Positions 1 to 64,000 of a stretch of 64,000 bases of DNA are shown piece after piece. Position numbers and translations under genes: made by a program. This stretch comes from a bacterium (lineage in GTDB: Bacteria > CLD3 > SB21), in NCBI GenBank assembly GCA_013360215.1, contig JABWCP010000011.1:25164-89163 (forward strand), in the 5' to 3' direction. The notes below the pieces were generated by a model. It was not told where the DNA came from. It saw only the letters and a list, made by a program, of their open reading frames with translations, and searched no databases. Within the stretch, counting starts at the first letter, position 1. The number at the start of each line of letters is the position of its first letter.

Positions 1-670
1 GTTGATCATTCTGTTTGTATTGTTGTTTGATAAGCTGCCCAAAAAATGGACGAATCCGTTTCGTCACGGCTATGAAGTATTTTTGATGTTGCCTGTCTTG
101 GCGATTTCCATTTGGATCGGCTACATGGTCGGTTATTGGATTGAAACCAACATGCTTGGCGGTGATGTGCAAAACTGGCTTTATCAAACGCTCGGTATCC
201 GCTACGATCAACGTAATTCGATCATTATCGGCATAGCGATGGCGTTTGCGGTGATGCCGATTATTTTTACGATTACCGAAGATGCACTCTCCAGCGTACC
301 TAAACATTTGACCAGCGCTTCATTGGCATTGGGTGCGACGCGTTGGCAGACGGCGATCAAAGTGGTGTTACCCGCGGCCAGTGCGGCCATTTTTTCCGCC
401 GTGATGATCGGTTTTGGTCGTGCGGTCGGTGAAACGATGATCGTACTCATGGCGACCGGCAATACCCCCATTATGGACTGGAGCATTTTTAACGGGATGC
501 GTACGCTTTCCGCCAATATCGCCGTTGAAATCCCAGAAGCGCCTGAGGGTGGAACACTGTACCGCGTACTCTTTTTATCCGGTTTGTTGTTATTTGTGAT
601 CACGTTTGTGGTCAATACGCTGGCGGAAATAGTGCGTCAGCGTTTGCGAAAAAAATATGCATCCATGTAA
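1..670 (+). CDS. pstC: Phosphate ABC transporter permease PstC (5' end missing)
   Basis: This is the C-terminal 222 residues of an inner-membrane permease of the high-affinity phosphate importer. The reading frame enters from the left edge at base 2, so the apparent first codon is not a true start. It holds several hydrophobic segments and the cytoplasmic EAA-type loop that docks on the ATPase (SLALGATRWQTAIKVVLPA, about residues 105-123 of the visible part), followed by the GRAVGETM segment typical of PstC. The end (RQRLRKKYASM) closely resembles the end of the next permease. The gene lies 12 bases before pstA and heads a pstC-pstA-pstB-phoU-phoB-phoR run. Any substrate-binding protein PstS and Pho-box promoter would lie to the left of the window. 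Confidence 0.93.
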   Translation, partial: LIILFVLLFDKLPKKWTNPFRHGYEVFLMLPVLAISIWIGYMVGYWIETNMLGGDVQNWLYQTLGIRYDQRNSIIIGIAMAFAVMPIIFTITEDALSSVPKHLTSASLALGATRWQTAIKVVLPAASAAIFSAVMIGFGRAVGETMIVLMATGNTPIMDWSIFNGMRTLSANIAVEIPEAPEGGTLYRVLFLSGLLLFVITFVVNTLAEIVRQRLRKKYASM

Positions 671-682
671 CGGAATAATGAC

Positions 683-2308
683 GTGAAAAATCTTTTTAAA
701 AGCGGCGATATTTTTTTGTGGTTCACCGGTGCCGTACTCGGTATGATCATGTTTCTCGTTGCGGGCTTGCTGCTCATCGTAAGCTTGCAAGGTGTGGGCG
801 TTTTTTGGCCGGGCAGTGTGGCGGAAGTCGAACTCAAAGATGGACGACGTTTTGCCGGCGAAATCATGCAGGAGGAAAATATCCCGCTGACCAATGTGCC
901 GGATGCATATAAAGAAGAAGTGCAAACGCGCATTCAAATCAAAACCGGTAATCGCGATATTTATGGGTTGGATTTCAAATGGCTAAACACATACGATATC
1001 GCGTCATTGCAGTATCCGGATGACTTCGTAATTATCGAACGGCGTGAATTCGGTAATTTCTACGGACGCGTGGCTTCGATTTCAGAAAACGGAACAATCA
1101 TCGCCAGCGGAGCACAGGCGACCGAAACGTTGGATCAGTTTCTCCGCAAAGCCTTGGACGTGCATGATGAACAACTGCACCTCGAAAAAGGGGAAGGCGG
1201 TCGCATCAACCGGGCGATCGAGGATACGCGACTTGAAATCAAACGTCTGAAATTTTATAAAGAAGATACGCCGGAATTATTGTCGTCGCTTGAGGCGGAG
1301 ATTCATCGTTTGCAAGAAGCGTATCAGGGCATTCAAAAACAATTGGAAACGTTGCATCTGAAAACGAGCGGCATGTATGTCAGCGTGATCACTACCGACG
1401 GTCAAACCCGCGATTTACCGGTGTCCAAAATCGTGCGTTTTTATCAACCCAATACGATGAATACGTTTGAGAAATCCGGTTTTTATATAAGCAAAATATT
1501 TGAGTATCTGACGGATGAACCGCGCGAGTCGAATACGGAAGGCGGCGTTTTCCCGGCTATATTCGGTACGGTGTTGATGGTGTTTTTGATGAATCTGGTC
1601 GTAGTTCCATTTGGCGTCGTGGCCGCGCTGTACCTGCGCGAATACGCGAAACAGGGAATCGCTGTACGATTGATTCGCATCGCGGTCAATAATCTTGCGG
1701 GCGTACCGTCGATCGTTTTCGGAATTTTCGGATTAGGTTTTTTTGTGTACTTCTGCGGCGGCACGATAGATCAACTTTTTTATCCGGATCGCCTTCCGAC
1801 GCCGACATGGGGCACCGGCGGTATTTTGTGGGCATCGCTGACACTTTCTTTATTGACGGTGCCGGTCGTGATCGTTGCAACGGAAGAAGCCCTGACTACC
1901 GTTCCTAAAGGCGTACGGGATGCGTCGCTGGCGCTGGGTGCGACAAAGTGGCAAACCACATGGCGCGTGGTCATACCGGCTTCTACACCGGGTATTTTGA
2001 CGGGTGTGATTTTGGCTATGGCGCGCGGTGCAGGCGAAGTGGCGCCGCTGATGATCACGGGTGTCGTTAAGCTGGCTCCCAATCTGCCGTTGGACGGATC
2101 GTTTCCCTTCTTTCATTTGGATCGCAAATTCATGCATCTCGGATTTCATATTTACGACGTGGGTTTCCAATCGCCCAATGTAGAAGCGGCCAAACCCATG
2201 GTGTTTATGACGGCGTTGCTTTTGATCACGATAGTGCTTTTGCTCAATCTGACGGCGATCATCGTGCGTGCGCGTTTACGAAAAAAATATCAAGGTTCGG
2301 CATTTTAA
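683..2308 (+). CDS. pstA: Phosphate ABC transporter permease PstA with a large periplasmic insert
   Basis: This is the second permease of the phosphate importer, 541 residues, against about 280-300 for a typical PstA. The GTG start at 683 follows the pstC stop by 12 bases. A first membrane helix (about residues 10-37) is followed by roughly 250 extra residues that should lie in the periplasm. They include a beta-rich start ([13 protein letters not shown]) and a charged coiled-coil stretch (about residues 170-226). The canonical permease core begins near residue 286 and carries the EAA loop ([18 protein letters not shown]) and the [12 protein letters not shown] segment. The stop overlaps the first possible pstB start. 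Long PstA proteins are known in some lineages, but the role of the extra domain is not clear. Identity is firm and the insert is described only. Confidence 0.95.
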
Positions 2309-2331
2309 TGTATATTCATAAAGAGAACACT

Positions 2332-3150
2332 ATGGACATTCGTATCAGTATGGACAATTCCGCGCCGGGTGAATCAACACCGGAGCAAGTTTCACATCGT
2401 GTGAAAATCGTTTCGCGCGATATCAATATGTATTACGGCGCACACCATGCGCTCAAAAACATTTCGGTGGATATTCATGCCAACGAAGTCACCGCGTTGA
2501 TCGGTCCGTCGGGTTGCGGTAAATCAACATACCTGCGCTTATTTAACCGGATGAACGATCTGATCGAAAACGTACGTATCGACGGTCAGATTCTCATGGA
2601 AGGGCAAAACATCTATGATAAAGATACGGACGTGGTGGAGCTTCGAAAAAAAGTCGGCATGATTTTTCAGAAGTCCAATCCGTTTCCTAAATCCATCTAT
2701 GAAAATGTGGCATACGGTCCGCGCGTCAATGGTGAAAATAACAAAACCAAATTAGACGGCATCGTCGAACGGTGTTTACGAAAGTCGGCCTTGTGGGACG
2801 AAGTAAAAGATCGTCTTCACGCTTCGGCGTACGGATTGTCCGGCGGTCAACAGCAACGTTTATGTATAGCCCGTGCGTTGGCCGTGGATCCCGAAGTCTT
2901 ATTGATGGATGAACCATGTTCCGCTCTGGATCCGATCGCCACACAAAAAATCGAAGATCTTATCGAAGAATTGAAGCGTGATTATACCATCGTCATCGTC
3001 ACGCACAATATGCAACAAGCGGCCCGCGTGTCGGATAAAACGGCATTTATGTGGATGGGCGAGTTGATCGAATTTAACGCCACTAAAAAAATATTTACCT
3101 CGCCGGAGAAAAAAATGACCGAAGATTATATCACGGGTCGCTTCGGATAG
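2332..3150 (+). CDS. pstB: Phosphate import ATP-binding protein PstB
   Basis: This is the cytoplasmic ATPase that powers phosphate uptake through PstC/PstA. Walker A (GPSGCGKST), the ABC signature (LSGGQQQR), Walker B (VLLMDEP) and the H-loop ([14 protein letters not shown]) are all present in order. It also has the PstB hallmarks FNRMNDL and [20 protein letters not shown] prefer the ATG at 2332 because AGAGAAC lies a few bases upstream. An in-frame ATG at 2308 overlaps the pstA stop (TAATG) and would add eight residues. The N-terminal part before the ABC core is about 25 residues longer than usual and polar. Confidence 0.96.
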
Positions 3151-3201
3151 AAAGACATAAACCTAACCATGAAAAGTTTTGAGAATAAAGGATTATAATA
3201 C

Positions 3202-3873
3202 ATGAAAGCTCAGTTTACGGAACAGCTCGGCCAACTTGAAAAACTTGTTATCGAAATGGGCAGCGTCGTTGAATCGCAGGTCAATAACGTCGTGACCGCG
3301 CTGCTGACGCACAATTCGGAATTAGCCCAGACCGTGATCAAACAGGACGAAACAGTCGATGCGTTGGAAATGCAAATTGACGAAGCCGTGCTTAATCTGC
3401 TTGCTTTGCATCAGCCTGTAGCGATGGATTTACGCGACATCATCGGTATTTCTAAGATCAACGGTGATCTTGAACGTATCGGCGATCATGCGCTCAATAT
3501 CGCGCAGTCCGTGCTGGTGATCAATGAACGCAATTACCGCGGCATCCACGCACAGATATCCAAAATGGCCGATATTACGCGGGAAATGCTCAAAGATGCG
3601 ATTGACAGTTTTATTCACAAAGACGCCGATCAGGCTATCGCGGTATGCCGACGTGATGATACGATTGACGATATCAATAAGTTCATGTTTGCGGATGTAT
3701 TGGCCGGAATGATCAAAGACCCGCAGAGTATTCCGATTTCGATGGAGATCATTCGCATCAGTAAAAATTTCGAACGCATGGCTGATCTTTGTACCAATAT
3801 TGCCGAGGACGTTGTGTTTATTCGTAATGCGAAGTCTATCAAACATCAGAAAGAACTACTACAACCAAAGTAA
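3202..3873 (+). CDS. phoU: Phosphate signalling protein PhoU
   Basis: A 223-residue all-helical protein with two PhoU repeats. The first contains DLRDIIGISKINGDLERIGDHA and the second contains SMEIIRISKNFERMADLCTNIAED; each has the E-R-x-[GA]-D metal-binding pattern. In the family, PhoU links the Pst transporter to the PhoR kinase and keeps the Pho response off when phosphate is plentiful. The start at 3202 has AAAGGA about 11 bases upstream. It sits between pstB and the phoB/phoR pair, the context expected for this role. Confidence 0.95.
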   Translation: MKAQFTEQLGQLEKLVIEMGSVVESQVNNVVTALLTHNSELAQTVIKQDETVDALEMQIDEAVLNLLALHQPVAMDLRDIIGISKINGDLERIGDHALNIAQSVLVINERNYRGIHAQISKMADITREMLKDAIDSFIHKDADQAIAVCRRDDTIDDINKFMFADVLAGMIKDPQSIPISMEIIRISKNFERMADLCTNIAEDVVFIRNAKSIKHQKELLQPK

Positions 3874-3878
3874 AGCGT

Positions 3879-4586
3879 ATGTCTAAAAAACCAAAAACCA
3901 TCCTGTGCGTTGACGACGAACACGATATCCTGGATATTCTAACGTACAATCTCAAAAAAGAAGGATACCAGGTATATACCGCGGACAATGGCGATAAAGC
4001 GATCACCATGGCGGAGAAAATTCGACCCGATATGGTTTTACTGGACATCATGATGCCGGGCAAAGACGGATTGGAAGTGTGTAAAGCGCTGAGAGCGAAT
4101 CCGCACCTTAAAGATGCGCACGTTATTTTTCTGACCGCCAAAGCCGATGAAGTGGATGAAATCATCGGGCTTGAATTTGGTGCCGATGACTATGTAACCA
4201 AACCATTCAGCCCTCGCAAAATCGTAGCCCGCGTGAAAGCGCTGTTTCGCCGTGTCGAAGTCCAAAAAGAACTTACGGACGACAAAAAAAGCATCATTAA
4301 AATCGGCGGTATCGAAATCAACCGGATCAACTATACCGTACAAGTGGACGGCCAGGAAGTAAAATTTCTCCACAAAGAATTTGAATTGTTGTATTTTCTG
4401 ATGAATCGGCCCAATATGGTGTTTTCCAGAAACAATCTTCTTTATCATGTGTGGGGCGAAGATGCATTTTTTGTGGATCGCACCGTGGATGTCCATATAA
4501 CAAAAATTAGAAAAAAATTAGGCCCGTACGGCGATTGGATCGAAACCATTCGCGGTGTGGGTTATAAATTCATACAAAACGCCTGA
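3879..4586 (+). CDS. phoB: PhoB-type response regulator (receiver plus winged helix)
   Basis: A 235-residue OmpR/PhoB-family transcription regulator. The receiver domain (1-120) has the acidic pair D12-D13, the phosphoacceptor D56 (LLDIMMP) and K108 (GADDYVTKPF). The C-terminal half is a winged helix with the family pattern KEFELLYFLMN, VWGEDAF, RTVDVHITKIRKKLG and GVGYKF. It starts 5 bases after phoU and ends 2 bases before the kinase gene, so all three are probably co-translated. By context it activates phosphate-starvation genes. No Pho box can be tested because the operon promoter is outside the window. Confidence 0.9.
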   Translation: MSKKPKTILCVDDEHDILDILTYNLKKEGYQVYTADNGDKAITMAEKIRPDMVLLDIMMPGKDGLEVCKALRANPHLKDAHVIFLTAKADEVDEIIGLEFGADDYVTKPFSPRKIVARVKALFRRVEVQKELTDDKKSIIKIGGIEINRINYTVQVDGQEVKFLHKEFELLYFLMNRPNMVFSRNNLLYHVWGEDAFFVDRTVDVHITKIRKKLGPYGDWIETIRGVGYKFIQNA

Positions 4587-4588
4587 TC

Positions 4589-5992
4589 ATGAAAAAAATC
4601 AGTTCGCAGATTTCATATGCGACGATCGCACTTTTCCTGGTAGGAATCGTAGCCCTTCTTTTCGTTGTAGATAATCTTCTTCGCAAAAATCTCCAACACG
4701 AACTGATCGAAAACCTTAAAGTTCATTGCTTACTGATTGATGAACTATTGCCGGTACAGCCGGATTCGCTGGAGCGGGAAATCCCTATGTATTCGCGTAT
4801 GGCCGGCGTGCGTATCACCGTGATGGATATCCAGGGTCGTGTATGGGCTGATTTTGACGGTACGCGTTTTACACGCACCATCGAAAATCACATCATGCGT
4901 CCCGAGATACAAATGGCGCTGAGCGATGTGGCGGGATTCGGTTATGCGATACGGCATTCCGGTACCGTGGATCAGGATTTGGTTTATACGGTGTATAAGT
5001 CGCCTAAACAGCGTTTTGTGCGCGTCGCTCAAAATCAATCGTTCATTGACGGCATTACATCACAAGTCCGATTTACGTTTTATTTGGCGTCCGTATTGGT
5101 CGTCGGATTGATGCTGTTTCTTACCGTTCGTATAGCCAAACGCATCACGCGTCCTTTGACTGAGATCATACAGGCTTCGTCGGAAATCAAATCCGGAAAT
5201 TATGATAAAGAGATCATTGTCCGTGAAGACAATGAACTCGGCGAATTGGGTCGTACACTCAATGCCATGTCGGCCAAATTGAAAGACGATATCAAACAGC
5301 TCAATAAAGTACAGGAAATCAGAAAAGATTTTGTGGCCAATGCTTCGCATGAATTGCGCACTCCGATCAGTTCGGTACGCGGGTATATCGAAACATTGCT
5401 GGACGGTGCGTATCATGACGAAGAAGTGAGCAAAAAATTTCTTGAACGCGCGCATTCTAATATTTTGCGTCTTGAAAATATCGTCAATGATATGCTGGAC
5501 CTTTCCCGTTTGGAGTCCCGCGATCAATCGCTGAGTCTGCGCTATTTTAATGTCGAACAAAGTCTGCGTAATATTGTTGCTGATTTTGAAGAGGTGGCAC
5601 GGCGTAAAAATCTGGATTTGGCATGTACGGTCAATTTGCCCTCGGATTTCAAATTTATCGCGGACCCGTATCAGTTTGATAAGGCCGTATTGAATCTCGT
5701 AGAAAACGCCGTCAAATATACGGAAAAAGGGCGCGTGGATGTGCGCGCAAAGTTTGAGAATAAGAAACTAGTGGTCGAAGTTGAGGATACCGGCAACGGT
5801 ATCAAACAAGAAGATACGGAGCGTATTTTCGAACGTTTTTATCGTGTGGACCGTGGTCGTTCACGGGAACAAGGCGGGAGCGGTCTGGGGCTTGCTATTG
5901 TCAAACATGTTATGGAAATTCATAAGGGAACTGTACGTCTCGAAAGTGAAGTCGGGAAAGGTTCCCGCTTTATTCTCACTTTTCCTGTGTGA
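4589..5992 (+). CDS. phoR: PhoR-type sensor histidine kinase
   Basis: A 467-residue membrane kinase. It has a first membrane helix (about 11-28), a periplasmic or extracytoplasmic region to about 160, a second helix (162-181), and a HAMP linker (about 182-234). HisKA carries H254 in NASHELRTP. HATPase_c shows the N box (NLVENAVKYT), DTGNGI, FERFYRV and GSGLGLAIVKH. Unlike E. coli PhoR it has a genuine extracytoplasmic domain and no obvious PAS domain. It lies 2 bases after phoB and its stop overlaps a possible GTG start of the next gene. Assignment as PhoR rests on the operon; the architecture alone would fit several kinases. Confidence 0.88.
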   Translation: MKKISSQISYATIALFLVGIVALLFVVDNLLRKNLQHELIENLKVHCLLIDELLPVQPDSLEREIPMYSRMAGVRITVMDIQGRVWADFDGTRFTRTIENHIMRPEIQMALSDVAGFGYAIRHSGTVDQDLVYTVYKSPKQRFVRVAQNQSFIDGITSQVRFTFYLASVLVVGLMLFLTVRIAKRITRPLTEIIQASSEIKSGNYDKEIIVREDNELGELGRTLNAMSAKLKDDIKQLNKVQEIRKDFVANASHELRTPISSVRGYIETLLDGAYHDEEVSKKFLERAHSNILRLENIVNDMLDLSRLESRDQSLSLRYFNVEQSLRNIVADFEEVARRKNLDLACTVNLPSDFKFIADPYQFDKAVLNLVENAVKYTEKGRVDVRAKFENKKLVVEVEDTGNGIKQEDTERIFERFYRVDRGRSREQGGSGLGLAIVKHVMEIHKGTVRLESEVGKGSRFILTFPV

Positions 5993-5997
5993 GTCGT

Positions 5998-6519
5998 ATG
6001 AAATCAATACAATTACTCTCGCAGCTTGAGCTTACCTGCATCAAACCCGATGACCATCAAAAACGATTTCAGATCATGGATGGAGCCGACGTGGTCGGTG
6101 AGCTGAGCTATGCCAAATCGGCGGGCACACTTGCCCGCGCCGAGTCCGGCGATGCGATTTGGACGTTCAAACGATGCGGTCTTTGGAAGCCGTACATCTC
6201 AATCCGTAAAGAGGGCACGCACACCAATCTGGCGCGCATCGTTCTCGGTTGGCACAATGTGCTGATGTCGGAGCCGCCACTCCGGCGCGTACATTTTCGC
6301 AATTCGAGCTTTTGGCACAACGAATGGTCGTGGGTGACCGATGAAGATGAAACGATCATGAAATTCAAACCGACGCATGATCATCATATGCGCGGGAAAA
6401 TTGTGATTCATGAAAAATTTCGTCAGGACGGATGGCTCATGATGATGGCATTGCTGGGCTGGTATATGCTGGTTTCGCTTGAAGATGAAGCCGGCGATAC
6501 GATGGTCGTGATGTCCTGA
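5998..6519 (+). CDS. Conserved-looking protein of unknown function after phoR
   Basis: A 173-residue protein (176 if translation begins at the GTG at 5989, which overlaps the phoR stop). It has no signal peptide. The body is beta-rich with regularly spaced aromatic and charged residues (GELSYAK, DAIWTFKRCG, NSSFWHNEWSW, DETIMKF), and ends in a hydrophobic segment (WLMMMALLGWYMLVSL). The pattern is reminiscent of tubby-C2/LURP-one-like proteins, but that is a guess from layout, not a recognised match. It is the last gene of the pst-pho run and meets ftsE tail to tail with one base between stops. Confidence 0.6.
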   Translation: MKSIQLLSQLELTCIKPDDHQKRFQIMDGADVVGELSYAKSAGTLARAESGDAIWTFKRCGLWKPYISIRKEGTHTNLARIVLGWHNVLMSEPPLRRVHFRNSSFWHNEWSWVTDEDETIMKFKPTHDHHMRGKIVIHEKFRQDGWLMMMALLGWYMLVSLEDEAGDTMVVMS

Positions 6520-6520
6520 T

Positions 6521-7180
6521 TCAGTTGGGTGCGTCGGTGATTTTGCCGCCTTCGACACGGATAATGCGTTTGGGAAGCGCCTTCACGATGTTATAATCGT
6601 GGGTGGCCATAACGATGGCTGTGCCTTCCGCGTTTATTTTGGTCAGCAGCTGCATGATCTCCATCGAAGTATCCGGATCAAGATTACCGGTCGGTTCGTC
6701 AGCGAGGATCACCATCGGTTCGTTGACAAGTGCGCGTGCGATGACGACGCGCTGTTGTTCGCCGCCGGATAATTCGTACGGCATGCTGTTCTTTTTGGTG
6801 GAAAGCCCTACTTGGGCCAGTGCACGCATCACTTTTTTCGGAATTTCGCTTTTGGGCGTCTCCGTGACGAGCAACGTAAACGCTATATTATCGTAAACCG
6901 AACGATCCCGTAATAACCGAAAATCCTGAAATACAATACCCAGCTGTCGGCGCAGGTAAGGGATTTCCTTTTTTTTGACATTCGATGATTCAAATTCACC
7001 GATGCGCACCTGACCTTCTTCAGGTATGATATCCATATATAATAATTTAAGCAGTGTGCTTTTGCCGGCACCGCTAGGTCCCAACAAATATACGAACTCA
7101 CCCGGAGCGATGCGTAGCGAAGCGTTTTCCAAGCTGGTGCGATTGCGATAACGTACGGTTACGTTTGAAAGTTCGATCAT
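6521..7180 (-). CDS. ftsE: FtsE-like ABC ATPase
   Basis: A 219-residue ABC ATPase with Walker A (GPSGAGKST, residues 34-42), Q-loop ([10 protein letters not shown]), signature (LSGGEQQR), Walker B ([12 protein letters not shown]) and H-loop (ATHDYNI). Length and the FQDFRLL and [11 protein letters not shown] motifs fit FtsE, which with the permease FtsX activates peptidoglycan hydrolases at the divisome. The MacB/LolD family is the alternative. No FtsX-like permease is adjacent; it follows a SPOR-domain lipoprotein by 3 bases. SPOR domains bind denuded septal glycan, so the pairing supports a cell-division role. Confidence 0.8.
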
Positions 7181-7183
7181 CGG

Positions 7184-7909
7184 TTACTCCGCGTCTTTTA
7201 CGACAAACGCTTTGGGAAACGTTTTTTTCAATTCATCGGCTTTCGCGCGGTCCTCAAACCCGCCGATCCATACCTTGTACATACCGTCGGTATGGGAAAT
7301 TTTAGAGCGTACTGATTGTTTGGATTCGGCTTCCGTTTTTGCTTTTTGCGCTGCCGCTTCAGTAGAAAAAGATCCGATTTGAAGCCAGAAAAGTTCTTTA
7401 CCGGAAATCTTCGGCGTAGCCATATCTTTCATTTCATGGATCCACGCATCGGGATAACCGTTTTGTATTAGTTTCTGTTTGGCGGCATCGGCTTCTTCCC
7501 GTGTCATAAAATCGCCGACCCAGACGCGCCACTTGCCGTCGGTTTTGTCATCCAAAACATACACGGCTTTTTTCCATGTGGTATCGGCGGAGAGCGATGT
7601 ATAATTTTTCTGTGCGTTGGAGGGACTGCCTGCAAACACCTGTACGCGGAAACGCGCCTGGATCGTGGGCTCGTAAGTTTTATAAGTGATCGAATCGGGC
7701 GCAGGCGTCATCGGGCTTACCGTATCCGGGGGAGTGATCATATCATTGGGTAGTTTTTCATCGGCCAAAAAATCTAATTTTTCTGATTTATTTTTTTCCG
7801 ACGTCTCAAGCGCTTTGGCAAAGTCGGCATCGGATTTAGCCGCAGGCTGCGTGGTTTTACAAGAAACTACCGTAAGCACAGCCGCAATGGTCACAATCAT
7901 CAAACGCAT
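7184..7909 (-). CDS. Lipoprotein with two SPOR repeats
   Basis: A 241-residue lipoprotein. The signal MRLMIVTIAAVLTVVSC ends in a lipobox with C17. After a low-complexity polar linker there are two SPOR-like repeats. One (about 85-150) begins RFRVQVFAGSPSNAQ and ends WRVWVGDFMTREEADAAK. The other (about 165-238) begins LFWLQIGSFSTEAAAQ and ends YKVWIGGFEDRAKADELK. SPOR domains recognise peptide-free glycan strands at the division septum. It probably sits in the outer or inner membrane facing peptidoglycan. It is cotranscribed with ftsE downstream and with the DUF971 gene 21 bases upstream. Confidence 0.85.
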   Translation of the reverse strand: MRLMIVTIAAVLTVVSCKTTQPAAKSDADFAKALETSEKNKSEKLDFLADEKLPNDMITPPDTVSPMTPAPDSITYKTYEPTIQARFRVQVFAGSPSNAQKNYTSLSADTTWKKAVYVLDDKTDGKWRVWVGDFMTREEADAAKQKLIQNGYPDAWIHEMKDMATPKISGKELFWLQIGSFSTEAAAQKAKTEAESKQSVRSKISHTDGMYKVWIGGFEDRAKADELKKTFPKAFVVKDAE

Positions 7910-7930
7910 ACATTTTCTCCGATAGGTGTA

Positions 7931-8242
7931 TTAAAACAAATTACTTTTTTCGCGCAAATAGCTGTATGAATATATACCCGTATCATGTCCGTCCGACCAG
8001 GTAAAACGCAGAGCATAGCGCCCGACTTCCTGCACGTCCGACATCGTAATATCCGCAAATTGCTCCGGATACAGTGGGTTGGCTTCTCCGCCGTGTTTGG
8101 TCGTGTCACAATTGGCGCAGGGGCATGCTGCGCGCAGATAGGCGTACGGTAACTCGCTGAGTTTTCCGTCGGCCCATTGGATCGTGACTAATTTTTTACC
8201 GCGGTCTATCGTGACGTCCGTAGCGGTTTCGTGATTCAGCAT
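7931..8242 (-). CDS. DUF971-family small protein
   Basis: A 103-residue protein of the DUF971 / GBBH-N-like fold. Typical features are WADGKLSELPYAYLRAACPCA with a Cys-rich CPCANC motif, and the end GRYALRFTWSDGHDTGIYSY. The domain occurs alone in many bacteria, and fused to hydroxylases or Mrp-type Fe-S proteins elsewhere, so a metal or Fe-S link is possible but not shown here. The start codon overlaps the end of the upstream hydrolase gene by seven bases, which suggests coupled translation. Confidence 0.85.
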   Translation of the reverse strand: MLNHETATDVTIDRGKKLVTIQWADGKLSELPYAYLRAACPCANCDTTKHGGEANPLYPEQFADITMSDVQEVGRYALRFTWSDGHDTGIYSYSYLREKSNLF

Positions 8243-9000
8243 AATGATTTCAAAAAATTTATGGTTTCGTTTTGTACTATCGTTTTATCAAAATCCAACG
8301 TGGCTAAATGATACGTGTTTTCGAGAACAACTTTTTTCTTTTGGGTCGAAGCGACGCGGCGATAAATCATGTCCTGGTTGCGAAAATCAAACGTATGATC
8401 TTCACGTCCGTGTATCGTAAGCAACGGGCAAGCTACATTGCCGATCTCGGCCCGCAGCGATTTCAACAGTTTGAGCAACTCATGAATACTGGCATACGGC
8501 ATGCGTGTGTAATGCACTTCCGTTTGTTTGACGCGTTCATCTTTGACATCCGGCCCGTACAATTTTGGTTTGTGTTTTATGAAATGTTTGACTAACGGCA
8601 CCAACCCAATGCCGGTATTATAGATTTTTAATCCCGATGCGATGGTAACTACACCGTCTACAGCACGGTTTCGCGCCGCGAGCAATAAAGCGAGGCATCC
8701 GCCCATAGATTGTCCGGCGATAAAAACTTTGTTGTAATTTTTTTTCATTTCTAAAAAAGCAATATTAACCGCTTCATACCATTCCGACCAATAACGTGTA
8801 GCGAGGTCGTCGGGTGTAGTACCGTGTCCCGGAAGCAGTATGCCGCGTGCATCCATGCCGTTTTCATAAATTCTCTTTCCGAGTTCGCGCATCGAGTGGC
8901 AACTGGAAGTGAAACCGTGGACTAATAGTACGGCGTTACGTGCCGGGGTTTCCGAAGTGTAAAAGAACGGTTCGGCGCCGGGCATGAGCTCCGGGGTCAT
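8236..9000 (-). CDS. Alpha/beta hydrolase, monoglyceride lipase/carboxylesterase-like
   Basis: A 254-residue cytoplasmic alpha/beta hydrolase. The oxyanion region is LLVHGFTSSCHSM, the nucleophile elbow is AGQSMGG, the acid is in HGREDHTFDF, and a C-terminal His lies in NTYHLATLDFDK. This layout matches carboxylesterase Est30 and bacterial monoglyceride lipases. An open frame extends 37 codons further upstream, but it runs over the preceding gene. The ATG at 8998-9000 is one base from that gene's TGA (TGATATG), so I take it as the start. The product is probably a short-chain ester or monoacylglycerol hydrolase; the substrate is unknown. Confidence 0.83.
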   Translation of the reverse strand: MTPELMPGAEPFFYTSETPARNAVLLVHGFTSSCHSMRELGKRIYENGMDARGILLPGHGTTPDDLATRYWSEWYEAVNIAFLEMKKNYNKVFIAGQSMGGCLALLLAARNRAVDGVVTIASGLKIYNTGIGLVPLVKHFIKHKPKLYGPDVKDERVKQTEVHYTRMPYASIHELLKLLKSLRAEIGNVACPLLTIHGREDHTFDFRNQDMIYRRVASTQKKKVVLENTYHLATLDFDKTIVQNETINFLKSLC

Positions 9001-9001
9001 A

Positions 9002-9394
9002 TCACTTAAACGCCGCGAGGCGCTGCATAATACCGCTGATATCAAAGCCGTCAGTAGTGCCTTCATTGGCCAATTTATCAATGAGTTGCGCCATACCAAG
9101 GACGGCAACATTCACGTTTTCGATCATATCGGGCGTCAGGAGTGGTTTCCCGTCTTTGACGACTTTGAATCCGTCTTCCAGCGCACGCCCGATCTCTTCG
9201 ATAGGGGTCAGACCGAGCATACGTGCTGCGCCTTTCATGCTGTGGGAAGTGCGGTGAAGCTGCTCAATCGCTGCAGGATTGGAAGGGTTCGCAGCAATTT
9301 CTTTCATCTTATCGTTAAGTATCTGAAGATTTTCGGCGCTCTCGGCTTTGAAAACGGCCATAATCTCCATCATTTCTTCTTTGGAAAATTCCAT
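9002..9394 (-). CDS. Stand-alone histidine phosphotransfer (Hpt) domain protein
   Basis: A 130-residue all-helical protein with the Hpt signature HSMKGAARMLG, the first His being the phosphorylated residue, followed by a GLTPIEEIGRALED helix. There is no kinase or output domain, so it should shuttle phosphate between receivers and kinases. The start at 9394 has GAGGTG just upstream. The frame is open further, but the extra 43 codons lack an Hpt match. It is the first gene of the hpt-hydrolase-DUF971-SPOR-ftsE run. No hybrid kinase lies next to it, so its partners are unknown; receiver-only regulators at 14.8-15.9 kb are possible. Confidence 0.85.
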   Translation of the reverse strand: MEFSKEEMMEIMAVFKAESAENLQILNDKMKEIAANPSNPAAIEQLHRTSHSMKGAARMLGLTPIEEIGRALEDGFKVVKDGKPLLTPDMIENVNVAVLGMAQLIDKLANEGTTDGFDISGIMQRLAAFK

Positions 9395-9422
9395 ACACAC
9401 CTCGGAATGTTTCAGGTCGGTG

Positions 9423-9451
9423 AATGTAGGCGATTTCTCTAAAAACTTCAA
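9423..9451 (-). promoter_or_regulatory. Putative sigma-70-type promoter for the hpt operon
   Basis: On the minus strand TTGAAG (9446-9451) and TACATT (9423-9428) are separated by exactly 17 bases. Transcription would begin near 9416, about 22 bases before the hpt start. Both boxes differ from consensus at two positions, so this is a plausible but unproven promoter in the 132-bp divergent region shared with rdgB. Confidence 0.4.
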
Positions 9452-9526
9452 TTTGTTTTCCGCACGAATAATTCCTTTAGCCTTTGCTCTTTTTTTATGA
9501 CATTGGTGAATACAACGGAGCACACG

Positions 9527-10138
9527 ATGGAAATTGTTTTAGCAACAAGTAATCCCAAAAAAGTAAAAGAAATGAATGCTATTATGAGCGGGATGCAAGT
9601 CCGGTTCAGACGGCTGAATGAATTTTCTGATGTACCGGAAATCATTGAGGACGGATTGACGTTTAAGGCCAATGCATTAAAAAAAGCGCACGTGATATTT
9701 GAGCATACGGGGATAATGGCGCTCGCGGATGACTCGGGTATCGAAGTGGATGCGCTGGGCGGAAAACCCGGTGTTTTTTCGGCACGGTATGCCGGCCCGT
9801 CACAAGACGATCGTGCTAATCTGGAAAAATTGTTACGGGATACAGAGCATGTGCCGGATGAAAAGCGTACCGCGCGCTTTCATTGCGTCATCGCGCTGGT
9901 GTGGGGTCAAGCCGGTAATGCGATGGAAAAAACATTTCACGGTGTGATGGAAGGCGCGCTTCTGCGTGCGCCGCGCGGAACACATGGTTTTGGCTATGAT
10001 CCTATTTTTATGGTGCCTCAATACGATGGAAAAGCCGCCGCGGAATTAGATCCTGATCTTAAAAATAAAATCAGTCATCGCGGTCGAGCGTTGGAACAGT
10101 TTAAAACATTTTTTGAAAAAGAATTTTCTATACGATGA
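9527..10138 (+). CDS. rdgB: XTP/dITP pyrophosphatase (RdgB/HAM1 family)
   Basis: A 203-residue housekeeping enzyme that hydrolyses non-canonical purine triphosphates (ITP, dITP, XTP) to monophosphates, keeping deaminated bases out of DNA and RNA. Family motifs are the start VLATSNPKKVKEM, TFKANALKKA, ADDSGIEVDALGG, PGVFSARYAG and GFGYDPIF, and SHRGRAL at the end. I choose the ATG at 9527, which has GGAG at 9516-9519; the frame is open ten codons further upstream without conserved sequence. The stop overlaps the next start by four bases (ATGA). Confidence 0.95.
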   Translation: MEIVLATSNPKKVKEMNAIMSGMQVRFRRLNEFSDVPEIIEDGLTFKANALKKAHVIFEHTGIMALADDSGIEVDALGGKPGVFSARYAGPSQDDRANLEKLLRDTEHVPDEKRTARFHCVIALVWGQAGNAMEKTFHGVMEGALLRAPRGTHGFGYDPIFMVPQYDGKAAAELDPDLKNKISHRGRALEQFKTFFEKEFSIR

Positions 10139-10914
10139 AAAATAACCTTTTTAAAATTACATCCGTTCTAGCGGTGACGCTCATCGGTATCGTGGTGAGC
10201 TGCAAAAATGATCAAACAAAAAATTCGGTCAACCTATCGGCCGATTCAAACATCGTAAAAAACGATACAATGTTGCTATCCAAAGTAATGCCTAAAGGGA
10301 TTATTACACGATTGCCGGGTTCAGATTCGGTTGTAGCGCTGACATTGGATGCCTGTGAGTCACTGATCCCTTCTTATTTTGACACTACGATTTTAAACTA
10401 TTTGTTGCTTGAGCGTATTCCGTTTACTCTGTTTATGACGGGCAATTTTGCCGTACGAAATCGGGAGACATTACGTATGTTGGCGGGTTATGAATGGATA
10501 GATATTCAAAATCATTCCTACCATCATCACCTGCACATGGAGTCGCTGAGTGACAGTGCGGTTGTAGCCGAAGTGAGATCGGCGGAAGATACTATTTTTT
10601 CGATCACGGGCCGACGAACAAAGTTGTTTCGTTTTCCGGGCGGAAATTACGATACGCTGACATTAAATCGTGTCGAACACTTGGGCTATCGCGTCGTCCA
10701 CTGGAGTTTCGAAAGTGGGGATCCGGACAAAAAAATTACGCCACAAAAGATGATTCCGTGGGTTACATCCAAAACACGACCGGGGGGTATTTTGATTTTT
10801 CATATCAACGGCCGCGGGTATGCTACAGGCAAGGCTTTACCGGAAATCGTCACGCATCTGCGTAACACCGGTTATCACTTTGCGAAGCTTAATGACTACA
10901 CCTTCGCCGAATAA
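10135..10914 (+). CDS. Lipoprotein polysaccharide deacetylase (NodB-like)
   Basis: A 259-residue lipoprotein (lipobox VVSC, C23) with a NodB-homology domain. Motif 1 is ALTLDACES, where D72 would be the general base; the second Asp of the usual TFDD is Ala. Motif 2 is NHSYHHH (H127 and H131 as metal ligands). Motif 3 is FRFPGGNYD, and ILIFHI supplies the last His. The TLDAC form occurs in a recognised subgroup, so activity is plausible with a changed metal site. The likely substrate is an N-acetylated envelope polysaccharide or peptidoglycan. It is translationally coupled to rdgB and meets the MoxR-type gene tail to tail. Confidence 0.8.
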   Translation: MKNNLFKITSVLAVTLIGIVVSCKNDQTKNSVNLSADSNIVKNDTMLLSKVMPKGIITRLPGSDSVVALTLDACESLIPSYFDTTILNYLLLERIPFTLFMTGNFAVRNRETLRMLAGYEWIDIQNHSYHHHLHMESLSDSAVVAEVRSAEDTIFSITGRRTKLFRFPGGNYDTLTLNRVEHLGYRVVHWSFESGDPDKKITPQKMIPWVTSKTRPGGILIFHINGRGYATGKALPEIVTHLRNTGYHFAKLNDYTFAE

Positions 10915-10921
10915 GTGATTT

Positions 10922-12397
10922 TTATTCCTCTTCCTCTTTTTCCCAATTGATTTTACCGAGCATCGTACCCATGATGTCTTTGTAGCTTACATGCGATTCG
11001 ATCCAGTCTTTGCTTAACGACGAATTTTGATGAAGGCCTTCCAAAACAAACTCCATCGCTGTTGCCAAGGTCATCGCGTCTTTGTTTTCTGTTTTCATGT
11101 ATTTGGCGGCGACATCGCGTAAGCCGGGAATGGATAATAATTTGGCGTTGTACGATGCAAAAGATTCTTCGTTAGAAAGCTCCAGTTTGTTGCCGGTGGA
11201 AAACCAACTAAGGATGGATTGGTACGTCGGGAGATTTTTTTTGTTGAGCGGGTCGGGAAAGTATTGTTTAAATGTCGCTTTGACGGCGCGCCCGATCAAT
11301 ACTTTAGCGACAGAGGCCATACCTTGTTGTTCGCCTTCATAGACGAGTTCGATTTTTCCGGTGATCGAAGGGATGAGATAAAACAAATCGCAGATACGCG
11401 GAAAAGATGTTTCTTCGTGCAATAGTATCATGCGTCGCTCGATGGTGCTCAGAAGGTTTTCCATGCACGAAATCGTAAGCCGGGCGCTTACTCCGGATTT
11501 TTGATCAATGAATTCACTGCCGCGCGCTTGAAAGGCGATATTTTCGACAATCTCACGGAAATAATCGGGTATGGCGATCGTAGCCGGATTTCGATCTTCC
11601 CACGCTTCCTGACGTGTGATACGAATGCCGTCCTCTATTTGTGTGGGGTAATGGGTCAGGATTTGCGAGTCAATACGATCTTTGAGCGGCGTGATAATGC
11701 TGCCGCGATTGGTATAATCTTCGGGATTTGCCGAAAAGACAATCATGATGTCCAGCGGGATACGAATATTGAACCCGCGAATCTGAAAATCTTTTTCTTC
11801 CAAAATATTAAACAAACTAACCTGAATGCGCGGTTGGAGATCGGGTAATTCATTGATGGCAAAAATGCCGCGGTTGCTGCGAGGGATAACACCAAAGTGC
11901 ATGACGCGTTCATCGGCGTAGTGAAGTTTTTGGGTAGCCGCTTTGATCGGGTCGATATCGCCGATCAGATCGGCGACGGTTACATCGGGTGTGGCCAATT
12001 TTTCACCGTAGCGCTCATGGCGCGGCCACCATGTGATCGGTGTGGCATCACCGTATTTTTCCACGGCATCTTTGGCCGCTCGTGAAACCGGATCAAATGG
12101 ATTGTCGTTGAGCGGTGCCTCTTCGATGACGGGGATTTCTTCGTCTAAAAGATTGGTAAGGCTGCGCAGAATACGTGTCTTAGCTTGTCCGCGTAATCCC
12201 AATAGGATAATATCGTGTTTGGATAAAATAGCATGAATGAGTTCAGGTATAACGGTTTTATCATAGCCGATGATATTGGGAAAAATTGTTTCGCCCTGTT
12301 TCAGTTTGCGCATCAGATTGCGCCGCATTTCATCTTTGACCGATAAAGCTTGATAGCCTGAAGATTTGAGTTCGCCGAGCGTCCGCGGTTTTGCCAT
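10922..12397 (-). CDS. MoxR/ChlI-like AAA+ ATPase
   Basis: A 491-residue AAA+ protein resembling the magnesium-chelatase ChlI / MoxR group. Walker A is GLRGQAKT (residues 67-74; Ala before Lys is normal for MoxR). A Walker-B-like GIFAINELPDL, sensor 1 (MIVFSANPEDYTNRG) and the arginine-finger region PLKDRIDSQ follow. The C-terminal 200 residues are helical. Such ATPases usually act as chaperones with a von Willebrand A partner, but no VWA gene is next to it here. AGAGGA precedes the start. It appears to be a single-gene unit, separated from skp upstream by a terminator. Confidence 0.82.
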   Translation of the reverse strand: MAKPRTLGELKSSGYQALSVKDEMRRNLMRKLKQGETIFPNIIGYDKTVIPELIHAILSKHDIILLGLRGQAKTRILRSLTNLLDEEIPVIEEAPLNDNPFDPVSRAAKDAVEKYGDATPITWWPRHERYGEKLATPDVTVADLIGDIDPIKAATQKLHYADERVMHFGVIPRSNRGIFAINELPDLQPRIQVSLFNILEEKDFQIRGFNIRIPLDIMIVFSANPEDYTNRGSIITPLKDRIDSQILTHYPTQIEDGIRITRQEAWEDRNPATIAIPDYFREIVENIAFQARGSEFIDQKSGVSARLTISCMENLLSTIERRMILLHEETSFPRICDLFYLIPSITGKIELVYEGEQQGMASVAKVLIGRAVKATFKQYFPDPLNKKNLPTYQSILSWFSTGNKLELSNEESFASYNAKLLSIPGLRDVAAKYMKTENKDAMTLATAMEFVLEGLHQNSSLSKDWIESHVSYKDIMGTMLGKINWEKEEEE

Positions 12398-12479
12398 ATA
12401 TATCCTCTATTGTAAAGTGGTCTTAATCTAATACGATTATAGGTGATCTTCAACGCTCAGGTTTGAGAATTGTGCTGAT

Positions 12480-12513
12480 AAAAAAAAGCCGCTTCGGTTT
12501 AACGAAGCGGCTT
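12480..12513 (-). terminator. Intrinsic terminator after skp
   Basis: Perfect 11-bp stem (12486-12496 with 12503-12513) around a six-base loop. On the minus strand it is followed by a run of seven or eight T. It begins 22 bases after the skp stop codon and separates the plsY-skp unit from the ATPase gene. Confidence 0.92.
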
Positions 12514-12534
12514 ATGTCGACAATGTAAATCAAA

Positions 12535-13152
12535 TTATTTTTTCGTCGTGTCTTTACCGCTGAAAGGTACCGGCATAGACGGAGGTACTTTGGAGTTGAG
12601 TTCGTTGAGCAGTGTTTCCGTCAGGTCGTGGCCGGTTTCGCCGTATACGATCAATCCTTCGACGGGCGTGCCAAGGATAACGGTATATCCGTTATCTTTA
12701 CCGTATTTTTGAATAAACGTGCTGATGTCCTGGAAAATAGGTTCCATCAGTTGGGATTGTTTTTGATTGACCTGTTGCTGCAGTGATTGCTGCAATTGGT
12801 AAAATTCGGATTGTTTACGTTGAAAGGATTCCATCTGCGGTGCCATAGCGGCCGAACTTAAGACTTTAGATTTTTTTTCAAGGTCTTCGCCGATGGTTTG
12901 CAGCTCCGCATAACGCTTTTGCAAGTCAGCTTGGAAAGGCGCTGTTTCTTCTTGCAGTTTTTGCTGAATTGCGAGCGCGGGTTTGTACTGTGCAAGCAAC
13001 GCATCCGATTTGATGAAGCCGACTTTGGAACCGCCTTTTTCGAGCGAAGTTACTTTGACGAATAAAATGATCATACCGATCAGAAGCAAAGCGCCGAGCG
13101 CCACGCCGGCGTAAAGCAGGTTCTTAGAATTATTTCCGGATTCTTGAGACAT
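12535..13152 (-). CDS. OmpH/Skp-like periplasmic chaperone, membrane-anchored
   Basis: A 205-residue protein with a short polar N-terminus, one membrane helix (about 13-32) and an OmpH/Skp domain. KVGFIKSDALLAQY is the first strand, a long Gln-rich coiled coil spans about 65-150 (QLQQSLQQQVNQKQ), and DNGYTVILG is the closing strand. Skp binds unfolded outer-membrane proteins in the periplasm. Here the hydrophobic segment lacks a clear cleavage site, so the protein is probably tethered to the inner membrane. It follows the unknown gene at 13171 by 18 bases and ends at a strong terminator. Confidence 0.82.
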   Translation of the reverse strand: MSQESGNNSKNLLYAGVALGALLLIGMIILFVKVTSLEKGGSKVGFIKSDALLAQYKPALAIQQKLQEETAPFQADLQKRYAELQTIGEDLEKKSKVLSSAAMAPQMESFQRKQSEFYQLQQSLQQQVNQKQSQLMEPIFQDISTFIQKYGKDNGYTVILGTPVEGLIVYGETGHDLTETLLNELNSKVPPSMPVPFSGKDTTKK

Positions 13153-13170
13153 GGGATTCTCCTTGTTATT

Positions 13171-13989
13171 TTATGATAATGTAGGAATTTGTTTGTGTTG
13201 ATCGGCGGCGATCAAGGTGCTGATATTCATCAGCACGGGAAACATCTCCGTATCACGCGCCAAATTTTCGACCGTTGCGGACTTGACAGCGATGGCGTGA
13301 CGTTCATTGAATACCGCAAATTTGAATCGGCATTTTTCAAATAATTCGATCAATTCCGTCTGAATAAAAGGATTTTCAAACGTATGTTGAATCGTTTCTT
13401 TATCATAATTGGAAAAAACGATCCCGTGGCGTTGGTACGCATACCGGCGCGCATTGAGCACCATCGGTGCATAAAATTCTACGTCCAAAGATTCGCGAAT
13501 ATCCACGCGCGGATTGACAATAACCATCTGAAACGGCTGGGGTACCCGTACAGCGATGGTGATAAGCCCTTGCTCACCGATAATCGTTTTTTGATCCGCG
13601 GTTTCTTTCCCCAAAAAAGTTAATGAAATGCGTATATCCGTCTGGCCGTCGCGAATACTATAGCTGCAACCGCGTTCGCTGATCAATCCCCGGGATGTCG
13701 CATGCTCCCGGTGAAAATGCCTGAGCTGTACATGGTTATGCGTAGCCGTTATGGCAAACACTTCCATCACGTCGCGATCATCCAAAATATAAGACCAGTA
13801 ACGTCTGATCAAAAAGACCACGCATGTGAGAACGGAAACAAACCCTAGGATCAAAAGAAAGGCCTCGTATTCGCCGTCGATAGCGCGGCGGAGATCTTTG
13901 ATGAGCCAACCCGCTCCGACAACGATGGTAAGGGCCAGCACGGCGTACCAAAAAAACCGATAACGGAGGACTGCGTAAATCGCCTGCAC
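13171..13989 (-). CDS. Two-helix membrane protein of unknown function
   Basis: A 272-residue protein starting at a GTG one base after the plsY stop. Two hydrophobic helices lie near the N-terminus (about 11-30 and 42-62). The remaining 200 residues are a soluble, beta-containing domain with an LRHFHREHATSRG segment and several short hydrophobic strands. I do not recognise a family. Its position between plsY (phospholipid synthesis) and skp (outer-membrane assembly) suggests an envelope role, which is inference from context only. Confidence 0.6.
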   Translation of the reverse strand: MQAIYAVLRYRFFWYAVLALTIVVGAGWLIKDLRRAIDGEYEAFLLILGFVSVLTCVVFLIRRYWSYILDDRDVMEVFAITATHNHVQLRHFHREHATSRGLISERGCSYSIRDGQTDIRISLTFLGKETADQKTIIGEQGLITIAVRVPQPFQMVIVNPRVDIRESLDVEFYAPMVLNARRYAYQRHGIVFSNYDKETIQHTFENPFIQTELIELFEKCRFKFAVFNERHAIAVKSATVENLARDTEMFPVLMNISTLIAADQHKQIPTLS

Positions 13990-13990
13990 G

Positions 13991-14653
13991 TCAGACAGCC
14001 TGATTGGGGGTAACGGGTTTTGCAGCGCCGAATTTTTTTTCTTCGCCTCGCATCAAACGCCGTATATTTTCGCGGTGAGTAAAAGTGATGAGCGCCATGA
14101 CAAAGAGACTAAAACCCAACAAGTAATCGGAAACAGGTAGTTGTAACACAAAACGCTGGATAAAAACAACGATTGGAAAAACCCATGAACCGATGATTGA
14201 GCCCAGGGAAACATAGCGTGTGAGCGCAAAAATCAGAATAAATGTTGCGAAACAAATACCGACAGGTAACGGTGCTACACCCAATACTGCGCCGGCCATG
14301 GTTAAAACGCCTTTTCCGCCTTTGAATCCGAAAAATATGGTCCATATATGCCCGGCAACAGCGGCGATAGCCGCTAAGATTCGTACCAGAGTGATCTCCA
14401 ACGGTGTCGCATCAAATGCAGAGTATAAGGCATCAGTAAGCCACAACGATGAGATCAGACCTTTGAGAATATCAATAATGGCGACGACAGCTCCCCAGCG
14501 TCCCCCGAGCAATCGGATCGCATTGGTCATACCTGCATTGCCGCTACCGTAGGTGCGAATATCCACACCTTTTATCCAACGGGATATTAGAATACTCGGA
14601 CTGATTGAGCCTAGGAGATAAGCTATTATAAGTATTGCTAAGAGTGAAATCAT
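13991..14653 (-). CDS. plsY: Acyl-phosphate:glycerol-3-phosphate acyltransferase PlsY
   Basis: A 220-residue inner-membrane enzyme that acylates glycerol-3-phosphate at position 1 using acyl-phosphate, the first step of phospholipid synthesis. It has about five membrane helices and the family loops: GSISPSILISRW, GSGNAGMTNAIRLLG, GHIWTIFFGFKGGKGV and a C-terminal THRENIRRL motif. I take the ATG at 14651-14653, which has AGAGAAC upstream. The open frame goes 39 codons further, but that part overlaps a terminator and lacks the family N-terminus. It is the first gene of plsY-unknown-skp. Confidence 0.93.
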   Translation of the reverse strand: MISLLAILIIAYLLGSISPSILISRWIKGVDIRTYGSGNAGMTNAIRLLGGRWGAVVAIIDILKGLISSLWLTDALYSAFDATPLEITLVRILAAIAAVAGHIWTIFFGFKGGKGVLTMAGAVLGVAPLPVGICFATFILIFALTRYVSLGSIIGSWVFPIVVFIQRFVLQLPVSDYLLGFSLFVMALITFTHRENIRRLMRGEEKKFGAAKPVTPNQAV

Positions 14654-14746
14654 GATGTTCTCTATGTTACTGAACGGCGCATGATACGTAATAATGTAAG
14701 AAAATTCAATGTTATATTTGAAATGTGTGAGATACTCTAAATACAT

Positions 14747-14779
14747 CAAACCCTCATGCTGACCAAACATGAGGGTTTG
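14747..14779 (-). terminator. Probable terminator after the first receiver gene
   Basis: A perfect 12-bp stem (14747-14758 with 14768-14779) with a nine-base loop. On the minus strand it is followed by a modestly T-rich stretch. It lies 39 bases past the receiver gene stop and 94 bases before plsY, so it most likely ends the receiver transcript. Confidence 0.7.
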
Positions 14780-14817
14780 TTATTAAGAAAAGGAGGAGGA
14801 TTCAAAACGGGTACAGT

Positions 14818-15237
14818 CTAAATCTGTGTATGCCGAAAGCCGCCGGGCGAATCACTGATACGACCATTCAAGCGTTGAGTTTTTCCCAGATTCACAATGA
14901 TTGCAGGGATTTGATCCATGTCCGTAGATTTATCAAGAAAAAAATCGGCACCATAAAATATGCATCGGCTTTTAAATTGAGGATACGGATGTTGCGTAAA
15001 CATGATAACAATCGGGGGTGAAGACAGGTTTTTGATCTGAGTCAAAACACCGACGCCGCTGCCATCCCGCATTTTGATGTCCAGTATGACAACGTCAGGA
15101 CGTATTGTGCTTACGGATTCTAACGCTTGTGCGGCACGGGCTTCAGTTTCTATAAAAACATCCCGGCATTCCTCCGTAATCAACGTTTTTAAACGCTCTC
15201 GTATAAGCTCCGAATCATCTATGATCAGTATGCGCAT
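14818..15237 (-). CDS. Receiver-only response regulator, paralogue 1
   Basis: A 139-residue single-domain regulator. Conserved receiver residues are D7-D8 (ILIIDDSE), phosphoacceptor D53 (VVILDIKM) and the Lys in FFLDKS. The motif MFTQHPYPQFKSRC is shared almost exactly with the neighbour at 15546-15911, so the two are recent or functionally constrained paralogues. There is no output domain, only a short tail. The frame is open upstream of 15237 but nothing there looks like a receiver. The single-gene transcript is flanked by terminators. The 5' region carries the 43-bp element at 15402-15444, about 165 bases before the start. Confidence 0.85.
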   Translation of the reverse strand: MRILIIDDSELIRERLKTLITEECRDVFIETEARAAQALESVSTIRPDVVILDIKMRDGSGVGVLTQIKNLSSPPIVIMFTQHPYPQFKSRCIFYGADFFLDKSTDMDQIPAIIVNLGKTQRLNGRISDSPGGFRHTQI

Positions 15238-15401
15238 ATACTTATTCCGTAAAAAATAAAAATTTAGTGTTCGAACGATCGTGCAAGAAAATATATAAAA
15301 CCGAGCAGAATGAATATAATACATCACGTGATCATACTAGAACACAATGTCTGATTAGATATTGATGCCTACATAAGATAATCAAAATTAAGTTATTTGT
15401 C

Positions 15402-15444
15402 TGTAGGTAAATGGCTGAAAATCGTGTAGGTAATTTACCTACAA
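15402..15444. promoter_or_regulatory. 43-bp palindromic element, copy 1
   Basis: It contains a perfect 19-bp inverted repeat, TGTAGGTAATTTACCTACA (15425-15443), preceded by another half site TGTAGGTAA (15402-15410) whose start is exactly 23 bases upstream. A CTGAAAAT block (15415-15422) sits between them. The same arrangement occurs at 16013-16055. It lies in the 308-bp gap upstream of the first receiver gene, which also holds the terminator of the second receiver gene and a small ATCACGTGAT palindrome (15323-15332). It looks like an operator for a dimeric regulator; which one is unknown. Confidence 0.75.
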
Positions 15445-15485
15445 ATCTTGATGAGGCAGGATTAAGTTTAAATTAATCAAAGCAA

Positions 15486-15525
15486 GGTAAAACAAAACAA
15501 CCTGCGATGAGTTCGCAGGTTGTTT
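15486..15525 (-). terminator. Terminator after the second receiver gene
   Basis: Perfect 13-bp stem (15495-15507 with 15513-15525) and a five-base loop, followed on the minus strand by a T-rich tail (TGTTTTACC). It starts 20 bases after the stop of the receiver gene at 15546. Confidence 0.88.
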
Positions 15526-15545
15526 ATGTTAAAATCAAAATGGGA

Positions 15546-15911
15546 TCAATTCATCGCGATTTTTTCGAGGACATCACCGATACGATCAAATTCGCTGGTT
15601 TTGTCAAAAAAATAGTCGGCTCCATATTGGAGGCAACGATCCCTAAACTGTGGATAAGGGTACTGTGTAAACATAATAATAACCGGCGGTTTTGGCTCGG
15701 ATTTTAGTTGTTTAAGGACTTCGATGCCGTTCCCTCCGGGCATCTTAATGTCCAAAATTACTACATCCGGTTTTTGCATGATAGCCTGTCGAATTGTATC
15801 AGGCGCCGTTTCCGCATGACCGACTAATTCCAGATTTTTATGCAACTCATGTATTAATGATGAAAGGCGATCATACACTAGCGCTGAATCATCTGCAATC
15901 AGTATTCGCAC
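15546..15911 (-). CDS. Receiver-only response regulator, paralogue 2
   Basis: A 121-residue single receiver domain. D7-D8 (ILIADDSA), phosphoacceptor D54 (VVILDIKMPGGNG) and the Lys in YFFDKTSE are present. MFTQYPYPQFRDRC matches the neighbouring paralogue. With no output domain it should act as a phosphate sink, a phosphorelay intermediate or by protein-protein contact. The stand-alone Hpt protein at 9002-9394 and the REC-kinase at 39205 are conceivable partners, but this is speculation. The upstream 360-bp gap (15912-16271) holds no gene; its clear feature is the second 43-bp element at 16013-16055, about 100 bases before the start. Confidence 0.87.
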   Translation of the reverse strand: MRILIADDSALVYDRLSSLIHELHKNLELVGHAETAPDTIRQAIMQKPDVVILDIKMPGGNGIEVLKQLKSEPKPPVIIMFTQYPYPQFRDRCLQYGADYFFDKTSEFDRIGDVLEKIAMN

Positions 15912-16012
15912 AATACCCCTTTTCTCTTTTGTCCCCTAAAAGAGACTCTTATTATTTTACGATAATAGACCCAAGTAACATTTGAAATATAATGTTCGAA
16001 ATCACGAAAGTA

Positions 16013-16055
16013 TGTAGGTATTTTTCTGAAAATATTGTAGGTAAATTACCTACAA
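16013..16055. promoter_or_regulatory. 43-bp palindromic element, copy 2
   Basis: It contains TGTAGGTAAATTACCTACA (16036-16054), a perfect 19-bp inverted repeat identical to copy 1 except for the central base, and an upstream half site TGTAGGTA at 16013. The 23-bp spacing and the CTGAAAAT block match copy 1, and total length is the same. The rest of the 360-bp gap around it is AT-rich with no open frame. Orientation relative to the downstream receiver gene is the same as for copy 1. Confidence 0.75.
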
Positions 16056-16271
16056 GATTTATTTAAACTAAACATTTACAATATAAACATATAACTGTTT
16101 AAATTTATTTTAAGGGTTATATAAAACTGCTTTGATCCAATCCACTCAGGTGTTCGATCATTAGGAAATGAAATGTGAATCAAGGAGAATGAAAAAAATT
16201 AGTTGGTATTCAGAGGATCAGCGGAGGCAAACAAGATTCAATACACAAAAAATAAAAACACAAAGTAGAAT

Positions 16272-16916
16272 TTACTCGACTAATTTTTTTTGAATGGCGT
16301 AGCGGATAATTTCGGCATTAGATGTTAGATTCATTTTTTCAAGAATACGGTCTCGCATCGAATTAACCGTTTTGGGGCTGATGCTGAGTGCTTCACCGAT
16401 CTCTTTGGGTGACAATCCTTGTGCGATCAAGCGCATAACCTCGTATTCACGATCCGATAGATTGGTATGGGGTTCATCCGCTCCGGTATCTTTTTCAGCT
16501 AGGATCATGGCTACAGCTTTGGTGATAAATTTTTTTCCGGCCTTTACTGTACGAATTGCTTCGACCAGCTCGTCCGATGCGACGGATTTATTGATATATC
16601 CCATAGCGCCTAGGCGAATCGCACGTTCGGCGTATTGGCTTTCCGGATAAGCCGTTAGTATCAGAACCGGTAATTGAGGTCTTATCATACGCACCTGTTT
16701 GAGTGCTTCTAATCCCGTGACACCTGGCATCGAAATGTCCATCAACGCGACATCAAATATTTCCGTCTGAATGCAGCCAATTAATTCGTCGGCATTCGAC
16801 GCGTGTGTGATGTGGCAACGCGGATAACGTTCTAGTACCGTTTCGGCAAGGCCTTTGCGTACGATAGCGTGATCATCAGCAATAAGAATGCAAGCTATGG
16901 GAGCGGGCTGTTCCAT
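16272..16916 (-). CDS. NarL/FixJ-type response regulator
   Basis: A 214-residue DNA-binding regulator. The receiver domain (about 8-125) has D14-D15 and phosphoacceptor D60 (VALMDISMPG), with the Lys in GYINKSV. A LuxR-type helix-turn-helix follows at about 150-205 (LSDREYEVMRLIAQG, SPKEIGEALSISPKTVNSM). Its start lies 8 bases after the sensor kinase stop, so the two form a transcriptional unit and almost certainly a cognate pair. It is a candidate, untested, for binding the two palindromic elements just downstream. Confidence 0.93.
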   Translation of the reverse strand: MEQPAPIACILIADDHAIVRKGLAETVLERYPRCHITHASNADELIGCIQTEIFDVALMDISMPGVTGLEALKQVRMIRPQLPVLILTAYPESQYAERAIRLGAMGYINKSVASDELVEAIRTVKAGKKFITKAVAMILAEKDTGADEPHTNLSDREYEVMRLIAQGLSPKEIGEALSISPKTVNSMRDRILEKMNLTSNAEIIRYAIQKKLVE

Positions 16917-16924
16917 AATGTGGT

Positions 16925-19900
16925 TTACGAAATGGGGTTAATAATTGGCAGAGATACATGTACTACGGTACCTTTACCTTGTTCGCCGGAGATTGTGATT
17001 TCGCCTTGTAAATGTTGAATACGTTCACGCATGCCCACAAGACCCAATGAATGGGGGCTGTTGAGTTGTACTTTGGTAATACCTTTTCCGTTGTCGCGAA
17101 TAATGAGATGAAGATGTTCATGTTCGGCGAAAAACTCAATAACGACTTCCGTAGCTTCGGCATGGCGCATCACGTTCGTCAGTGTTTCCTGAAAAATACG
17201 AAACAGCGCAGTGCCTTGCTCATTGGTGACCGGTGTATCGCCTTGTTCCAGATAACAACGGCACTGAAGGCCCGTACGCTTTTCAAATTCCGATGCTTGC
17301 CATTCGATGGCGGCCGAAACACCGAGATCGTCCAGAAGTCCCGGACGCAATTCGCTGGCAATTCGCTGGACACTTTTAACGGTGGCGTCGATGAGTGAAC
17401 TCATCGTGTTAGATTTTTCTTTGAGGGAAGGGTCTTCAGGGAGGCGTTTTTGTATCCAGGAAAGATCCATTTTCAGTGCGGTCAGTTGTTGACCCAGTTC
17501 ATCATGCACTTCGCGCGAAATCCGCGTACGCTCTTCTTCACGGACCCGAACCAAGTGATCGGAGAGATCGCGCAGCTGTTTAGTGCGCTCTTCGACCCTC
17601 TTTTCCAATTCGTCATGCGCATGCTGCAATTCATCTTTCTTCTGATTTAAAGCTGCCGTGCGTTCGATTACGATACCTTCAAGTCTGCGGTTCATCGCTT
17701 CAATATTGCGTACACGAGCGGAATAAGCAAATAGTAAAATTCCAATCAGCGCGGCAAATAAGATCGTTCGGAACCACCACGTTTCCCAATACGGCGGGCG
17801 GATCACAATCGGAAAACGAAGACCGTCGCTATTCCAAATCTGATCGTGATTGGAAGCGCGGACCAGGAGCGTGTAATTTCCCGGATCAATGTCCGTATAT
17901 TTTACGATGCGATTTTTTCCTGTTACAAAATTCCAATTTTCATCAATACCATCCAGTTTGTAGGCGTATTGATTTTTTTCGGGGACATAAAAATTGAGTG
18001 CGGAAAAGGAAAAGCTAAAAAAATTCTGATCATAATCTAAATGAAGATCGTGTTTGTAAGGAATGCTTGTATCCAATTTAGTGGGTTTGTCAAAAAGCCT
18101 GAAATCCGTAAGCGCTAGTCGCGGTGCTTGTTCGTGAGGTACGATAGCGCGCGGATGAAAGATATTAAATCCATTAACACCGCCAAATAGAAATTCGCCT
18201 TCACGCGTGCGAAGGCAAGCATTCGGTTCAAATTGATCAGCTTGTAAACCGTCATCGGATGTATAAACAGTAAAAACGCGGGAAGTATCGGATTTTGTTT
18301 GCATCCGAATAATACCGCGATTACTGCTCAGCCACAGATTGTCATTTTCATCGCCGATAATACCGTAAATGACATTGTTAGGCAAACCGTCTTTACGGGT
18401 GATGCGTTGAAATTTCTGTGTAAGTGGATCAAAGCGATTTAACCCGTTAGCCGTGCCGATCCATAGATAACCTGACTTATCCTGATAGATGCTATATACG
18501 TGGTTATCTGAAATCGTGAAGGCATCCGCCGTGTTTTTGGAAAACGTCATAAATTGTTCGGTTTGTCGATCAAAACACATCAAGCCCCGCAGTTGTGTGC
18601 CAATCCATAGTTTTCCTCTGTTGTCCATATAGAGTATTGTTAACATCTCATGTCGGATATTCTGATCTCCTAATTTGGTTACTCCATAGGTTTTAAATTG
18701 CTCATTTTTTGGGTCATATCGCACAAGTCCGTTGCGATAAGTTGCAATCCAGATGAACCCTTCGTTGTCTTCGACAATGTCATATACGCGGTTGGCAGTA
18801 AATTGACCTTGCGTCGTCGAACGGCGATAGGATTTCATTGTCCTACGTGCAGGATCATAACATTGCAGCCCACTCTGATGCGTACCGATCCATATTTTAC
18901 CGGAGCGATCTTCGAAAACGCGGTGTATTTGACGATCTCTCAGTGCATCGGAACTATCGGGACTATATCGCAAATGTTCAAAACGATCCGTAGTGCGGTC
19001 CCACCGCGAAATGCCGTCATCCGTACTGATCCAGATTGAACCATCGTCGCTTTCGGTGAAGCTGCGTACTACATTATGGATCAGACTGTGCGGATCCAAC
19101 GGGTTTTTTTTGTAGTGAACAAAACGCGGCTCCATTCCGCTGATTTGTGTTACACCATTGGAATACGTACAAACCCAGACGATGCCGTCGGTAGATTGGT
19201 AAATATCATAAATATACTCATCGGTAAAAATGGCCGGCTGATTAGGCGTGTTGCGGAAATTAAGAAATGTGTCGCCGGTCATCAAGTTAATGCCGCCTTC
19301 GGTGGTACCTATCCACAATCGGCCATAGGCGTCGCGTAGAATCCGGCGAACACGGTTGTGGCTTATAGTGTTTGGGTTCTTATTTTCAAACGTAAAAAAT
19401 TCCCATTGTTTCGTTGTGCGGTCAATTTTCCCCAGCCCTTGCGGTGTACAAACCCATAAGGTATTACCTCTGTCTATCGGATCTTCATACACATCCCAAA
19501 TCGTACTAAAATTGAAATGAGGGGGCACAACCAGATCGTCATATATCTTTGAAAATTTATTGGTCTCCGTATCCATTACGCAGAGACCGCCGGCAGTTGT
19601 TCCGATCCAAAGTTTTTTTTCTGCCGTGCCACCTGCGTTATGAACTTGGCAAATTGCTCGAATCAAATTGGATGATACACTTTTGCTATCGTTGGGGTTG
19701 TGTAAGAATGACTCGAAATCCGTTGGATTGGTTTGCCGTAACTTATTGAGCCCTACGTGCGTGCCGATCCACAATGTGCCGTAACTGTCTTGATATAATA
19801 CATTGATATTATTATTGCTGATAGATGTCGGCTGCATCGGGTCATGAAAAAACTTTTCGAAGCGGCCTGTGATGGGATCAAAACGGTTGAGTCCGTCTTC

Positions 19901-20227
19901 CGTTCCGACCCAAATACGTCCGTCTCGATCTTCGAGCAATGCCGTTACATAATTGTGAGAAATGGAAAAACTGTCGTTTTCGTCGTGCTGAAAGACAAGG
20001 AATTCATACCCGTCAAAGCGGTTGAGGCCTTCGCGTGTACCAAACCACATAAATCCGTCCCTGGTCTGAAGCGCGCATGTTACCAGATTTTGAGATAATC
20101 CATCTTCGAGCGTATAGGATCGCACCTGGAAATGGCGTTGTGGTTTAGCGTCTCCGCCTTGGACGGCGTAACCACAAACCATGATCCATATGCACAATAC
20201 CGTTGCAAAACGACGCCGTGGGGACAT
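16925..20227 (-). CDS. Giant sensor histidine kinase: two-propeller sensor, Y_Y_Y, HisKA_3
   Basis: A 1100-residue hybrid of an extracytoplasmic sensor and a cytoplasmic kinase. After a signal peptide there are about a dozen repeats of the ligand-binding propeller type (WIGTxxGLNRFDP and relatives), which should fold into two seven-bladed propellers. A Y_Y_Y domain (YAYKLDGIDENWNF, YTLLVRASN), a membrane helix (about 782-800) and a coiled coil follow. HisKA_3 has H about 908 (REVHDELGQQ), and HATPase has DNGKGI and GLVGMRERI. There is no fused receiver or AraC domain, unlike many Bacteroidota relatives; the partner is the adjacent NarL-type regulator. The ligand is unknown; relatives often sense glycans. 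Confidence 0.93.
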   Translation of the reverse strand: MSPRRRFATVLCIWIMVCGYAVQGGDAKPQRHFQVRSYTLEDGLSQNLVTCALQTRDGFMWFGTREGLNRFDGYEFLVFQHDENDSFSISHNYVTALLEDRDGRIWVGTEDGLNRFDPITGRFEKFFHDPMQPTSISNNNINVLYQDSYGTLWIGTHVGLNKLRQTNPTDFESFLHNPNDSKSVSSNLIRAICQVHNAGGTAEKKLWIGTTAGGLCVMDTETNKFSKIYDDLVVPPHFNFSTIWDVYEDPIDRGNTLWVCTPQGLGKIDRTTKQWEFFTFENKNPNTISHNRVRRILRDAYGRLWIGTTEGGINLMTGDTFLNFRNTPNQPAIFTDEYIYDIYQSTDGIVWVCTYSNGVTQISGMEPRFVHYKKNPLDPHSLIHNVVRSFTESDDGSIWISTDDGISRWDRTTDRFEHLRYSPDSSDALRDRQIHRVFEDRSGKIWIGTHQSGLQCYDPARRTMKSYRRSTTQGQFTANRVYDIVEDNEGFIWIATYRNGLVRYDPKNEQFKTYGVTKLGDQNIRHEMLTILYMDNRGKLWIGTQLRGLMCFDRQTEQFMTFSKNTADAFTISDNHVYSIYQDKSGYLWIGTANGLNRFDPLTQKFQRITRKDGLPNNVIYGIIGDENDNLWLSSNRGIIRMQTKSDTSRVFTVYTSDDGLQADQFEPNACLRTREGEFLFGGVNGFNIFHPRAIVPHEQAPRLALTDFRLFDKPTKLDTSIPYKHDLHLDYDQNFFSFSFSALNFYVPEKNQYAYKLDGIDENWNFVTGKNRIVKYTDIDPGNYTLLVRASNHDQIWNSDGLRFPIVIRPPYWETWWFRTILFAALIGILLFAYSARVRNIEAMNRRLEGIVIERTAALNQKKDELQHAHDELEKRVEERTKQLRDLSDHLVRVREEERTRISREVHDELGQQLTALKMDLSWIQKRLPEDPSLKEKSNTMSSLIDATVKSVQRIASELRPGLLDDLGVSAAIEWQASEFEKRTGLQCRCYLEQGDTPVTNEQGTALFRIFQETLTNVMRHAEATEVVIEFFAEHEHLHLIIRDNGKGITKVQLNSPHSLGLVGMRERIQHLQGEITISGEQGKGTVVHVSLPIINPIS

Positions 20228-20339
20228 TTGAAAAAAGATTAATGAATTGAGATCGGTGTAGTGAAAACTAATCGAAAAGAGTCGAAAAAAAAAGTGAAAA
20301 AATATTATTTAATCCGTGCCTGATTTGTAACGTCAAAAT

Positions 20340-20813
20340 CTATTTTTTAGGACCGATGCGCGTAAGTAATAAACCGGTGGCTACGGTGTCTCCGTCTTGG
20401 TCACGGATATCAACCCGTACGGAGATGTCGCGCGTTTCGGCTGTCGCCACGATCTCGGTTTGGCATTCTCCAACAAGTGTACCCCGTGCCTTTTTTTGAT
20501 AATCCACCGCGATATTTTTTACGATAAAACGCGCATCCTCCGGTAATCCGCATACCAACGCAAGATTGCCGGTGTATTCCGCGAGGTTAGCAAGAGCAAT
20601 GGCATGTATCGAACGCAGATGGTTGCGCACTTTACGCCGATCCCGTAATAAAACACGCGCATAACCGGGTTTGAGTTCTAAAACGCGGGCTGATATGCTC
20701 CCGGTGTAGGGTATGTAGCGGTTGACAAAACAACTGAATATCAAGGCACCCAATGGAAGTTTATTCAAAAATAACCATTGACGGTGTATAGCGTTGCGTC
20801 CTTCAGTTTGCAT
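20340..20813 (-). CDS. Hotdog-fold protein, DUF4442/PaaI thioesterase-like
   Basis: A 157-residue cytoplasmic protein with hotdog-fold features. RVLELKPGYARVLLRDRRKVRNHLRSIHA leads into a helix with ANLAEYTGNLAL, then strands ending GDTVATGLLLTRIGPK. This is the DUF4442 pattern (a PaaI-like acyl-CoA thioesterase relative). Catalysis is not demonstrated, and the Asn-His region (NHLRSIH) is a plausible active site. It appears to be a single gene, reading away from the divergent amidase-deacetylase gene at 20951 and towards the sensor kinase. Confidence 0.75.
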   Translation of the reverse strand: MQTEGRNAIHRQWLFLNKLPLGALIFSCFVNRYIPYTGSISARVLELKPGYARVLLRDRRKVRNHLRSIHAIALANLAEYTGNLALVCGLPEDARFIVKNIAVDYQKKARGTLVGECQTEIVATAETRDISVRVDIRDQDGDTVATGLLLTRIGPKK

Positions 20814-20950
20814 AAATCGTTATCGGGGTTTAGATGAAATACAATTCCATTCAGTTCATATACTTATTGTAAAGGAAATCCGACTAAATTCCAATTGAAT
20901 TGTGTCTGTGAAAAGACTACTTTACGCGCGAATTTAAAGAAAATGTTAAT

Positions 20951-22540
20951 ATGAAGAAAATCGATTTTTTAGATTGGTCACTTGACGCTTGGTTTTTAGC
21001 GTTATGTTTGATGTTGTGTTTAACATGTATGGCCTTCAGTTGTTCATTGAACGCACAGGAAAAAGACACGGTTATTTTGCGCGACTCCGCTGTAACCGAG
21101 GGCGACAGCGTGGACACGTTTAATGCCACAGTACAGAATGTGGTGAATGAAACTCGACGTATCGTCAAACGACGCGCCCAAGCCGCATCGCGTTTTCTGA
21201 ACGAACGCTACATCATCGTCATTGACCCAGGCCATGGCGGCACAAAGTACATAGACAAAGGGAATTCGGCCAAATTGGATGGCATCGAATACCACGAAAA
21301 AGACATGATGTTTGAATATGCACAGCTAGTGGAGAAAAAATTAGCCGCGGCAGGATATGAAGGACTGCGAAAAACGAAAGAAGCGGCGGATGATTCGTCG
21401 CTATCCATTTACACGCGTGCCGGTCGTGCGGCCAAATTCGGAAAAGATGCAGGCAAAAAAGTTCTTTTTGTCAGCCTCCACTGGAATAATTTTGAAGATC
21501 CTTCGGTCGGCGGTACGGAGATATATATCAAAGAAAGTCAAAATTACAAAAGTCGTAAATTGGCGGAATTTCTGCGCGGTTCGATGAGTCATATTTTACA
21601 AATGCACGGTGCCGGTCAAAATATTACGGGTATCGTCGAACGCGATTATCGTGTGCTGCGCGAAATGGATACCGGTGTTTTGATCGAAATCGGGTACGCA
21701 AGCAACCCCGGCGACCTCCGAAAGATGCTGTCACAAAAAGACGAGATTGCCACCGCTATTGTCAATGGCATTGATGCGTTTGCGGAATATATGCAGGAAC
21801 AAGAGGCGCAAAAACAAATGCCCAATGATGATCCCAAAAAAGCGGCTGAGGATGCCAAGTTAGCCGAAATCCCGAGCATCCCGTTTGGATGGTCCTGGCG
21901 CAAAAAAGATATTAGCGCCGATGTGGATCATCTGATGAAACGTTACGACGGGATGTACGAAAAGGTCACCACTGAAAAAGAAATTTACCTGACGTTTGAC
22001 TGCGGTTGGGAAAACGGCTATACGCCGAAAATATTAGATGTGCTGAAAGCCAACGAAGTCAAGGCCGCGTTTTTCATTACCGGCGGATATTTGAAGTCGG
22101 CAGAGGATGTCGTGGCGCGTATGGTGCAGGAAGGTCATATCGTCGGCAATCATTCTGTCAACCACCTCAGCATGCCGCAGCTCAAAGTGCGGGAGATGAA
22201 GCGGGAGATTCTTGGTTTAGAGCAGGATTTTTATGATCTTTTTGAAATGAAAATGAATTATTTCCGTCCGCCCAGCGGCGAATGGAGTCGTCGTTCGCTG
22301 GCCGTGACCCAGGCGCTGGGATATAAGACCGTATTTTGGTCGTTTGCGTACGATGATTGGGATGTGCAGGCACAACATGGGCGGGATTATGCATACAAAA
22401 AAATCACCCAAAATGTTCGCCCCGGCGTCATTATTCTGTTGCATGCGGTATCAAAGGATAATTTTGAAGCATTAGACGCCGTGATCAAAGATCTGCGCAA
22501 AGACGGTTATGTATTTAAGAGTTTGGATGAAATCAAATAA
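20951..22540 (+). CDS. Amidase-deacetylase fusion: CwlD-like plus PdaA-like
   Basis: A 529-residue envelope enzyme with an N-terminal hydrophobic segment (about 13-36; signal peptide or anchor). Residues about 87-283 are an Amidase_3 N-acetylmuramoyl-L-alanine amidase with zinc and catalytic signatures DPGHGG (92-97), YHEKD, SLHWN (175-179) and LIEIGYASN. After an acidic linker, residues about 310-529 match PdaA, the muramic-delta-lactam deacetylase of Bacillus: FGWSW, IYLTFDCGWENGYT (catalytic D350), GNHSVNH, FRPPSGEWS, VFWSFAYDDW, and the LLHAVSKDN ending. In Bacillus separate CwlD and PdaA act in sequence, amidase then deacetylase/cyclase, to make muramic delta-lactam. The fusion suggests the same pathway. 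It starts the operon running to 25856. Confidence 0.9.
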   Translation: MKKIDFLDWSLDAWFLALCLMLCLTCMAFSCSLNAQEKDTVILRDSAVTEGDSVDTFNATVQNVVNETRRIVKRRAQAASRFLNERYIIVIDPGHGGTKYIDKGNSAKLDGIEYHEKDMMFEYAQLVEKKLAAAGYEGLRKTKEAADDSSLSIYTRAGRAAKFGKDAGKKVLFVSLHWNNFEDPSVGGTEIYIKESQNYKSRKLAEFLRGSMSHILQMHGAGQNITGIVERDYRVLREMDTGVLIEIGYASNPGDLRKMLSQKDEIATAIVNGIDAFAEYMQEQEAQKQMPNDDPKKAAEDAKLAEIPSIPFGWSWRKKDISADVDHLMKRYDGMYEKVTTEKEIYLTFDCGWENGYTPKILDVLKANEVKAAFFITGGYLKSAEDVVARMVQEGHIVGNHSVNHLSMPQLKVREMKREILGLEQDFYDLFEMKMNYFRPPSGEWSRRSLAVTQALGYKTVFWSFAYDDWDVQAQHGRDYAYKKITQNVRPGVIILLHAVSKDNFEALDAVIKDLRKDGYVFKSLDEIK

Positions 22541-22556
22541 AGAACGATGAGAGCGA

Positions 22557-23297
22557 ATGGGTACACATGATCAAACGGCGGATGCCGTACTCCCCAAACC
22601 GGAAGAAAAAAAACAATACGTACGCGCCATGTTTGACGGCGTGGCGTCAAAGTATGACTTTCTCAATCATTTATTGAGTCTCGGTATTGATATTTATTGG
22701 CGCCGTCGTGCCCTGAAACTGATCAATTTTTCGATGAATCCGAAATTGCTGGATTTAGCCACCGGCACGGGCGATGTGGCGATCATGGCTATACGTATGG
22801 GTGCGCAACATGTGTACGGTGTGGATTTATCGGAAGGGATGTTGGCCTACGGGCGAAAAAAAATCGAAAAAGAAAAAATGACGGATGCGATCGATATGAT
22901 CTGTGGTGAGGGCGAACGCATACCGATGGAAGATGCGTGTGTGGACGCTTCGACGATCGCTTTCGGCATTCGTAATGTCGTGGATATCCCGCAAACGCTG
23001 CGCGAAATGGCGCGTGTGACCAAAACATCGGGCATGATCGTGGTGCTCGAGTTTTCCCAACCGCAATGGCCGGTGATGAAGCAGTTGTACCAATTCTACT
23101 TTACGCAAGTTCTTCCGCGCATTGGTTCTCTCTTTTCCAAAGATAAAAAGGCGTATCATTATTTGCCGGCGTCGGTGATGCGTTTCCCGGCACGTGACGA
23201 GTTTGCTCACATGATGGAACAAGCCGGCTATACCAACGTTCGTCATTTTGATATGACGCTGGGTATCGTGACAGTTTATTCCGGCATCAAATTGTAA
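22557..23297 (+). CDS. menG: Demethylmenaquinone/ubiquinone C-methyltransferase
   Basis: A 246-residue SAM-dependent methyltransferase of the UbiE/MenG family, which performs the last methylation of menaquinone (or a ring methylation of ubiquinone). Signatures are MFDGVASKYDFLNHLLSLGID, RRRALKLI, LLDLATGTGDVA, TIAFGIRNV, LEFSQP and RIGSLFSKDKKAYHYLP near the end. Menaquinone is the likelier substrate for this kind of organism. It starts 16 bases after the amidase-deacetylase stop. Confidence 0.94.
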   Translation: MGTHDQTADAVLPKPEEKKQYVRAMFDGVASKYDFLNHLLSLGIDIYWRRRALKLINFSMNPKLLDLATGTGDVAIMAIRMGAQHVYGVDLSEGMLAYGRKKIEKEKMTDAIDMICGEGERIPMEDACVDASTIAFGIRNVVDIPQTLREMARVTKTSGMIVVLEFSQPQWPVMKQLYQFYFTQVLPRIGSLFSKDKKAYHYLPASVMRFPARDEFAHMMEQAGYTNVRHFDMTLGIVTVYSGIKL

Positions 23298-23317
23298 ACG
23301 TTTTTTTGGAGAACACT

Positions 23318-23947
23318 ATGCTGATCGAAAAAAAAGTAACAGAATTTTTAGATGAATTGGCCTCGTCGGCGCCTGCGCCCGGGGGAGGCAGTGTAGCCGC
23401 GTTGGCCGCGGCTCTGGGGACGGCACTCACAGCGATGGTCGCGCAGCTTACGATCGGAAAAAAGAAATATGCCGATGTCGAACCTATCATGCAGGAGATC
23501 AGCCGTAAAGCGGAAACCCTGCGCCGTGATGCAACAGCCCTGATTGATAAAGATACGATTGCATTTAATGCCGTGATGGCCGCATTTGCCATGCCCAAAG
23601 AAACCGACGAACAAAAACAAGCGCGCGCGTCGGCCATCGAAAGTGCGACACAAAACGCAACGCGTATTCCTCTGGATGTTATGAAGTTGTGCGCAGCCGC
23701 AATCGGGTTGACCCATACGGTCGTTACGCGCGGCAATACTAACGCCCTCAGCGACGGCGGCGTCGGTGCGCTGATGCTGCAGGCCGCTTGCCGCGGTGCT
23801 TATTATAATGTGATGATCAATTTGGGCGGACTCAAGGATGCGGCATTTGTATCGGCGACCCAATCGGAAGCGCAAATTACCATGAAAACCGTGGATGATG
23901 CGGCGCTTGCGATCAGTCAACACGTAGGCAATCAGTTCGGCGTATGA
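23318..23947 (+). CDS. Cyclodeaminase/cyclohydrolase family protein (FTCD C-domain)
   Basis: A 209-residue helical protein matching the C-terminal cyclodeaminase domain of formiminotransferase-cyclodeaminase. Markers are APAPGGGSVAALAAALG near the start, MVAQLTIGKKKY, and ALSDGGVGALMLQAA near residue 150. In the family it converts 5-formimino-tetrahydrofolate to methenyl-THF, or acts as a methenyl-THF cyclohydrolase. No formiminotransferase or histidine-degradation gene is nearby, so a stand-alone folate role is more likely. TGGAGAAC precedes the ATG at 23318. It overlaps the next small gene by four bases. Confidence 0.88.
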   Translation: MLIEKKVTEFLDELASSAPAPGGGSVAALAAALGTALTAMVAQLTIGKKKYADVEPIMQEISRKAETLRRDATALIDKDTIAFNAVMAAFAMPKETDEQKQARASAIESATQNATRIPLDVMKLCAAAIGLTHTVVTRGNTNALSDGGVGALMLQAACRGAYYNVMINLGGLKDAAFVSATQSEAQITMKTVDDAALAISQHVGNQFGV

Positions 23948-24093
23948 ATTTAGATACGATACTTTTTTTTATTGTCGTTGTCGGACTGTTGTCGTTTACG
24001 TTTTTGATTTATATCGGTCGTAAAAGAAAAAAAAGTATAGGCGCGCGTAAAGAACGCATCAAAAACCAATGGCGTAACCGCCTTGAGGAATGA
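23944..24093 (+). CDS. 49-residue bitopic membrane protein
   Basis: A short gene with ATGA overlaps at both ends: its start overlaps the cyclodeaminase stop and its stop overlaps the next start. The predicted protein has one membrane helix (about residues 6-24, ILFFIVVVGLLSFTFLIY) followed by a strongly basic cytoplasmic tail (GRKRKKSIGARKERIK). No family is recognised. Tight coupling on both sides argues that it is truly translated. It may be a membrane-associated partner of the phosphatase encoded next. Confidence 0.65.
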   Translation: MNLDTILFFIVVVGLLSFTFLIYIGRKRKKSIGARKERIKNQWRNRLEE

Positions 24094-25856
24094 GTATGGA
24101 ACCGATGGACAAGCCGCTGGATAAACAATCCCTCATCAAAGGCGAGGTGCAGGATGACGTGGATCGCAAACTGCTGGAACTGTCTGCGCTTTTTGAAATA
24201 AGTCAGTTGCTCAATTCTTCCCTCAATCTGACTTCGATCGTAGATAATATCTTGCTCTCACCGATGGGCCGCATGATGATCAATAAAGGTCTTTTTTTGC
24301 TGCATCGCGGTGATCATCAGTATGAAATATTTACCCTCAAAGGTTTATCCCGCGATCTGATCGGAAAAAAAATAAGCATCACCGAGATACCGCAAAAATC
24401 TTTTCTCCTCGATGAGGTTTCCGACGCGCCGTATCCGTGGCTTTCGTTTTTTACGCAGTACGACATGAAGCTGATCGTGCCGATCGTTTTGCGCAACGAT
24501 ATGCTTGGGTTGGTCGCTTTCGGAAAAAAATTGATCGGTGGTCCGTACATCGAAAGCGAGATCGAATTTTTATCGTCCATCGCCAATATTGCCGCCACCA
24601 GCATTCAAAACGGTATTGTGTTCGAAGAGTTACGATCGGTCAATGCGCGCTTAGATAAAAAAATACAAGAACTGCACACCCTTTTTGACATCGGCAAGGA
24701 ACTCAACGCCACGTTAGATGCGCAGAAGGTCGTCAAATTGCTTTCCTACGGGCTTATGGGTGAAATGATGGTTAATCGTTTCGCGATTTTGGTGCGTCGC
24801 CATGACGGTGTCGAATATGCCGAAAAACGGGGCCTTGCCCGATTGCAGCTCGATGACACCCAGACGTCGCTGGTATTCAATTATTCGCAACCGGCGGTGG
24901 TGACGGATGACGAGCACAGCGAACTGCAGCACGCTCTTCAAAATCAGGATATTATCGCAATTGTTCCGATGCGAAGCCAGGATCGCACAAAAGGTGTTCT
25001 GCTTCTTGGCCCTAAAATTTCCGGAAAAGGATTTACTAAAGAAGAATTAGATTTTGTTTTTACGCTGGGTAATCAGGCGATGATTTCGCTTGAAAACGCA
25101 TGGCTTTTCGAAGATTCACTGGAGCGTAAACGACTGGAAGAGGAACTCGAACTTGCACGCAAAATTCAGATGGGCTTGTTACCTAAAGATTTTCCAAAAC
25201 TGAACAATTTTGAAGTGTACGGTTTGAATATTTCATCCAAACAAGTCGGTGGCGATTACTTTGATGTGCTCAAAATCGATGAAACGCATTATATCATAGC
25301 GATCGCGGATGTGAGCGGTAAAGGCGTACCGGCTTCGCTTTTGATGAGCAATGTGCAGGCCAGTTTGCTGGCGCTCAGTACCGAAGTCAGTGATTTTAGC
25401 AAGCTTGTCTATAAGGTAAATAATATCATTTACGCGAATACCGATTCCGAAAAATTTATCACGTTTTTTGGCGGTGTACTGGATATCGAAAAACGTACGT
25501 TTACATATGTCAATGCAGGGCACAATCCGCCGTATTGGCGGAAAACGGATGGGACGTTACATACACTGGATAAAGGCGGTTTACTTTTGGGTATGTTGCC
25601 CGACATGCCGTATGAACAAGAAACGATCACGCTTTCACCCGGTGAAGGCATCGTCATGTTTACCGATGGCGTGACGGAAGCGATGAACGAAAAGTTGGAT
25701 CAATATGACGAATCGCGCCTTGAAGCATTGATCAAGACGCATCCGAAGATAACGGCCAAAGAATGTACGGAAAAAATTGCCGCTGAAGTCAAAGCCTTTG
25801 CCGGTGCGGCGCCGCAGTCAGACGATATCACCGTTGTTATCCTCCATGCTATTTAA
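24090..25856 (+). CDS. GAF-GAF-PP2C (RsbU/SpoIIE-type) serine phosphatase
   Basis: A 588-residue cytoplasmic signalling protein. Two GAF-type sensor domains (about 25-185 and 195-345) each begin with a similar helix (ELSALFEISQLLNSSLNL and ELHTLFDIGKELNATLDA). A short coiled coil (LEEELELARKIQMGLLP) leads to a SpoIIE/RsbU PP2C domain (about 385-588) with VGGDYFDV, IAIADVSGKGVPASLLMSN, YVNAGHNPPYW, FTDGVTEAMN and QSDDITVVIL. In the family it dephosphorylates an anti-sigma-factor antagonist, but no antagonist or switch kinase gene is nearby. An alternative ATG lies at 24096. It is the last gene before the terminator at 25884. Confidence 0.92.
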   Translation: MSMEPMDKPLDKQSLIKGEVQDDVDRKLLELSALFEISQLLNSSLNLTSIVDNILLSPMGRMMINKGLFLLHRGDHQYEIFTLKGLSRDLIGKKISITEIPQKSFLLDEVSDAPYPWLSFFTQYDMKLIVPIVLRNDMLGLVAFGKKLIGGPYIESEIEFLSSIANIAATSIQNGIVFEELRSVNARLDKKIQELHTLFDIGKELNATLDAQKVVKLLSYGLMGEMMVNRFAILVRRHDGVEYAEKRGLARLQLDDTQTSLVFNYSQPAVVTDDEHSELQHALQNQDIIAIVPMRSQDRTKGVLLLGPKISGKGFTKEELDFVFTLGNQAMISLENAWLFEDSLERKRLEEELELARKIQMGLLPKDFPKLNNFEVYGLNISSKQVGGDYFDVLKIDETHYIIAIADVSGKGVPASLLMSNVQASLLALSTEVSDFSKLVYKVNNIIYANTDSEKFITFFGGVLDIEKRTFTYVNAGHNPPYWRKTDGTLHTLDKGGLLLGMLPDMPYEQETITLSPGEGIVMFTDGVTEAMNEKLDQYDESRLEALIKTHPKITAKECTEKIAAEVKAFAGAAPQSDDITVVILHAI

Positions 25857-25883
25857 GAGCCTACCTTTATTTTGGAAACATAG

Positions 25884-25912
25884 CGGCGTGATGTAAAACA
25901 TCCGCCGTTTTT
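25884..25912 (+). terminator. Intrinsic terminator after the phosphatase gene
   Basis: A GC-rich stem (25884-25894 with 25898-25907, one bulged base) around a three-base loop, followed by five T. It ends the 20951-25856 run and isolates the TonB receptor gene that follows. Confidence 0.85.
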
Positions 25913-25926
25913 GATATGAAAGTGAT

Positions 25927-28272
25927 ATGTATAAAATGTTAGTAAAGAATTTAATTTTTTTAGCGTTGTTTGTTACCGTCGCTGTAGTCACTGGCCAAGA
26001 AACCGGTGTGATCACGGGCGTGGTCATTGACGCGAAAACCAAAGAGTATCTTGCCGGAGTGAATGTGCAGATACTGGGCACAACGCGCGGAACGGTAGCC
26101 GATATCAACGGGCAGTACCGGTTGGATAAATTGGCCGGTGGGACATACCGCCTGCAATTTTCACTGATCGGATATGCGCCGCTCATCAAGACCGATGTCA
26201 TTGTCACGGGGAACAAGCCGTTTCGGCTCAATGTTGCAATGGAAGCGGAAAGTATCGAAGGCGACGAAGTGATCGTAACGGCGGGATATTTTGAAGAGCA
26301 AAATCAAACTAAGACGAGCACGGCTAATCTATCCCGTGAAGAAATACGGCGATTTCCCGGCGGTTTTGAAGACGTCGTGCAAACAGTGGCTACACTGCCC
26401 GGTGTGGCGGTCAATGGCGGCGGTGGACGCAATGATTTACTGGTGCGCGGCGGCGGTCCGTCAGAAAATTTGTATATCGTCAACGGGTTGGAAATTCCCA
26501 ATATCAATCACTTTGGCACGCAGGGAAACAACGGCGGTTCGCTGAGTTTCATTAACCTGGATTTCGTGGATAATGTTGATTTTTCGACAGGCGGTTTTTC
26601 GGCACGGTACGGTGACAAGATGTCATCCGTCACACAACTTACATTGCGAAGCGGACGCGATGATCGTATCGGCGGTAAAGGGCTGATCTCGGCGACGCAA
26701 TTTGGCGTCAACACCGAAGGACCATTGGGAAAAAGCGGAAACTTTATCATGTCGGCCCGACGGAGTTATCTGGATTTTATTTTCAAAGCCGCCGGATTTG
26801 CTTTCGTGCCGAGGTACACGGATTTTAATGTGATCGGTCAATACGAACCATCGCCGCGTGATAAATTCACTTTTCTCGCATTGACGGCACTTGATGATGT
26901 GAGTAAAAATAATGAAAAACGGAAAGATCGTATTTTTAATTCCGGGCTTCTTGATAATGAACAATTCATACAAGTCGTCGGTGCCAGTTACCAGCACAAC
27001 CTTGAAAAAGGATTTTGGCAGGCTACAGCCAATGTCAATTTTTCAGGATATCGTTTTTCACAAAAAGATACGACGCTGCGCGAATATTATAACAGCCGTG
27101 CCAACGAAGTGGAAACGAATGCTTCCGTTCAGCGGTATTTTGTGATTAATAAATCCATGGGTATTTTGACCGGATTGAGTATGAAATCCGTCAATAATCG
27201 CAATGAAACCGTATTTGGTGATACGATCGTGGATCGCAACGGTAATCGTATACCCGCGGATTCGCTGGGCCTAGCGGGATTGGATGAAACACGTGCGTCA
27301 GCGTATAAATACGGCGGGTTTACGGAAATGGATTGGGTCGTGTCGCCGCGCCTCAATGCTAATGCAGGTTTACGCGTAGATCGGTACTCGGCTTTGGAAA
27401 AAACAACGTATGTTGCTCCGCGTTTGGCATTCAAATATAAAATATCGGACAAATCCAATCTTAAATTGAGCGGCGGAACCTATTATCAATCGCCATCGTA
27501 CGTATGGTTAGTCAATCCGGCTAATAAAAAACTCAAAGCATTGCGCAACGACATGGTCGTAGCGGGTGCGGACCGTTTATTGCGTCCGGATGTGAAGTTA
27601 TCCATTGAGACATATTACAAAAAGTACAGTCATCTGCCGACCGGAACACAACAAGGTATCAATGATTATATCGTCATTACAAGCACCGGCACCGGGTTTG
27701 GTGGGCGCGAAGATAATTTTCAATCCTTCGGATATACGACGTTGGTTTCGCGTGCAACTGGAAAAGCGTTTGGTGTCGAAATGTTACTTCAAAAGAAATT
27801 TTCTGACATACCATGTTACGGTCAAATCAGTATTACGGTGGGTAAAAGTACAGTGGTAGCGGGTAACGGTAAAACCTATCCCAATCCGTTTGATCAGCGC
27901 TTTATTTTAAATGTTTCCGGCGGTTATAAATTGAATACCAAATGGGAATTCAGCGGTAAGTTTCGCTATTTTACCGGCGCTCCGTATACACCGGTTTATC
28001 GTCCTCAGGATAATCCCGTGCAACCGGGTGTCGTTCAAAATCTTCCGGATGAGTACCTTTCCAAACGTCTGGGAGCGAGCCATCATCTGGACTTACGCGC
28101 GGATCGGTATTTTAATTATGAACATTGGCGGCTTATTATTTTTATGGACGTACAAAATGTATATAACTACAAAGTCAAAACGCCGCCGTCGTACGATTTC
28201 GCGGAGGATAAAGTGACCCGTGGTGATCGCATAGGGATACTGCCTACGATCGGTATCAGTGCTGAATTTTAA
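25927..28272 (+). CDS. TonB-dependent outer-membrane receptor
   Basis: A 781-residue outer-membrane transporter. The order is a signal peptide (to about residue 24), a CarboxypepD_reg-like beta-sandwich (about 28-105: GVVIDAKTKEYLAGVNVQI, GQYRLDKLAGGTYRL), and a plug domain (about 118-235: ATLPGVAVNGGGGRNDLLVRGGG, GGFSARYGDKMSSV). A 22-strand-type barrel follows, ending in an aromatic C-terminus (GISAEF). There is no SusD-like partner, so it is not a canonical polysaccharide-utilisation receptor. The next genes encode a peptidase and a sigma-like factor, so a peptide or metal substrate is possible but unproven. Energy would come from TonB/ExbB/ExbD encoded elsewhere. Confidence 0.92.
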   Translation: MYKMLVKNLIFLALFVTVAVVTGQETGVITGVVIDAKTKEYLAGVNVQILGTTRGTVADINGQYRLDKLAGGTYRLQFSLIGYAPLIKTDVIVTGNKPFRLNVAMEAESIEGDEVIVTAGYFEEQNQTKTSTANLSREEIRRFPGGFEDVVQTVATLPGVAVNGGGGRNDLLVRGGGPSENLYIVNGLEIPNINHFGTQGNNGGSLSFINLDFVDNVDFSTGGFSARYGDKMSSVTQLTLRSGRDDRIGGKGLISATQFGVNTEGPLGKSGNFIMSARRSYLDFIFKAAGFAFVPRYTDFNVIGQYEPSPRDKFTFLALTALDDVSKNNEKRKDRIFNSGLLDNEQFIQVVGASYQHNLEKGFWQATANVNFSGYRFSQKDTTLREYYNSRANEVETNASVQRYFVINKSMGILTGLSMKSVNNRNETVFGDTIVDRNGNRIPADSLGLAGLDETRASAYKYGGFTEMDWVVSPRLNANAGLRVDRYSALEKTTYVAPRLAFKYKISDKSNLKLSGGTYYQSPSYVWLVNPANKKLKALRNDMVVAGADRLLRPDVKLSIETYYKKYSHLPTGTQQGINDYIVITSTGTGFGGREDNFQSFGYTTLVSRATGKAFGVEMLLQKKFSDIPCYGQISITVGKSTVVAGNGKTYPNPFDQRFILNVSGGYKLNTKWEFSGKFRYFTGAPYTPVYRPQDNPVQPGVVQNLPDEYLSKRLGASHHLDLRADRYFNYEHWRLIIFMDVQNVYNYKVKTPPSYDFAEDKVTRGDRIGILPTIGISAEF

Positions 28273-28288
28273 TCTAATGGAGAAGGAT

Positions 28289-29887
28289 ATGCCGAAAATA
28301 TTGATTTGCGTAGTCGTCCTGAACCTAACCGGTTGTGGTTTTTTTATCACGCCCCGCTCTTCAGACCAGGCATCCATTCGCGAGGAAAATTTAGTGGCTC
28401 ATTTGACGTATCTTGCATCGGACGAATTAGAAGGACGGGAGGCGGGTACACGCGGAGAAAAATTAGCTGCCGGTTATATCGCCTCACAGTTAAGACAAAA
28501 CGGTGTTAAACCTTTTGCGCTCGCCCGAACGGCGGACGGCCGAGACAGTCTGTCGTATTTTCAGGAATTTTCTTCGACCAAAATTGCGATCGGCAAACAT
28601 TCATCCGTGATTTTTTATGACAGCGCAAGCGGGAATTCGTACACCATGCCTTATGCCGAAACATTTAGTAATTTTCATGAATATGTAGATAATTGTAATA
28701 CTTCTGCACCGCTCGTTTTTGCCGGGTTTGGTATCACGGCGCCGGAATACGGATACGATGATTATGCAGGTCTGGATGTACGCGGTAAAGTCGTATTAGT
28801 GCTTGATGGTGAACCGACATCGGATGATGATCAGTTTTTCGACGGGAAAATAGTAAGTTCGTATAGTAGCGCTTTATTTTATAAGAGGCATCGGGCAAAG
28901 GAATTGGGTGCGGCTGTGTTGTTTGTGTTATCATACCAAGCGCTTTTGGAAAAATGGGATGACTATGTGGATTTCTTCGGATCCAGCCGCATGATTTTTG
29001 ATCCATCGGTTTTACCAAAATCGGAGGGCGAACGGGTTCCTTTTTATTATTGCCATATGGCATTTGCCAAACGTGCATTGGCATCCGCTGAGACGAATTT
29101 TGAACAAATTCAATCTAAGGCGCAGTCGGGTGCGATGGTGCCGCGGTTTACTGTGAAAAATATACGTTGCGATGTACGTGTCGAACGCACGGTTACAGAA
29201 GTGAAAGCGATGAATATTATCGGTAAAATCGAAGGCCATGATCCGGTATTGAAAAATGAATATGTGGCTATCGGGGCACATTTCGATCATTTGGGAGTCA
29301 ATGCGTCGGCCGCCATATTTAATGGGGCGGATGATGACGGTTCCGGCACGGCCGCAGTTTTGGAAACGGTTCGTTCGGTATTTGTTTCACAACAAAATAA
29401 ACGTTCGGTATTAGTTGTATTTCACGGAGCGGAAGAAAAAGGGCTGATTGGTTCAAAGTATCTGACCGATCCGGCCACCGTCAACGCGTGGGCATGGAAA
29501 GACGTCACTGCACAAATTAATATGGATATGGTAGGAAGGGAAAGTGTAGATAGTATTTATGTGATCGGCTCGGGCCGCCTTAGTTCACAACTCAAATCAA
29601 CCAATGAATCCATTAATCGCGGAACGGGCTACTTTCATTTTGATTACACATTTGATCGCGACGATGATCCTAATCAATATTACTACCGAAGCGATCACTA
29701 TAATTATGCCAAATTAGGTATTCCCATCGTTTTTTTCTTTGACGGCATGACGTCCGATTATCACAAACCCAGCGATGATGTTGCTAAGATCAATTTCAAA
29801 AAATTATACAAAATCACCGATCATACGCGCCGGCTATTGATGAATCTGACCAATAGGCCGGAGCGACTTGTCGTGGATAAACGCTAA
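28289..29887 (+). CDS. M28-family zinc aminopeptidase lipoprotein
   Basis: A 532-residue lipoprotein (lipobox LTGC within the first 20 residues). A PA-like domain (about 130-270: APLVFAGFGITAPEYGYDDY, VRGKVVLVLDGEP) is inserted before the M28 peptidase core. The zinc-site pattern is complete: GAHFDHLG, GADDDGSGTAAVLE, FHGAEEKGL, NMDMVGR and TSDYHKPSDD. It should remove N-terminal residues from peptides in the periplasm or at the cell surface. I choose the ATG at 28289, which has GGAGAAGG directly upstream; the frame is open ten codons further, overlapping the receptor gene. It ends 3 bases before the sigma-like gene. Confidence 0.9.
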   Translation: MPKILICVVVLNLTGCGFFITPRSSDQASIREENLVAHLTYLASDELEGREAGTRGEKLAAGYIASQLRQNGVKPFALARTADGRDSLSYFQEFSSTKIAIGKHSSVIFYDSASGNSYTMPYAETFSNFHEYVDNCNTSAPLVFAGFGITAPEYGYDDYAGLDVRGKVVLVLDGEPTSDDDQFFDGKIVSSYSSALFYKRHRAKELGAAVLFVLSYQALLEKWDDYVDFFGSSRMIFDPSVLPKSEGERVPFYYCHMAFAKRALASAETNFEQIQSKAQSGAMVPRFTVKNIRCDVRVERTVTEVKAMNIIGKIEGHDPVLKNEYVAIGAHFDHLGVNASAAIFNGADDDGSGTAAVLETVRSVFVSQQNKRSVLVVFHGAEEKGLIGSKYLTDPATVNAWAWKDVTAQINMDMVGRESVDSIYVIGSGRLSSQLKSTNESINRGTGYFHFDYTFDRDDDPNQYYYRSDHYNYAKLGIPIVFFFDGMTSDYHKPSDDVAKINFKKLYKITDHTRRLLMNLTNRPERLVVDKR

Positions 29888-29890
29888 ACG

Positions 29891-30484
29891 ATGTTTCTCC
29901 GTCGTAAGGAAATAAATATAGACGAATTTCTGCGCCCCGGATCGCGCGGGCACGGCTATGTTGTTAATTTTCATCGTAAATACTTCGATGTGTTCCGCGG
30001 TACAGATTTGGAAAATCAGGACGCATTCATCAATGAGGTATATATCGGGTTATCGTCTATTCGCGAAGAGAGCATTCGCGAAAAAGCCGATCATTATCTG
30101 ATGAAAGCCGTTTATTTTCGTTGCTGGCGTTTATTTGAAGATAGTAAAGTATACAAACAGTCCGAAGTACCGGCGAGCCGTGCGCAACGCGACAATGAAG
30201 ATGATGATGCCGTAACGCGTGCGCCCTCGACGACCCCGCTACCTGATTCACCTCTTTTAGCTCAAGATTTGCTTGAACATATCCATCGTTTTCGTATGAC
30301 ATTGAATTCGCGAGAGATCGTGATACTCAATGGGCTGATTGATGAACTGACTGTTGCTGAAATTGCTCGAAAAGCCGGAATCACAATAAATTATGCAGGC
30401 GTACTGATACACAGAGTACGTGAAGCGTTACATGTTTATTTAGAAGTTATCGGGTATTTCAAAAAAAATAAAAAAAAGTTGTAA
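29891..30484 (+). CDS. ECF-like sigma factor with divergent region 2
   Basis: A 197-residue protein. The C-terminal part (about 140-190) is a sigma region 4: NSREIVILNGLIDELTVAEIARKAG, then a recognition helix and LIHRVREAL. The N-terminal part has weak region 2 likeness (LENQDAFINEVYIGLSSI, YLMKAVYFRCWRLF). A 35-residue acidic/Pro-Ser linker joins them. ECF sigma factors direct RNA polymerase to small regulons and are usually held by a membrane anti-sigma factor. The next gene encodes a bitopic membrane protein, which would fit. It starts 3 bases after the peptidase stop. Confidence 0.75.
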   Translation: MFLRRKEINIDEFLRPGSRGHGYVVNFHRKYFDVFRGTDLENQDAFINEVYIGLSSIREESIREKADHYLMKAVYFRCWRLFEDSKVYKQSEVPASRAQRDNEDDDAVTRAPSTTPLPDSPLLAQDLLEHIHRFRMTLNSREIVILNGLIDELTVAEIARKAGITINYAGVLIHRVREALHVYLEVIGYFKKNKKKL

Positions 30485-30550
30485 GTATTTTATTGCTATC
30501 CGTACTTACTGTTTGTGAGGAGTTAGTTTAGTGCAAAAAAAGGCCGTATT

Positions 30551-31600
30551 ATGACAGATGATGAGAAAAAAATAAATCTAGATTTCTTGGACCCGTTACG
30601 TCAGATTCCGTCCGTGATATGGAATGCCGAGAAGATGAGCCGTTGTATTCACGGGTACTCCGTTATGAGTAAATATGAACGGGATTGGTTTGATACGCAG
30701 ATTCGTGAAGAAGATTCCGCCCGTAATCTTTTTGAACAAGTATTTGATGATGATATTCTTTTGGATCCGTCCTATCGCACAGAATCTCCGCTCATACAAA
30801 AAATGAGCAAAGGAATCCAAATACGCTGTGCGACGGGACTGACATTGCAAATAGATCAATCCACGGCGTTGATTTCTGAAGCGGGTCCGACGTGGATCGG
30901 CCAAAGCGCATTAATTACGTCGGTAGGGTGGTCCTTACGGATTCTTGAAGTACAAACAGGGTTAAGGTTACCATGCGCATCGCTATCTGAACAATTTTTT
31001 AGCGAACTTAAAGTTTGTAGTGTTTCGCTTGCCGATAAAGAAAATTTAGTTCGCACAGATAGGCCTGTATGGTATATTTGGTCGGCCGCTGCAACGATTG
31101 TCGTGATGATCATGGCCGGTATATGGTGGCTGCAGAAGCCGACTGAAGTTTTAACGACGGATACGAAGCCTGATATTTCCAAAGATACACTCGTGGTGCC
31201 TCAACATCACCTCACGGAACAACCCCAAGTCGCATTGCCTCTGCAGCAAACACCAAAGCCGAACAAAGAAAAATTATTGGCAGCGCATTTCGAACCGAAT
31301 GCCGTTCTTGAAAATTTTATCGGACGTACATACCGCGCGGAGGTACGTATAGAAATAATCCAGCCCTCTTCTGGGGATACGCTTCGCGGGCCTTTGGTTT
31401 TTACTTGGAAAAAATCGGATCCTAATGTAAATGTTACGGTAAATATTTTAAACAATCGTAATGCTTCGGTATGGGAAGCTAATACGAAAGAAGATCAATT
31501 GTCGTATAACGGTGTATTGACACCGGGATTGTATTATTGGATTATCAAGTCCGGTGATGTGCGTCTTGATGTACGAAAATTTTATATTCCTGTTCAGTAA
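30551..31600 (+). CDS. Bitopic membrane protein, candidate anti-sigma factor
   Basis: A 349-residue protein with a soluble N-terminal region (1-172), one membrane helix (about 173-194), a Pro/Gln/Thr-rich stalk (195-260) and an Ig-like beta domain at the C-terminus (about 270-349: VRIEIIQPSSGDTL, LVFTWKKSD, LTPGLYYWIIKSG). That topology puts the first part in the cytoplasm and the last in the periplasm, as in anti-sigma factors, but I do not see a zf-HC2 or FecR signature. It follows the sigma-like gene by 66 bases. Its last seven bases overlap the end of the convergent TPR-CHAT gene. Confidence 0.65.
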   Translation: MTDDEKKINLDFLDPLRQIPSVIWNAEKMSRCIHGYSVMSKYERDWFDTQIREEDSARNLFEQVFDDDILLDPSYRTESPLIQKMSKGIQIRCATGLTLQIDQSTALISEAGPTWIGQSALITSVGWSLRILEVQTGLRLPCASLSEQFFSELKVCSVSLADKENLVRTDRPVWYIWSAAATIVVMIMAGIWWLQKPTEVLTTDTKPDISKDTLVVPQHHLTEQPQVALPLQQTPKPNKEKLLAAHFEPNAVLENFIGRTYRAEVRIEIIQPSSGDTLRGPLVFTWKKSDPNVNVTVNILNNRNASVWEANTKEDQLSYNGVLTPGLYYWIIKSGDVRLDVRKFYIPVQ

Positions 31601-34600
31601 CCGATCAAAACAAACGCGCCCCAATCGCCGGGGTAGGATGTGTGTTGTTGTGCTATCCATCGTTTTTGTGTTTTTTGCAGCGCCAGGCTCAGGTTTTTTT
31701 CAGTAAAGACATTACGATAAAACTCTGTCATAAATTCGGCCGTCAAACGGTCATCTACCGGCCAGAGTGACACAAGCACGTGTCTTGCTCCGGCGTAAAT
31801 GAAGCCCCGTGTTAATCCGATCACCCCTTCGCCTTTTTCGATTTTTCCCAGCGCCGTTTTGCAGGCACTGAGTGTTACCAAGTGGGCTTTGAGACGGAGG
31901 TTGTATATTTCTCCGGCATATAATATATCTTCTTTCACGTCAACCGAGTCGTCGGAGTAAAGAGCAATGCCTGATAATTTCGGATTCACTTCATTTATAA
32001 AACCGTGACTGGCCACGTGGATATAACCGTAATGGATCAAGGTGTCATTTAATACTTGTTTTTTTGTTGCCGCACGGTGGACTATGATTTTAGAATCCAA
32101 TTTTCTTTGGGAAAAGAGCGATTTAATTTGTTTTACCTCTTGAATACTGTAGGGTAAAGTCGGAAAACCTTCCCCCTTTTGCTGGATTTGTCGTGAAGAG
32201 GTTTTTGTTGAGTCGTAAAATTTATATGATTGAATATCGCCGCTCGTTACGCTGTCATCAAATACCGGTGCAATGCCATAGAATGAATTGGGTGCGATTG
32301 TAGAATGGGATGATAATAGCATATCTGCTGACATTAAATACTGTATCGAATAATCCTCAGATAGATAACGAGCACGCGTATTTTGTTTATCACCTTCGGT
32401 AAGCTTTGCTTTCATTAATAATGTTTCAAACGGTAAATAATATAACATGCCGTCCGGAATAATAATTAGTGGGGTTCCTATGGCTATTGATTCCAACGAA
32501 GGTTTAACCCATTGATTATAAAATGCTATTGAATACCTCTCATACGAAGAAATATCAAGATCAGTAAGTCCTTGACGTATATGTCTAATAGTGTATTCAA
32601 AGGTACTGTCTTTGCTTTGAGCAATCATGGTTTTAGTTTTATCCGTCAATCGGATAATCATAATCAAGGAATCACCGACAAAATAATCCAAAACGACACC
32701 CGGCCTGATTTTCAGATGATTTTGAATATCTGAAATATTCGGCACGGTGATATCATATTTTAACTGATAGTAAGCAGGGTTTGTTTTTTCAATCGACTGC
32801 TGCAGAGTTTCGTATCTGCTTTTTAGGTCGAAAAGTATTTTAGCTGTGTATGATTGTTCGTCTGAATTATTGAATTTACTGCTCTGTGGCGATGGTGTGT
32901 ATTTTGTTTCATAGAAAGCAATTTGAGTTTTTAACTCGCGTTCTAAGCGGAGAATCGAATCGGAAATTGTAGCAAAATTCCGAACCTGGAGTTCATGTAG
33001 AGCTTCACGTAATGTCCCGGCTTTACTGCGTTGTGACATAACAAATGCGCGATCAATCCATTTATTGTCGGAAGTAATATAATAGGCTTCAGAGATAGTT
33101 TTTAATGCCGATTCATAGATTATTTTGGCTTTGGAACCTAAAAAGATTTTGGATCCTTCAAGGCGGTAACCTTGACGGAGAATATCTATCCATGATGCCG
33201 TAAGGTTATAAACATTATAGGATTCTTCTAAGTACAACAATTTCTTTGTTCGATCGTATTGCTTTTTAAGAAGCCGTGCTTTTTGAGCGAGGATAACAAT
33301 TGTACCGGTTTCAGGGCGGATCAATTGCAGAGGAGGATTTTCACTAATTGAGGAGTCAGAAAATGCTGGTAATTGTGTTATGAGAGCATTCTGAGTGTAA
33401 CGTAATGCAACTTCTACATTGTTATTTTGCTCAGCGATTTCAGCGCGATGCATCCACATCTCAGCTATTTCAGGATTTTTTGAACCAAAGGCCTTGTTTG
33501 CCATTTCGATTGCTGCAGAAAAAAGTGAGTCAGACAGGAAAAATTCTTTTCTTTTCCCATGGATAATCGCTAGGTAAGTCATGTTTTTAGCGACTTCGCC
33601 GTGAATTTTATATTTTTTTTTATTGACTGCAAAAGCTGAATCATAATAAAATAGTGCTGAATCATTATCTCCCAGTTCGCGATAAATATTTCCAATATTA
33701 CCAAGGCTCGCGGCAGCGGCAATAGAATTTATCCCGAATATATTTTGGCGAACTTGTAATGCTCTTGACTGATAGTCCAGCGCTGAACGATAGTTTTGGC
33801 GATTGTAGTTGAGGATGGCCAAATCTACATAACTCCCAGCCACATCCGGATGATTTGTCCCAAAAGCTCGGATACGAGACGATAGCGCTTTGGCATGATA
33901 ATCTGCAGATTTTTCGACATCTCCCATAATGTCATAACAGATGCCGAGATTGTCGTATATTAAGGCGGTACGTGGATGCTCATCACCCAGTGTTTTGATG
34001 CGAATGGTCAAAGCTTTTTTATAGTACTCTTCTGCCGATGTATAATCTCCAAGCCTCCTATAGATGACACCAATGTTGATATAGCTTGAGGCTACCGAAT
34101 TGTGAAATGGGCCAGAAGTAGATATTCGTATTCGCAGCGCCTCTTTAGAGTAAAATAACGCACTATCAAATTTGGATTTGTCGGAGTATATAATACCAAT
34201 CATATTATAAATAGCGGCAACATCAAAATGGTCATAACCAAGTTTCGCAATGCGAATTTGTAAAACAGAACGATTTGCCTCTAATGATGAATCTAAATCA
34301 CCTTTACTCCACAAAGTAATAGTTATAGCACTCAAAACTTTGGCGTACGACAAGTTATCTGAGCCTAGGTTTTGTTTAATTTGCTCTAAAGCCATATAGC
34401 CTTTTGTGAGAGCTAAATCATATCTGGCCACTGTGCGGTGTGTTTCAATTATTTCTGAAGCGATGTCGGCAATACGCTCCCAACATTGATGTGATTTATA
34501 TGCCTCATAAGATTGGTTTAAGTAAATGAGAGCACTGTCATATTTCAGAACTTTCAAAAACTGTTGTGCTGTAGTGTAGTCGCGTTGAGCCTGAAGCGTA

Positions 34601-34689
34601 TCTTTAAGGGTTTGTGAAAACGAATAGTCTGTAGGACAATGTAAAAACAATATTGACCATGATAGAAATAATAATGGTAGCTTATTCAT
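31594..34689 (-). CDS. Secreted TPR-CHAT protein (caspase-like protease)
   Basis: A 1031-residue protein. A signal peptide (about 1-26, ending near YSFSQ) is followed by a long array of kinesin-light-chain-type TPRs (about 60-440), for example YINIGVIYRRLGDYTSAEEY and YDNLGICYDIMGDVEKSADY. A helical linker leads to a C-terminal CHAT domain (about 730-1031). The caspase-like dyad is present: H895 in HVASHGF and C943 in LSACKTALG, followed by GEGVIGLTRGFIYAGA. The start at 34689 has AGGGGAAC upstream and overlaps the YheT-like gene stop (ATGA). By eye it is more AT-rich than its neighbours. It is tail to tail with the sigma/membrane-protein pair. Confidence 0.9.
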   Translation of the reverse strand: MNKLPLLFLSWSILFLHCPTDYSFSQTLKDTLQAQRDYTTAQQFLKVLKYDSALIYLNQSYEAYKSHQCWERIADIASEIIETHRTVARYDLALTKGYMALEQIKQNLGSDNLSYAKVLSAITITLWSKGDLDSSLEANRSVLQIRIAKLGYDHFDVAAIYNMIGIIYSDKSKFDSALFYSKEALRIRISTSGPFHNSVASSYINIGVIYRRLGDYTSAEEYYKKALTIRIKTLGDEHPRTALIYDNLGICYDIMGDVEKSADYHAKALSSRIRAFGTNHPDVAGSYVDLAILNYNRQNYRSALDYQSRALQVRQNIFGINSIAAAASLGNIGNIYRELGDNDSALFYYDSAFAVNKKKYKIHGEVAKNMTYLAIIHGKRKEFFLSDSLFSAAIEMANKAFGSKNPEIAEMWMHRAEIAEQNNNVEVALRYTQNALITQLPAFSDSSISENPPLQLIRPETGTIVILAQKARLLKKQYDRTKKLLYLEESYNVYNLTASWIDILRQGYRLEGSKIFLGSKAKIIYESALKTISEAYYITSDNKWIDRAFVMSQRSKAGTLREALHELQVRNFATISDSILRLERELKTQIAFYETKYTPSPQSSKFNNSDEQSYTAKILFDLKSRYETLQQSIEKTNPAYYQLKYDITVPNISDIQNHLKIRPGVVLDYFVGDSLIMIIRLTDKTKTMIAQSKDSTFEYTIRHIRQGLTDLDISSYERYSIAFYNQWVKPSLESIAIGTPLIIIPDGMLYYLPFETLLMKAKLTEGDKQNTRARYLSEDYSIQYLMSADMLLSSHSTIAPNSFYGIAPVFDDSVTSGDIQSYKFYDSTKTSSRQIQQKGEGFPTLPYSIQEVKQIKSLFSQRKLDSKIIVHRAATKKQVLNDTLIHYGYIHVASHGFINEVNPKLSGIALYSDDSVDVKEDILYAGEIYNLRLKAHLVTLSACKTALGKIEKGEGVIGLTRGFIYAGARHVLVSLWPVDDRLTAEFMTEFYRNVFTEKNLSLALQKTQKRWIAQQHTSYPGDWGAFVLIGY

Positions 34690-35654
34690 GCGTTCCCCTT
34701 TACAAATGCTATAGCCCTCTCTTCCGACCAATAATAACCTTTTTTAGAAGATGCAGGAAAACCGACATGTCCTCCGTCCCGAGGCATTTCTAAAGTAATG
34801 TGAGTATGGTGTTGTATCTGTGCGATCGGAAAACACGATGGGCCTAAAAACGGATCGTTTTGTGCATTGACCAGTAATGTCGGTATCGCAATGTTATCCA
34901 AAAACGTCACGGCACTGCACCGGGACCAATAATCTTCAGCGTCGCGAAAACCATGTATCGGTGCCGTATAGCGGTCATCAAATTGGCGAAATGTTTTAAT
35001 TTCTGAAAATCCTGTGTCACTGATTTGTCCGGGAAACATCGTTGATTTCAATTTTATTTTTTCATGAAGCATGCGCAAAAAACGACGCATGTAGATGCGG
35101 CAGGCAGGAGACTCCATTGTTAATGCCGATGACTTGAGGTCCACAGGAACTGAAAATGTGACCGCTTTACGGATAGCCGGATGGACTTGATTTCCCTTGT
35201 CACCGAGATATTTGAGGGTCATGTTTCCACCCAAACTAAATCCGATCAATACAATTTCCGTATATCCTCGGCTGAGTCCATGATGTATGACGACTTCTAA
35301 GTCTTCGGTGGCTCCGCTGTGGTATGAACGCAGCAAACGATTCGATTCACCGCTGCATCCGCGATAATTCCAGGCGAGAACATTCCAACCTTCTTCATGA
35401 AATCGTTTGGCCATGCCGCGCACGTAAGTGCGCGAGGTATTCCCCTCAAGACCATGCGATAGGATTGCCAGTTTGGTTGATGTGTGCGTAGCGAGCCAAT
35501 CCAAATCCAGAAAATCATCATCCGGTGTCGTTATGCGTTCACGCGTAAATGAAACGTCATGTACTTTCCGAAATAACGTCGGAAAAATCGTTTGCACATG
35601 GCCGTTAAAAAGAAGTAATGGCGCCCGGTATGTTGATGCTTCGATTAAAGGCAT
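34686..35654 (-). CDS. YheT-like alpha/beta hydrolase
   Basis: A 322-residue hydrolase of the YheT/ABHD1-3 group. Family signatures are FNGHVQTIFPTLFR near the start, SHGLEGNTSRTYVRGMA, WNYRGCSGESNR, the nucleophile elbow LIGFSLGGNM, an Asp in NAQNDPFLGP and a His in GGHVGF. The substrate is unknown; eukaryotic relatives act on phospholipids or acyl esters. The ATG at 35652-35654 is preceded by AGAAGGA and lies 7 bases from the DPP IV stop; the further open frame would overlap that gene. Its stop overlaps the TPR-CHAT start. Confidence 0.88.
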   Translation of the reverse strand: MPLIEASTYRAPLLLFNGHVQTIFPTLFRKVHDVSFTRERITTPDDDFLDLDWLATHTSTKLAILSHGLEGNTSRTYVRGMAKRFHEEGWNVLAWNYRGCSGESNRLLRSYHSGATEDLEVVIHHGLSRGYTEIVLIGFSLGGNMTLKYLGDKGNQVHPAIRKAVTFSVPVDLKSSALTMESPACRIYMRRFLRMLHEKIKLKSTMFPGQISDTGFSEIKTFRQFDDRYTAPIHGFRDAEDYWSRCSAVTFLDNIAIPTLLVNAQNDPFLGPSCFPIAQIQHHTHITLEMPRDGGHVGFPASSKKGYYWSEERAIAFVKGNA

Positions 35655-35661
35655 AGTCCTT

Positions 35662-37857
35662 CTATAAATTACGTTTCCAAAATTCAATCATGGTTTTGCA
35701 TAGATGCAGTTTGGCCGCTGTATCCGTAAACGTATGTTTGCGCATGGGGTACATCATCATTTCAAAACGTTTATCCGCGCGAATCAGCTCGTCAACAAAG
35801 TGCCATGTATTTTGCGGATGGACATTATCGTCATACGTGCCATGCACTAGGAGTAATCTTCCGCTCAGGTTTTTCGCATACCGGTTGAGATCTGTTTTAA
35901 GATAACCATCCGGATTTTCCTGAGGGGTCTTCATTGTAGCTTCACCATATTTGGTATCATAATAATGCCAACTAGTGAGCGGAGCGACGGCGACACCGGC
36001 TTTAAAAAGCGAAGTTCGTGTCATGGCCAGTAGAGTAAAGGTTCCGCCACCACTGCGACCCCATATGCCAATACGTTCGGGGTTAACGAATGATCGCGTT
36101 TTAATCCAAGCCACGGCATCCTCTAGATCGCGTAATTCACCGTCGCTGGCTTGCATGCGGACAACGGTATTTTCCAGTATTTTGCTGATTCCGGTAGCGC
36201 TTCTATTATCCACGGTGATGACGATATATCCGTCGCGCACCCATAACTGATGCGGCATGATGGTTTCTTTCGGCCAACGGTGATTGACTTGCGGTGCGCT
36301 CGGGCCACCGTACACATGGAGAATGACGGGGTATTTTTTGGTCGAATCAAAATCGGCAGGACGCAGCATCATTGCGGGCATCGGAAAACTGTCACGCGTG
36401 GCGATCGTAAAAAAACGGTATGGTACGAATCCCAAAGTACGCGCATACGTTGTATCCGCCGCGGCGATCACTTGTTTGATGGAGCCGTCCGGTTTGTGCA
36501 ACGTAAGGGAAGGTGGTGTATCGGCGGATGAATGATGGTACATTAGAAACCGTCCGTCCGGACTTAGTGTCGCATCATACGTACCATCTTTGATCGAAAG
36601 TCTTTTTTTATTTTTTCCGTCAAAACGAATGCTGTAAATGTGGCGTTCAATCGAAGATTTTTCCAGTGACTGATAATATAAGGTCTGCGTTTTTTCATCT
36701 ATACCGACCACACCGCCTTTGCTGTACAGCGTTGTCATTTGTACAGACCATGTTCCAGACGTAACGGGACGTATCAAGCGCCCGTCACTTTGATAATGAT
36801 ACAGATGCGTGTATCCGCTGCGTTGAGACGACCAGATAAATTCGCTGCCACCTTTTAAAAAATACAAATCGTTGTGTTCGCGGACAAATCCGGAGTTGGT
36901 TTCTGAAAGTATCCGTGTAGGTTTTCCGGAAGCCGCATCTACAAAATAAAGATTCAATTCGGTTTGCGAACGGTTCATCGTCTGCATGGCCAATCGCTTG
37001 TTGTCGGGAAGCCATTTTACCCGCACGATGTATTCATACGTCAGGCCGGTCATATCCACAGCCACCGTTTTTCCGGTATTCATGTTTCTGCAGTGCAGGG
37101 TAGCGATAGGATTGACGCTTCCGGTTTTAGGATAACGTTGGTGTATCAATGCCGGAACGGCGGGTTTATAATCCTGAAAAACCACATCGTCAACTTGCGA
37201 TTCATCAAATTTATAAAACGCAAGTAGCGAACCGTCGTCTGACCAAAAGCTGCCAAGCTCTTCGCGATCGTAGATTTCTTCCCAATAAACCCAGGACAAA
37301 CGACCGTTTAGTAATGTCGAACTTCCGTCGGAGGTGATCCGTGTTTCTTTTTGCGAAACAAGATCGTAACTAAACAAATCATTGTGGCGGACGTAAACGA
37401 CTTTTTTTCCGTCCGGAGCAAGCCGGGGCGCCATTTCTTCGTCCGATGTCGCGGTTACGCGCGTCCATTGTGATGTTTTAAAGTGAAAGATAAATACGTC
37501 GCCTTCAAAAGAAAATAAGGCCAGCGATCCAGATGCATCCAAACCCTCCGGCCAAGGCAATGCGGGGGGAGCGGAGGAGATATGTTTTTGTAAACCCGCG
37601 ATAGCCGTACGCATATCAAAGAGTGTAAAGCGTTCCCCGCTTTGGGGATTCAACATTTGATAAGAACGTTCGGACCATGCGACGCGTGTGTCGTAAAGTA
37701 TAATGGTATTCTGCGAAGTCCAAAAATAAGAAGGCGCTTCGGTGCGTTGTTTAATTTCACCGTTGTACAGATATTCAGGTGTGAGTGTTACGTTCGTTTG
37801 AGCGTAAACGGGCGCGGTTATCATCGCCGCTATGATCCATAATAATCTTTTTTTCAT
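35662..37857 (-). CDS. Dipeptidyl peptidase IV family serine protease (S9B)
   Basis: A 731-residue secreted protease. A signal peptide (MKKRLLWIIAAMITAPVYAQ) precedes the DPPIV_N beta-propeller (about 80-460), which contains the Glu-motif segment WVYWEEIYDREELGSFW that grips the substrate N-terminus. The C-terminal alpha/beta hydrolase domain carries S602 (GRSGGG), D676 (HGTYDDNVH) and H708 (MRKHTF). The enzyme should remove X-Pro or X-Ala dipeptides from peptides in the periplasm. Together with the M28 peptidase and TonB receptor it points to growth on peptides. It lies in a minus-strand run between the TMEM175-like and YheT-like genes. Confidence 0.94.
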   Translation of the reverse strand: MKKRLLWIIAAMITAPVYAQTNVTLTPEYLYNGEIKQRTEAPSYFWTSQNTIILYDTRVAWSERSYQMLNPQSGERFTLFDMRTAIAGLQKHISSAPPALPWPEGLDASGSLALFSFEGDVFIFHFKTSQWTRVTATSDEEMAPRLAPDGKKVVYVRHNDLFSYDLVSQKETRITSDGSSTLLNGRLSWVYWEEIYDREELGSFWSDDGSLLAFYKFDESQVDDVVFQDYKPAVPALIHQRYPKTGSVNPIATLHCRNMNTGKTVAVDMTGLTYEYIVRVKWLPDNKRLAMQTMNRSQTELNLYFVDAASGKPTRILSETNSGFVREHNDLYFLKGGSEFIWSSQRSGYTHLYHYQSDGRLIRPVTSGTWSVQMTTLYSKGGVVGIDEKTQTLYYQSLEKSSIERHIYSIRFDGKNKKRLSIKDGTYDATLSPDGRFLMYHHSSADTPPSLTLHKPDGSIKQVIAAADTTYARTLGFVPYRFFTIATRDSFPMPAMMLRPADFDSTKKYPVILHVYGGPSAPQVNHRWPKETIMPHQLWVRDGYIVITVDNRSATGISKILENTVVRMQASDGELRDLEDAVAWIKTRSFVNPERIGIWGRSGGGTFTLLAMTRTSLFKAGVAVAPLTSWHYYDTKYGEATMKTPQENPDGYLKTDLNRYAKNLSGRLLLVHGTYDDNVHPQNTWHFVDELIRADKRFEMMMYPMRKHTFTDTAAKLHLCKTMIEFWKRNL

Positions 37858-37884
37858 ACATCACTTTGCCGGTATTATGGGTTG

Positions 37885-38604
37885 TTATGCATTGTTGGGA
37901 TTCATTCGAAGCTGGATTGCGTGCAATTTTTTTCCGGTACGATACCCGTGAATTCCCATAGCCGGTCCGATCATCCAATACGTTAAGCCGGCCCAATTGG
38001 CCATAGCGGAGCCGCCGTATAAAAGTAAAGAGGTTGAAAAAAGCGCAATACCGATATTGATGATATATGAACGCCGTTCGGAACGGGCAATGAAAATCTC
38101 TGCTTCATTAAGTTCAAATCGCGCGCGAAGACGGTACGCATGGTGGTACAGCAAGGCATAGATACCGCACACGGCGATGTATCCTGCATTGTAGATGTAC
38201 ATCATGTCGTCGCCTTGACCCGCCGCGATCGGCGGTTGTTCATAAGCAACACCCAACATCATATTGACGACGAGGGTCATGACAAATTTGAGCGGATAAA
38301 CAAAGAATAACACTACAAAAAGGAGCGCGGCATTCCAAACAATTGTAAAACGGTCTTGTAAACCGAAACGTCTGAAAAATTTATAATGCCAATACCATAA
38401 CATCACCAAGATCGTAAAACACGTGGCAAATGCCGGGAAACCGCGCATGGTTTCCAAAAGCTGGGAAAGGTTTTTGGGTACTTCAAGTGAAACGACCAGC
38501 AAAGTCATTGCAAAAGCAAATACCGCATCGCTGAAAGCTTCCACACGGGTGACTTCATGCCCGCGCCAGCGAAAATGAGGGTCAAGCGCTTGATTACTCA
38601 GCAT
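37885..38604 (-). CDS. TMEM175-family (DUF1211) potassium channel-like protein
   Basis: A 239-residue integral membrane protein with six hydrophobic segments. The first carries the family hallmark RVEAFSDAVFAFAMTLLV, matching the R-F-S-D filter helix of TMEM175 channels. Bacterial TMEM175 proteins have a single six-helix repeat per chain and assemble as tetramers that leak potassium, as expected here. The C-terminus is short and basic. There is no regulatory context nearby: the Nudix gene lies 45 bases upstream and the DPP IV gene 27 bases downstream. Confidence 0.85.
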   Translation of the reverse strand: MLSNQALDPHFRWRGHEVTRVEAFSDAVFAFAMTLLVVSLEVPKNLSQLLETMRGFPAFATCFTILVMLWYWHYKFFRRFGLQDRFTIVWNAALLFVVLFFVYPLKFVMTLVVNMMLGVAYEQPPIAAGQGDDMMYIYNAGYIAVCGIYALLYHHAYRLRARFELNEAEIFIARSERRSYIINIGIALFSTSLLLYGGSAMANWAGLTYWMIGPAMGIHGYRTGKKLHAIQLRMNPNNA

Positions 38605-38649
38605 AACGACCTCGCTAATTTCGAAGTTAGTCTGGAAAAAGAAGAAACG

Positions 38650-39201
38650 TTAAAGATTGTTTTGCATTACGGCAGTTTTTCGCGCCATACGGAGTACGGA
38701 TTCTTCTGTTGTATAATCGGCAATGCGATTCAACGCAATCCAAGCTAAATCTTTGGACTCGGAAGAAATGCGCAGCGGTATGGCATCATCTATTTCGATC
38801 AGAAACCGCACGTCGTAATGAAGATGCGCCGCGTCCGATTTGTGCGGCGGAATTTCGTGAATATCCAAATCAAAGGGCATATCGGACAAAAGCGTTGTCG
38901 CTTCGACACCGGATTCTTCCTGCGCTTCGCGCAAGGCCACGCGATCTACATGGGGATCGCCATCCGCATGCCCGCCTAATTGCAGCCATCGGTTGAGTTT
39001 GCCGTGATGCGTCAGTAAAACTTTATCGCGCGAGGGGTTGACGATCCATGCGCTGCCGGTAATGTGCCCGATGGACAGATAACGTTCAAAACAATCGGGG
39101 TATGTGTGGACAAAATTCAACATACGATCGCGCATCGCCGATTCGTGCGGATCGCTCGGATGGTATGCGTTTAATCGGGAGATCAACCAGTTGCGATGCA
39201 T
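38650..39201 (-). CDS. Nudix hydrolase
   Basis: A 183-residue Nudix protein. The Nudix box is GGHADGDPHVDRVALREAQEESGV (positions about 87-110), with the catalytic REAQEESG core intact; the first Glu of the textbook box is replaced, as is common in the GGHADGD subgroup. The N-terminal region holds HTYPDCFERYLSIGHITGSAWIVN, and the C-terminal part HYDVRFLIEID is typical of the same group. The substrate, a nucleoside diphosphate derivative, cannot be told. The start lies 3 bases after the stop of the REC-kinase gene. Confidence 0.88.
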   Translation of the reverse strand: MHRNWLISRLNAYHPSDPHESAMRDRMLNFVHTYPDCFERYLSIGHITGSAWIVNPSRDKVLLTHHGKLNRWLQLGGHADGDPHVDRVALREAQEESGVEATTLLSDMPFDLDIHEIPPHKSDAAHLHYDVRFLIEIDDAIPLRISSESKDLAWIALNRIADYTTEESVLRMARKTAVMQNNL

Positions 39202-39204
39202 GGC

Positions 39205-40488
39205 TTAAGAGACGTTGCGCGGATCAACGGGCAGATACACAGTAAATGTAGAGCCCATACCGGGAGCCGATTCTACTTCGATGCGGCCATGGTGCTTTTT
39301 GATGATTTCAGCAGAGATAGATAGGCCGAAACCGGTACCTTCGCTTTCCGGTTTGGTCGTAAATCCTGGATCAAAAATCTTACCGATGATGTCTTTAGGA
39401 ATACCTGCGCCATGGTCAGTGATAGCGATACGAACCGTGGTATTTTCTTGGCGGGTTTGTATGGTGACTTTGCCGTCCGCCGGTGAGGCTTGTGCCGCAT
39501 TATTGATAAGATTGATCAATACTTGGGATAGCGGCCCCGGTAATCCCAGAATGTGTGATACGACACCAAAATCTTTTACAAATTCGAGGTGATGTTTGAA
39601 TTTTGCTTTCAGAAGTGTGAGTGAACGTTCGATCTGCTGGTGTATATCGGTTTGAACAAATTCGGCGTCATCAAGCCGCGAAAAACCACGCAAATCTTCG
39701 ACAATTTCTGTAACCAGATCACACGAGTGTTTGATCACACCGACTGCCGTTTCAAAATTCTGCAACACTTCTTCGATGTTATATCGATCCTTAACAGCCG
39801 ACTTAAATTGTTCGGCTGTCTTTTGACCGGTCGTGAGTGCGTTGACTTCGATAAAAAGGTTTTTGACATCCGCCCATTCCAGCGAAATCAATTTGGTCGA
39901 ATTGCTTATATTGTTTATCGGGTTGCGGATCTCGTGGGCAATGCTGCTCATGAGTTTGCCCAACATGGACATTTTTTCGGAGCGAACCAGTTGCTCCTGA
40001 GCATTTTTCAGGTTTTCGTAAGCCGTCTTGATTTCAAGATGGGCCCGTTCGAGAGCCCGGCTTTGGGCGAAGAAATCCAGGCTGCGTTTAACAATAATAC
40101 GCAGATCATCGGTTTCAAATGGTTTGGTCACATACTGGAATACGCGCCCCGCATTGATGGATTCGATCAAATCTTTGACGTCGGTATAACCGGTGAGAAT
40201 AATGCGGATGCAGTCGGGGTTAACGCTGATGGAGCGGTTGAGAAATTCGGTTCCGGACATGACCGGCATTCGTTGATCGGAAATTATCAGCGCGATATTG
40301 GGATTTTTCTCAAGGATTTCAAGGCCGTCTTTTCCGTTGGTGGCCGTGTGCACTTTATATTCATCACTCAAAAGACGCGATAAAACAGAAAGTACATTTT
40401 CTTCATCATCCACGACCAGGATTTCGTGATGATTCAGCATATTGCTGTCTCCGGTATCCTGCGAATGCGGAAGACGTTTGAGCGACAT
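39205..40488 (-). CDS. Response regulator-histidine kinase hybrid (REC-HisKA-HATPase)
   Basis: A 427-residue soluble protein with the receiver first. The REC domain (about 20-135) has D27-D28 and phosphoacceptor D71 (IISDQRMPVMSG), with the Lys in YVTKPFETDD. A coiled coil (140-172) leads to HisKA with H185 (SSIAHEIRNP) and HATPase (NLINNAAQAS, DHGAGI, GTGFGLSISAEI). This order suggests that an upstream kinase or phosphorelay controls this kinase's activity. It has no membrane helix. A second possible start is the ATG at 40440, just before NHHEILVVDDEE. The Nudix gene follows directly. Confidence 0.9.
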   Translation of the reverse strand: MSLKRLPHSQDTGDSNMLNHHEILVVDDEENVLSVLSRLLSDEYKVHTATNGKDGLEILEKNPNIALIISDQRMPVMSGTEFLNRSISVNPDCIRIILTGYTDVKDLIESINAGRVFQYVTKPFETDDLRIIVKRSLDFFAQSRALERAHLEIKTAYENLKNAQEQLVRSEKMSMLGKLMSSIAHEIRNPINNISNSTKLISLEWADVKNLFIEVNALTTGQKTAEQFKSAVKDRYNIEEVLQNFETAVGVIKHSCDLVTEIVEDLRGFSRLDDAEFVQTDIHQQIERSLTLLKAKFKHHLEFVKDFGVVSHILGLPGPLSQVLINLINNAAQASPADGKVTIQTRQENTTVRIAITDHGAGIPKDIIGKIFDPGFTTKPESEGTGFGLSISAEIIKKHHGRIEVESAPGMGSTFTVYLPVDPRNVS

Positions 40489-40558
40489 AGGATTGTATTG
40501 AGATGGTGGCTTGAAATTTGAAAAAAATACGTTCTGAGTGAGTTTAAATCAAGAATAA

Positions 40559-41395
40559 TCATTTATTGTTTTTCCAGCGACGGTGAAACCAAAACCATTG
40601 TTCGGGAGCGGAACGGATTGCCGATTCGATCAACGCGGTATAATGCGATGAGAACGATGTTTCCGACGCAGAAATGGTGTCAATGGAAAACACAAATTGA
40701 TCCGAAGTTTCACGTTTTCCAAGACAAAGCCAAGCCCGGCATCCCGTGCGTCGGACGAGCATTTCAGGACCGGCCGGTGCAAAACACGGTTGAGAAAAAA
40801 AATGCACAGGTATTTTATTGTGACCGAAATCCTGATCCGAAAGCAAAGCCAAAGCGTGACCGGATCGAAGTGTTCTGAGTATGCCGTAAATATCATCTTC
40901 GTACAAAACTCTCATGCCACAGCGTGTGCGATGCCGAAATAACCATGCATCCACATACGGATTCGTTTGACGGCGTACTACCACCGCCAGCGAAACGCCA
41001 TGCGCGATCAACGCTTTTCCCATCAATTCCCAATTCCCAAAATGGGCGGAGATCAAAACCGAGTTGCGCAAGTTTTGCCAATCCCAATCGTCCGGTAAGC
41101 GGAATGAAAATTGTTTAGTATGAGTGCCATCGTAACGGTCCAATACCAGGAGTTCTGCAAATGTTTTGCCGAACTGGCGGTATGTTTGCCTGAGAATGCG
41201 TTGTATCGCAGAAGCATCAAACAAACCCGTGCGTACCAGATTAGAATACGCTACGCCATGACGGATTTTAAAAAAATGAAATACGTCACCGATGAAGGTT
41301 CCGATGGATGGAACGAGAGACAGAGGAATAACTAAAAGAAAATAACGAAAAAAAAGCAGAATTAAATATTCGATCCGCCAGATCAAACGTTTCAT
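40559..41395 (-). CDS. Lipid A-type lysophospholipid acyltransferase (LpxL/HtrB family)
   Basis: A 278-residue inner-membrane acyltransferase. A membrane helix lies near the N-terminus (about 10-30). The catalytic HxxxxE motif is SAHFGNWELMG, followed by VVVRRQTNPYVD, RTLRSGHALALLSDQD, and a PEQWFWFHRRWK ending typical of LpxL/LpxM. The enzyme adds a secondary acyl chain to lipid A or a related glycolipid, which supports an LPS-bearing outer membrane. I take the ATG at 41393-41395, which overlaps the rnhA stop (ATGA). The exact substrate and acyl donor are unknown. Confidence 0.88.
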   Translation of the reverse strand: MKRLIWRIEYLILLFFRYFLLVIPLSLVPSIGTFIGDVFHFFKIRHGVAYSNLVRTGLFDASAIQRILRQTYRQFGKTFAELLVLDRYDGTHTKQFSFRLPDDWDWQNLRNSVLISAHFGNWELMGKALIAHGVSLAVVVRRQTNPYVDAWLFRHRTRCGMRVLYEDDIYGILRTLRSGHALALLSDQDFGHNKIPVHFFSQPCFAPAGPEMLVRRTGCRAWLCLGKRETSDQFVFSIDTISASETSFSSHYTALIESAIRSAPEQWFWFHRRWKNNK

Positions 41396-41844
41396 TGAAC
41401 CGACAAGGCTTCGTTGCACAACGTGTCCACGCGTTCATTATAGTGGATGCCGGCGTGGCCTTTGACTTTTTCAAAGCGGACGGTATGCGTTTGGCATAGA
41501 TCGATGATGATTTCCCACAGGTCACGGTTTTTAACAGGGCTTTTGTCGGCGGTGCGCCAGCCGTTGCGTTGCCAGTTATCCAGCCACTTTTGATGGAAGG
41601 CGTTGACGATGTAAGCGCTATCGGAATGCAACGTGACCCGGCAAGGGCGTTTGAGCGCTTTAAGCGCTTCGGCGACGGCCGCCAATTCCATCCGATTATT
41701 GGTCGTGGCGTCTTCCGTTCCGGAAATTTCTTTACTTTTTCCATCCTCGGCGAGCAAAACAGCCGCCCATGCGCCGCGCCCGGGGTTACCCTTGCAGGCA
41801 CCGTCGGTGTAAATCGTGATATGAGGACTTTGTGATGTTGTCAT
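41392..41844 (-). CDS. rnhA: Ribonuclease HI
   Basis: A 150-residue RNase HI that degrades the RNA strand of RNA-DNA hybrids. The catalytic carboxylates are recognisable: D in IYTDGACKGNPG, E in NNRMELAAV, D in LHSDSAYIV and D in NERVDTLCNEA, with the His loop KGHAGIHYN. Length and motifs match E. coli RnhA with the basic handle (WLDNWQRNGWRTADKSPVKNRDLW). It is the first gene of a short unit with the acyltransferase. Confidence 0.96.
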   Translation of the reverse strand: MTTSQSPHITIYTDGACKGNPGRGAWAAVLLAEDGKSKEISGTEDATTNNRMELAAVAEALKALKRPCRVTLHSDSAYIVNAFHQKWLDNWQRNGWRTADKSPVKNRDLWEIIIDLCQTHTVRFEKVKGHAGIHYNERVDTLCNEALSVQ

Positions 41845-42167
41845 AGCTACATTTTATAAAAATTATCATCAACCAAAAGATTTTTTTTAAATAAGATCGA
41901 AACTGCATTGAACTTGACCTTGAATGTCCTACATCCTGTTTTCTTAGATGATAATCGCTTATACACAAGACAGGTCATGAAAGATCGGCTATTTCGTCTG
42001 GACATAGCAGGGAGTATGAAGAATGAGACTATACAAAAAATACGTGTTATGTTGAATAGACTCGAAAGTAATATTTCTTGCGATTACACTTCATTTTTCT
42101 TTACATTGGGGCGGTTCCGTCTTATCACTTATCAAATAACAACAAAAACCCTTTTTTGGAGGAGCGT
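41845..42167. other. 323-bp divergent intergenic region
   Basis: AT-rich region between the divergent rnhA and YfiR-like genes. It should contain both promoters, but I cannot pick a convincing box pair. There is no conserved open frame and no palindrome or repeat that stands out. The last bases hold a strong GGAGGAG ribosome binding site at 42158-42164 for the gene at 42168. Confidence 0.5.
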
Positions 42168-42713
42168 GTGAAACGATTGACCGTACTTATCGGTTTCGTG
42201 TGTTGTCCTATTTTGAGTTTGTTTGCTCAATATCAAATTGATGCCACAGAATCCGTGCATGTTCCCGTGCTGATCAAAAGTTTATCGTATGACAGCAAAC
42301 TCAAAGGCGGAAATCTTCTGATATTGTCGCGTACCGATGAAAACGGTAATCGCAATAAAGCGTCTTCGTTGTTTTCCGGGAAAACGATCAAATCCAACAC
42401 ATTACAGGCGTTTGACGGGACGTATTCCGGTAAAGCAGCATTGGCCTCCATACTTGATAATCTCGGCGTACATCTGATATACATATGTGATGATCTGACA
42501 GCGGCCCAGGTGTCGGAAATTTCGGCTTTGTGTAATGCTAAAAGTATCCTGAGTATATCCGGAGTAACGGATCATGTGACCACAGGGTTGGTCAGTTTAT
42601 CGGTGTCCAATGAAGGCGGGAAAACAAAAACATTTCTGAATAAAACGAAGATGCGTGCTGAAGGCCACGCTTTTAGTGCGCAGTTTCTTCAGCTGTGTAA
42701 AATCGTCGAATAA
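42168..42713 (+). CDS. Secreted YfiR/DUF4154-like protein
   Basis: A 181-residue periplasmic protein. The GTG at 42168 is chosen because GGAGGAG lies four bases before it and because it gives a good signal peptide (MKRLTVLIGFVCCPILSLFA). The open frame further upstream has none of these features. The mature domain resembles DUF4154/YfiR: KGGNLLILSR, LDNLGVHLIYICDDL, ILSISGVTDH, a FLNKTKMRAEGHAFSAQFLQL helix at the end. YfiR proteins restrain the membrane cyclase YfiN, but no GGDEF gene is adjacent. The match is by pattern only, so it is tentative. Confidence 0.62.
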   Translation: MKRLTVLIGFVCCPILSLFAQYQIDATESVHVPVLIKSLSYDSKLKGGNLLILSRTDENGNRNKASSLFSGKTIKSNTLQAFDGTYSGKAALASILDNLGVHLIYICDDLTAAQVSEISALCNAKSILSISGVTDHVTTGLVSLSVSNEGGKTKTFLNKTKMRAEGHAFSAQFLQLCKIVE

Positions 42714-42815
42714 GGTTGCGACGTTATATTGCTGTAAAAAAATATATCAAAAATTTATACTGATTTTTTGATGCGTTTCTGTAAGTTTTTGAAACGGTTT
42801 TTACAGATTGAAGGG

Positions 42816-43442
42816 TCAGATTTCGCCGCGTAAAGACTTGGTGATCACTTCGGCTTTGGAGTGGACATGCAATTTGCGGTAAATATTTTTGATGTGCGAA
42901 CGGATTGTCTCAATCGTCACATCCATGCGATCGGCGATCATTTTGTAACTCAAACCATCCACCAATCCCACCACGACTTCTTTCTCTTTATCGGACAGCG
43001 TTGACTGAGGTTTTTGTGACGGCGCGGGATAAAAGTGCTGAATCACTTTGCGGGCTATCTGCGGTGACATCGGTGCACCGCCGTTATGCAATTCGTCCAG
43101 TGATCGTGCAATATCCGCAAACGGAGTATTTTTGATAAGATAACCGGATGCACCGTTGCACAGGGCTTCAAAAATTCGCGCCGGATCATCATGGACCGTA
43201 AACATCACGATGTCCGTATCGGGAAATTTTTCCCGGAAGAGACGTATTGCACTCAATCCCGACATACCGGGTAAGCCTATGTCGAGAATCAGAATATCAG
43301 GCGTATGCGTTTTGAACGCTTCCAAATCTTCTTCGACGGATCCGGCGGAAGTCGTTATCGTAAAACGGTTGTCTTTTTTCAAAAATGCCGTCACATTCTG
43401 GCGAATTTCCGCGTCGTCCTCGATCATCGCAATGCGTATCAT
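42816..43442 (-). CDS. NarL/FixJ-type response regulator
   Basis: A 208-residue regulator. The receiver domain has D9-D10 (MIEDDAE), phosphoacceptor D54 (LILDIGLPGM) and the Lys in GYLIKNT. A LuxR-type helix-turn-helix follows (LSDKEKEVVVGLVDG, SYKMIADRMDVTIETIRSHIKNIYRKL). AAAGGATC lies upstream of the ATG at 43442. The likely cognate kinase is the giant sensor at 45967-48840, which is on the same strand but separated by two enzyme genes. Confidence 0.92.
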   Translation of the reverse strand: MIRIAMIEDDAEIRQNVTAFLKKDNRFTITTSAGSVEEDLEAFKTHTPDILILDIGLPGMSGLSAIRLFREKFPDTDIVMFTVHDDPARIFEALCNGASGYLIKNTPFADIARSLDELHNGGAPMSPQIARKVIQHFYPAPSQKPQSTLSDKEKEVVVGLVDGLSYKMIADRMDVTIETIRSHIKNIYRKLHVHSKAEVITKSLRGEI

Positions 43443-43518
43443 AAACGATCCTTTGTAAAACATTCATCGCAAACTAAGGCCGTCATCGGAGAAAACCAAT
43501 CCCATAACGATGGGATGG

Positions 43519-44988
43519 CTAAGCTTCGACACGAAACCAGTCGGTTATGGCCGCGCTGTTTTCTTTGAACTCTTTGTGGCGAAATTCGTTGGCCGATCCG
43601 TCGTAAACGTAGCCTTTCGACCATGTTTTGTGATGGGACGCCACATCGCTAATCGCGCGAAGGATGAAATCCACCTCCTGGTCGGTCATCACCGGGTGAA
43701 GAGAAAGTCGTATCCAACCCGGTTTTTCGGACATGTCGCCGTGATCAATTTCGTCCGTGATGCGTTTGGAAAATTCGCGCGTCACATTGAGTAAATAATG
43801 ACCATACGTGCCGGCACAGGAACAGCCGCCGCGAACTTGAATGCCAAAGCGATCGTTGAGCAGTTTGACGCCGAGATTGTAGTGCAGACCGTCTATATAA
43901 AACGAAATGATGCCGAGGCGATGTTCGACATGATCGGCCAGTATGTGCAACCCCGGTGCCTGACGCAAAACCTGGAATACGCGCGGCAACATTTCTTCTT
44001 CTCTCGCCATCATACGCGACGGATCCATCGTTTCTTTGAGGCGAATCGCCATCGCGGCTTTGATCGCCTGCAAAAAAGGCGGTGTACCGCCGTCTTCGCG
44101 AATTTCGATATCCTGAAAATATTTATGTTCGCCCCAGGGGTTGGTCCATGTCACCGTACCGCCACCGGGTTGATCGGGAATTTTATTACCGTAAAGTTGA
44201 GCGTTGAAAATCAAAACACCGGGCGTGCCGGGTCCGCCGAGAAACTTATGCGGAGAGAAATAAATAGCATCCAGACGCGCATCGGTATCGGCGGGGTGCA
44301 TATTGATCGGTACATACGGCGCGGAGCATGCAAAATCCACAAAACAATACCCGCCGTTTTGATGCATGATTTTAGCTATGTCGTGATAGGGCGTTTGAAT
44401 CCCCGTGACGTTGGAACATGCGGTGACGGAAGCAATTTTCATAGGCCGGTTTTTGTAGCGTTCCAGCAGCCTTGAGAGATCGTTCAGATCCACCAAACCT
44501 TTTTCATCACGTCCAACTAATTCTACATCCGCGATGGTTTCCAGCCATGAGGTATGATTGGAGTGATGCTCCATGTGGGTTACAAAAATCACAGGGCGCT
44601 CCGCTTCGGGTACGGAAATGCGTCCGCTGAATTTTTCAGGAATGCGAAGATTGAGTATGCGTTGAAACTTGGCGACCGCACCGGTCATACCCGAACCCGC
44701 AAAAATTAAAACGTCATTAGGAGCGGCATTTACATGCCCTTTGATGATCGCTTTAGCTTCGTGGTACGCATGCGTCATTGTCGTTCCGGTAGTGGTGGTT
44801 TCCGTATGCGTATTGGCGACGTAAGGGCCGAACCGCGAAAGCAGTTGTTCCTCGATAGGACGATACAACCGTCCGCTTGCTACCCAGTCGGCGTAAACGA
44901 TGTGTTGTGTTCCGTACGGAGTTTGGACAGTCAGGTCGTGACCGATGGTGTTGGTACGAAATTTTTGGAAGTACTCTTCAAGTTTCAT
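43519..44988 (-). CDS. Class V aminotransferase / cysteine desulfurase-like PLP enzyme
   Basis: A 489-residue PLP enzyme of the aminotransferase class V fold. The PLP lysine is K248 (YFSPHKFLGG), and THMEHHSNHTSW, VTACSNVTGI and FVDFACSAPYV match cofactor-binding segments. RGGCSCAGTYGH near residue 390 places a Cys in the loop where cysteine desulfurases have their catalytic Cys. It is about 80 residues longer than SufS. It belongs to a subgroup often annotated as selenocysteine lyase/cysteine desulfurase-like; the substrate is not established. There is no Suf or Isc gene nearby. Confidence 0.85.
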   Translation of the reverse strand: MKLEEYFQKFRTNTIGHDLTVQTPYGTQHIVYADWVASGRLYRPIEEQLLSRFGPYVANTHTETTTTGTTMTHAYHEAKAIIKGHVNAAPNDVLIFAGSGMTGAVAKFQRILNLRIPEKFSGRISVPEAERPVIFVTHMEHHSNHTSWLETIADVELVGRDEKGLVDLNDLSRLLERYKNRPMKIASVTACSNVTGIQTPYHDIAKIMHQNGGYCFVDFACSAPYVPINMHPADTDARLDAIYFSPHKFLGGPGTPGVLIFNAQLYGNKIPDQPGGGTVTWTNPWGEHKYFQDIEIREDGGTPPFLQAIKAAMAIRLKETMDPSRMMAREEEMLPRVFQVLRQAPGLHILADHVEHRLGIISFYIDGLHYNLGVKLLNDRFGIQVRGGCSCAGTYGHYLLNVTREFSKRITDEIDHGDMSEKPGWIRLSLHPVMTDQEVDFILRAISDVASHHKTWSKGYVYDGSANEFRHKEFKENSAAITDWFRVEA

Positions 44989-45098
44989 GAATGCAGAGCT
45001 TATAAGGGTTAATGATTTTTAAACCCGAGAGGATAATTAAAAAAACAACCAACTGCATGCAAAAAATCATCGGGTTTTCTGTACGTAAAATCGCTGTT

Positions 45099-45932
45099 TT
45101 ATATGGCCGTCGCATCGATCACCGCAAAAGGTATTTCGATGCGAAACACATCCTCATCCGCGACGATATCGTTCATGCGATCTTCCATTGCCGTAAAAAC
45201 AGGGCGCCGGATTTCCTGAGGCACTAGATTTTTCCATGAAGGGAGAAACCAATGGCGGATCAAATGATGTTCAAAGAAAGCTTTCCCGTCGGTAAAATCC
45301 ATGTGAAACTGCCGCAGTTTGATTTCTCCGATTTCAAATCCTGATTCTTCGATCCATGCTTCCATACGATCCAGCGGAGGTCTTTTTTGTTGGATATGCT
45401 GATCAATAAGGGGAAGGTTTTCTTCGCGGCGATGATCACGCAGCGCTGCACGCAACACATCGTAAAAAGCGCGCATCGTGCCTTCGAGATTGTACGTCAT
45501 GACAAACTGTGCACCGTGTTTGGCGGAACGGCGGCACGTGCTTAAGGTTTTTGGAATATCGCTTACATTGTTAATGCCGTTATTAGATACGATCAGATCA
45601 CACGTATGTTCTCCGATGGTTGCATCTTCGGCCTGACCTTCGATGATACGCACCTGCGTGATGCCCAAACGTTCGGTTTTTTCACGGAGGCGTGCGACCG
45701 CCGCCGGCCACGGATCAATGCCCCATACCGTTCCTTTTTTTCCGATACGTTCGGCGATTTCAAGCATTGGAAATCCGGTACCGCAACCGATGTCCATCAC
45801 GGTCATGCCGGGTTTAAAGCGTATGGCGTTGAGCAGTTCCGTTCCAAACGGCGCCGACCAAAGCGGCAATTCATCGGTGACCGCCATCAGTGCGGGATCA
45901 TTGGGATCGTATTGATAATCTAAATAATCCAT
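45099..45932 (-). CDS. SAM-dependent methyltransferase, unknown substrate
   Basis: A 277-residue class I methyltransferase. Motif I is VMDIGCGTGFPMLEIA, motif II is VWGIDPWPAA, and acidic/motif IV is LIVSNNGINNVSD. The C-terminal third is less conserved and may cover the substrate. The context (downstream of the giant sensor kinase, upstream of the class V aminotransferase) gives no clear pathway. UbiE-like and arsenite-methyltransferase-like families share motif I, but the distinguishing cysteines are not seen. Confidence 0.82.
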   Translation of the reverse strand: MDYLDYQYDPNDPALMAVTDELPLWSAPFGTELLNAIRFKPGMTVMDIGCGTGFPMLEIAERIGKKGTVWGIDPWPAAVARLREKTERLGITQVRIIEGQAEDATIGEHTCDLIVSNNGINNVSDIPKTLSTCRRSAKHGAQFVMTYNLEGTMRAFYDVLRAALRDHRREENLPLIDQHIQQKRPPLDRMEAWIEESGFEIGEIKLRQFHMDFTDGKAFFEHHLIRHWFLPSWKNLVPQEIRRPVFTAMEDRMNDIVADEDVFRIEIPFAVIDATAI

Positions 45933-45966
45933 ACGGTTTTTCTTTTATTAGTGAAGTGAAATTATT

Positions 45967-48840
45967 TTACAGAGGTATAAAAATTTCGGTTACCGCTCCG
46001 TTATCGTTGATTTGTTTTATGCGGCCGCGCACGCGTTCGGCGCGCATGCGCATATTGCGAAGGCCGTTGCCTTTTCCGATCCGCTCATCGGGAATGCCGC
46101 GGCCATTGTCCCTCAGAGAAATTATGAGACCGCGATCTGTACGCTCGATGCGAACGTGTACGGAGGTAGCTCCCGAATGTTTGGCCGCATTATGCAGCAC
46201 TTCTTTGACGATCAGAAAAACATTTTGCCGCACATCTACAGCCAGCGATTCTTCCGCGCGGATGCCGTGTACATCCCACGTGCAGGCGATCTCGGCCGTG
46301 TTAAGCACCTGATACGCCGTATCCTGCAGGCGCGCGATCAGGTCGCCCATGCGATCATTGCGTGCGTCAATGGACCAGACAATATCGCTGAAGGTGCGTA
46401 TCACATCACGGCTGAGTTGGCCGATCCGTTCGGCGGAATGACGAATAGCCGAGAGATCATCGGAACTGCGAATGGATTCCGAACTGACGGCAATACGCGT
46501 GAGCGTTGAACCGATATCATCATGCAGATCGCTGGCAATGCGCACGCGCATACGTTCCATGGCGAGCAAACGTGTGACACGAATGCGGTAAATAACCCAC
46601 AATAATCCGATCACGGCTAGGACGAGTATCAACCGGAACCACCAGGTTTTCCAAAACGGAGGCGTGATCGTAAAGACCAGCGATTCCGTCGGGCTCCATA
46701 CACCCCAGTCGTTGGCGGACTGCACCTCAAACGTATAATCGCCCGAAGCGAGATTGGTATATTGGATCGTGCGTTCCGTAGTGGGAATCCACTGCGCATC
46801 AAGACCTTGTAGCCGGTAGCGGTAGCGCACCTGTTCCGGCGCTGAAGGATAGATTCCGATAAAATCAAATTTCAAATAATTTTCGTCATGACGGAAAGCG
46901 GTGTGCGCCACGACCGGAATGCTATTTTCATACACGCGCAAACGATGGATACGCGTCTGCGGAACGGTATAGAGGCTGTCGGAACTCGGGTTGATCTCTG
47001 TCATGCCGTTGACGGTTGCAACCCATACCCGGCCGTTCTGATCCGTACACACACCTCCGAGGCTGCATTCATCGCCGGCCAGGCCGTCGCTGCGCCGAAT
47101 CGTGCGTATCAACGTGTCTCCGCCGGAAAACGAAAGGATGTGCATGCCGCGATTGCTGGCCGCATAAATGGCGCCTCTAGCATCACCGGTGATCGCATAG
47201 ATCGTATTGTCACGCAATCCGTTTTTGGTATCAAAATTACGAATAACTCCGTCGCGTATCAAAGACAGACCGCCGCCATCGGTACCAACGCACAAAAGGC
47301 CGTCGGGCGCTTCGTATATGGAAACAACAAAATCGCCGGCCAGTCCGTTTTTCTGAGAAATATTTTTGAATTGCGATCCGTCGTATATAAAAAGACCGGC
47401 GCCGTCGCTGCCAAAGGCCATGCGGCCGTCGCGCAACGTACGTGCACACCATACGATCTGCCCGGAGAGCGGCGTTCCGGTAGCCCATGGCACGATCTGG
47501 CGGTTTTCTACTTTAGCAAGCCCTCCGCGTGTAGCCAAAATCATGTTCCCGTCGGCATCTTCGGTCATTCCGTAAGCCCGATTCATCGGTTTGTCGGAGT
47601 GACGATAAGTGGCGGTCACGCGTCCGTCGGTTACCGTGTGAATTCCGTTGTGTGTGCCGATCCACAACCGGCCACGTCGATCTTCAAAAAGACTCCAGAT
47701 CAGGTTGTGCGCCAACCCTTTTTTTTCATCGAGAATTTCCGGTTTATCGCCACGCATGGTGATAAGACCGGCGTGTGAACCAAACACCATACTTCCATCG
47801 CGTCTCTGGGTGACTGTGGTGAAAGGCGCATCGGGCAATTCTTTACCGCTGCGCCACGTCGTCAAACGCCCGGGCCGATACATACTGACGCCGCCGCCAT
47901 TGGTCCCGAAATAAAGCGTACGGTCGTAATCTTCATAGATATTCCATACTAAGTCATTGGCCAATCCGTTTGCTGTCGTCAGATTCTCAAAAACGCCGTG
48001 GTGCCATAGACTGATGCCATTGGCCGTAGCGATGCACAATGCGCCGTTTTGCAGGAGCAGCATTGCATTGATGTCATTATCGGCAAGACCGTCGCGTGTG
48101 GTGTAGTTAGTACAACGCCCGTTGATATACACACTCAGTCCCTCGCGTGTACCCAAAGCCCATGCGCTGTCATTGAGACGGCGAATGCTGCGTACAATGG
48201 GATGGATCAGTCCGTCGCGTGCCGTGATGCGCTGTTGCGTTTGTGGGGACAGAATCGCTACACCGCTGTCGGTGCCAAACCACCAGACATCGTTATCGGC
48301 GTGAACGCCGGTGTACACGCGCAGATCGGGTAACCCTTCGTGAAGGCCGATGGTTTTCCAGCTTCGCCGTTGCGGTTGATAAAAACTGACGCCGCCGCCA
48401 TAAGTACAAATCCACAACGCCGAATCACCGGACGGAATGATATTCCACACGCGATTATCGCACAAACCGGAATCTTTATTGAGTGTCGTAAAACGCCCGT
48501 CGCGATACACAGAGAGGCCGCCACCGTCGGTTCCGATATACATAGATCCGTCATGGTACTCGTGCAACGCCGATATTTGCCCGCCGGCGAGACCGTCCTG
48601 CGTTTGAAAATTTTGAAAACGAACACCGTCCCACCGACTCAGTCCGCCCAACGTGCCGATCCACACATAACCCCAACGGTCGCGGGTGATCGCCGTGACT
48701 TGCGATTGGACAAGCCCTTGTTCGACATTGACGGAGCGGTGGATTTTGATTTGTGCGCTGACGTTGGATGACGGCATCAGCAGTACAAAAAAAATCAGAG
48801 TTAGTTTTTTTAGCGGATGCATCGGGGTTGATGTTACCAT
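45967..48840 (-). CDS. Giant sensor histidine kinase: propeller, Y_Y_Y, HisKA_3
   Basis: A 957-residue sensor kinase. A signal peptide (LTLIFFVLLMPSSNVSAQ) precedes a series of propeller repeats (YVWIGTLGGLSRWDGVRF, MYIGTDGGGLSVYRDGRF, LWICTYGGGVSFY and more) predicted to form two propellers. A Y_Y_Y domain (YRYRLQGLDAQWIPT, YTFEVQSANDWGVW), a membrane helix and HisKA_3 with H about 773 (SDLHDDIGSTLTR) follow, then HATPase with DNGRGI and GNGLRNMRMRAE. Starts at 48840 and 48822 are both possible. It is similar in design to the sensor at 16925, but with GGG-rich blades. The likely partner is the regulator at 42816. Confidence 0.92.
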   Translation of the reverse strand: MVTSTPMHPLKKLTLIFFVLLMPSSNVSAQIKIHRSVNVEQGLVQSQVTAITRDRWGYVWIGTLGGLSRWDGVRFQNFQTQDGLAGGQISALHEYHDGSMYIGTDGGGLSVYRDGRFTTLNKDSGLCDNRVWNIIPSGDSALWICTYGGGVSFYQPQRRSWKTIGLHEGLPDLRVYTGVHADNDVWWFGTDSGVAILSPQTQQRITARDGLIHPIVRSIRRLNDSAWALGTREGLSVYINGRCTNYTTRDGLADNDINAMLLLQNGALCIATANGISLWHHGVFENLTTANGLANDLVWNIYEDYDRTLYFGTNGGGVSMYRPGRLTTWRSGKELPDAPFTTVTQRRDGSMVFGSHAGLITMRGDKPEILDEKKGLAHNLIWSLFEDRRGRLWIGTHNGIHTVTDGRVTATYRHSDKPMNRAYGMTEDADGNMILATRGGLAKVENRQIVPWATGTPLSGQIVWCARTLRDGRMAFGSDGAGLFIYDGSQFKNISQKNGLAGDFVVSIYEAPDGLLCVGTDGGGLSLIRDGVIRNFDTKNGLRDNTIYAITGDARGAIYAASNRGMHILSFSGGDTLIRTIRRSDGLAGDECSLGGVCTDQNGRVWVATVNGMTEINPSSDSLYTVPQTRIHRLRVYENSIPVVAHTAFRHDENYLKFDFIGIYPSAPEQVRYRYRLQGLDAQWIPTTERTIQYTNLASGDYTFEVQSANDWGVWSPTESLVFTITPPFWKTWWFRLILVLAVIGLLWVIYRIRVTRLLAMERMRVRIASDLHDDIGSTLTRIAVSSESIRSSDDLSAIRHSAERIGQLSRDVIRTFSDIVWSIDARNDRMGDLIARLQDTAYQVLNTAEIACTWDVHGIRAEESLAVDVRQNVFLIVKEVLHNAAKHSGATSVHVRIERTDRGLIISLRDNGRGIPDERIGKGNGLRNMRMRAERVRGRIKQINDNGAVTEIFIPL

Positions 48841-48931
48841 ATTAAACTGCGCAATCAGACGTGATTTATGAAAATAAGAACCGATTATTTTCGAGATGCG
48901 CGAGTACCGATTACACGGTCTGACGAAACAA

Positions 48932-49792
48932 CTATGCGTGCTGTGCGATGCGCTGCGATCCGCAGTAGATATTGTACTGACCGGAGCGAAGAAACCCGAT
49001 CAATGTCATGCCGAACTCGTGTGCGGATTTGACGGCCAGACTGGACGGTGCGGAAACCGCCGCAATACACGGTATGCCGACGCTCAATGCTTTCTGCACG
49101 ATTTCGTAACTGACGCGCCCGCTGACCAAAAGCAGATGGCCATGGAGCGGCAAACGTCGCTGCATGAAAGCCCAGCCGATGATTTTATCTACGGCGTTAT
49201 GCCGTCCGATATCCTCGCGCGCGCAGAGTAAGTTTCCTGCATTATCAAATAATCCGGCGCCGTGCAGGCCGCCTGTTTGTTCGAATATTTTTTGTTCGCG
49301 GCGCAGGCGATCGGGCAAAGTGAGAATTTGCTCAGCCATAAAAACCGTCGCGTCCTCGATGCGACGAAACCCCTTAGCGCGCAAATCGCTGATTGAGCGG
49401 CTCCCGCAGATACCGCAGCTGGATTGGACAAACGAATAGCGGCGCAATTGGTCGGCCTCGGCCATGCGTGCGAAGGCGGATTCGTTCACATGCAGCGTGA
49501 TTGAATTTTCTTCCGGTGATAGGATTTTTTGTATGATGGTATAGTCGGGAGAGCCGTCTCCGGCGTGAAGTAAGCCTTCGGCCGCCAAAAAACCAAGCGC
49601 CAAGTCGGCGTCATGACCGGGTGTACGCATCGTAACGGCGATTTCGACGGTGCGTTCCATGTGAGCGACCGCGATGGACAGCGGTTCTTCAGTGACGAGC
49701 GTGTCGGCATGATCGCGGTCCAAACCATCGCTGAATTTTTTTATGAGATAGGTGCGTGTTGCCGATTCCACATAAACCTCGAAGTTTCGCAC
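48932..49792 (-). CDS. fdhD: FdhD sulfur carrier for formate dehydrogenase maturation
   Basis: A 286-residue protein. FdhD takes sulfur from cysteine desulfurase IscS and delivers it to the Mo-bisPGD cofactor of formate dehydrogenase. Hallmarks are TEEPLSIAV, TPGHDADLALGFL, the sulfur-carrying CGICG motif (C126 and C129), GGLHGAGLFD, REDIGRHNAVDKIIG and SGRVSYEIVQKA. No formate dehydrogenase gene lies in the window, so its client is elsewhere. It is divergent from the M23/bactofilin/ATP synthase run across a 226-bp gap. Confidence 0.95.
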   Translation of the reverse strand: MRNFEVYVESATRTYLIKKFSDGLDRDHADTLVTEEPLSIAVAHMERTVEIAVTMRTPGHDADLALGFLAAEGLLHAGDGSPDYTIIQKILSPEENSITLHVNESAFARMAEADQLRRYSFVQSSCGICGSRSISDLRAKGFRRIEDATVFMAEQILTLPDRLRREQKIFEQTGGLHGAGLFDNAGNLLCAREDIGRHNAVDKIIGWAFMQRRLPLHGHLLLVSGRVSYEIVQKALSVGIPCIAAVSAPSSLAVKSAHEFGMTLIGFLRSGQYNIYCGSQRIAQHA

Positions 49793-49888
49793 AAACTACC
49801 CAAAAAGGGCTTCAATTTCACTAATTTTATGGTATTTTTATGGTATAAAGGTGTTAATTTCCGGATCGGCTTATAATTAAGAAAAAAA

Positions 49889-49917
49889 TTGACAAATCAT
49901 GTTCTTTTAGATATATT
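49889..49917 (+). promoter_or_regulatory. Sigma-70-type promoter upstream of the M23-bactofilin-atp run
   Basis: TTGACA (49889-49894) and TATATT (49912-49917) are separated by exactly 17 bases; the first box matches the consensus fully and the second at five of six positions. Transcription would start near 49924, giving a leader of about 95 bases. It lies in the 226-bp gap between the divergent fdhD and M23 genes, which holds nothing else obvious. It could serve genes as far as atpC if the intervening hairpin at 53385 is only partial. Confidence 0.6.
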
Positions 49918-50018
49918 GCGTTGCTTTTTGGAAAAAAAGGCGTATGTTCTATAAAAATTTAGATTTAGCATCGTTTTAAAGCGATATAAACGCGATCCGA
50001 TCGGTCATCAAAAACGGG

Positions 50019-50975
50019 TTGAACGTGGAAGAAAAAAAGAAATCGCCGCACAAATATGTCACACTTCTGGTGATGTTTGATGCCGTTTCCGATCCCCGGA
50101 GTTTTCGCCTTAAAGTTTCAACGCTGCGCGTGATGCTCGGTACATTGGCTGTAGTAGGTCTTGTGCTGGCCGGTTCTTTGATATACTATTTTTCGTTTGC
50201 CTATAAGGTGTTTTATTACGACGAGCTGGAGCGTAAATACGAAAAGCTCGCCGAAGATAATACCCGGATCAAGCAGATCGAACGCGAGTACCGTAAGGTC
50301 AAGCAGGAGAATGAAAAAATCCGCATCGTGTTTGGTTTGCTGAAAAACATGCCCCGGGACACGACGTACGAAGGCCGCTCAACGTATGAAAATTTTACGG
50401 CGCCGAGTGAAATGGGATATTATCCCGGCAAAGACCTCAACGATCCGATGCATGAAAAAATGGCGGAGGATATCAGCAGCGATGTCGGCCGTATCGGTAT
50501 AGATTATTTATCCTACGCCCGCGTCGTGCCCACGTTGATGCCGGTTAACAGCCGCTTTATTGCGCGCGGTTATCAGGATAACCGTTACAACGATCCGTCG
50601 GCTACACGCATACATCGCGGTGTGGACATCGTGGCGGAGGAAGGCGCGCCGGTCAAGGCCGCTTCCGAAGGTCGGGTGATCGTTTCGGAATGGTTTACCG
50701 ACTACGGCAATACGATCGTCCTGTATCATGGATTCGGTTTTTTTTCAGTGTATAAACATTTGCAATTTCGCCTGAAAGAAACGGATGATGCGGTCAAGAC
50801 GGGTGAAGTGATCGGCACGGTCGGTAAGACCGGGCGTTTGGCAACAGGTATTCATTTACATTTTGAAATATGGCGCGACGGCGTGCCGCGGGATCCGGCG
50901 ACTTTTATACCGCAGATCCGCGATGCGCTGGTGATCACGGTGAAAGCCGACTCACTCGCCAAAAAAAGCAGTTAA
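50019..50975 (+). CDS. M23-family peptidase (LytM) with N-terminal anchor
   Basis: A 318-residue envelope protein. One membrane helix (about 36-58) is followed by a coiled coil (about 68-110), then an M23/LytM domain (about 195-300). The zinc ligands are in HRGVDI and HLHFEIW, and YGNTIVLYHGFGFFSVYKHL matches the family core, so it appears catalytically complete. It should cleave peptide cross-links in peptidoglycan. Starts are weak: TTG at 50019 or GTG at 50025. It precedes bactofilin by 19 bases; such pairs set cell shape in other bacteria. Confidence 0.88.
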   Translation: MNVEEKKKSPHKYVTLLVMFDAVSDPRSFRLKVSTLRVMLGTLAVVGLVLAGSLIYYFSFAYKVFYYDELERKYEKLAEDNTRIKQIEREYRKVKQENEKIRIVFGLLKNMPRDTTYEGRSTYENFTAPSEMGYYPGKDLNDPMHEKMAEDISSDVGRIGIDYLSYARVVPTLMPVNSRFIARGYQDNRYNDPSATRIHRGVDIVAEEGAPVKAASEGRVIVSEWFTDYGNTIVLYHGFGFFSVYKHLQFRLKETDDAVKTGEVIGTVGKTGRLATGIHLHFEIWRDGVPRDPATFIPQIRDALVITVKADSLAKKSS

Positions 50976-50994
50976 ACTAAACGAAAGAACGCCC

Positions 50995-51435
50995 ATGGCG
51001 TTTGGTGAAAAAAATACGAACAATACCGCCGGTGCAGGTCTCAACCTGATCAGCCGCGGTACCGTGATCAACGGCAATATCAGCGCCTCGACGAGCATTC
51101 GTATCGAAGGCGAAATCAAAGGCAAAATCGTTTGCCATGATGCCGTCACGATCGGTACGACGGGTATGGTCGAAGGCGATATTGATGCCAAAAGCGTGAT
51201 CGTAGGCGGCAAAGTAATCGGCAATGTGACTTCGCAGGATCGTTTGATGATGGAGTCGCGTTCCGGTATCCAAGGTAATATCAAAGCCCGCCGGTTGGTG
51301 GTCGAAGAAGGCGCGGTGTTCGAAGGTCGTTGTTCGATGAAAGATACGAAAGATAAGCCGCTCGTGATCAACGAGAATGCGAATCGCGATATGTTTGAGG
51401 AACCTGAAGCTGCGCGTTTAGCTAAAGCGCAGTAG
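50995..51435 (+). CDS. Bactofilin
   Basis: A 146-residue cytoskeletal protein whose central region forms a right-handed beta-helix. Repeating short strands (ISRGTVINGNI, TSIRIEGEIKGKI, VTIGTTGMVEGDI, VIVGGKVIGNV, MMESRSGIQGNI) match the DUF583/bactofilin family. Bactofilins polymerise without nucleotide and position peptidoglycan enzymes; the adjacent M23 peptidase is a natural partner. The ATG at 50995 is 20 bases after the M23 stop. It lies 5 bases before atpZ. Confidence 0.93.
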   Translation: MAFGEKNTNNTAGAGLNLISRGTVINGNISASTSIRIEGEIKGKIVCHDAVTIGTTGMVEGDIDAKSVIVGGKVIGNVTSQDRLMMESRSGIQGNIKARRLVVEEGAVFEGRCSMKDTKDKPLVINENANRDMFEEPEAARLAKAQ

Positions 51436-51440
51436 GTTTT

Positions 51441-51746
51441 ATGCCCACGGGTAAACATACGACCCAAAGCTTATCGGAAACGATGCATGCGCTTGGGCCG
51501 TGGATCGGATGGGGTTGGCAATTTGCCCTGACGCTCGGCGTTTTGACTTGGGGCGGGCACTGGTTAGACGGATATTTTGAAACGAAAGTTCTTTTTACGC
51601 TGGCCGGTATTTTTTTGGGATTGGCCGGCGGTTTTATACAGTTGATCCGGATGGTTCGGAATCTTCCGAAGCCGGAACGACATCACCACGGAGAGGAGCG
51701 TCATTCGGACCGCGTAACCAAGCCGACGAATGAAGAGAAGGAATGA
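51441..51746 (+). CDS. atpZ: AtpZ-like membrane protein
   Basis: A 101-residue protein with two membrane helices (about 17-37 and 49-70), and the family motif WGWQFALTLGVLTWGGHWLD. AtpZ forms a Mg2+/Ca2+ channel complex with AtpI in some bacteria and helps F-type ATP synthase assembly. Its C-terminal tail is His/Glu-rich (ERHHHGEERHSD). It overlaps the next gene by four bases (ATGA). Confidence 0.82.
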   Translation: MPTGKHTTQSLSETMHALGPWIGWGWQFALTLGVLTWGGHWLDGYFETKVLFTLAGIFLGLAGGFIQLIRMVRNLPKPERHHHGEERHSDRVTKPTNEEKE

Positions 51747-52132
51747 GTCAAAAATTGTTTCTGATGGTCGTATCGCTGATCACCGTCATTGTTCTTTTGA
51801 TATTGAATGCCTTCATTGAAACGGCACAGGAATTTCGAGTCGTGCTTTGTGCGAGCGTTGTAGCATTGGCGCACGTGCTTTGCGGCTTTTATATGACGCG
51901 TTGGGCTTTTACTAAGTCAAACAAACTTTTTATGAGCGTCGTGATGGGCGGCATGGGCATTCGTATGATGTTGGTCGGCATTATCCTCGTGATCGTGTAT
52001 AAATTGGTGGCGATCGATATCAAGTTGTTCATCGTTACATTTGGTGTGTATTACCTGCTGTTTCAGATTGTCGAGATTTATTTTGTAAACCGCGGGCTGC
52101 AGATGAAAAAATTAAATAATAATACTATATAG
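51743..52132 (+). CDS. atpI: AtpI-like membrane protein
   Basis: A 129-residue protein with four predicted membrane helices, in the position occupied by AtpI in F-type operons. The sequence is short on conserved motifs (RWAFTKSNKLFMSVVMGGMGIRMMLVG), as is typical of AtpI. It may help assemble the c ring. It is coupled to atpZ by an ATGA overlap and lies 13 bases before atpB. The family call rests mostly on position. Confidence 0.7.
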   Translation: MSQKLFLMVVSLITVIVLLILNAFIETAQEFRVVLCASVVALAHVLCGFYMTRWAFTKSNKLFMSVVMGGMGIRMMLVGIILVIVYKLVAIDIKLFIVTFGVYYLLFQIVEIYFVNRGLQMKKLNNNTI

Positions 52133-52145
52133 GATATTCGTACGC

Positions 52146-53057
52146 ATGCTCATGCCTATGTTAACCTTCTGGCAAGCCGCTTCGCAGGAAGCGCCCAAAG
52201 CCGCCGACAAAGCAGAAAAAGTGGATATCGGCGGGACCATCATCCACCACATTACCAATTCCAATGAAATCGAACTCCCCATATTGGGTTATGTGAAACT
52301 GCCGCATTTTGATCCCATTCATATCGGCACTATGACGATAGACCTCAGTCCGACCAAACATGTCGTGATGATATGGTTGGTAGCGCTTTTGCTATTGGTG
52401 ATTTTTTCCATCTTGGCTCGTCCCAAACTGATTCCCCGCGGCCTCTACAATGCCATGGAAGCGTTGATCAGCTTCGTGCGCGAAGAGATTGTGCGCCCTA
52501 ATTTCGGTGCTAAAACCGACCGCTATATCCATTATTTCCTCACGTTGTTTTTCTTTATTCTGTTTATGAATCTTCTGGGGCTTATCCCGTATGGTTCGAC
52601 AGCAACCGGTAATATCGCCGTCACAGCGACCTTGGCCGTCGTGACGTTTTTTGTCACGCAATATACCGCTATCAAGTCGCAAGGTATCGGCGGGTATCTG
52701 AAACATCTTACGGCCGGCGTGCATTGGCTTTTGTGGCCGATCATGATTCCCGTCGAAGTAGTGGGGCTTTTTACCAAACCTTTCGCGCTCAGCGTTCGTC
52801 TTTTTGCCAATATGACGGCAGGCCACGTCGTGATTCTCTCCCTGCTTGGTTTGATCTTCGTATTAAAAACATATTTTGTCGCGCCGATTTCTATCCTGTT
52901 CGCGTTGTTTATTTACGTATTGGAACTTTTCGTCGCCTTTCTGCAGGCGTACATTTTTACGCTGTTATCGTCGCTTTTTATCAGCATGGGTATGCACCAC
53001 GAACACCATGAAGAGCATCATGACGCGGAGCATCCGGTGCATGCAGGGCATCACTGA
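52146..53057 (+). CDS. atpB: ATP synthase subunit a
   Basis: A 303-residue membrane subunit forming the two proton half-channels. The essential arginine is R218 (FALSVRLFANM), and helix-5 features (AGHVVILSLL, FLQAYIFTLLSSLFI) are normal. The first about 75 residues are a hydrophilic extension ahead of the first helix. The C-terminus is unusual: 10 of the last 20 residues are His (MHHEHHEEHHDAEHP and the end HAGHH). Several closely spaced ATGs (52146, 52152, 52158) make the exact start uncertain. Confidence 0.94.
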   Translation: MLMPMLTFWQAASQEAPKAADKAEKVDIGGTIIHHITNSNEIELPILGYVKLPHFDPIHIGTMTIDLSPTKHVVMIWLVALLLLVIFSILARPKLIPRGLYNAMEALISFVREEIVRPNFGAKTDRYIHYFLTLFFFILFMNLLGLIPYGSTATGNIAVTATLAVVTFFVTQYTAIKSQGIGGYLKHLTAGVHWLLWPIMIPVEVVGLFTKPFALSVRLFANMTAGHVVILSLLGLIFVLKTYFVAPISILFALFIYVLELFVAFLQAYIFTLLSSLFISMGMHHEHHEEHHDAEHPVHAGHH

Positions 53058-53133
53058 ATAGATAATGAATGAATGCAATTAACAAATACATAAACGAACT
53101 CATTTACAACATCATTTAACGGAGGAAACTACA

Positions 53134-53361
53134 ATGGGCGATTTAGGATTTGGCTTCTTGGCCGCCGGTATCGGCGCAGGTCTGGCTACGATTGGTGCGG
53201 GTTTGGGTATCGGTAAATTGGCCGCTTCCGCCCTCGAAGGCAGTGCGCGTCAACCGGAATCCGCCGGTGATATCCGTACGACCATGATCATTGCAGCCGC
53301 CCTTATCGAAGGTGTGGCGCTTTTTGCAGAAGTTATCTGCATCCTGTTGGCATTGAAGTAA
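53134..53361 (+). CDS. atpE: ATP synthase subunit c
   Basis: A 75-residue hairpin protein that forms the rotor ring. Helix 1 is glycine-rich (GAGLATIGAGLGIGKLA), the loop has the conserved ARQPE, and helix 2 carries the proton-binding Glu in ALIEGVALFAEV. Sodium-type c subunits have Gln in helix 1 and Ser-Thr after the Glu; here Lys and Gly-Val occupy those places, so the ring should be proton-driven. GGAGG lies upstream of the ATG. A hairpin follows the gene. Confidence 0.96.
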   Translation: MGDLGFGFLAAGIGAGLATIGAGLGIGKLAASALEGSARQPESAGDIRTTMIIAAALIEGVALFAEVICILLALK

Positions 53362-53384
53362 TCGTATTGATTGTACGTTGGAAT

Positions 53385-53418
53385 ACGGCGGGAGTTAATC
53401 CCTCCCGCCGTTTGTTTA
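53385..53418 (+). terminator. GC-rich hairpin between atpE and atpF
   Basis: A perfect 10-bp stem (53385-53394 with 53402-53411) with a seven-base loop, followed by TTTGTTTAAT. It looks like an intrinsic terminator inside the operon, 24 bases after the atpE stop. It may end part of the transcripts or stabilise an atpE-containing mRNA; the c subunit is needed in many copies. No second promoter is clear before atpF. Confidence 0.7.
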
Positions 53419-53465
53419 ATGATGTTGTTGTAAACTGAGTTGTAACTGAAAAGGTTTTGTACGCT

Positions 53466-54014
53466 ATGAAGACATTACTGCTTCTGCACATGATCTCCGG
53501 CGGCGGCGAACATAAAGGCGGATTGCTGGACATCGATCCGGGGTTGATCTTTTGGACCATAGTCACCTTCGTCATTTTGCTCGTGCTTTTACGTCTGACC
53601 GCATGGGGCCCGATCATCAAGATGCTCGAAGAACGCGAAGAAAAAATAAAAAATTCTCTCGAAGAAGCGGAAAAAGCCCGCCGTGAAGCGGCCGCTCTGA
53701 CCGAAAAAAATCAGGAAATCATGGCGAAGGCCGAACGTGAGGCTCAGGAAGTCGCGCGCCGCGCCAAAGAAAATGCCGAAAAACTGAAAACCGAAATCAT
53801 GGATCAGGCCAAAGCCGAAGCGGCCCGTTTGGTAGCGGAAGCCCGTACGCAGATCGAAAACGAAATGAATTCTGCGATCAGTGCGTTGCGCAAAGAAGTC
53901 GGTGACATGGCGGTCACGGCCGCCGGCAAAATCTTGGCGACCAACCTGGATGCCGATAAACATAAAAAACTGATCGATGATTTTATCAAAGACATGCCGG
54001 TGGGGCGTAATTAA
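53466..54014 (+). CDS. atpF: ATP synthase subunit b
   Basis: A 182-residue stator subunit. One membrane helix (about 25-48, LIFWTIVTFVILLVLLRL) is followed by a long, highly charged coiled coil with a WGPIIKMLEEREEKI start. The ATG at 53466 is preferred; AAGG lies 11 bases upstream, and the frame open before it begins at a TTG. It follows the hairpin at 53385. Confidence 0.94.
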   Translation: MKTLLLLHMISGGGEHKGGLLDIDPGLIFWTIVTFVILLVLLRLTAWGPIIKMLEEREEKIKNSLEEAEKARREAAALTEKNQEIMAKAEREAQEVARRAKENAEKLKTEIMDQAKAEAARLVAEARTQIENEMNSAISALRKEVGDMAVTAAGKILATNLDADKHKKLIDDFIKDMPVGRN

Positions 54015-54053
54015 TTAACCGGTACAACGTTAAAGTATTAATACCAAAGTAAT

Positions 54054-54602
54054 ATGAAAAATTCCGCAACCGCACGACGCTACGCCAAAGCCCTGTTTGA
54101 CATCTCGGTCGAGCAGAACGCGCTGGATGCCGTCTATGCCGATATGCAGAGCATCGCCACGATGATAGAACAGTCGCCGGAATTCCGTGCTTTTTTGCAC
54201 AATCCGGTGATCCCCAATGCGCAGAAAAAAGACGCGATGAAAGCGCTGTTTGATAAAAAAATTCACACCGAAGTGTATCGCTTTATGCATTTGATCTGCG
54301 ATCACGACCGTGAAAACATTTTAGGCGATATGATCGAAGCGTTTGAAACGCTGCGTAATGAAAAACTCGGTTTCATCCATGCGGAGGTTATCTCCGTCGT
54401 GGATATGACCCCCGATCAGGTCAAAGGCGTCACCGAAAAAATCAAGGCCCTGACCGGCAAAACGCCGCAACTGGTTTTCAAAAAAGATGCGTCATTGATC
54501 GGCGGATTTATGGTTCGCATCGGAGATACGATGATTGACGGTACGGTCAAGCATCAGCTGGAACGCCTCAAATCGGCGTTTACGGCCGTGTATCACCATT
54601 GA
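54054..54602 (+). CDS. atpH: ATP synthase subunit delta
   Basis: A 182-residue stator subunit (OSCP type). Markers are a start KNSATARRYAKALFDIS, FRAFLHNPVIPNAQKKDAM, and the end KKDASLIGGFMVRIGDTMIDGTVKHQL. It links the b subunits to the top of F1. It lies 39 bases after atpF and 63 bases before atpA. Confidence 0.95.
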   Translation: MKNSATARRYAKALFDISVEQNALDAVYADMQSIATMIEQSPEFRAFLHNPVIPNAQKKDAMKALFDKKIHTEVYRFMHLICDHDRENILGDMIEAFETLRNEKLGFIHAEVISVVDMTPDQVKGVTEKIKALTGKTPQLVFKKDASLIGGFMVRIGDTMIDGTVKHQLERLKSAFTAVYHH

Positions 54603-54665
54603 TGATGTAAAACATTCGAACGAATAGAGACAAATAAATATAATATAACACAAGGAACCTAAATC

Positions 54666-56192
54666 ATGGCAGTTTCTGTAAGACCAGATGAAGTATCCGG
54701 CATTCTCAAGAAGCAACTTGCTTCTTTTGAACGCGAGATGGATACCTATGAGACGGGTACCGTGCTGCAAGTCGGTGACGGTATTGCCCGTATTTACGGG
54801 TTGACCAAGGCCATGGCGAGCGAGCTGGTGGAATTTCCCAACGGCGTCGTCGGCATGCTTCTCAATCTCGAAGAGGATAATGTGGGTGCCGTACTTTTCG
54901 GCGACTCCTCCGGCATCAAAGAAGGCGATACCGTCAAGCGTACGGGCCGTCTTGCCGAAGTGGCCGTCGGACCGGAAATGCTCGGACGTGTCGTCAACGC
55001 GCTCGGCCAGGCTATCGACGGCAAGGGTGCGATCAATGCCAAACAAAAAACTCTGATCGAACGCAAAGCGCTCGGCGTTATCGAACGTCAATCCGTTAAA
55101 GAGCCGCTTGCTACCGGTATCAAAGCCATCGATGCGATGATCCCGATCGGTCGCGGTCAGCGCGAACTGATCATCGGCGATCGTCAGACGGGTAAAACCG
55201 CCGTTGCGATCGACACGATCATCAATCAAAAAGGCAAAGATGTATTTTGTATCTACGTCGGTATCGGCCAAAAAGAATCCACGATCGCCAAAGTGGTGAA
55301 GATTTTAGAAGATAACGGAGCGATGGCGTACACGACCGTAGTTTCGGCGGCCGCTTCAGAACCTGCACCGTTGCAGTTCCTTGCGCCTTATACCGGTTGC
55401 GCGATCGGCGAACACTACCGTGATAACGGTAAACACGCGCTGGTGATTTATGACGATCTTTCCAAACACGCCGTAGCGTATCGTCAGATGTCGCTGCTGC
55501 TCCGTCGTCCGCCGGGCCGCGAAGCGTATCCGGGCGACGTATTTTATCTGCACAGCCGCTTGCTTGAGCGCGCCGCGAAACTCAATCAGGATCTCGGCGG
55601 CGGTTCGCTGACGGCGCTCCCGATCATCGAAACGCAGGCGAGCGACGTGTCGGCATACATCCCGACCAACGTGATTTCGATCACCGACGGTCAGATATTC
55701 CTCGAATCGAATTTGTTTTATTCCGGCGTACGTCCTGCGATCAACGTCGGTATTTCCGTGTCCCGCGTAGGCGGTAGCGCGCAGATCAAAGCCATGAAAC
55801 AAGTGGCCGGCCGTCTGCGTTTGGAATTGGCCCAGTATCGCGAACTTGAAGCGTTTGCTAAATTTGGTTCCGATCTTGACAAAGCGACACAGCAGCAGCT
55901 TCGCCGCGGTGCGCGTTTGGTGGAAATCCTCAAACAAGGTCAATATCAGCCGATGTCGTTTGATGCGCAAATCACCATCATCTATGCCGCGACCAACGGA
56001 TTCCTTGATGATGTGCCGGTCGGTGATTGCCGTCGTTTTGAAAAAGAACTGACAGAGACGATGGAACTGCGTCACAAAGACGTTTTGTCGGCGATCATGG
56101 AAAAGAAAGAGCTGACGGACGACATCAAAAACAAACTGAATACGATCATCGGCGACTTCAAAGCCGCGTTCAAAGTTACAAAAGAAGACTAA
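54666..56192 (+). CDS. atpA: ATP synthase subunit alpha
   Basis: A 508-residue F1 subunit that binds nucleotide at the non-catalytic sites. Walker A is GDRQTGKT (171-178). [33 protein letters not shown] and [22 protein letters not shown] match the family closely. The gene follows the usual operon order but is then separated from atpG by two small lipoprotein genes. CAAGGAACC precedes the ATG at 54666. Confidence 0.97.
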
Positions 56193-56204
56193 ACGGAAAT
56201 CTTT

Positions 56205-56549
56205 ATGCGAAACGTACTGCTTCTTTTCGGTTGGGTGATGTTGGCCGGTTGCGGTCCCAAAGAAATACCGGCGGAGCCGATGGCCACAATCACTTACGAA
56301 GTCATGCGCAGCAAATCGTTCCTCGTGGATGATGTGAAGTTCGAGGAATTGCCCGATGCCGATCTGGAACCGATCGTCAAAAAACTTGGTTTTACGCCGT
56401 CGGATTACCGGCATACCGTAAAACTTTTTGACAACGATGCGGCCAAAAAAAGTGATCTGGCTGTGCGTATCGGCAAATTGCTGCAGAGCGACTTGGAAAA
56501 AGCAAGTCAGAACGATTCCACTGTTTTCAAACAACTGATGACCAAATGA
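56205..56549 (+). CDS. Small lipoprotein between atpA and atpG, first of a tandem pair
   Basis: A 114-residue lipoprotein (lipobox LAGC at residues 13-16). The mature part is helical and charged, with DLEPIVKKLGFTPSDYRHT, a segment mirrored in the next gene (DLEAFAKPYGYTGADMKFT). The two thus look like products of an old tandem duplication. It starts 12 bases after atpA and overlaps its neighbour by four bases (ATGA). Its layout recalls DUF4296-type lipoproteins of Bacteroidota, but this is only a resemblance. Function is unknown. Confidence 0.72.
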   Translation: MRNVLLLFGWVMLAGCGPKEIPAEPMATITYEVMRSKSFLVDDVKFEELPDADLEPIVKKLGFTPSDYRHTVKLFDNDAAKKSDLAVRIGKLLQSDLEKASQNDSTVFKQLMTK

Positions 56550-56905
56550 AACGTATCGCACGCATTATTACTCTGATTTGTATCGGCGCGGCATTGTACG
56601 GATGTGCGCCCAAAGCGCAGGAAGTTCCGATGGAAACGTTTGTGGACATCTGGATTCAGGCGCAGAGTGATTCCGCTTTCAAAGTCAAATACGCCAAACC
56701 TTTTGAAGAGGTCACGGCGGCGGATTTGGAAGCATTTGCAAAGCCGTACGGCTATACCGGCGCGGATATGAAGTTTACCACGTCGGAAATCATCAGCAAA
56801 AACAAAAACAAAGAAAACGAATTTCTGGAACGGATGAACGAAGCGACGCTGCGGACACTCAATGAGAAGCCCGACACATCGGCGGTCATCGAATCCAAAA
56901 AGTAA
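56546..56905 (+). CDS. Small lipoprotein between atpA and atpG, second of a tandem pair
   Basis: A 119-residue lipoprotein (lipobox LYGC, C20). The mature part has METFVDIWIQAQSDS, then DLEAFAKPYGYTGADMKFT and a charged helix KNKNKENEFLERMNEATL. It aligns in order with the preceding protein: a helix after the lipobox, a DLE-x6-[GY]-[FY]-T block, and a C-terminal helix. It is translationally coupled to that gene and lies 9 bases before atpG. Hence both are transcribed with the ATP synthase genes. No function can be assigned. Confidence 0.72.
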   Translation: MKRIARIITLICIGAALYGCAPKAQEVPMETFVDIWIQAQSDSAFKVKYAKPFEEVTAADLEAFAKPYGYTGADMKFTTSEIISKNKNKENEFLERMNEATLRTLNEKPDTSAVIESKK

Positions 56906-56914
56906 ACACACACT

Positions 56915-57802
56915 ATGGCGACATTACGCGAAATCAAACGACGCATCGTATCCGTCAAAAGTACGCAAAAAATCACCAAGGCCATGAAAATGGTGGCGGC
57001 GGCTAAACTCCGCCGAGCGCAGGAAAATATTATTTCCGCGCGTCCGTATGCTTACAAACTCGGTGCGTTGATCAAACATCTGGCACGCAATGAAGAAGTA
57101 CAACAAAATCCGCTGATCAAACCGCGCGATGTAAAAAACATCATGATCGTCGTCGTGACGGCCGATCGTTCCTTGTGCGGTGCGTTCAATACCAACATTA
57201 TTCGTTATGTCAATAATCTGCTTAAGGGCGACCTCAAGTCCAAATTGGATAACAACAATGTGAAGTTGGTTACGGTCGGACGTAAAGGGGATGAGTTTTT
57301 TACCAAACGTCATTTTCCGGTCGTATTTCGTCATGCTAATTTTTTCAATCACCTCAATTTTGACGATGCATCGAAGGTGATCACATATTGCGTGCAGGAA
57401 TATTCGGCCGGACGTGTGGATGAAGTGCATGTCGTGTATAACGAATTCAAATCGGCGATTCAGCAAAATCTCGTGATGGAAAGACTTTTGCCGGTGGAAC
57501 CTGAAAAAGTCGAATCGTCCAATGTGAAGTACAATATCGAAACGGATTATATCTACGAACCTTCGCAATACGAAATCATCAATACGCTGATCCCGCGTCA
57601 TCTGAACGTGCAGATGTGGCGTATTTTGCTGGAATCATTTGCCGCCGAAATGGGTGCGCGTATGACGGCGATGGAGTCGGCAACGGAGAATGCGGGCGAT
57701 TTGATTCGAACGTTGACCTTGTATTATAACCGTGCTCGCCAAGCCGCGATCACCAAAGAAATATTGGAAGTCGTCTCCGGTGCGGAGGCTTTGCGGAAGT
57801 AA
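56915..57802 (+). CDS. atpG: ATP synthase subunit gamma
   Basis: A 295-residue central-stalk subunit. The N-terminal helix has LREIKRRIVSVKSTQKITKAMKMVAAAKLRRAQ, the middle has TADRSLCGAFNTNI, and the C-terminal helix has EMGARMTAMESATENAGDLIRTLTLYYNRARQAAITKEILEVVSGAEAL. All are diagnostic. It is followed 23 bases later by a gene for an outer-membrane barrel rather than by atpD. Confidence 0.96.
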   Translation: MATLREIKRRIVSVKSTQKITKAMKMVAAAKLRRAQENIISARPYAYKLGALIKHLARNEEVQQNPLIKPRDVKNIMIVVVTADRSLCGAFNTNIIRYVNNLLKGDLKSKLDNNNVKLVTVGRKGDEFFTKRHFPVVFRHANFFNHLNFDDASKVITYCVQEYSAGRVDEVHVVYNEFKSAIQQNLVMERLLPVEPEKVESSNVKYNIETDYIYEPSQYEIINTLIPRHLNVQMWRILLESFAAEMGARMTAMESATENAGDLIRTLTLYYNRARQAAITKEILEVVSGAEALRK

Positions 57803-57825
57803 ATTTTTACGTAGAGGGATAGGGT

Positions 57826-58932
57826 ATGTTTAGGGGATGTTCTTTGACAATACGTTACGTTTTTTTAGTCGCTACGATGGTTACGCGTCTGACGGCCGGA
57901 GAAGAAAATGGTGTCGGTTTTACATTTCTCGGAAGCCGTCCGGACGCACGTTCTGCGGCGATCGGTCCGATGGTGGCAATTCCCAATGCATGGTCCGCTT
58001 TTTACAATCCGGCGGGAATTGCTTTCGTTACCGGTTTTGATATGAGTCAAAGCACTAATGACTATATCGCAAACTCAACTATCAATTTTTGGACGTTGGG
58101 TTTGGGGCATTCACGTTTTGGGTCATTAGCTGTCAATAATTACCTATTTAATTATCTGAGAACGCAGATTACCAACGAAGAACATCCGGATGGTACAGGT
58201 GAATATTATCATCCTTATGAAAAAGCATTTTCTGCGTCTTATGCGTATGCTTGGTCCGGTTGGCTTGCCGTGGGTATTTCTCATAAATGGGTCCGCGCTG
58301 ATTATGGCCCGGTAACAGCAAAAGTACAATTTAATGATATCGGTATTATGGCGCGCCTTCCCCTCGTATGGCTCAACACAAGCGGTTATCATCATGAGAT
58401 GAGTGCCGGATTTAGCAGTATCAATAATCGCGCAGGGAAAAAACCGATATTTGAGGCATCAGGAAAAGCGATGACTGATCGGTTGTCTGGCGATAGTGCT
58501 TTTTGGTATTGGGAATACAAACCAATGAATACACCAAAATTTGACTTTTGGGCATTTGCTTATACACTTTCATACCAATCCGATGCGTGGCGCTTCACTG
58601 TATTCAAAGGTATGATTCAGTTAGTTTACAAAGATGCCAATTTGCTAGATGATGAACTGCGTATCGGAACGGAATGGACTATATTTGATATGTTGTCTTT
58701 GCGTGCACAGACTAAAAATTTTGAGAAACCAAAGAATAAGCCGCAATACAAAGAAAAATTAATAGGCGGCGCGTACGGCGCTTCGGTGATTATACCTCTC
58801 AAAGCTTTAGCCCTATCGCAATGGGATATTACACCGCGTATAGATTGGACACGTAGTCGCGGGTTATACGAAAAACAAACGTACACGTATTGGAATTTTG
58901 GAATACAAATGAATTTTTGGAATACGAAATAA
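57826..58932 (+). CDS. PorV/PorQ-like outer-membrane barrel inserted between atpG and atpD
   Basis: A 368-residue protein with a signal peptide (about 1-25) and an N-terminal signature FTFLGSRPDARSAAIGPM, then WSAFYNPAGIAF. This is the pattern of PorV/PorQ-type (UPF0164, FadL-like) barrels. Alternating hydrophobic/aromatic beta strands continue to the end (WNFGIQMNFWNTK), with the terminal aromatic strand expected of barrels. By eye the gene is more AT-rich than atpG and atpD. GAGGGA precedes the ATG. PorV serves type IX secretion in Bacteroidota; whether this one does is unknown. Confidence 0.82.
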   Translation: MFRGCSLTIRYVFLVATMVTRLTAGEENGVGFTFLGSRPDARSAAIGPMVAIPNAWSAFYNPAGIAFVTGFDMSQSTNDYIANSTINFWTLGLGHSRFGSLAVNNYLFNYLRTQITNEEHPDGTGEYYHPYEKAFSASYAYAWSGWLAVGISHKWVRADYGPVTAKVQFNDIGIMARLPLVWLNTSGYHHEMSAGFSSINNRAGKKPIFEASGKAMTDRLSGDSAFWYWEYKPMNTPKFDFWAFAYTLSYQSDAWRFTVFKGMIQLVYKDANLLDDELRIGTEWTIFDMLSLRAQTKNFEKPKNKPQYKEKLIGGAYGASVIIPLKALALSQWDITPRIDWTRSRGLYEKQTYTYWNFGIQMNFWNTK

Positions 58933-58952
58933 TTTAACACATATAGAATTAA

Positions 58953-60362
<1,410 letters not shown>

Positions 60363-60383
60363 TCGGTAAACGAAGGAAACATC

Positions 60384-60800
60384 ATGGATAATAATAAATA
60401 TCATTTGGAAATCATCTCACCGCGCCATGTCGTGTTCAAAGGGGAAGTTGAGAGCTTTACGGCCCCGGGTGCGAGTGGTAGTTTCCAGATCCTCAAAAAC
60501 CACACGGCTTATATTTCATCGGTACTTATCGGTGAAGTCAAAATCCGTCACACGGACGGGTATGACGAAATTTATGCAACGAGCGGCGGTTTTGTGGAAG
60601 TGGAACACAATAAAGTTACTTTTCTTGCGGAGACCTGCGAAAAAGTCAGTTCGATTGACTTGATTCGCGCTCAGGAATCTTACGAGCGCGCCCGCAAACG
60701 TCTTGAAGATCGTTCCAGCTACGATCCCGAGCGTTCGCGTCAGGCATTGCTTCGTGCGCGCAATCGTTTGCGTCTTGCGGAAAAATACAACAAACAATAA
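60384..60800 (+). CDS. atpC: ATP synthase subunit epsilon
   Basis: A 138-residue F1 subunit. The N-terminal beta barrel (YHLEIISPRHVVFKGEVESFTAPGASG, FQILKNHTAYIS) and C-terminal helical arm (ERARKRLEDRSSYDPERSRQALLRARNRLRLAEKY) are complete. It ends the ATP synthase run; a strong terminator follows within 25 bases. Confidence 0.95.
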   Translation: MDNNKYHLEIISPRHVVFKGEVESFTAPGASGSFQILKNHTAYISSVLIGEVKIRHTDGYDEIYATSGGFVEVEHNKVTFLAETCEKVSSIDLIRAQESYERARKRLEDRSSYDPERSRQALLRARNRLRLAEKYNKQ

Positions 60801-60822
60801 AACAAGATTGTGTCTGATACAC

Positions 60823-60859
60823 AAAAGCCCTCGTAAATATAACGAGGGCTTTTTGTTTT
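60823..60859 (+). terminator. Intrinsic terminator of the ATP synthase operon
   Basis: A perfect 12-bp stem (60823-60834 with 60842-60853), seven-base loop and a T-rich tail. It lies 22 bases after the atpC stop. Confidence 0.93.
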
Positions 60860-60922
60860 ATGGGACAATGCCCCCGGTAAATACGGAGCGATTTTCCGGG
60901 AACGATAGTGTGTCATATTACG

Positions 60923-60990
60923 CTCACGAAGGCGCAAAGTCAGCAAAGCGAAATTTAGGCCTTAGAGTCTTTGCGTCTTTGCGAGAAGTG
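60923..60990. repeat. Imperfect inverted repeat of CTTTGCG type
   Basis: An arm containing GGCGCAAAG (60931-60939) and GCAAAGCG (60943-60950) faces an arm with CTTTGCGTCTTTGCG (60969-60983). Direct CTTTGCG units are repeated within each arm. Such intergenic CTTTGCG arrays occur in many unrelated bacterial genomes; I recall but cannot confirm a link to genes for GxxExxY nuclease-like proteins. This is the only copy I see in the window. The rest of the 60801-61036 gap holds the atp terminator and no convincing gene. Confidence 0.6.
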
Positions 60991-61036
60991 GTATTAGCTT
61001 TTGAACATGCAACAGATATTCTCATGCATACTTTCC

Positions 61037-64000
61037 TCACCGTATGACGGCGAATTTGACAAGTGATGTACCGGCCGATGATTCGATATGGGCGATATAG
61101 ACACCTGCCGCGATCAGATGATTTTCTTCAGTACGCAGATTCCAGTACTCGGTGGCCGTGTAGCTATCCGGCCGTCCGTCGTCTGCCGAAGCGGTAGGGT
61201 CTTTGCGGCCGTTATCGGAGCGTGCATTGTGATGCAGAGTTTTGACAAGGTCCCCGGCGACGGTAAAGATGCGAATGGTACAGCGCTGAGGCAGGTGGGT
61301 AAACTGTATGCGTCCGGACTCCAGCGCACCGCCGATGCGCGTGTAATAAGGATTGGGCACAACGCGTATATCCTTCATGGATTTACGAAGTTGTTTATTA
61401 CTCGTGACTTTCTGATCGGCCATGGTGGTAAAGGTGTATCGGTCTTCATAGCGCAAAAGATGCGCCACACGGATTTTTAGCGTACCATTGTCCACCCAGT
61501 TACTGAAGATGGTGTGTCTTTCAGCCGCGGTGATCGCTGTCCCGCCGTCAGAAGCGGCACCTCGTGCTGTGACATATAAGCTATGCAGAGCGATAGCATA
61601 AGGATTGGGTGTTGCTGAAACAGCGTCGCCCCGGTAACCCATCCACATCACACCGTAGGATGGGCGAGTGTACGGCGATGGAAAGAAGTTCATTGCACGC
61701 GTACCACCGCTGTAGGTATTGGTATCGAAGTACGTGTAGTTAAAACGGCCCACACCATTAAAGATGGTGTTTAAACCATCTAATGTCCATGCGTCAAAGT
61801 TATCACGGTCACGGAAGTTGACTTCGATCTGACGTTGTCCGGGGCGGGTGCGGTCTACATCATAAACCCGGAATGGCGCCAGTGTGGTATCATGGGAGGC
61901 ACTCGTGCTGCCGGTACCATGCCGGTAGATGATCTGCCATTCACCGGGATTGCGGCTGAAGACGATGTCCATATCATGGCGCTGATCTTGATCAACACCT
62001 CCGATGCCCCAGAACTCTTCGGTGAATTCGAAAATACCATTCCCGTACGGCAACCCACCGGGGCCGGAATACCAGCGGGGATCGGAGAGATTGTAAGATT
62101 GGAATATGCTGCCGATCGTATAGGTAATCGATGGTACGCCGGTATGGCAATAGACCTGCACTTCAACACCGTCCACGATACCAAAGTCCTGCGGGGGATA
62201 GTCCGCTGTGCTGCTGTAGGATATAGCGGTGTGAAAGAGGGCATCATCATAGGCAGCATCGGTACCGCTGTCCCATACACCATTGCTATTGATATCAATG
62301 AACGTACGCGGATCATCAACACGGCTGGAGAAAGGACGCACGCTCTGATCGGTAGTATCTATGACCCGGTAGGCGAGCTGTCCGGGCGAGTACAGCGCAT
62401 CATAGAATACCGGAGAACCATTGACGGAGTCCGGGAGGTTGAAGAATTCGATACGATAGGTAGTGCTGCGCATCTGATCGGGGAATACATTGCGCAGACG
62501 GATCATGGCATCAGCGTAGCCGGCTATATGCGCGGCGGTATCGCTCAAGGCGCCATAGCCGCTGATCGTACCTGAGATGGCTTTCATGGGCGTGGCCGAG
62601 AGGATGTTATCACGCAGGGAAGATTCCTGGCTGACGGGAATACCCGAGGGCATACGCATCCACAGGCCATTGATCAGGACGCTGTCCGGCAGATCGATGT
62701 AGGGTTGTGCGTCGTAAGCGGTGACGGCGTAATAGTAGGTATGACCGTTGATCAGGGAGGAATCGCTGAAGGCGTAACGCAGTCCGGTGTTATCGCCCAG
62801 ATGAACGGAGCGTGAGGTCAGGTTGCCATTTTCGTCAATCTGACGTTCGAAGATAGTGCCAAGGGTATCGGCTTTGTCGAACTCGGCGATTTTGGTAAAG
62901 CCGCCTTGGATACCGGTGAGGCTGCGATAGACGCGGTAGCCTTGGAAGTCGTAGGTGATGTAGTCGGCACGGAAGCCATTGGCCTTGGTGATACCGGCAT
63001 TTTCTCCGAAGTTATCGGGCACGGATTCGGCGTTGTTTTTCCAGGTGAGACTGATATTGCCGTCACGGGCGGAGATATCGCATTGTGGTGCATCCGGTGC
63101 AGAGGGCATGGTAAAGCCGCTGCCGGCCATACGCTGCAGATAGCTGTCGTTGGCCCACAGGCGGGCTACGGCGCTAAGGTGGTCATCTCCTGAGCCACCT
63201 ACCACCGCCGCCCATATCTCCTGCGTGGAGCCGGCTTCCATACGAAACGGGCCAGTGGAAAGCAGGATACGTTTATCTGCTGGAGAGTTATCAATATTAG
63301 TGCCAACAAACGGATTACCGGGGAAAAGCCAGCGATTAAATGTACCATATGGGACAGAACCATCCGTCCTGAGACCTTGTAACATCCGATAACGTGCGAG
63401 GTTATTCTCCGGATCGTCATGAGGAAATTCATACATGGCGGTAGCCCCCATCCACACGGAGCCTCCACCGAGCGCACGCGGGATATATTTATTGGTTGAA
63501 GGATCGTAGGTGAGGATTTGTTTTTGATGTTGAAACTTCATGGCATACAGCGGGGCAAGACTATCACTGTTTACCAGAGGCCCTTGCAAAAAATCAAATC
63601 CTACCGCTAGAGGCGCATCCGTATTATCGTAGTTGTATGCATATCCCAGTCCGCGAATCGAATCAGAGCCAAAAAGGTCGTTACCGGAATTGGCCACATC
63701 ACAATCCATCCAAAGACCGAAGTACGCACCCGGGTAGGAGGTATTGGTTTTATTAGTGATCGTGTATTTTAAGATAACAGCATCCTCAAGTATGGGTTTA
63801 TCAAAGACAAATGATTCGAGGGTGATTTCAAGACCGAGCCCGGGTGAGGGACTTGATATGTGCTCCCACGGGTTGAGTGTAGTATCCAGATCATTGAAGA
63901 TGGCCCATGTTTGTTGATCAGCGATTAAAGCAGGATCACCGTTTGCATCCAGTCCCGCCTCTTGTGGCCACTGATCCCAGTCCGTTCCACTGCGCGCCTG
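61037..64000 (-). CDS. Large secreted protein with FlgD/T9SS-like C-terminal module (partial)
   Basis: The last 988 codons of a longer gene whose frame remains open to the right edge. An internal Met at 63707-63709 is not a start, since in-frame coding of the same type (for example GAYFGLWMD, and WDQWPQEAG further upstream) continues to base 64000. Fibronectin-III-like segments occur (FTMPSAPDAPQCDISAR, YRVYRSLTGIQGGFTKI, YYYAVTAYDAQPY). The end has IRVVPNPYY, CTIRIFTVAGDLVKTL and AAGVYIAHIESSAGTSLVKFAVIR. This is the FlgD-Ig/type-A sorting pattern found in secreted proteins of FCB bacteria. Function of the body is unknown. Confidence 0.82.
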   Translation of the reverse strand, partial: QARSGTDWDQWPQEAGLDANGDPALIADQQTWAIFNDLDTTLNPWEHISSPSPGLGLEITLESFVFDKPILEDAVILKYTITNKTNTSYPGAYFGLWMDCDVANSGNDLFGSDSIRGLGYAYNYDNTDAPLAVGFDFLQGPLVNSDSLAPLYAMKFQHQKQILTYDPSTNKYIPRALGGGSVWMGATAMYEFPHDDPENNLARYRMLQGLRTDGSVPYGTFNRWLFPGNPFVGTNIDNSPADKRILLSTGPFRMEAGSTQEIWAAVVGGSGDDHLSAVARLWANDSYLQRMAGSGFTMPSAPDAPQCDISARDGNISLTWKNNAESVPDNFGENAGITKANGFRADYITYDFQGYRVYRSLTGIQGGFTKIAEFDKADTLGTIFERQIDENGNLTSRSVHLGDNTGLRYAFSDSSLINGHTYYYAVTAYDAQPYIDLPDSVLINGLWMRMPSGIPVSQESSLRDNILSATPMKAISGTISGYGALSDTAAHIAGYADAMIRLRNVFPDQMRSTTYRIEFFNLPDSVNGSPVFYDALYSPGQLAYRVIDTTDQSVRPFSSRVDDPRTFIDINSNGVWDSGTDAAYDDALFHTAISYSSTADYPPQDFGIVDGVEVQVYCHTGVPSITYTIGSIFQSYNLSDPRWYSGPGGLPYGNGIFEFTEEFWGIGGVDQDQRHDMDIVFSRNPGEWQIIYRHGTGSTSASHDTTLAPFRVYDVDRTRPGQRQIEVNFRDRDNFDAWTLDGLNTIFNGVGRFNYTYFDTNTYSGGTRAMNFFPSPYTRPSYGVMWMGYRGDAVSATPNPYAIALHSLYVTARGAASDGGTAITAAERHTIFSNWVDNGTLKIRVAHLLRYEDRYTFTTMADQKVTSNKQLRKSMKDIRVVPNPYYTRIGGALESGRIQFTHLPQRCTIRIFTVAGDLVKTLHHNARSDNGRKDPTASADDGRPDSYTATEYWNLRTEENHLIAAGVYIAHIESSAGTSLVKFAVIR

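Follow-up and report, generated by a model that had tools for sequence, protein, structure and literature searches.

A fused Amidase_3 and PdaA-type deacetylase in an apparently non-sporulating diderm family: a candidate enzyme for muramic delta-lactam formation

The fusion gene and its neighbourhood

Within the window, i.e. the whole stretch of 64,000 nucleotides analysed here, an ORF with an ATG start at 20951..22540 (+) encodes a 529-aa, predicted exported protein in which an Amidase_3 domain is followed by a PdaA-type CE4 domain. Pfam assigns residues 89-275 to Amidase_3, with 101 bits (cut-off 27) and a whole-protein E value of 8e-29, and residues 339-461 to Polysacc_deac_1 (PF01522), with 120 bits (cut-off 23) and an E value of 8.2e-35, and gave no match to deacetylase families other than PF01522 at E values up to 1. 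That an amidase and a PdaA-like deacetylase share one chain, as the preliminary description had proposed, is borne out by the single ORF, the two domains and the retention of the arrangement in 7/7 genomes of the family. The structure model used was an AlphaFold2 prediction from 50 sequences (pLDDT 85.9), whose pTM of 0.63 does not establish how the domains sit with respect to each other; an earlier model from seven sequences (pLDDT 64.6) was too weak for use.

The protein begins with a hydrophobic helix (residues 10-32, FLALCLMLCLTCMAF; 20978..21046 (+)), recognized from the DSSP assignment of the model and from the sequence, which may be a signal peptide or a signal anchor; short signal-like N-termini are present in the fusion relatives as well. 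In the model, a charged helix (residues 51-86; 21101..21208 (+)) then runs into the amidase domain proper (residues 87-282; 21209..21796 (+)), as delimited by Pfam, model, fold and spacing. Its predicted zinc ligands are His95 (21233..21235 (+)), Glu116 (21296..21298 (+)) and His177 (21479..21481 (+)), and its predicted catalytic residue is Glu246 (21686..21688 (+)). An inter-domain linker that is part helix in the model and varies among relatives (residues 283-306; 21797..21868 (+)) leads to the CE4 domain (residues 307-529; 21869..22537 (+)), which contains Asp350 (21998..22000 (+)), Cys351 (22001..22003 (+)), the predicted metal ligands His401 and His405 (22151..22165 (+)), Arg439 (22265..22267 (+)), Arg490 (22418..22420 (+)) and, eight residues further on, the catalytic His498 (22442..22444 (+)). 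The motifs lie where they had been placed at first, both in the amidase (DPGHGG at 92-97, with His95; SLHWN at 175-179, with His177; and LIEIGYASN at 244-252, with Glu246) and in the deacetylase (TFDCGWENGYT at 348-358, GNHSVNH at 399-405, RPPSGEWS at 439-446 and LLHAVSKDN at 496-504).

A ubiE/menG-type methyltransferase gene, assigned by profile, starts 16 bp downstream (22557..23297 (+)) and is likely co-transcribed with the fusion gene, a functional link between the two not being obvious. The fusion-ubiE order is kept in the genus g4 relatives (L008, L014 and L015) and is not kept in the genus g2 relative (L017). Since the neighbours (ubiE, FTCD_C, a GAF-phosphatase matching Pfam SpoIIE, and DUF4442) are not wall genes and their order differs in genus g2, operon logic was set aside as a guide to the role of the fusion; the name SpoIIE was likewise rejected as a sign of sporulation, being a phosphatase-family label. 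Elsewhere in the window, 7184-7909 (-) and 6521-7180 (-) are adjoining genes for a protein with tandem SPOR domains, a candidate reader of denuded glycan 13 kb from the fusion, and for an FtsE-like ABC ATPase; 50019-50975 (+), 28 kb from the fusion, encodes an M23 peptidase-domain protein that is possibly an amidase activator; and 10135-10914 (+) encodes a second, divergent CE4 protein with 80 bits to TIGR02884 and a long tree branch.

Affinities of the two halves

The assignment of the C-terminal half to the PdaA clade is well supported. Against the PdaA profile TIGR02884 the protein scores 281.9 bits as a whole and 285 bits by domain, which is below the equivalog cut-off of 298 by 13 bits; stand-alone PdaA proteins also fall below that cut-off, seven of the best 30 loci scoring 271-296 bits and further rows 211-251 bits, in SpoIVA-positive genomes. 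Across 386 bacterial genomes, TIGR02884 scores form two groups, one at 261-322 bits and one at <160 bits, and the upper group consists of seven fusions, one spore-former and two genomes of family f38. The other profiles gave 163 bits (PdaB), 117 bits (NodB), 88-103 bits (PgdA) and, in the case of TIGR02873 (ylxY), which we take to cover SwsB, 107-110 bits. In a CE4 tree that took in 30 Bacillota PdaA rows, among them B. subtilis PdaA (BsPdaA), PdaA and the fusions were split from other CE4 proteins at 100/99, a result unchanged when seven long-branch rows were removed. The fusions adjoin Bacilli-type PdaA at 98/76, and a place outside all Bacillota PdaA is not rejected (p-AU 0.218), the two AU tests done on this tree addressing the same split (fusions within or beside Bacillota PdaA); a horizontal transfer appears likely. 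Sequence identity of the fusions is 36-55 % to stand-alone PdaA rows, about 43-44 % to BsPdaA and 36 % to the best generic CE4 row. At 15 PdaA-diagnostic columns, the fusions match at 11-13, the exceptions including the His that is replaced by Arg490, and six generic CE4 proteins match at 0-2. In fold comparison, the model gave Z scores of 33.2 and 33.1 with BsPdaA (1ny1 and 1w17, the former at an rmsd of 1.4 over 223 residues), 29.6 with the Bacillus anthracis CE4 protein 2j13, and ≤28.2 with other CE4 structures. It had been argued beforehand that the C-terminal half follows PdaA and that grouping with chitin or GlcNAc deacetylases would speak against this; profile, tree, diagnostic columns and fold all agree with PdaA and rule out identity as a GlcNAc or chitin deacetylase, the half lying on the PdaA side of the 100/99 split.

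The catalytic residues of BsPdaA have counterparts throughout: the deacetylation set T71, D73 and R166 corresponds to T348, D350 and R439, and the cyclisation residue H222 to H498, all being invariant in the fusions, and Asp350, the equivalent of the deacetylation base, also in all PdaA (roles from PMC12444981). Thus placed, the likeness to B. subtilis PdaA takes in the CE4 fold, the TFDxGYENG/GNHSxxH/RPPxG/LLHxVSxDN frame, the deacetylation and cyclisation residues and the tree grouping, whereas the fusion differs in its attached amidase, in the lack of a spore context, and in two residues. The first of these, Cys351, aligns with the canonical metal-binding Asp of CE4 enzymes; it is Cys in 6/7 fusions and Asn in the seventh (G003), whereas the 30 Bacillota PdaA rows have Asn, Glu, Ala or Leu there. 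The motif TFDCGWENGYT had at first been taken as PdaA-specific, a view that holds for its TFDxGYENG frame and fails for the Cys, which is found in 0/30 Bacillota PdaA, including BsPdaA. MdaA of Agrobacterium, which deacetylates anhydroMurNAc ends, has Cys at the equivalent position (PMC10838918). The second residue, position 490, is Arg in 7/7 fusions and His in 30/30 Bacillota PdaA. Because Cys351 and Arg490 are family-specific substitutions, lactam formation is not to be assumed, and the two may leave the enzyme at plain deacetylation.

The amidase half is a CwlD-shaped but divergent Amidase_3 domain whose sequence does not tie its origin to CwlD. Against the CwlD profile TIGR02883 it scores 60.2-66.2 bits, the cut-off being 221.6 bits, and in the amidase tree CwlD forms one clade (100/99) with the fusions outside it, on a branch of length 3.24; a joint fusion-CwlD clade is not rejected (p-AU 0.514). 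The closest solved folds are C. difficile CD2761 (4rn7; PMC8496864) at Z 23.4 and Rv3717 at 23.1, followed by CwlD at 21.8. The spacing of motifs is nearer to CwlD: 83 residues separate the two His motifs in the fusion, as in the CwlD mode (83), against 69-77 in generic Amidase_3 proteins, and the stretch before the catalytic Glu is 71 residues long, against 65-68 (mode 66) in CwlD and mostly 103-115 in a generic set that leans to AmiC types; no autoinhibitory insert precedes the catalytic Glu. Hence, of the initial description of this half as CwlD-like, the spacing and the missing insert stand, whereas the score far below the cut-off and the existence of closer solved folds do not sit with it, and an orthologue of CwlD could not be certified given 60-66 bits against 222 and a tree that neither shows nor rejects a clade with CwlD. 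Set beside CwlD itself (TIGR02883; C. difficile 7rag and B. subtilis), the fusion shares the Amidase_3 fold, the His spacing, the lack of an insert and a PdaA partner, and differs in score, tree position and slightly lower fold match than to the CD2761/Rv3717 types, and in being covalently joined to PdaA. A profile of the amidase half recovered, across 386 genomes, itself and one weak match (69 bits). The fusion's own genome has three more Amidase_3 genes (L001, L002 and L004), one of AmiC-like length.

Distribution and host

When sought in related genomes, the fusion was present in all seven of the family (four genera), as a two-domain frame of 533-567 aa without internal stops, and it was absent from two genomes of the sister family in the same class. 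Because seven genomes have the same fusion, a chance join, frameshift or assembly artefact is ruled out. Overall identity among the family fusions is 50-62 %, and both catalytic sets (His95, Glu116, His177 and Glu246 in the amidase; Asp350, His401, His405, Arg439 and His498 in the deacetylase) are invariant across the seven, which suggests that both activities are kept by selection. Outside the family, no PdaA-level match lay in a frame of >391 aa (386 + 249 genomes), and no plasmid record covered 80 % of the fusion query. A scan of genome contigs with two amidase-half patterns returned four loci, all belonging to this group by identity, one of them in a record labelled Bacteroidetes bacterium. 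No amidase-PdaA fusion was found in those parts of the literature that our search covered.

The host had been described as an apparently non-sporulating diderm, and the genomes accord with this on both counts. The window contains a lipid A acyltransferase gene and, at 25927-28272, what its ORF translation suggests to be a TonB-type receptor, both of which fit a diderm host. Across the phylum, none of the nine genomes gave a match to SpoIVA, Spo0A_C or the SleB/CwlJ-type Hydrolase_2, whereas B. subtilis served as positive control every time, which argues against a hidden sporulator. SpoIVA was present in 42/42 Bacillota genomes carrying a PdaA match (the Bacillota label of the G334 set being inferred from its genes), and the only PdaA-bearing genomes tested that were without it were those of the fusion family and the two f38 genomes.

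Proposed readings of the enzyme

In the known two-enzyme route, CwlD first bares MurNAc and PdaA then deacetylates and cyclises it; BsPdaA is inactive on unmodified peptidoglycan, as it requires peptide-free MurNAc, and CwlD plus PdaA are enough for delta-lactam both in vitro and in the periplasm of E. coli (PMC10116595). Because PdaA depends on the bared substrate and the two enzymes suffice, the fusion would join two consecutive steps without any further spore factor, and tethering the denuding enzyme to the one that acts on the denuded substrate would be the simplest reason for the fusion. Our main reading, to which we give a probability of about 0.5, is that the protein is a bifunctional periplasmic enzyme that denudes strands, deacetylates MurNAc and probably cyclises it to muramic delta-lactam in the vegetative wall of a diderm; its export, reaction order, cyclisation and role in the cell are matters that we infer. 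The protein would be exported to the periplasm through its hydrophobic N-terminus, where the zinc amidase half would remove peptide from MurNAc and leave a denuded glycan stretch. On that same stretch, the tethered PdaA-type half would use Asp350 and the metal bound by His401 and His405 to deacetylate the bared MurNAc, and His498 would help the free amine to close onto the lactyl carboxylate, yielding muramic delta-lactam. The product might serve to mark or strengthen those parts of the vegetative or septal wall that lack peptides, e.g. against lytic transglycosylases or against SPOR-domain binding.

Judged from sequence, production of delta-lactam by the fusion is plausible. Counting against it, the nine genomes lack a SleB/CwlJ-type hydrolase to read the lactam, and a look for muropeptide data from the lineage returned none; the endospore cortex pathway comes with sporulation genes and such a hydrolase, whereas the fusion hosts are without SpoIVA, Hydrolase_2 and Spo0A_C. 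If the lactam is made here, it is made without spores and so would need a use and a reader of its own. The broader proposal, i.e. that a non-sporulating diderm family makes vegetative-wall muramic delta-lactam with one stripping, deacetylating and cyclising enzyme, for its own use and with its own reader, is accordingly put forward tentatively, at a little under an even chance.

The same two steps might instead stop at the free amine, MurNAc being deacetylated and muramic acid left without ring closure. Such muramic acid would be positively charged, might resist lysozyme or transglycosylases and might alter SPOR binding. Deacetylation is fast and cyclisation slow in both BsPdaA and C. difficile PdaA1 (PMC10116595), so cyclisation could easily be lost, and the lineage-specific Cys351 and Arg490 would suit such a loss, as would the precedent of MdaA, a diderm CE4 enzyme with the equivalent Cys that deacetylates anhydroMurNAc (PMC10838918). 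By description rather than by sequence, MdaA resembles the fusion in being a diderm CE4 protein that acts on a MurNAc-type residue and has Cys at the metal-Asp position, and differs in acting on anhydroMurNAc chain ends and in having no reported amidase domain. However, the equivalents of H222, D73, T71 and R166 are all intact in the fusions, and BsPdaA, SwsB and C. difficile PdaA1 all cyclise, which makes cyclisation widespread among PdaA and its relatives. Work on SwsB and on BsPdaA D73N has shown cyclisation to be independent of the deacetylation base and to require H222 (PMC12444981). SwsB is also related to the fusion through CE4 and closes muramic acid into delta-lactam; it differs in having Asn for the catalytic Asp, which the fusion keeps as Asp350. 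On balance, an enzyme that stops at the amine appears unlikely.

A cell-separation enzyme parallel to E. coli SddA is distinctly improbable. Here a septal amidase would be coupled to deacetylation of GlcNAc, not MurNAc, in denuded strands, and the deacetylation would tune amidase activity or SPOR-domain recruitment. SddA is a periplasmic denuded-strand deacetylase tied to the amidase activator EnvC (PMC12440217), and the SddA/YibQ system with AmiA-C resembles the fusion in pairing an amidase and a deacetylase on the same denuded strand of a diderm periplasm; the window also has the tandem SPOR protein and the M23 protein. Yet SddA/YibQ belongs to PF04748, is GlcNAc-specific and works as a protein separate from the amidases, whereas the fusion belongs to PF01522 and the PdaA clade and PdaA acts on MurNAc; of the window's two candidates, the SPOR gene lies 13 kb and the M23 gene 28 kb from the fusion, and linked genes do not decide the matter. 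Further secretion of the fusion to degrade or modify the peptidoglycan of other bacteria, for nutrients or competition, is very improbable, for, although the protein is likely exported and an amidase without an autoinhibitory insert could be constitutively active, Pfam matched no secretion tag or wall-binding repeat in it, and it is a conserved chromosomal gene with housekeeping neighbours in every family genome.

If, as in our main reading, the fusion makes the PdaA product, then muramic delta-lactam is not spore-specific. In those parts of the literature that were covered, delta-lactam is called spore-unique and none was found outside spores, and PMC6127315 describes the roles of PdaA-like genes in non-sporulators as unexplained; the fusion therefore offers a direct test of delta-lactam outside endospores. 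Having both steps on a single chain would, in addition, make the protein a convenient reagent for preparing cortex-like peptidoglycan and for the study of direct amide-bond formation by PdaA. Apart from the fusion family, the two f38 genomes without SpoIVA (G044 and G189; loci L021 and L022), which are 1.2-1.4 Mb in size, carry an unfused PdaA scoring 304 and 288 bits, and f38 appears to represent a second PdaA lineage outside the endospore formers.
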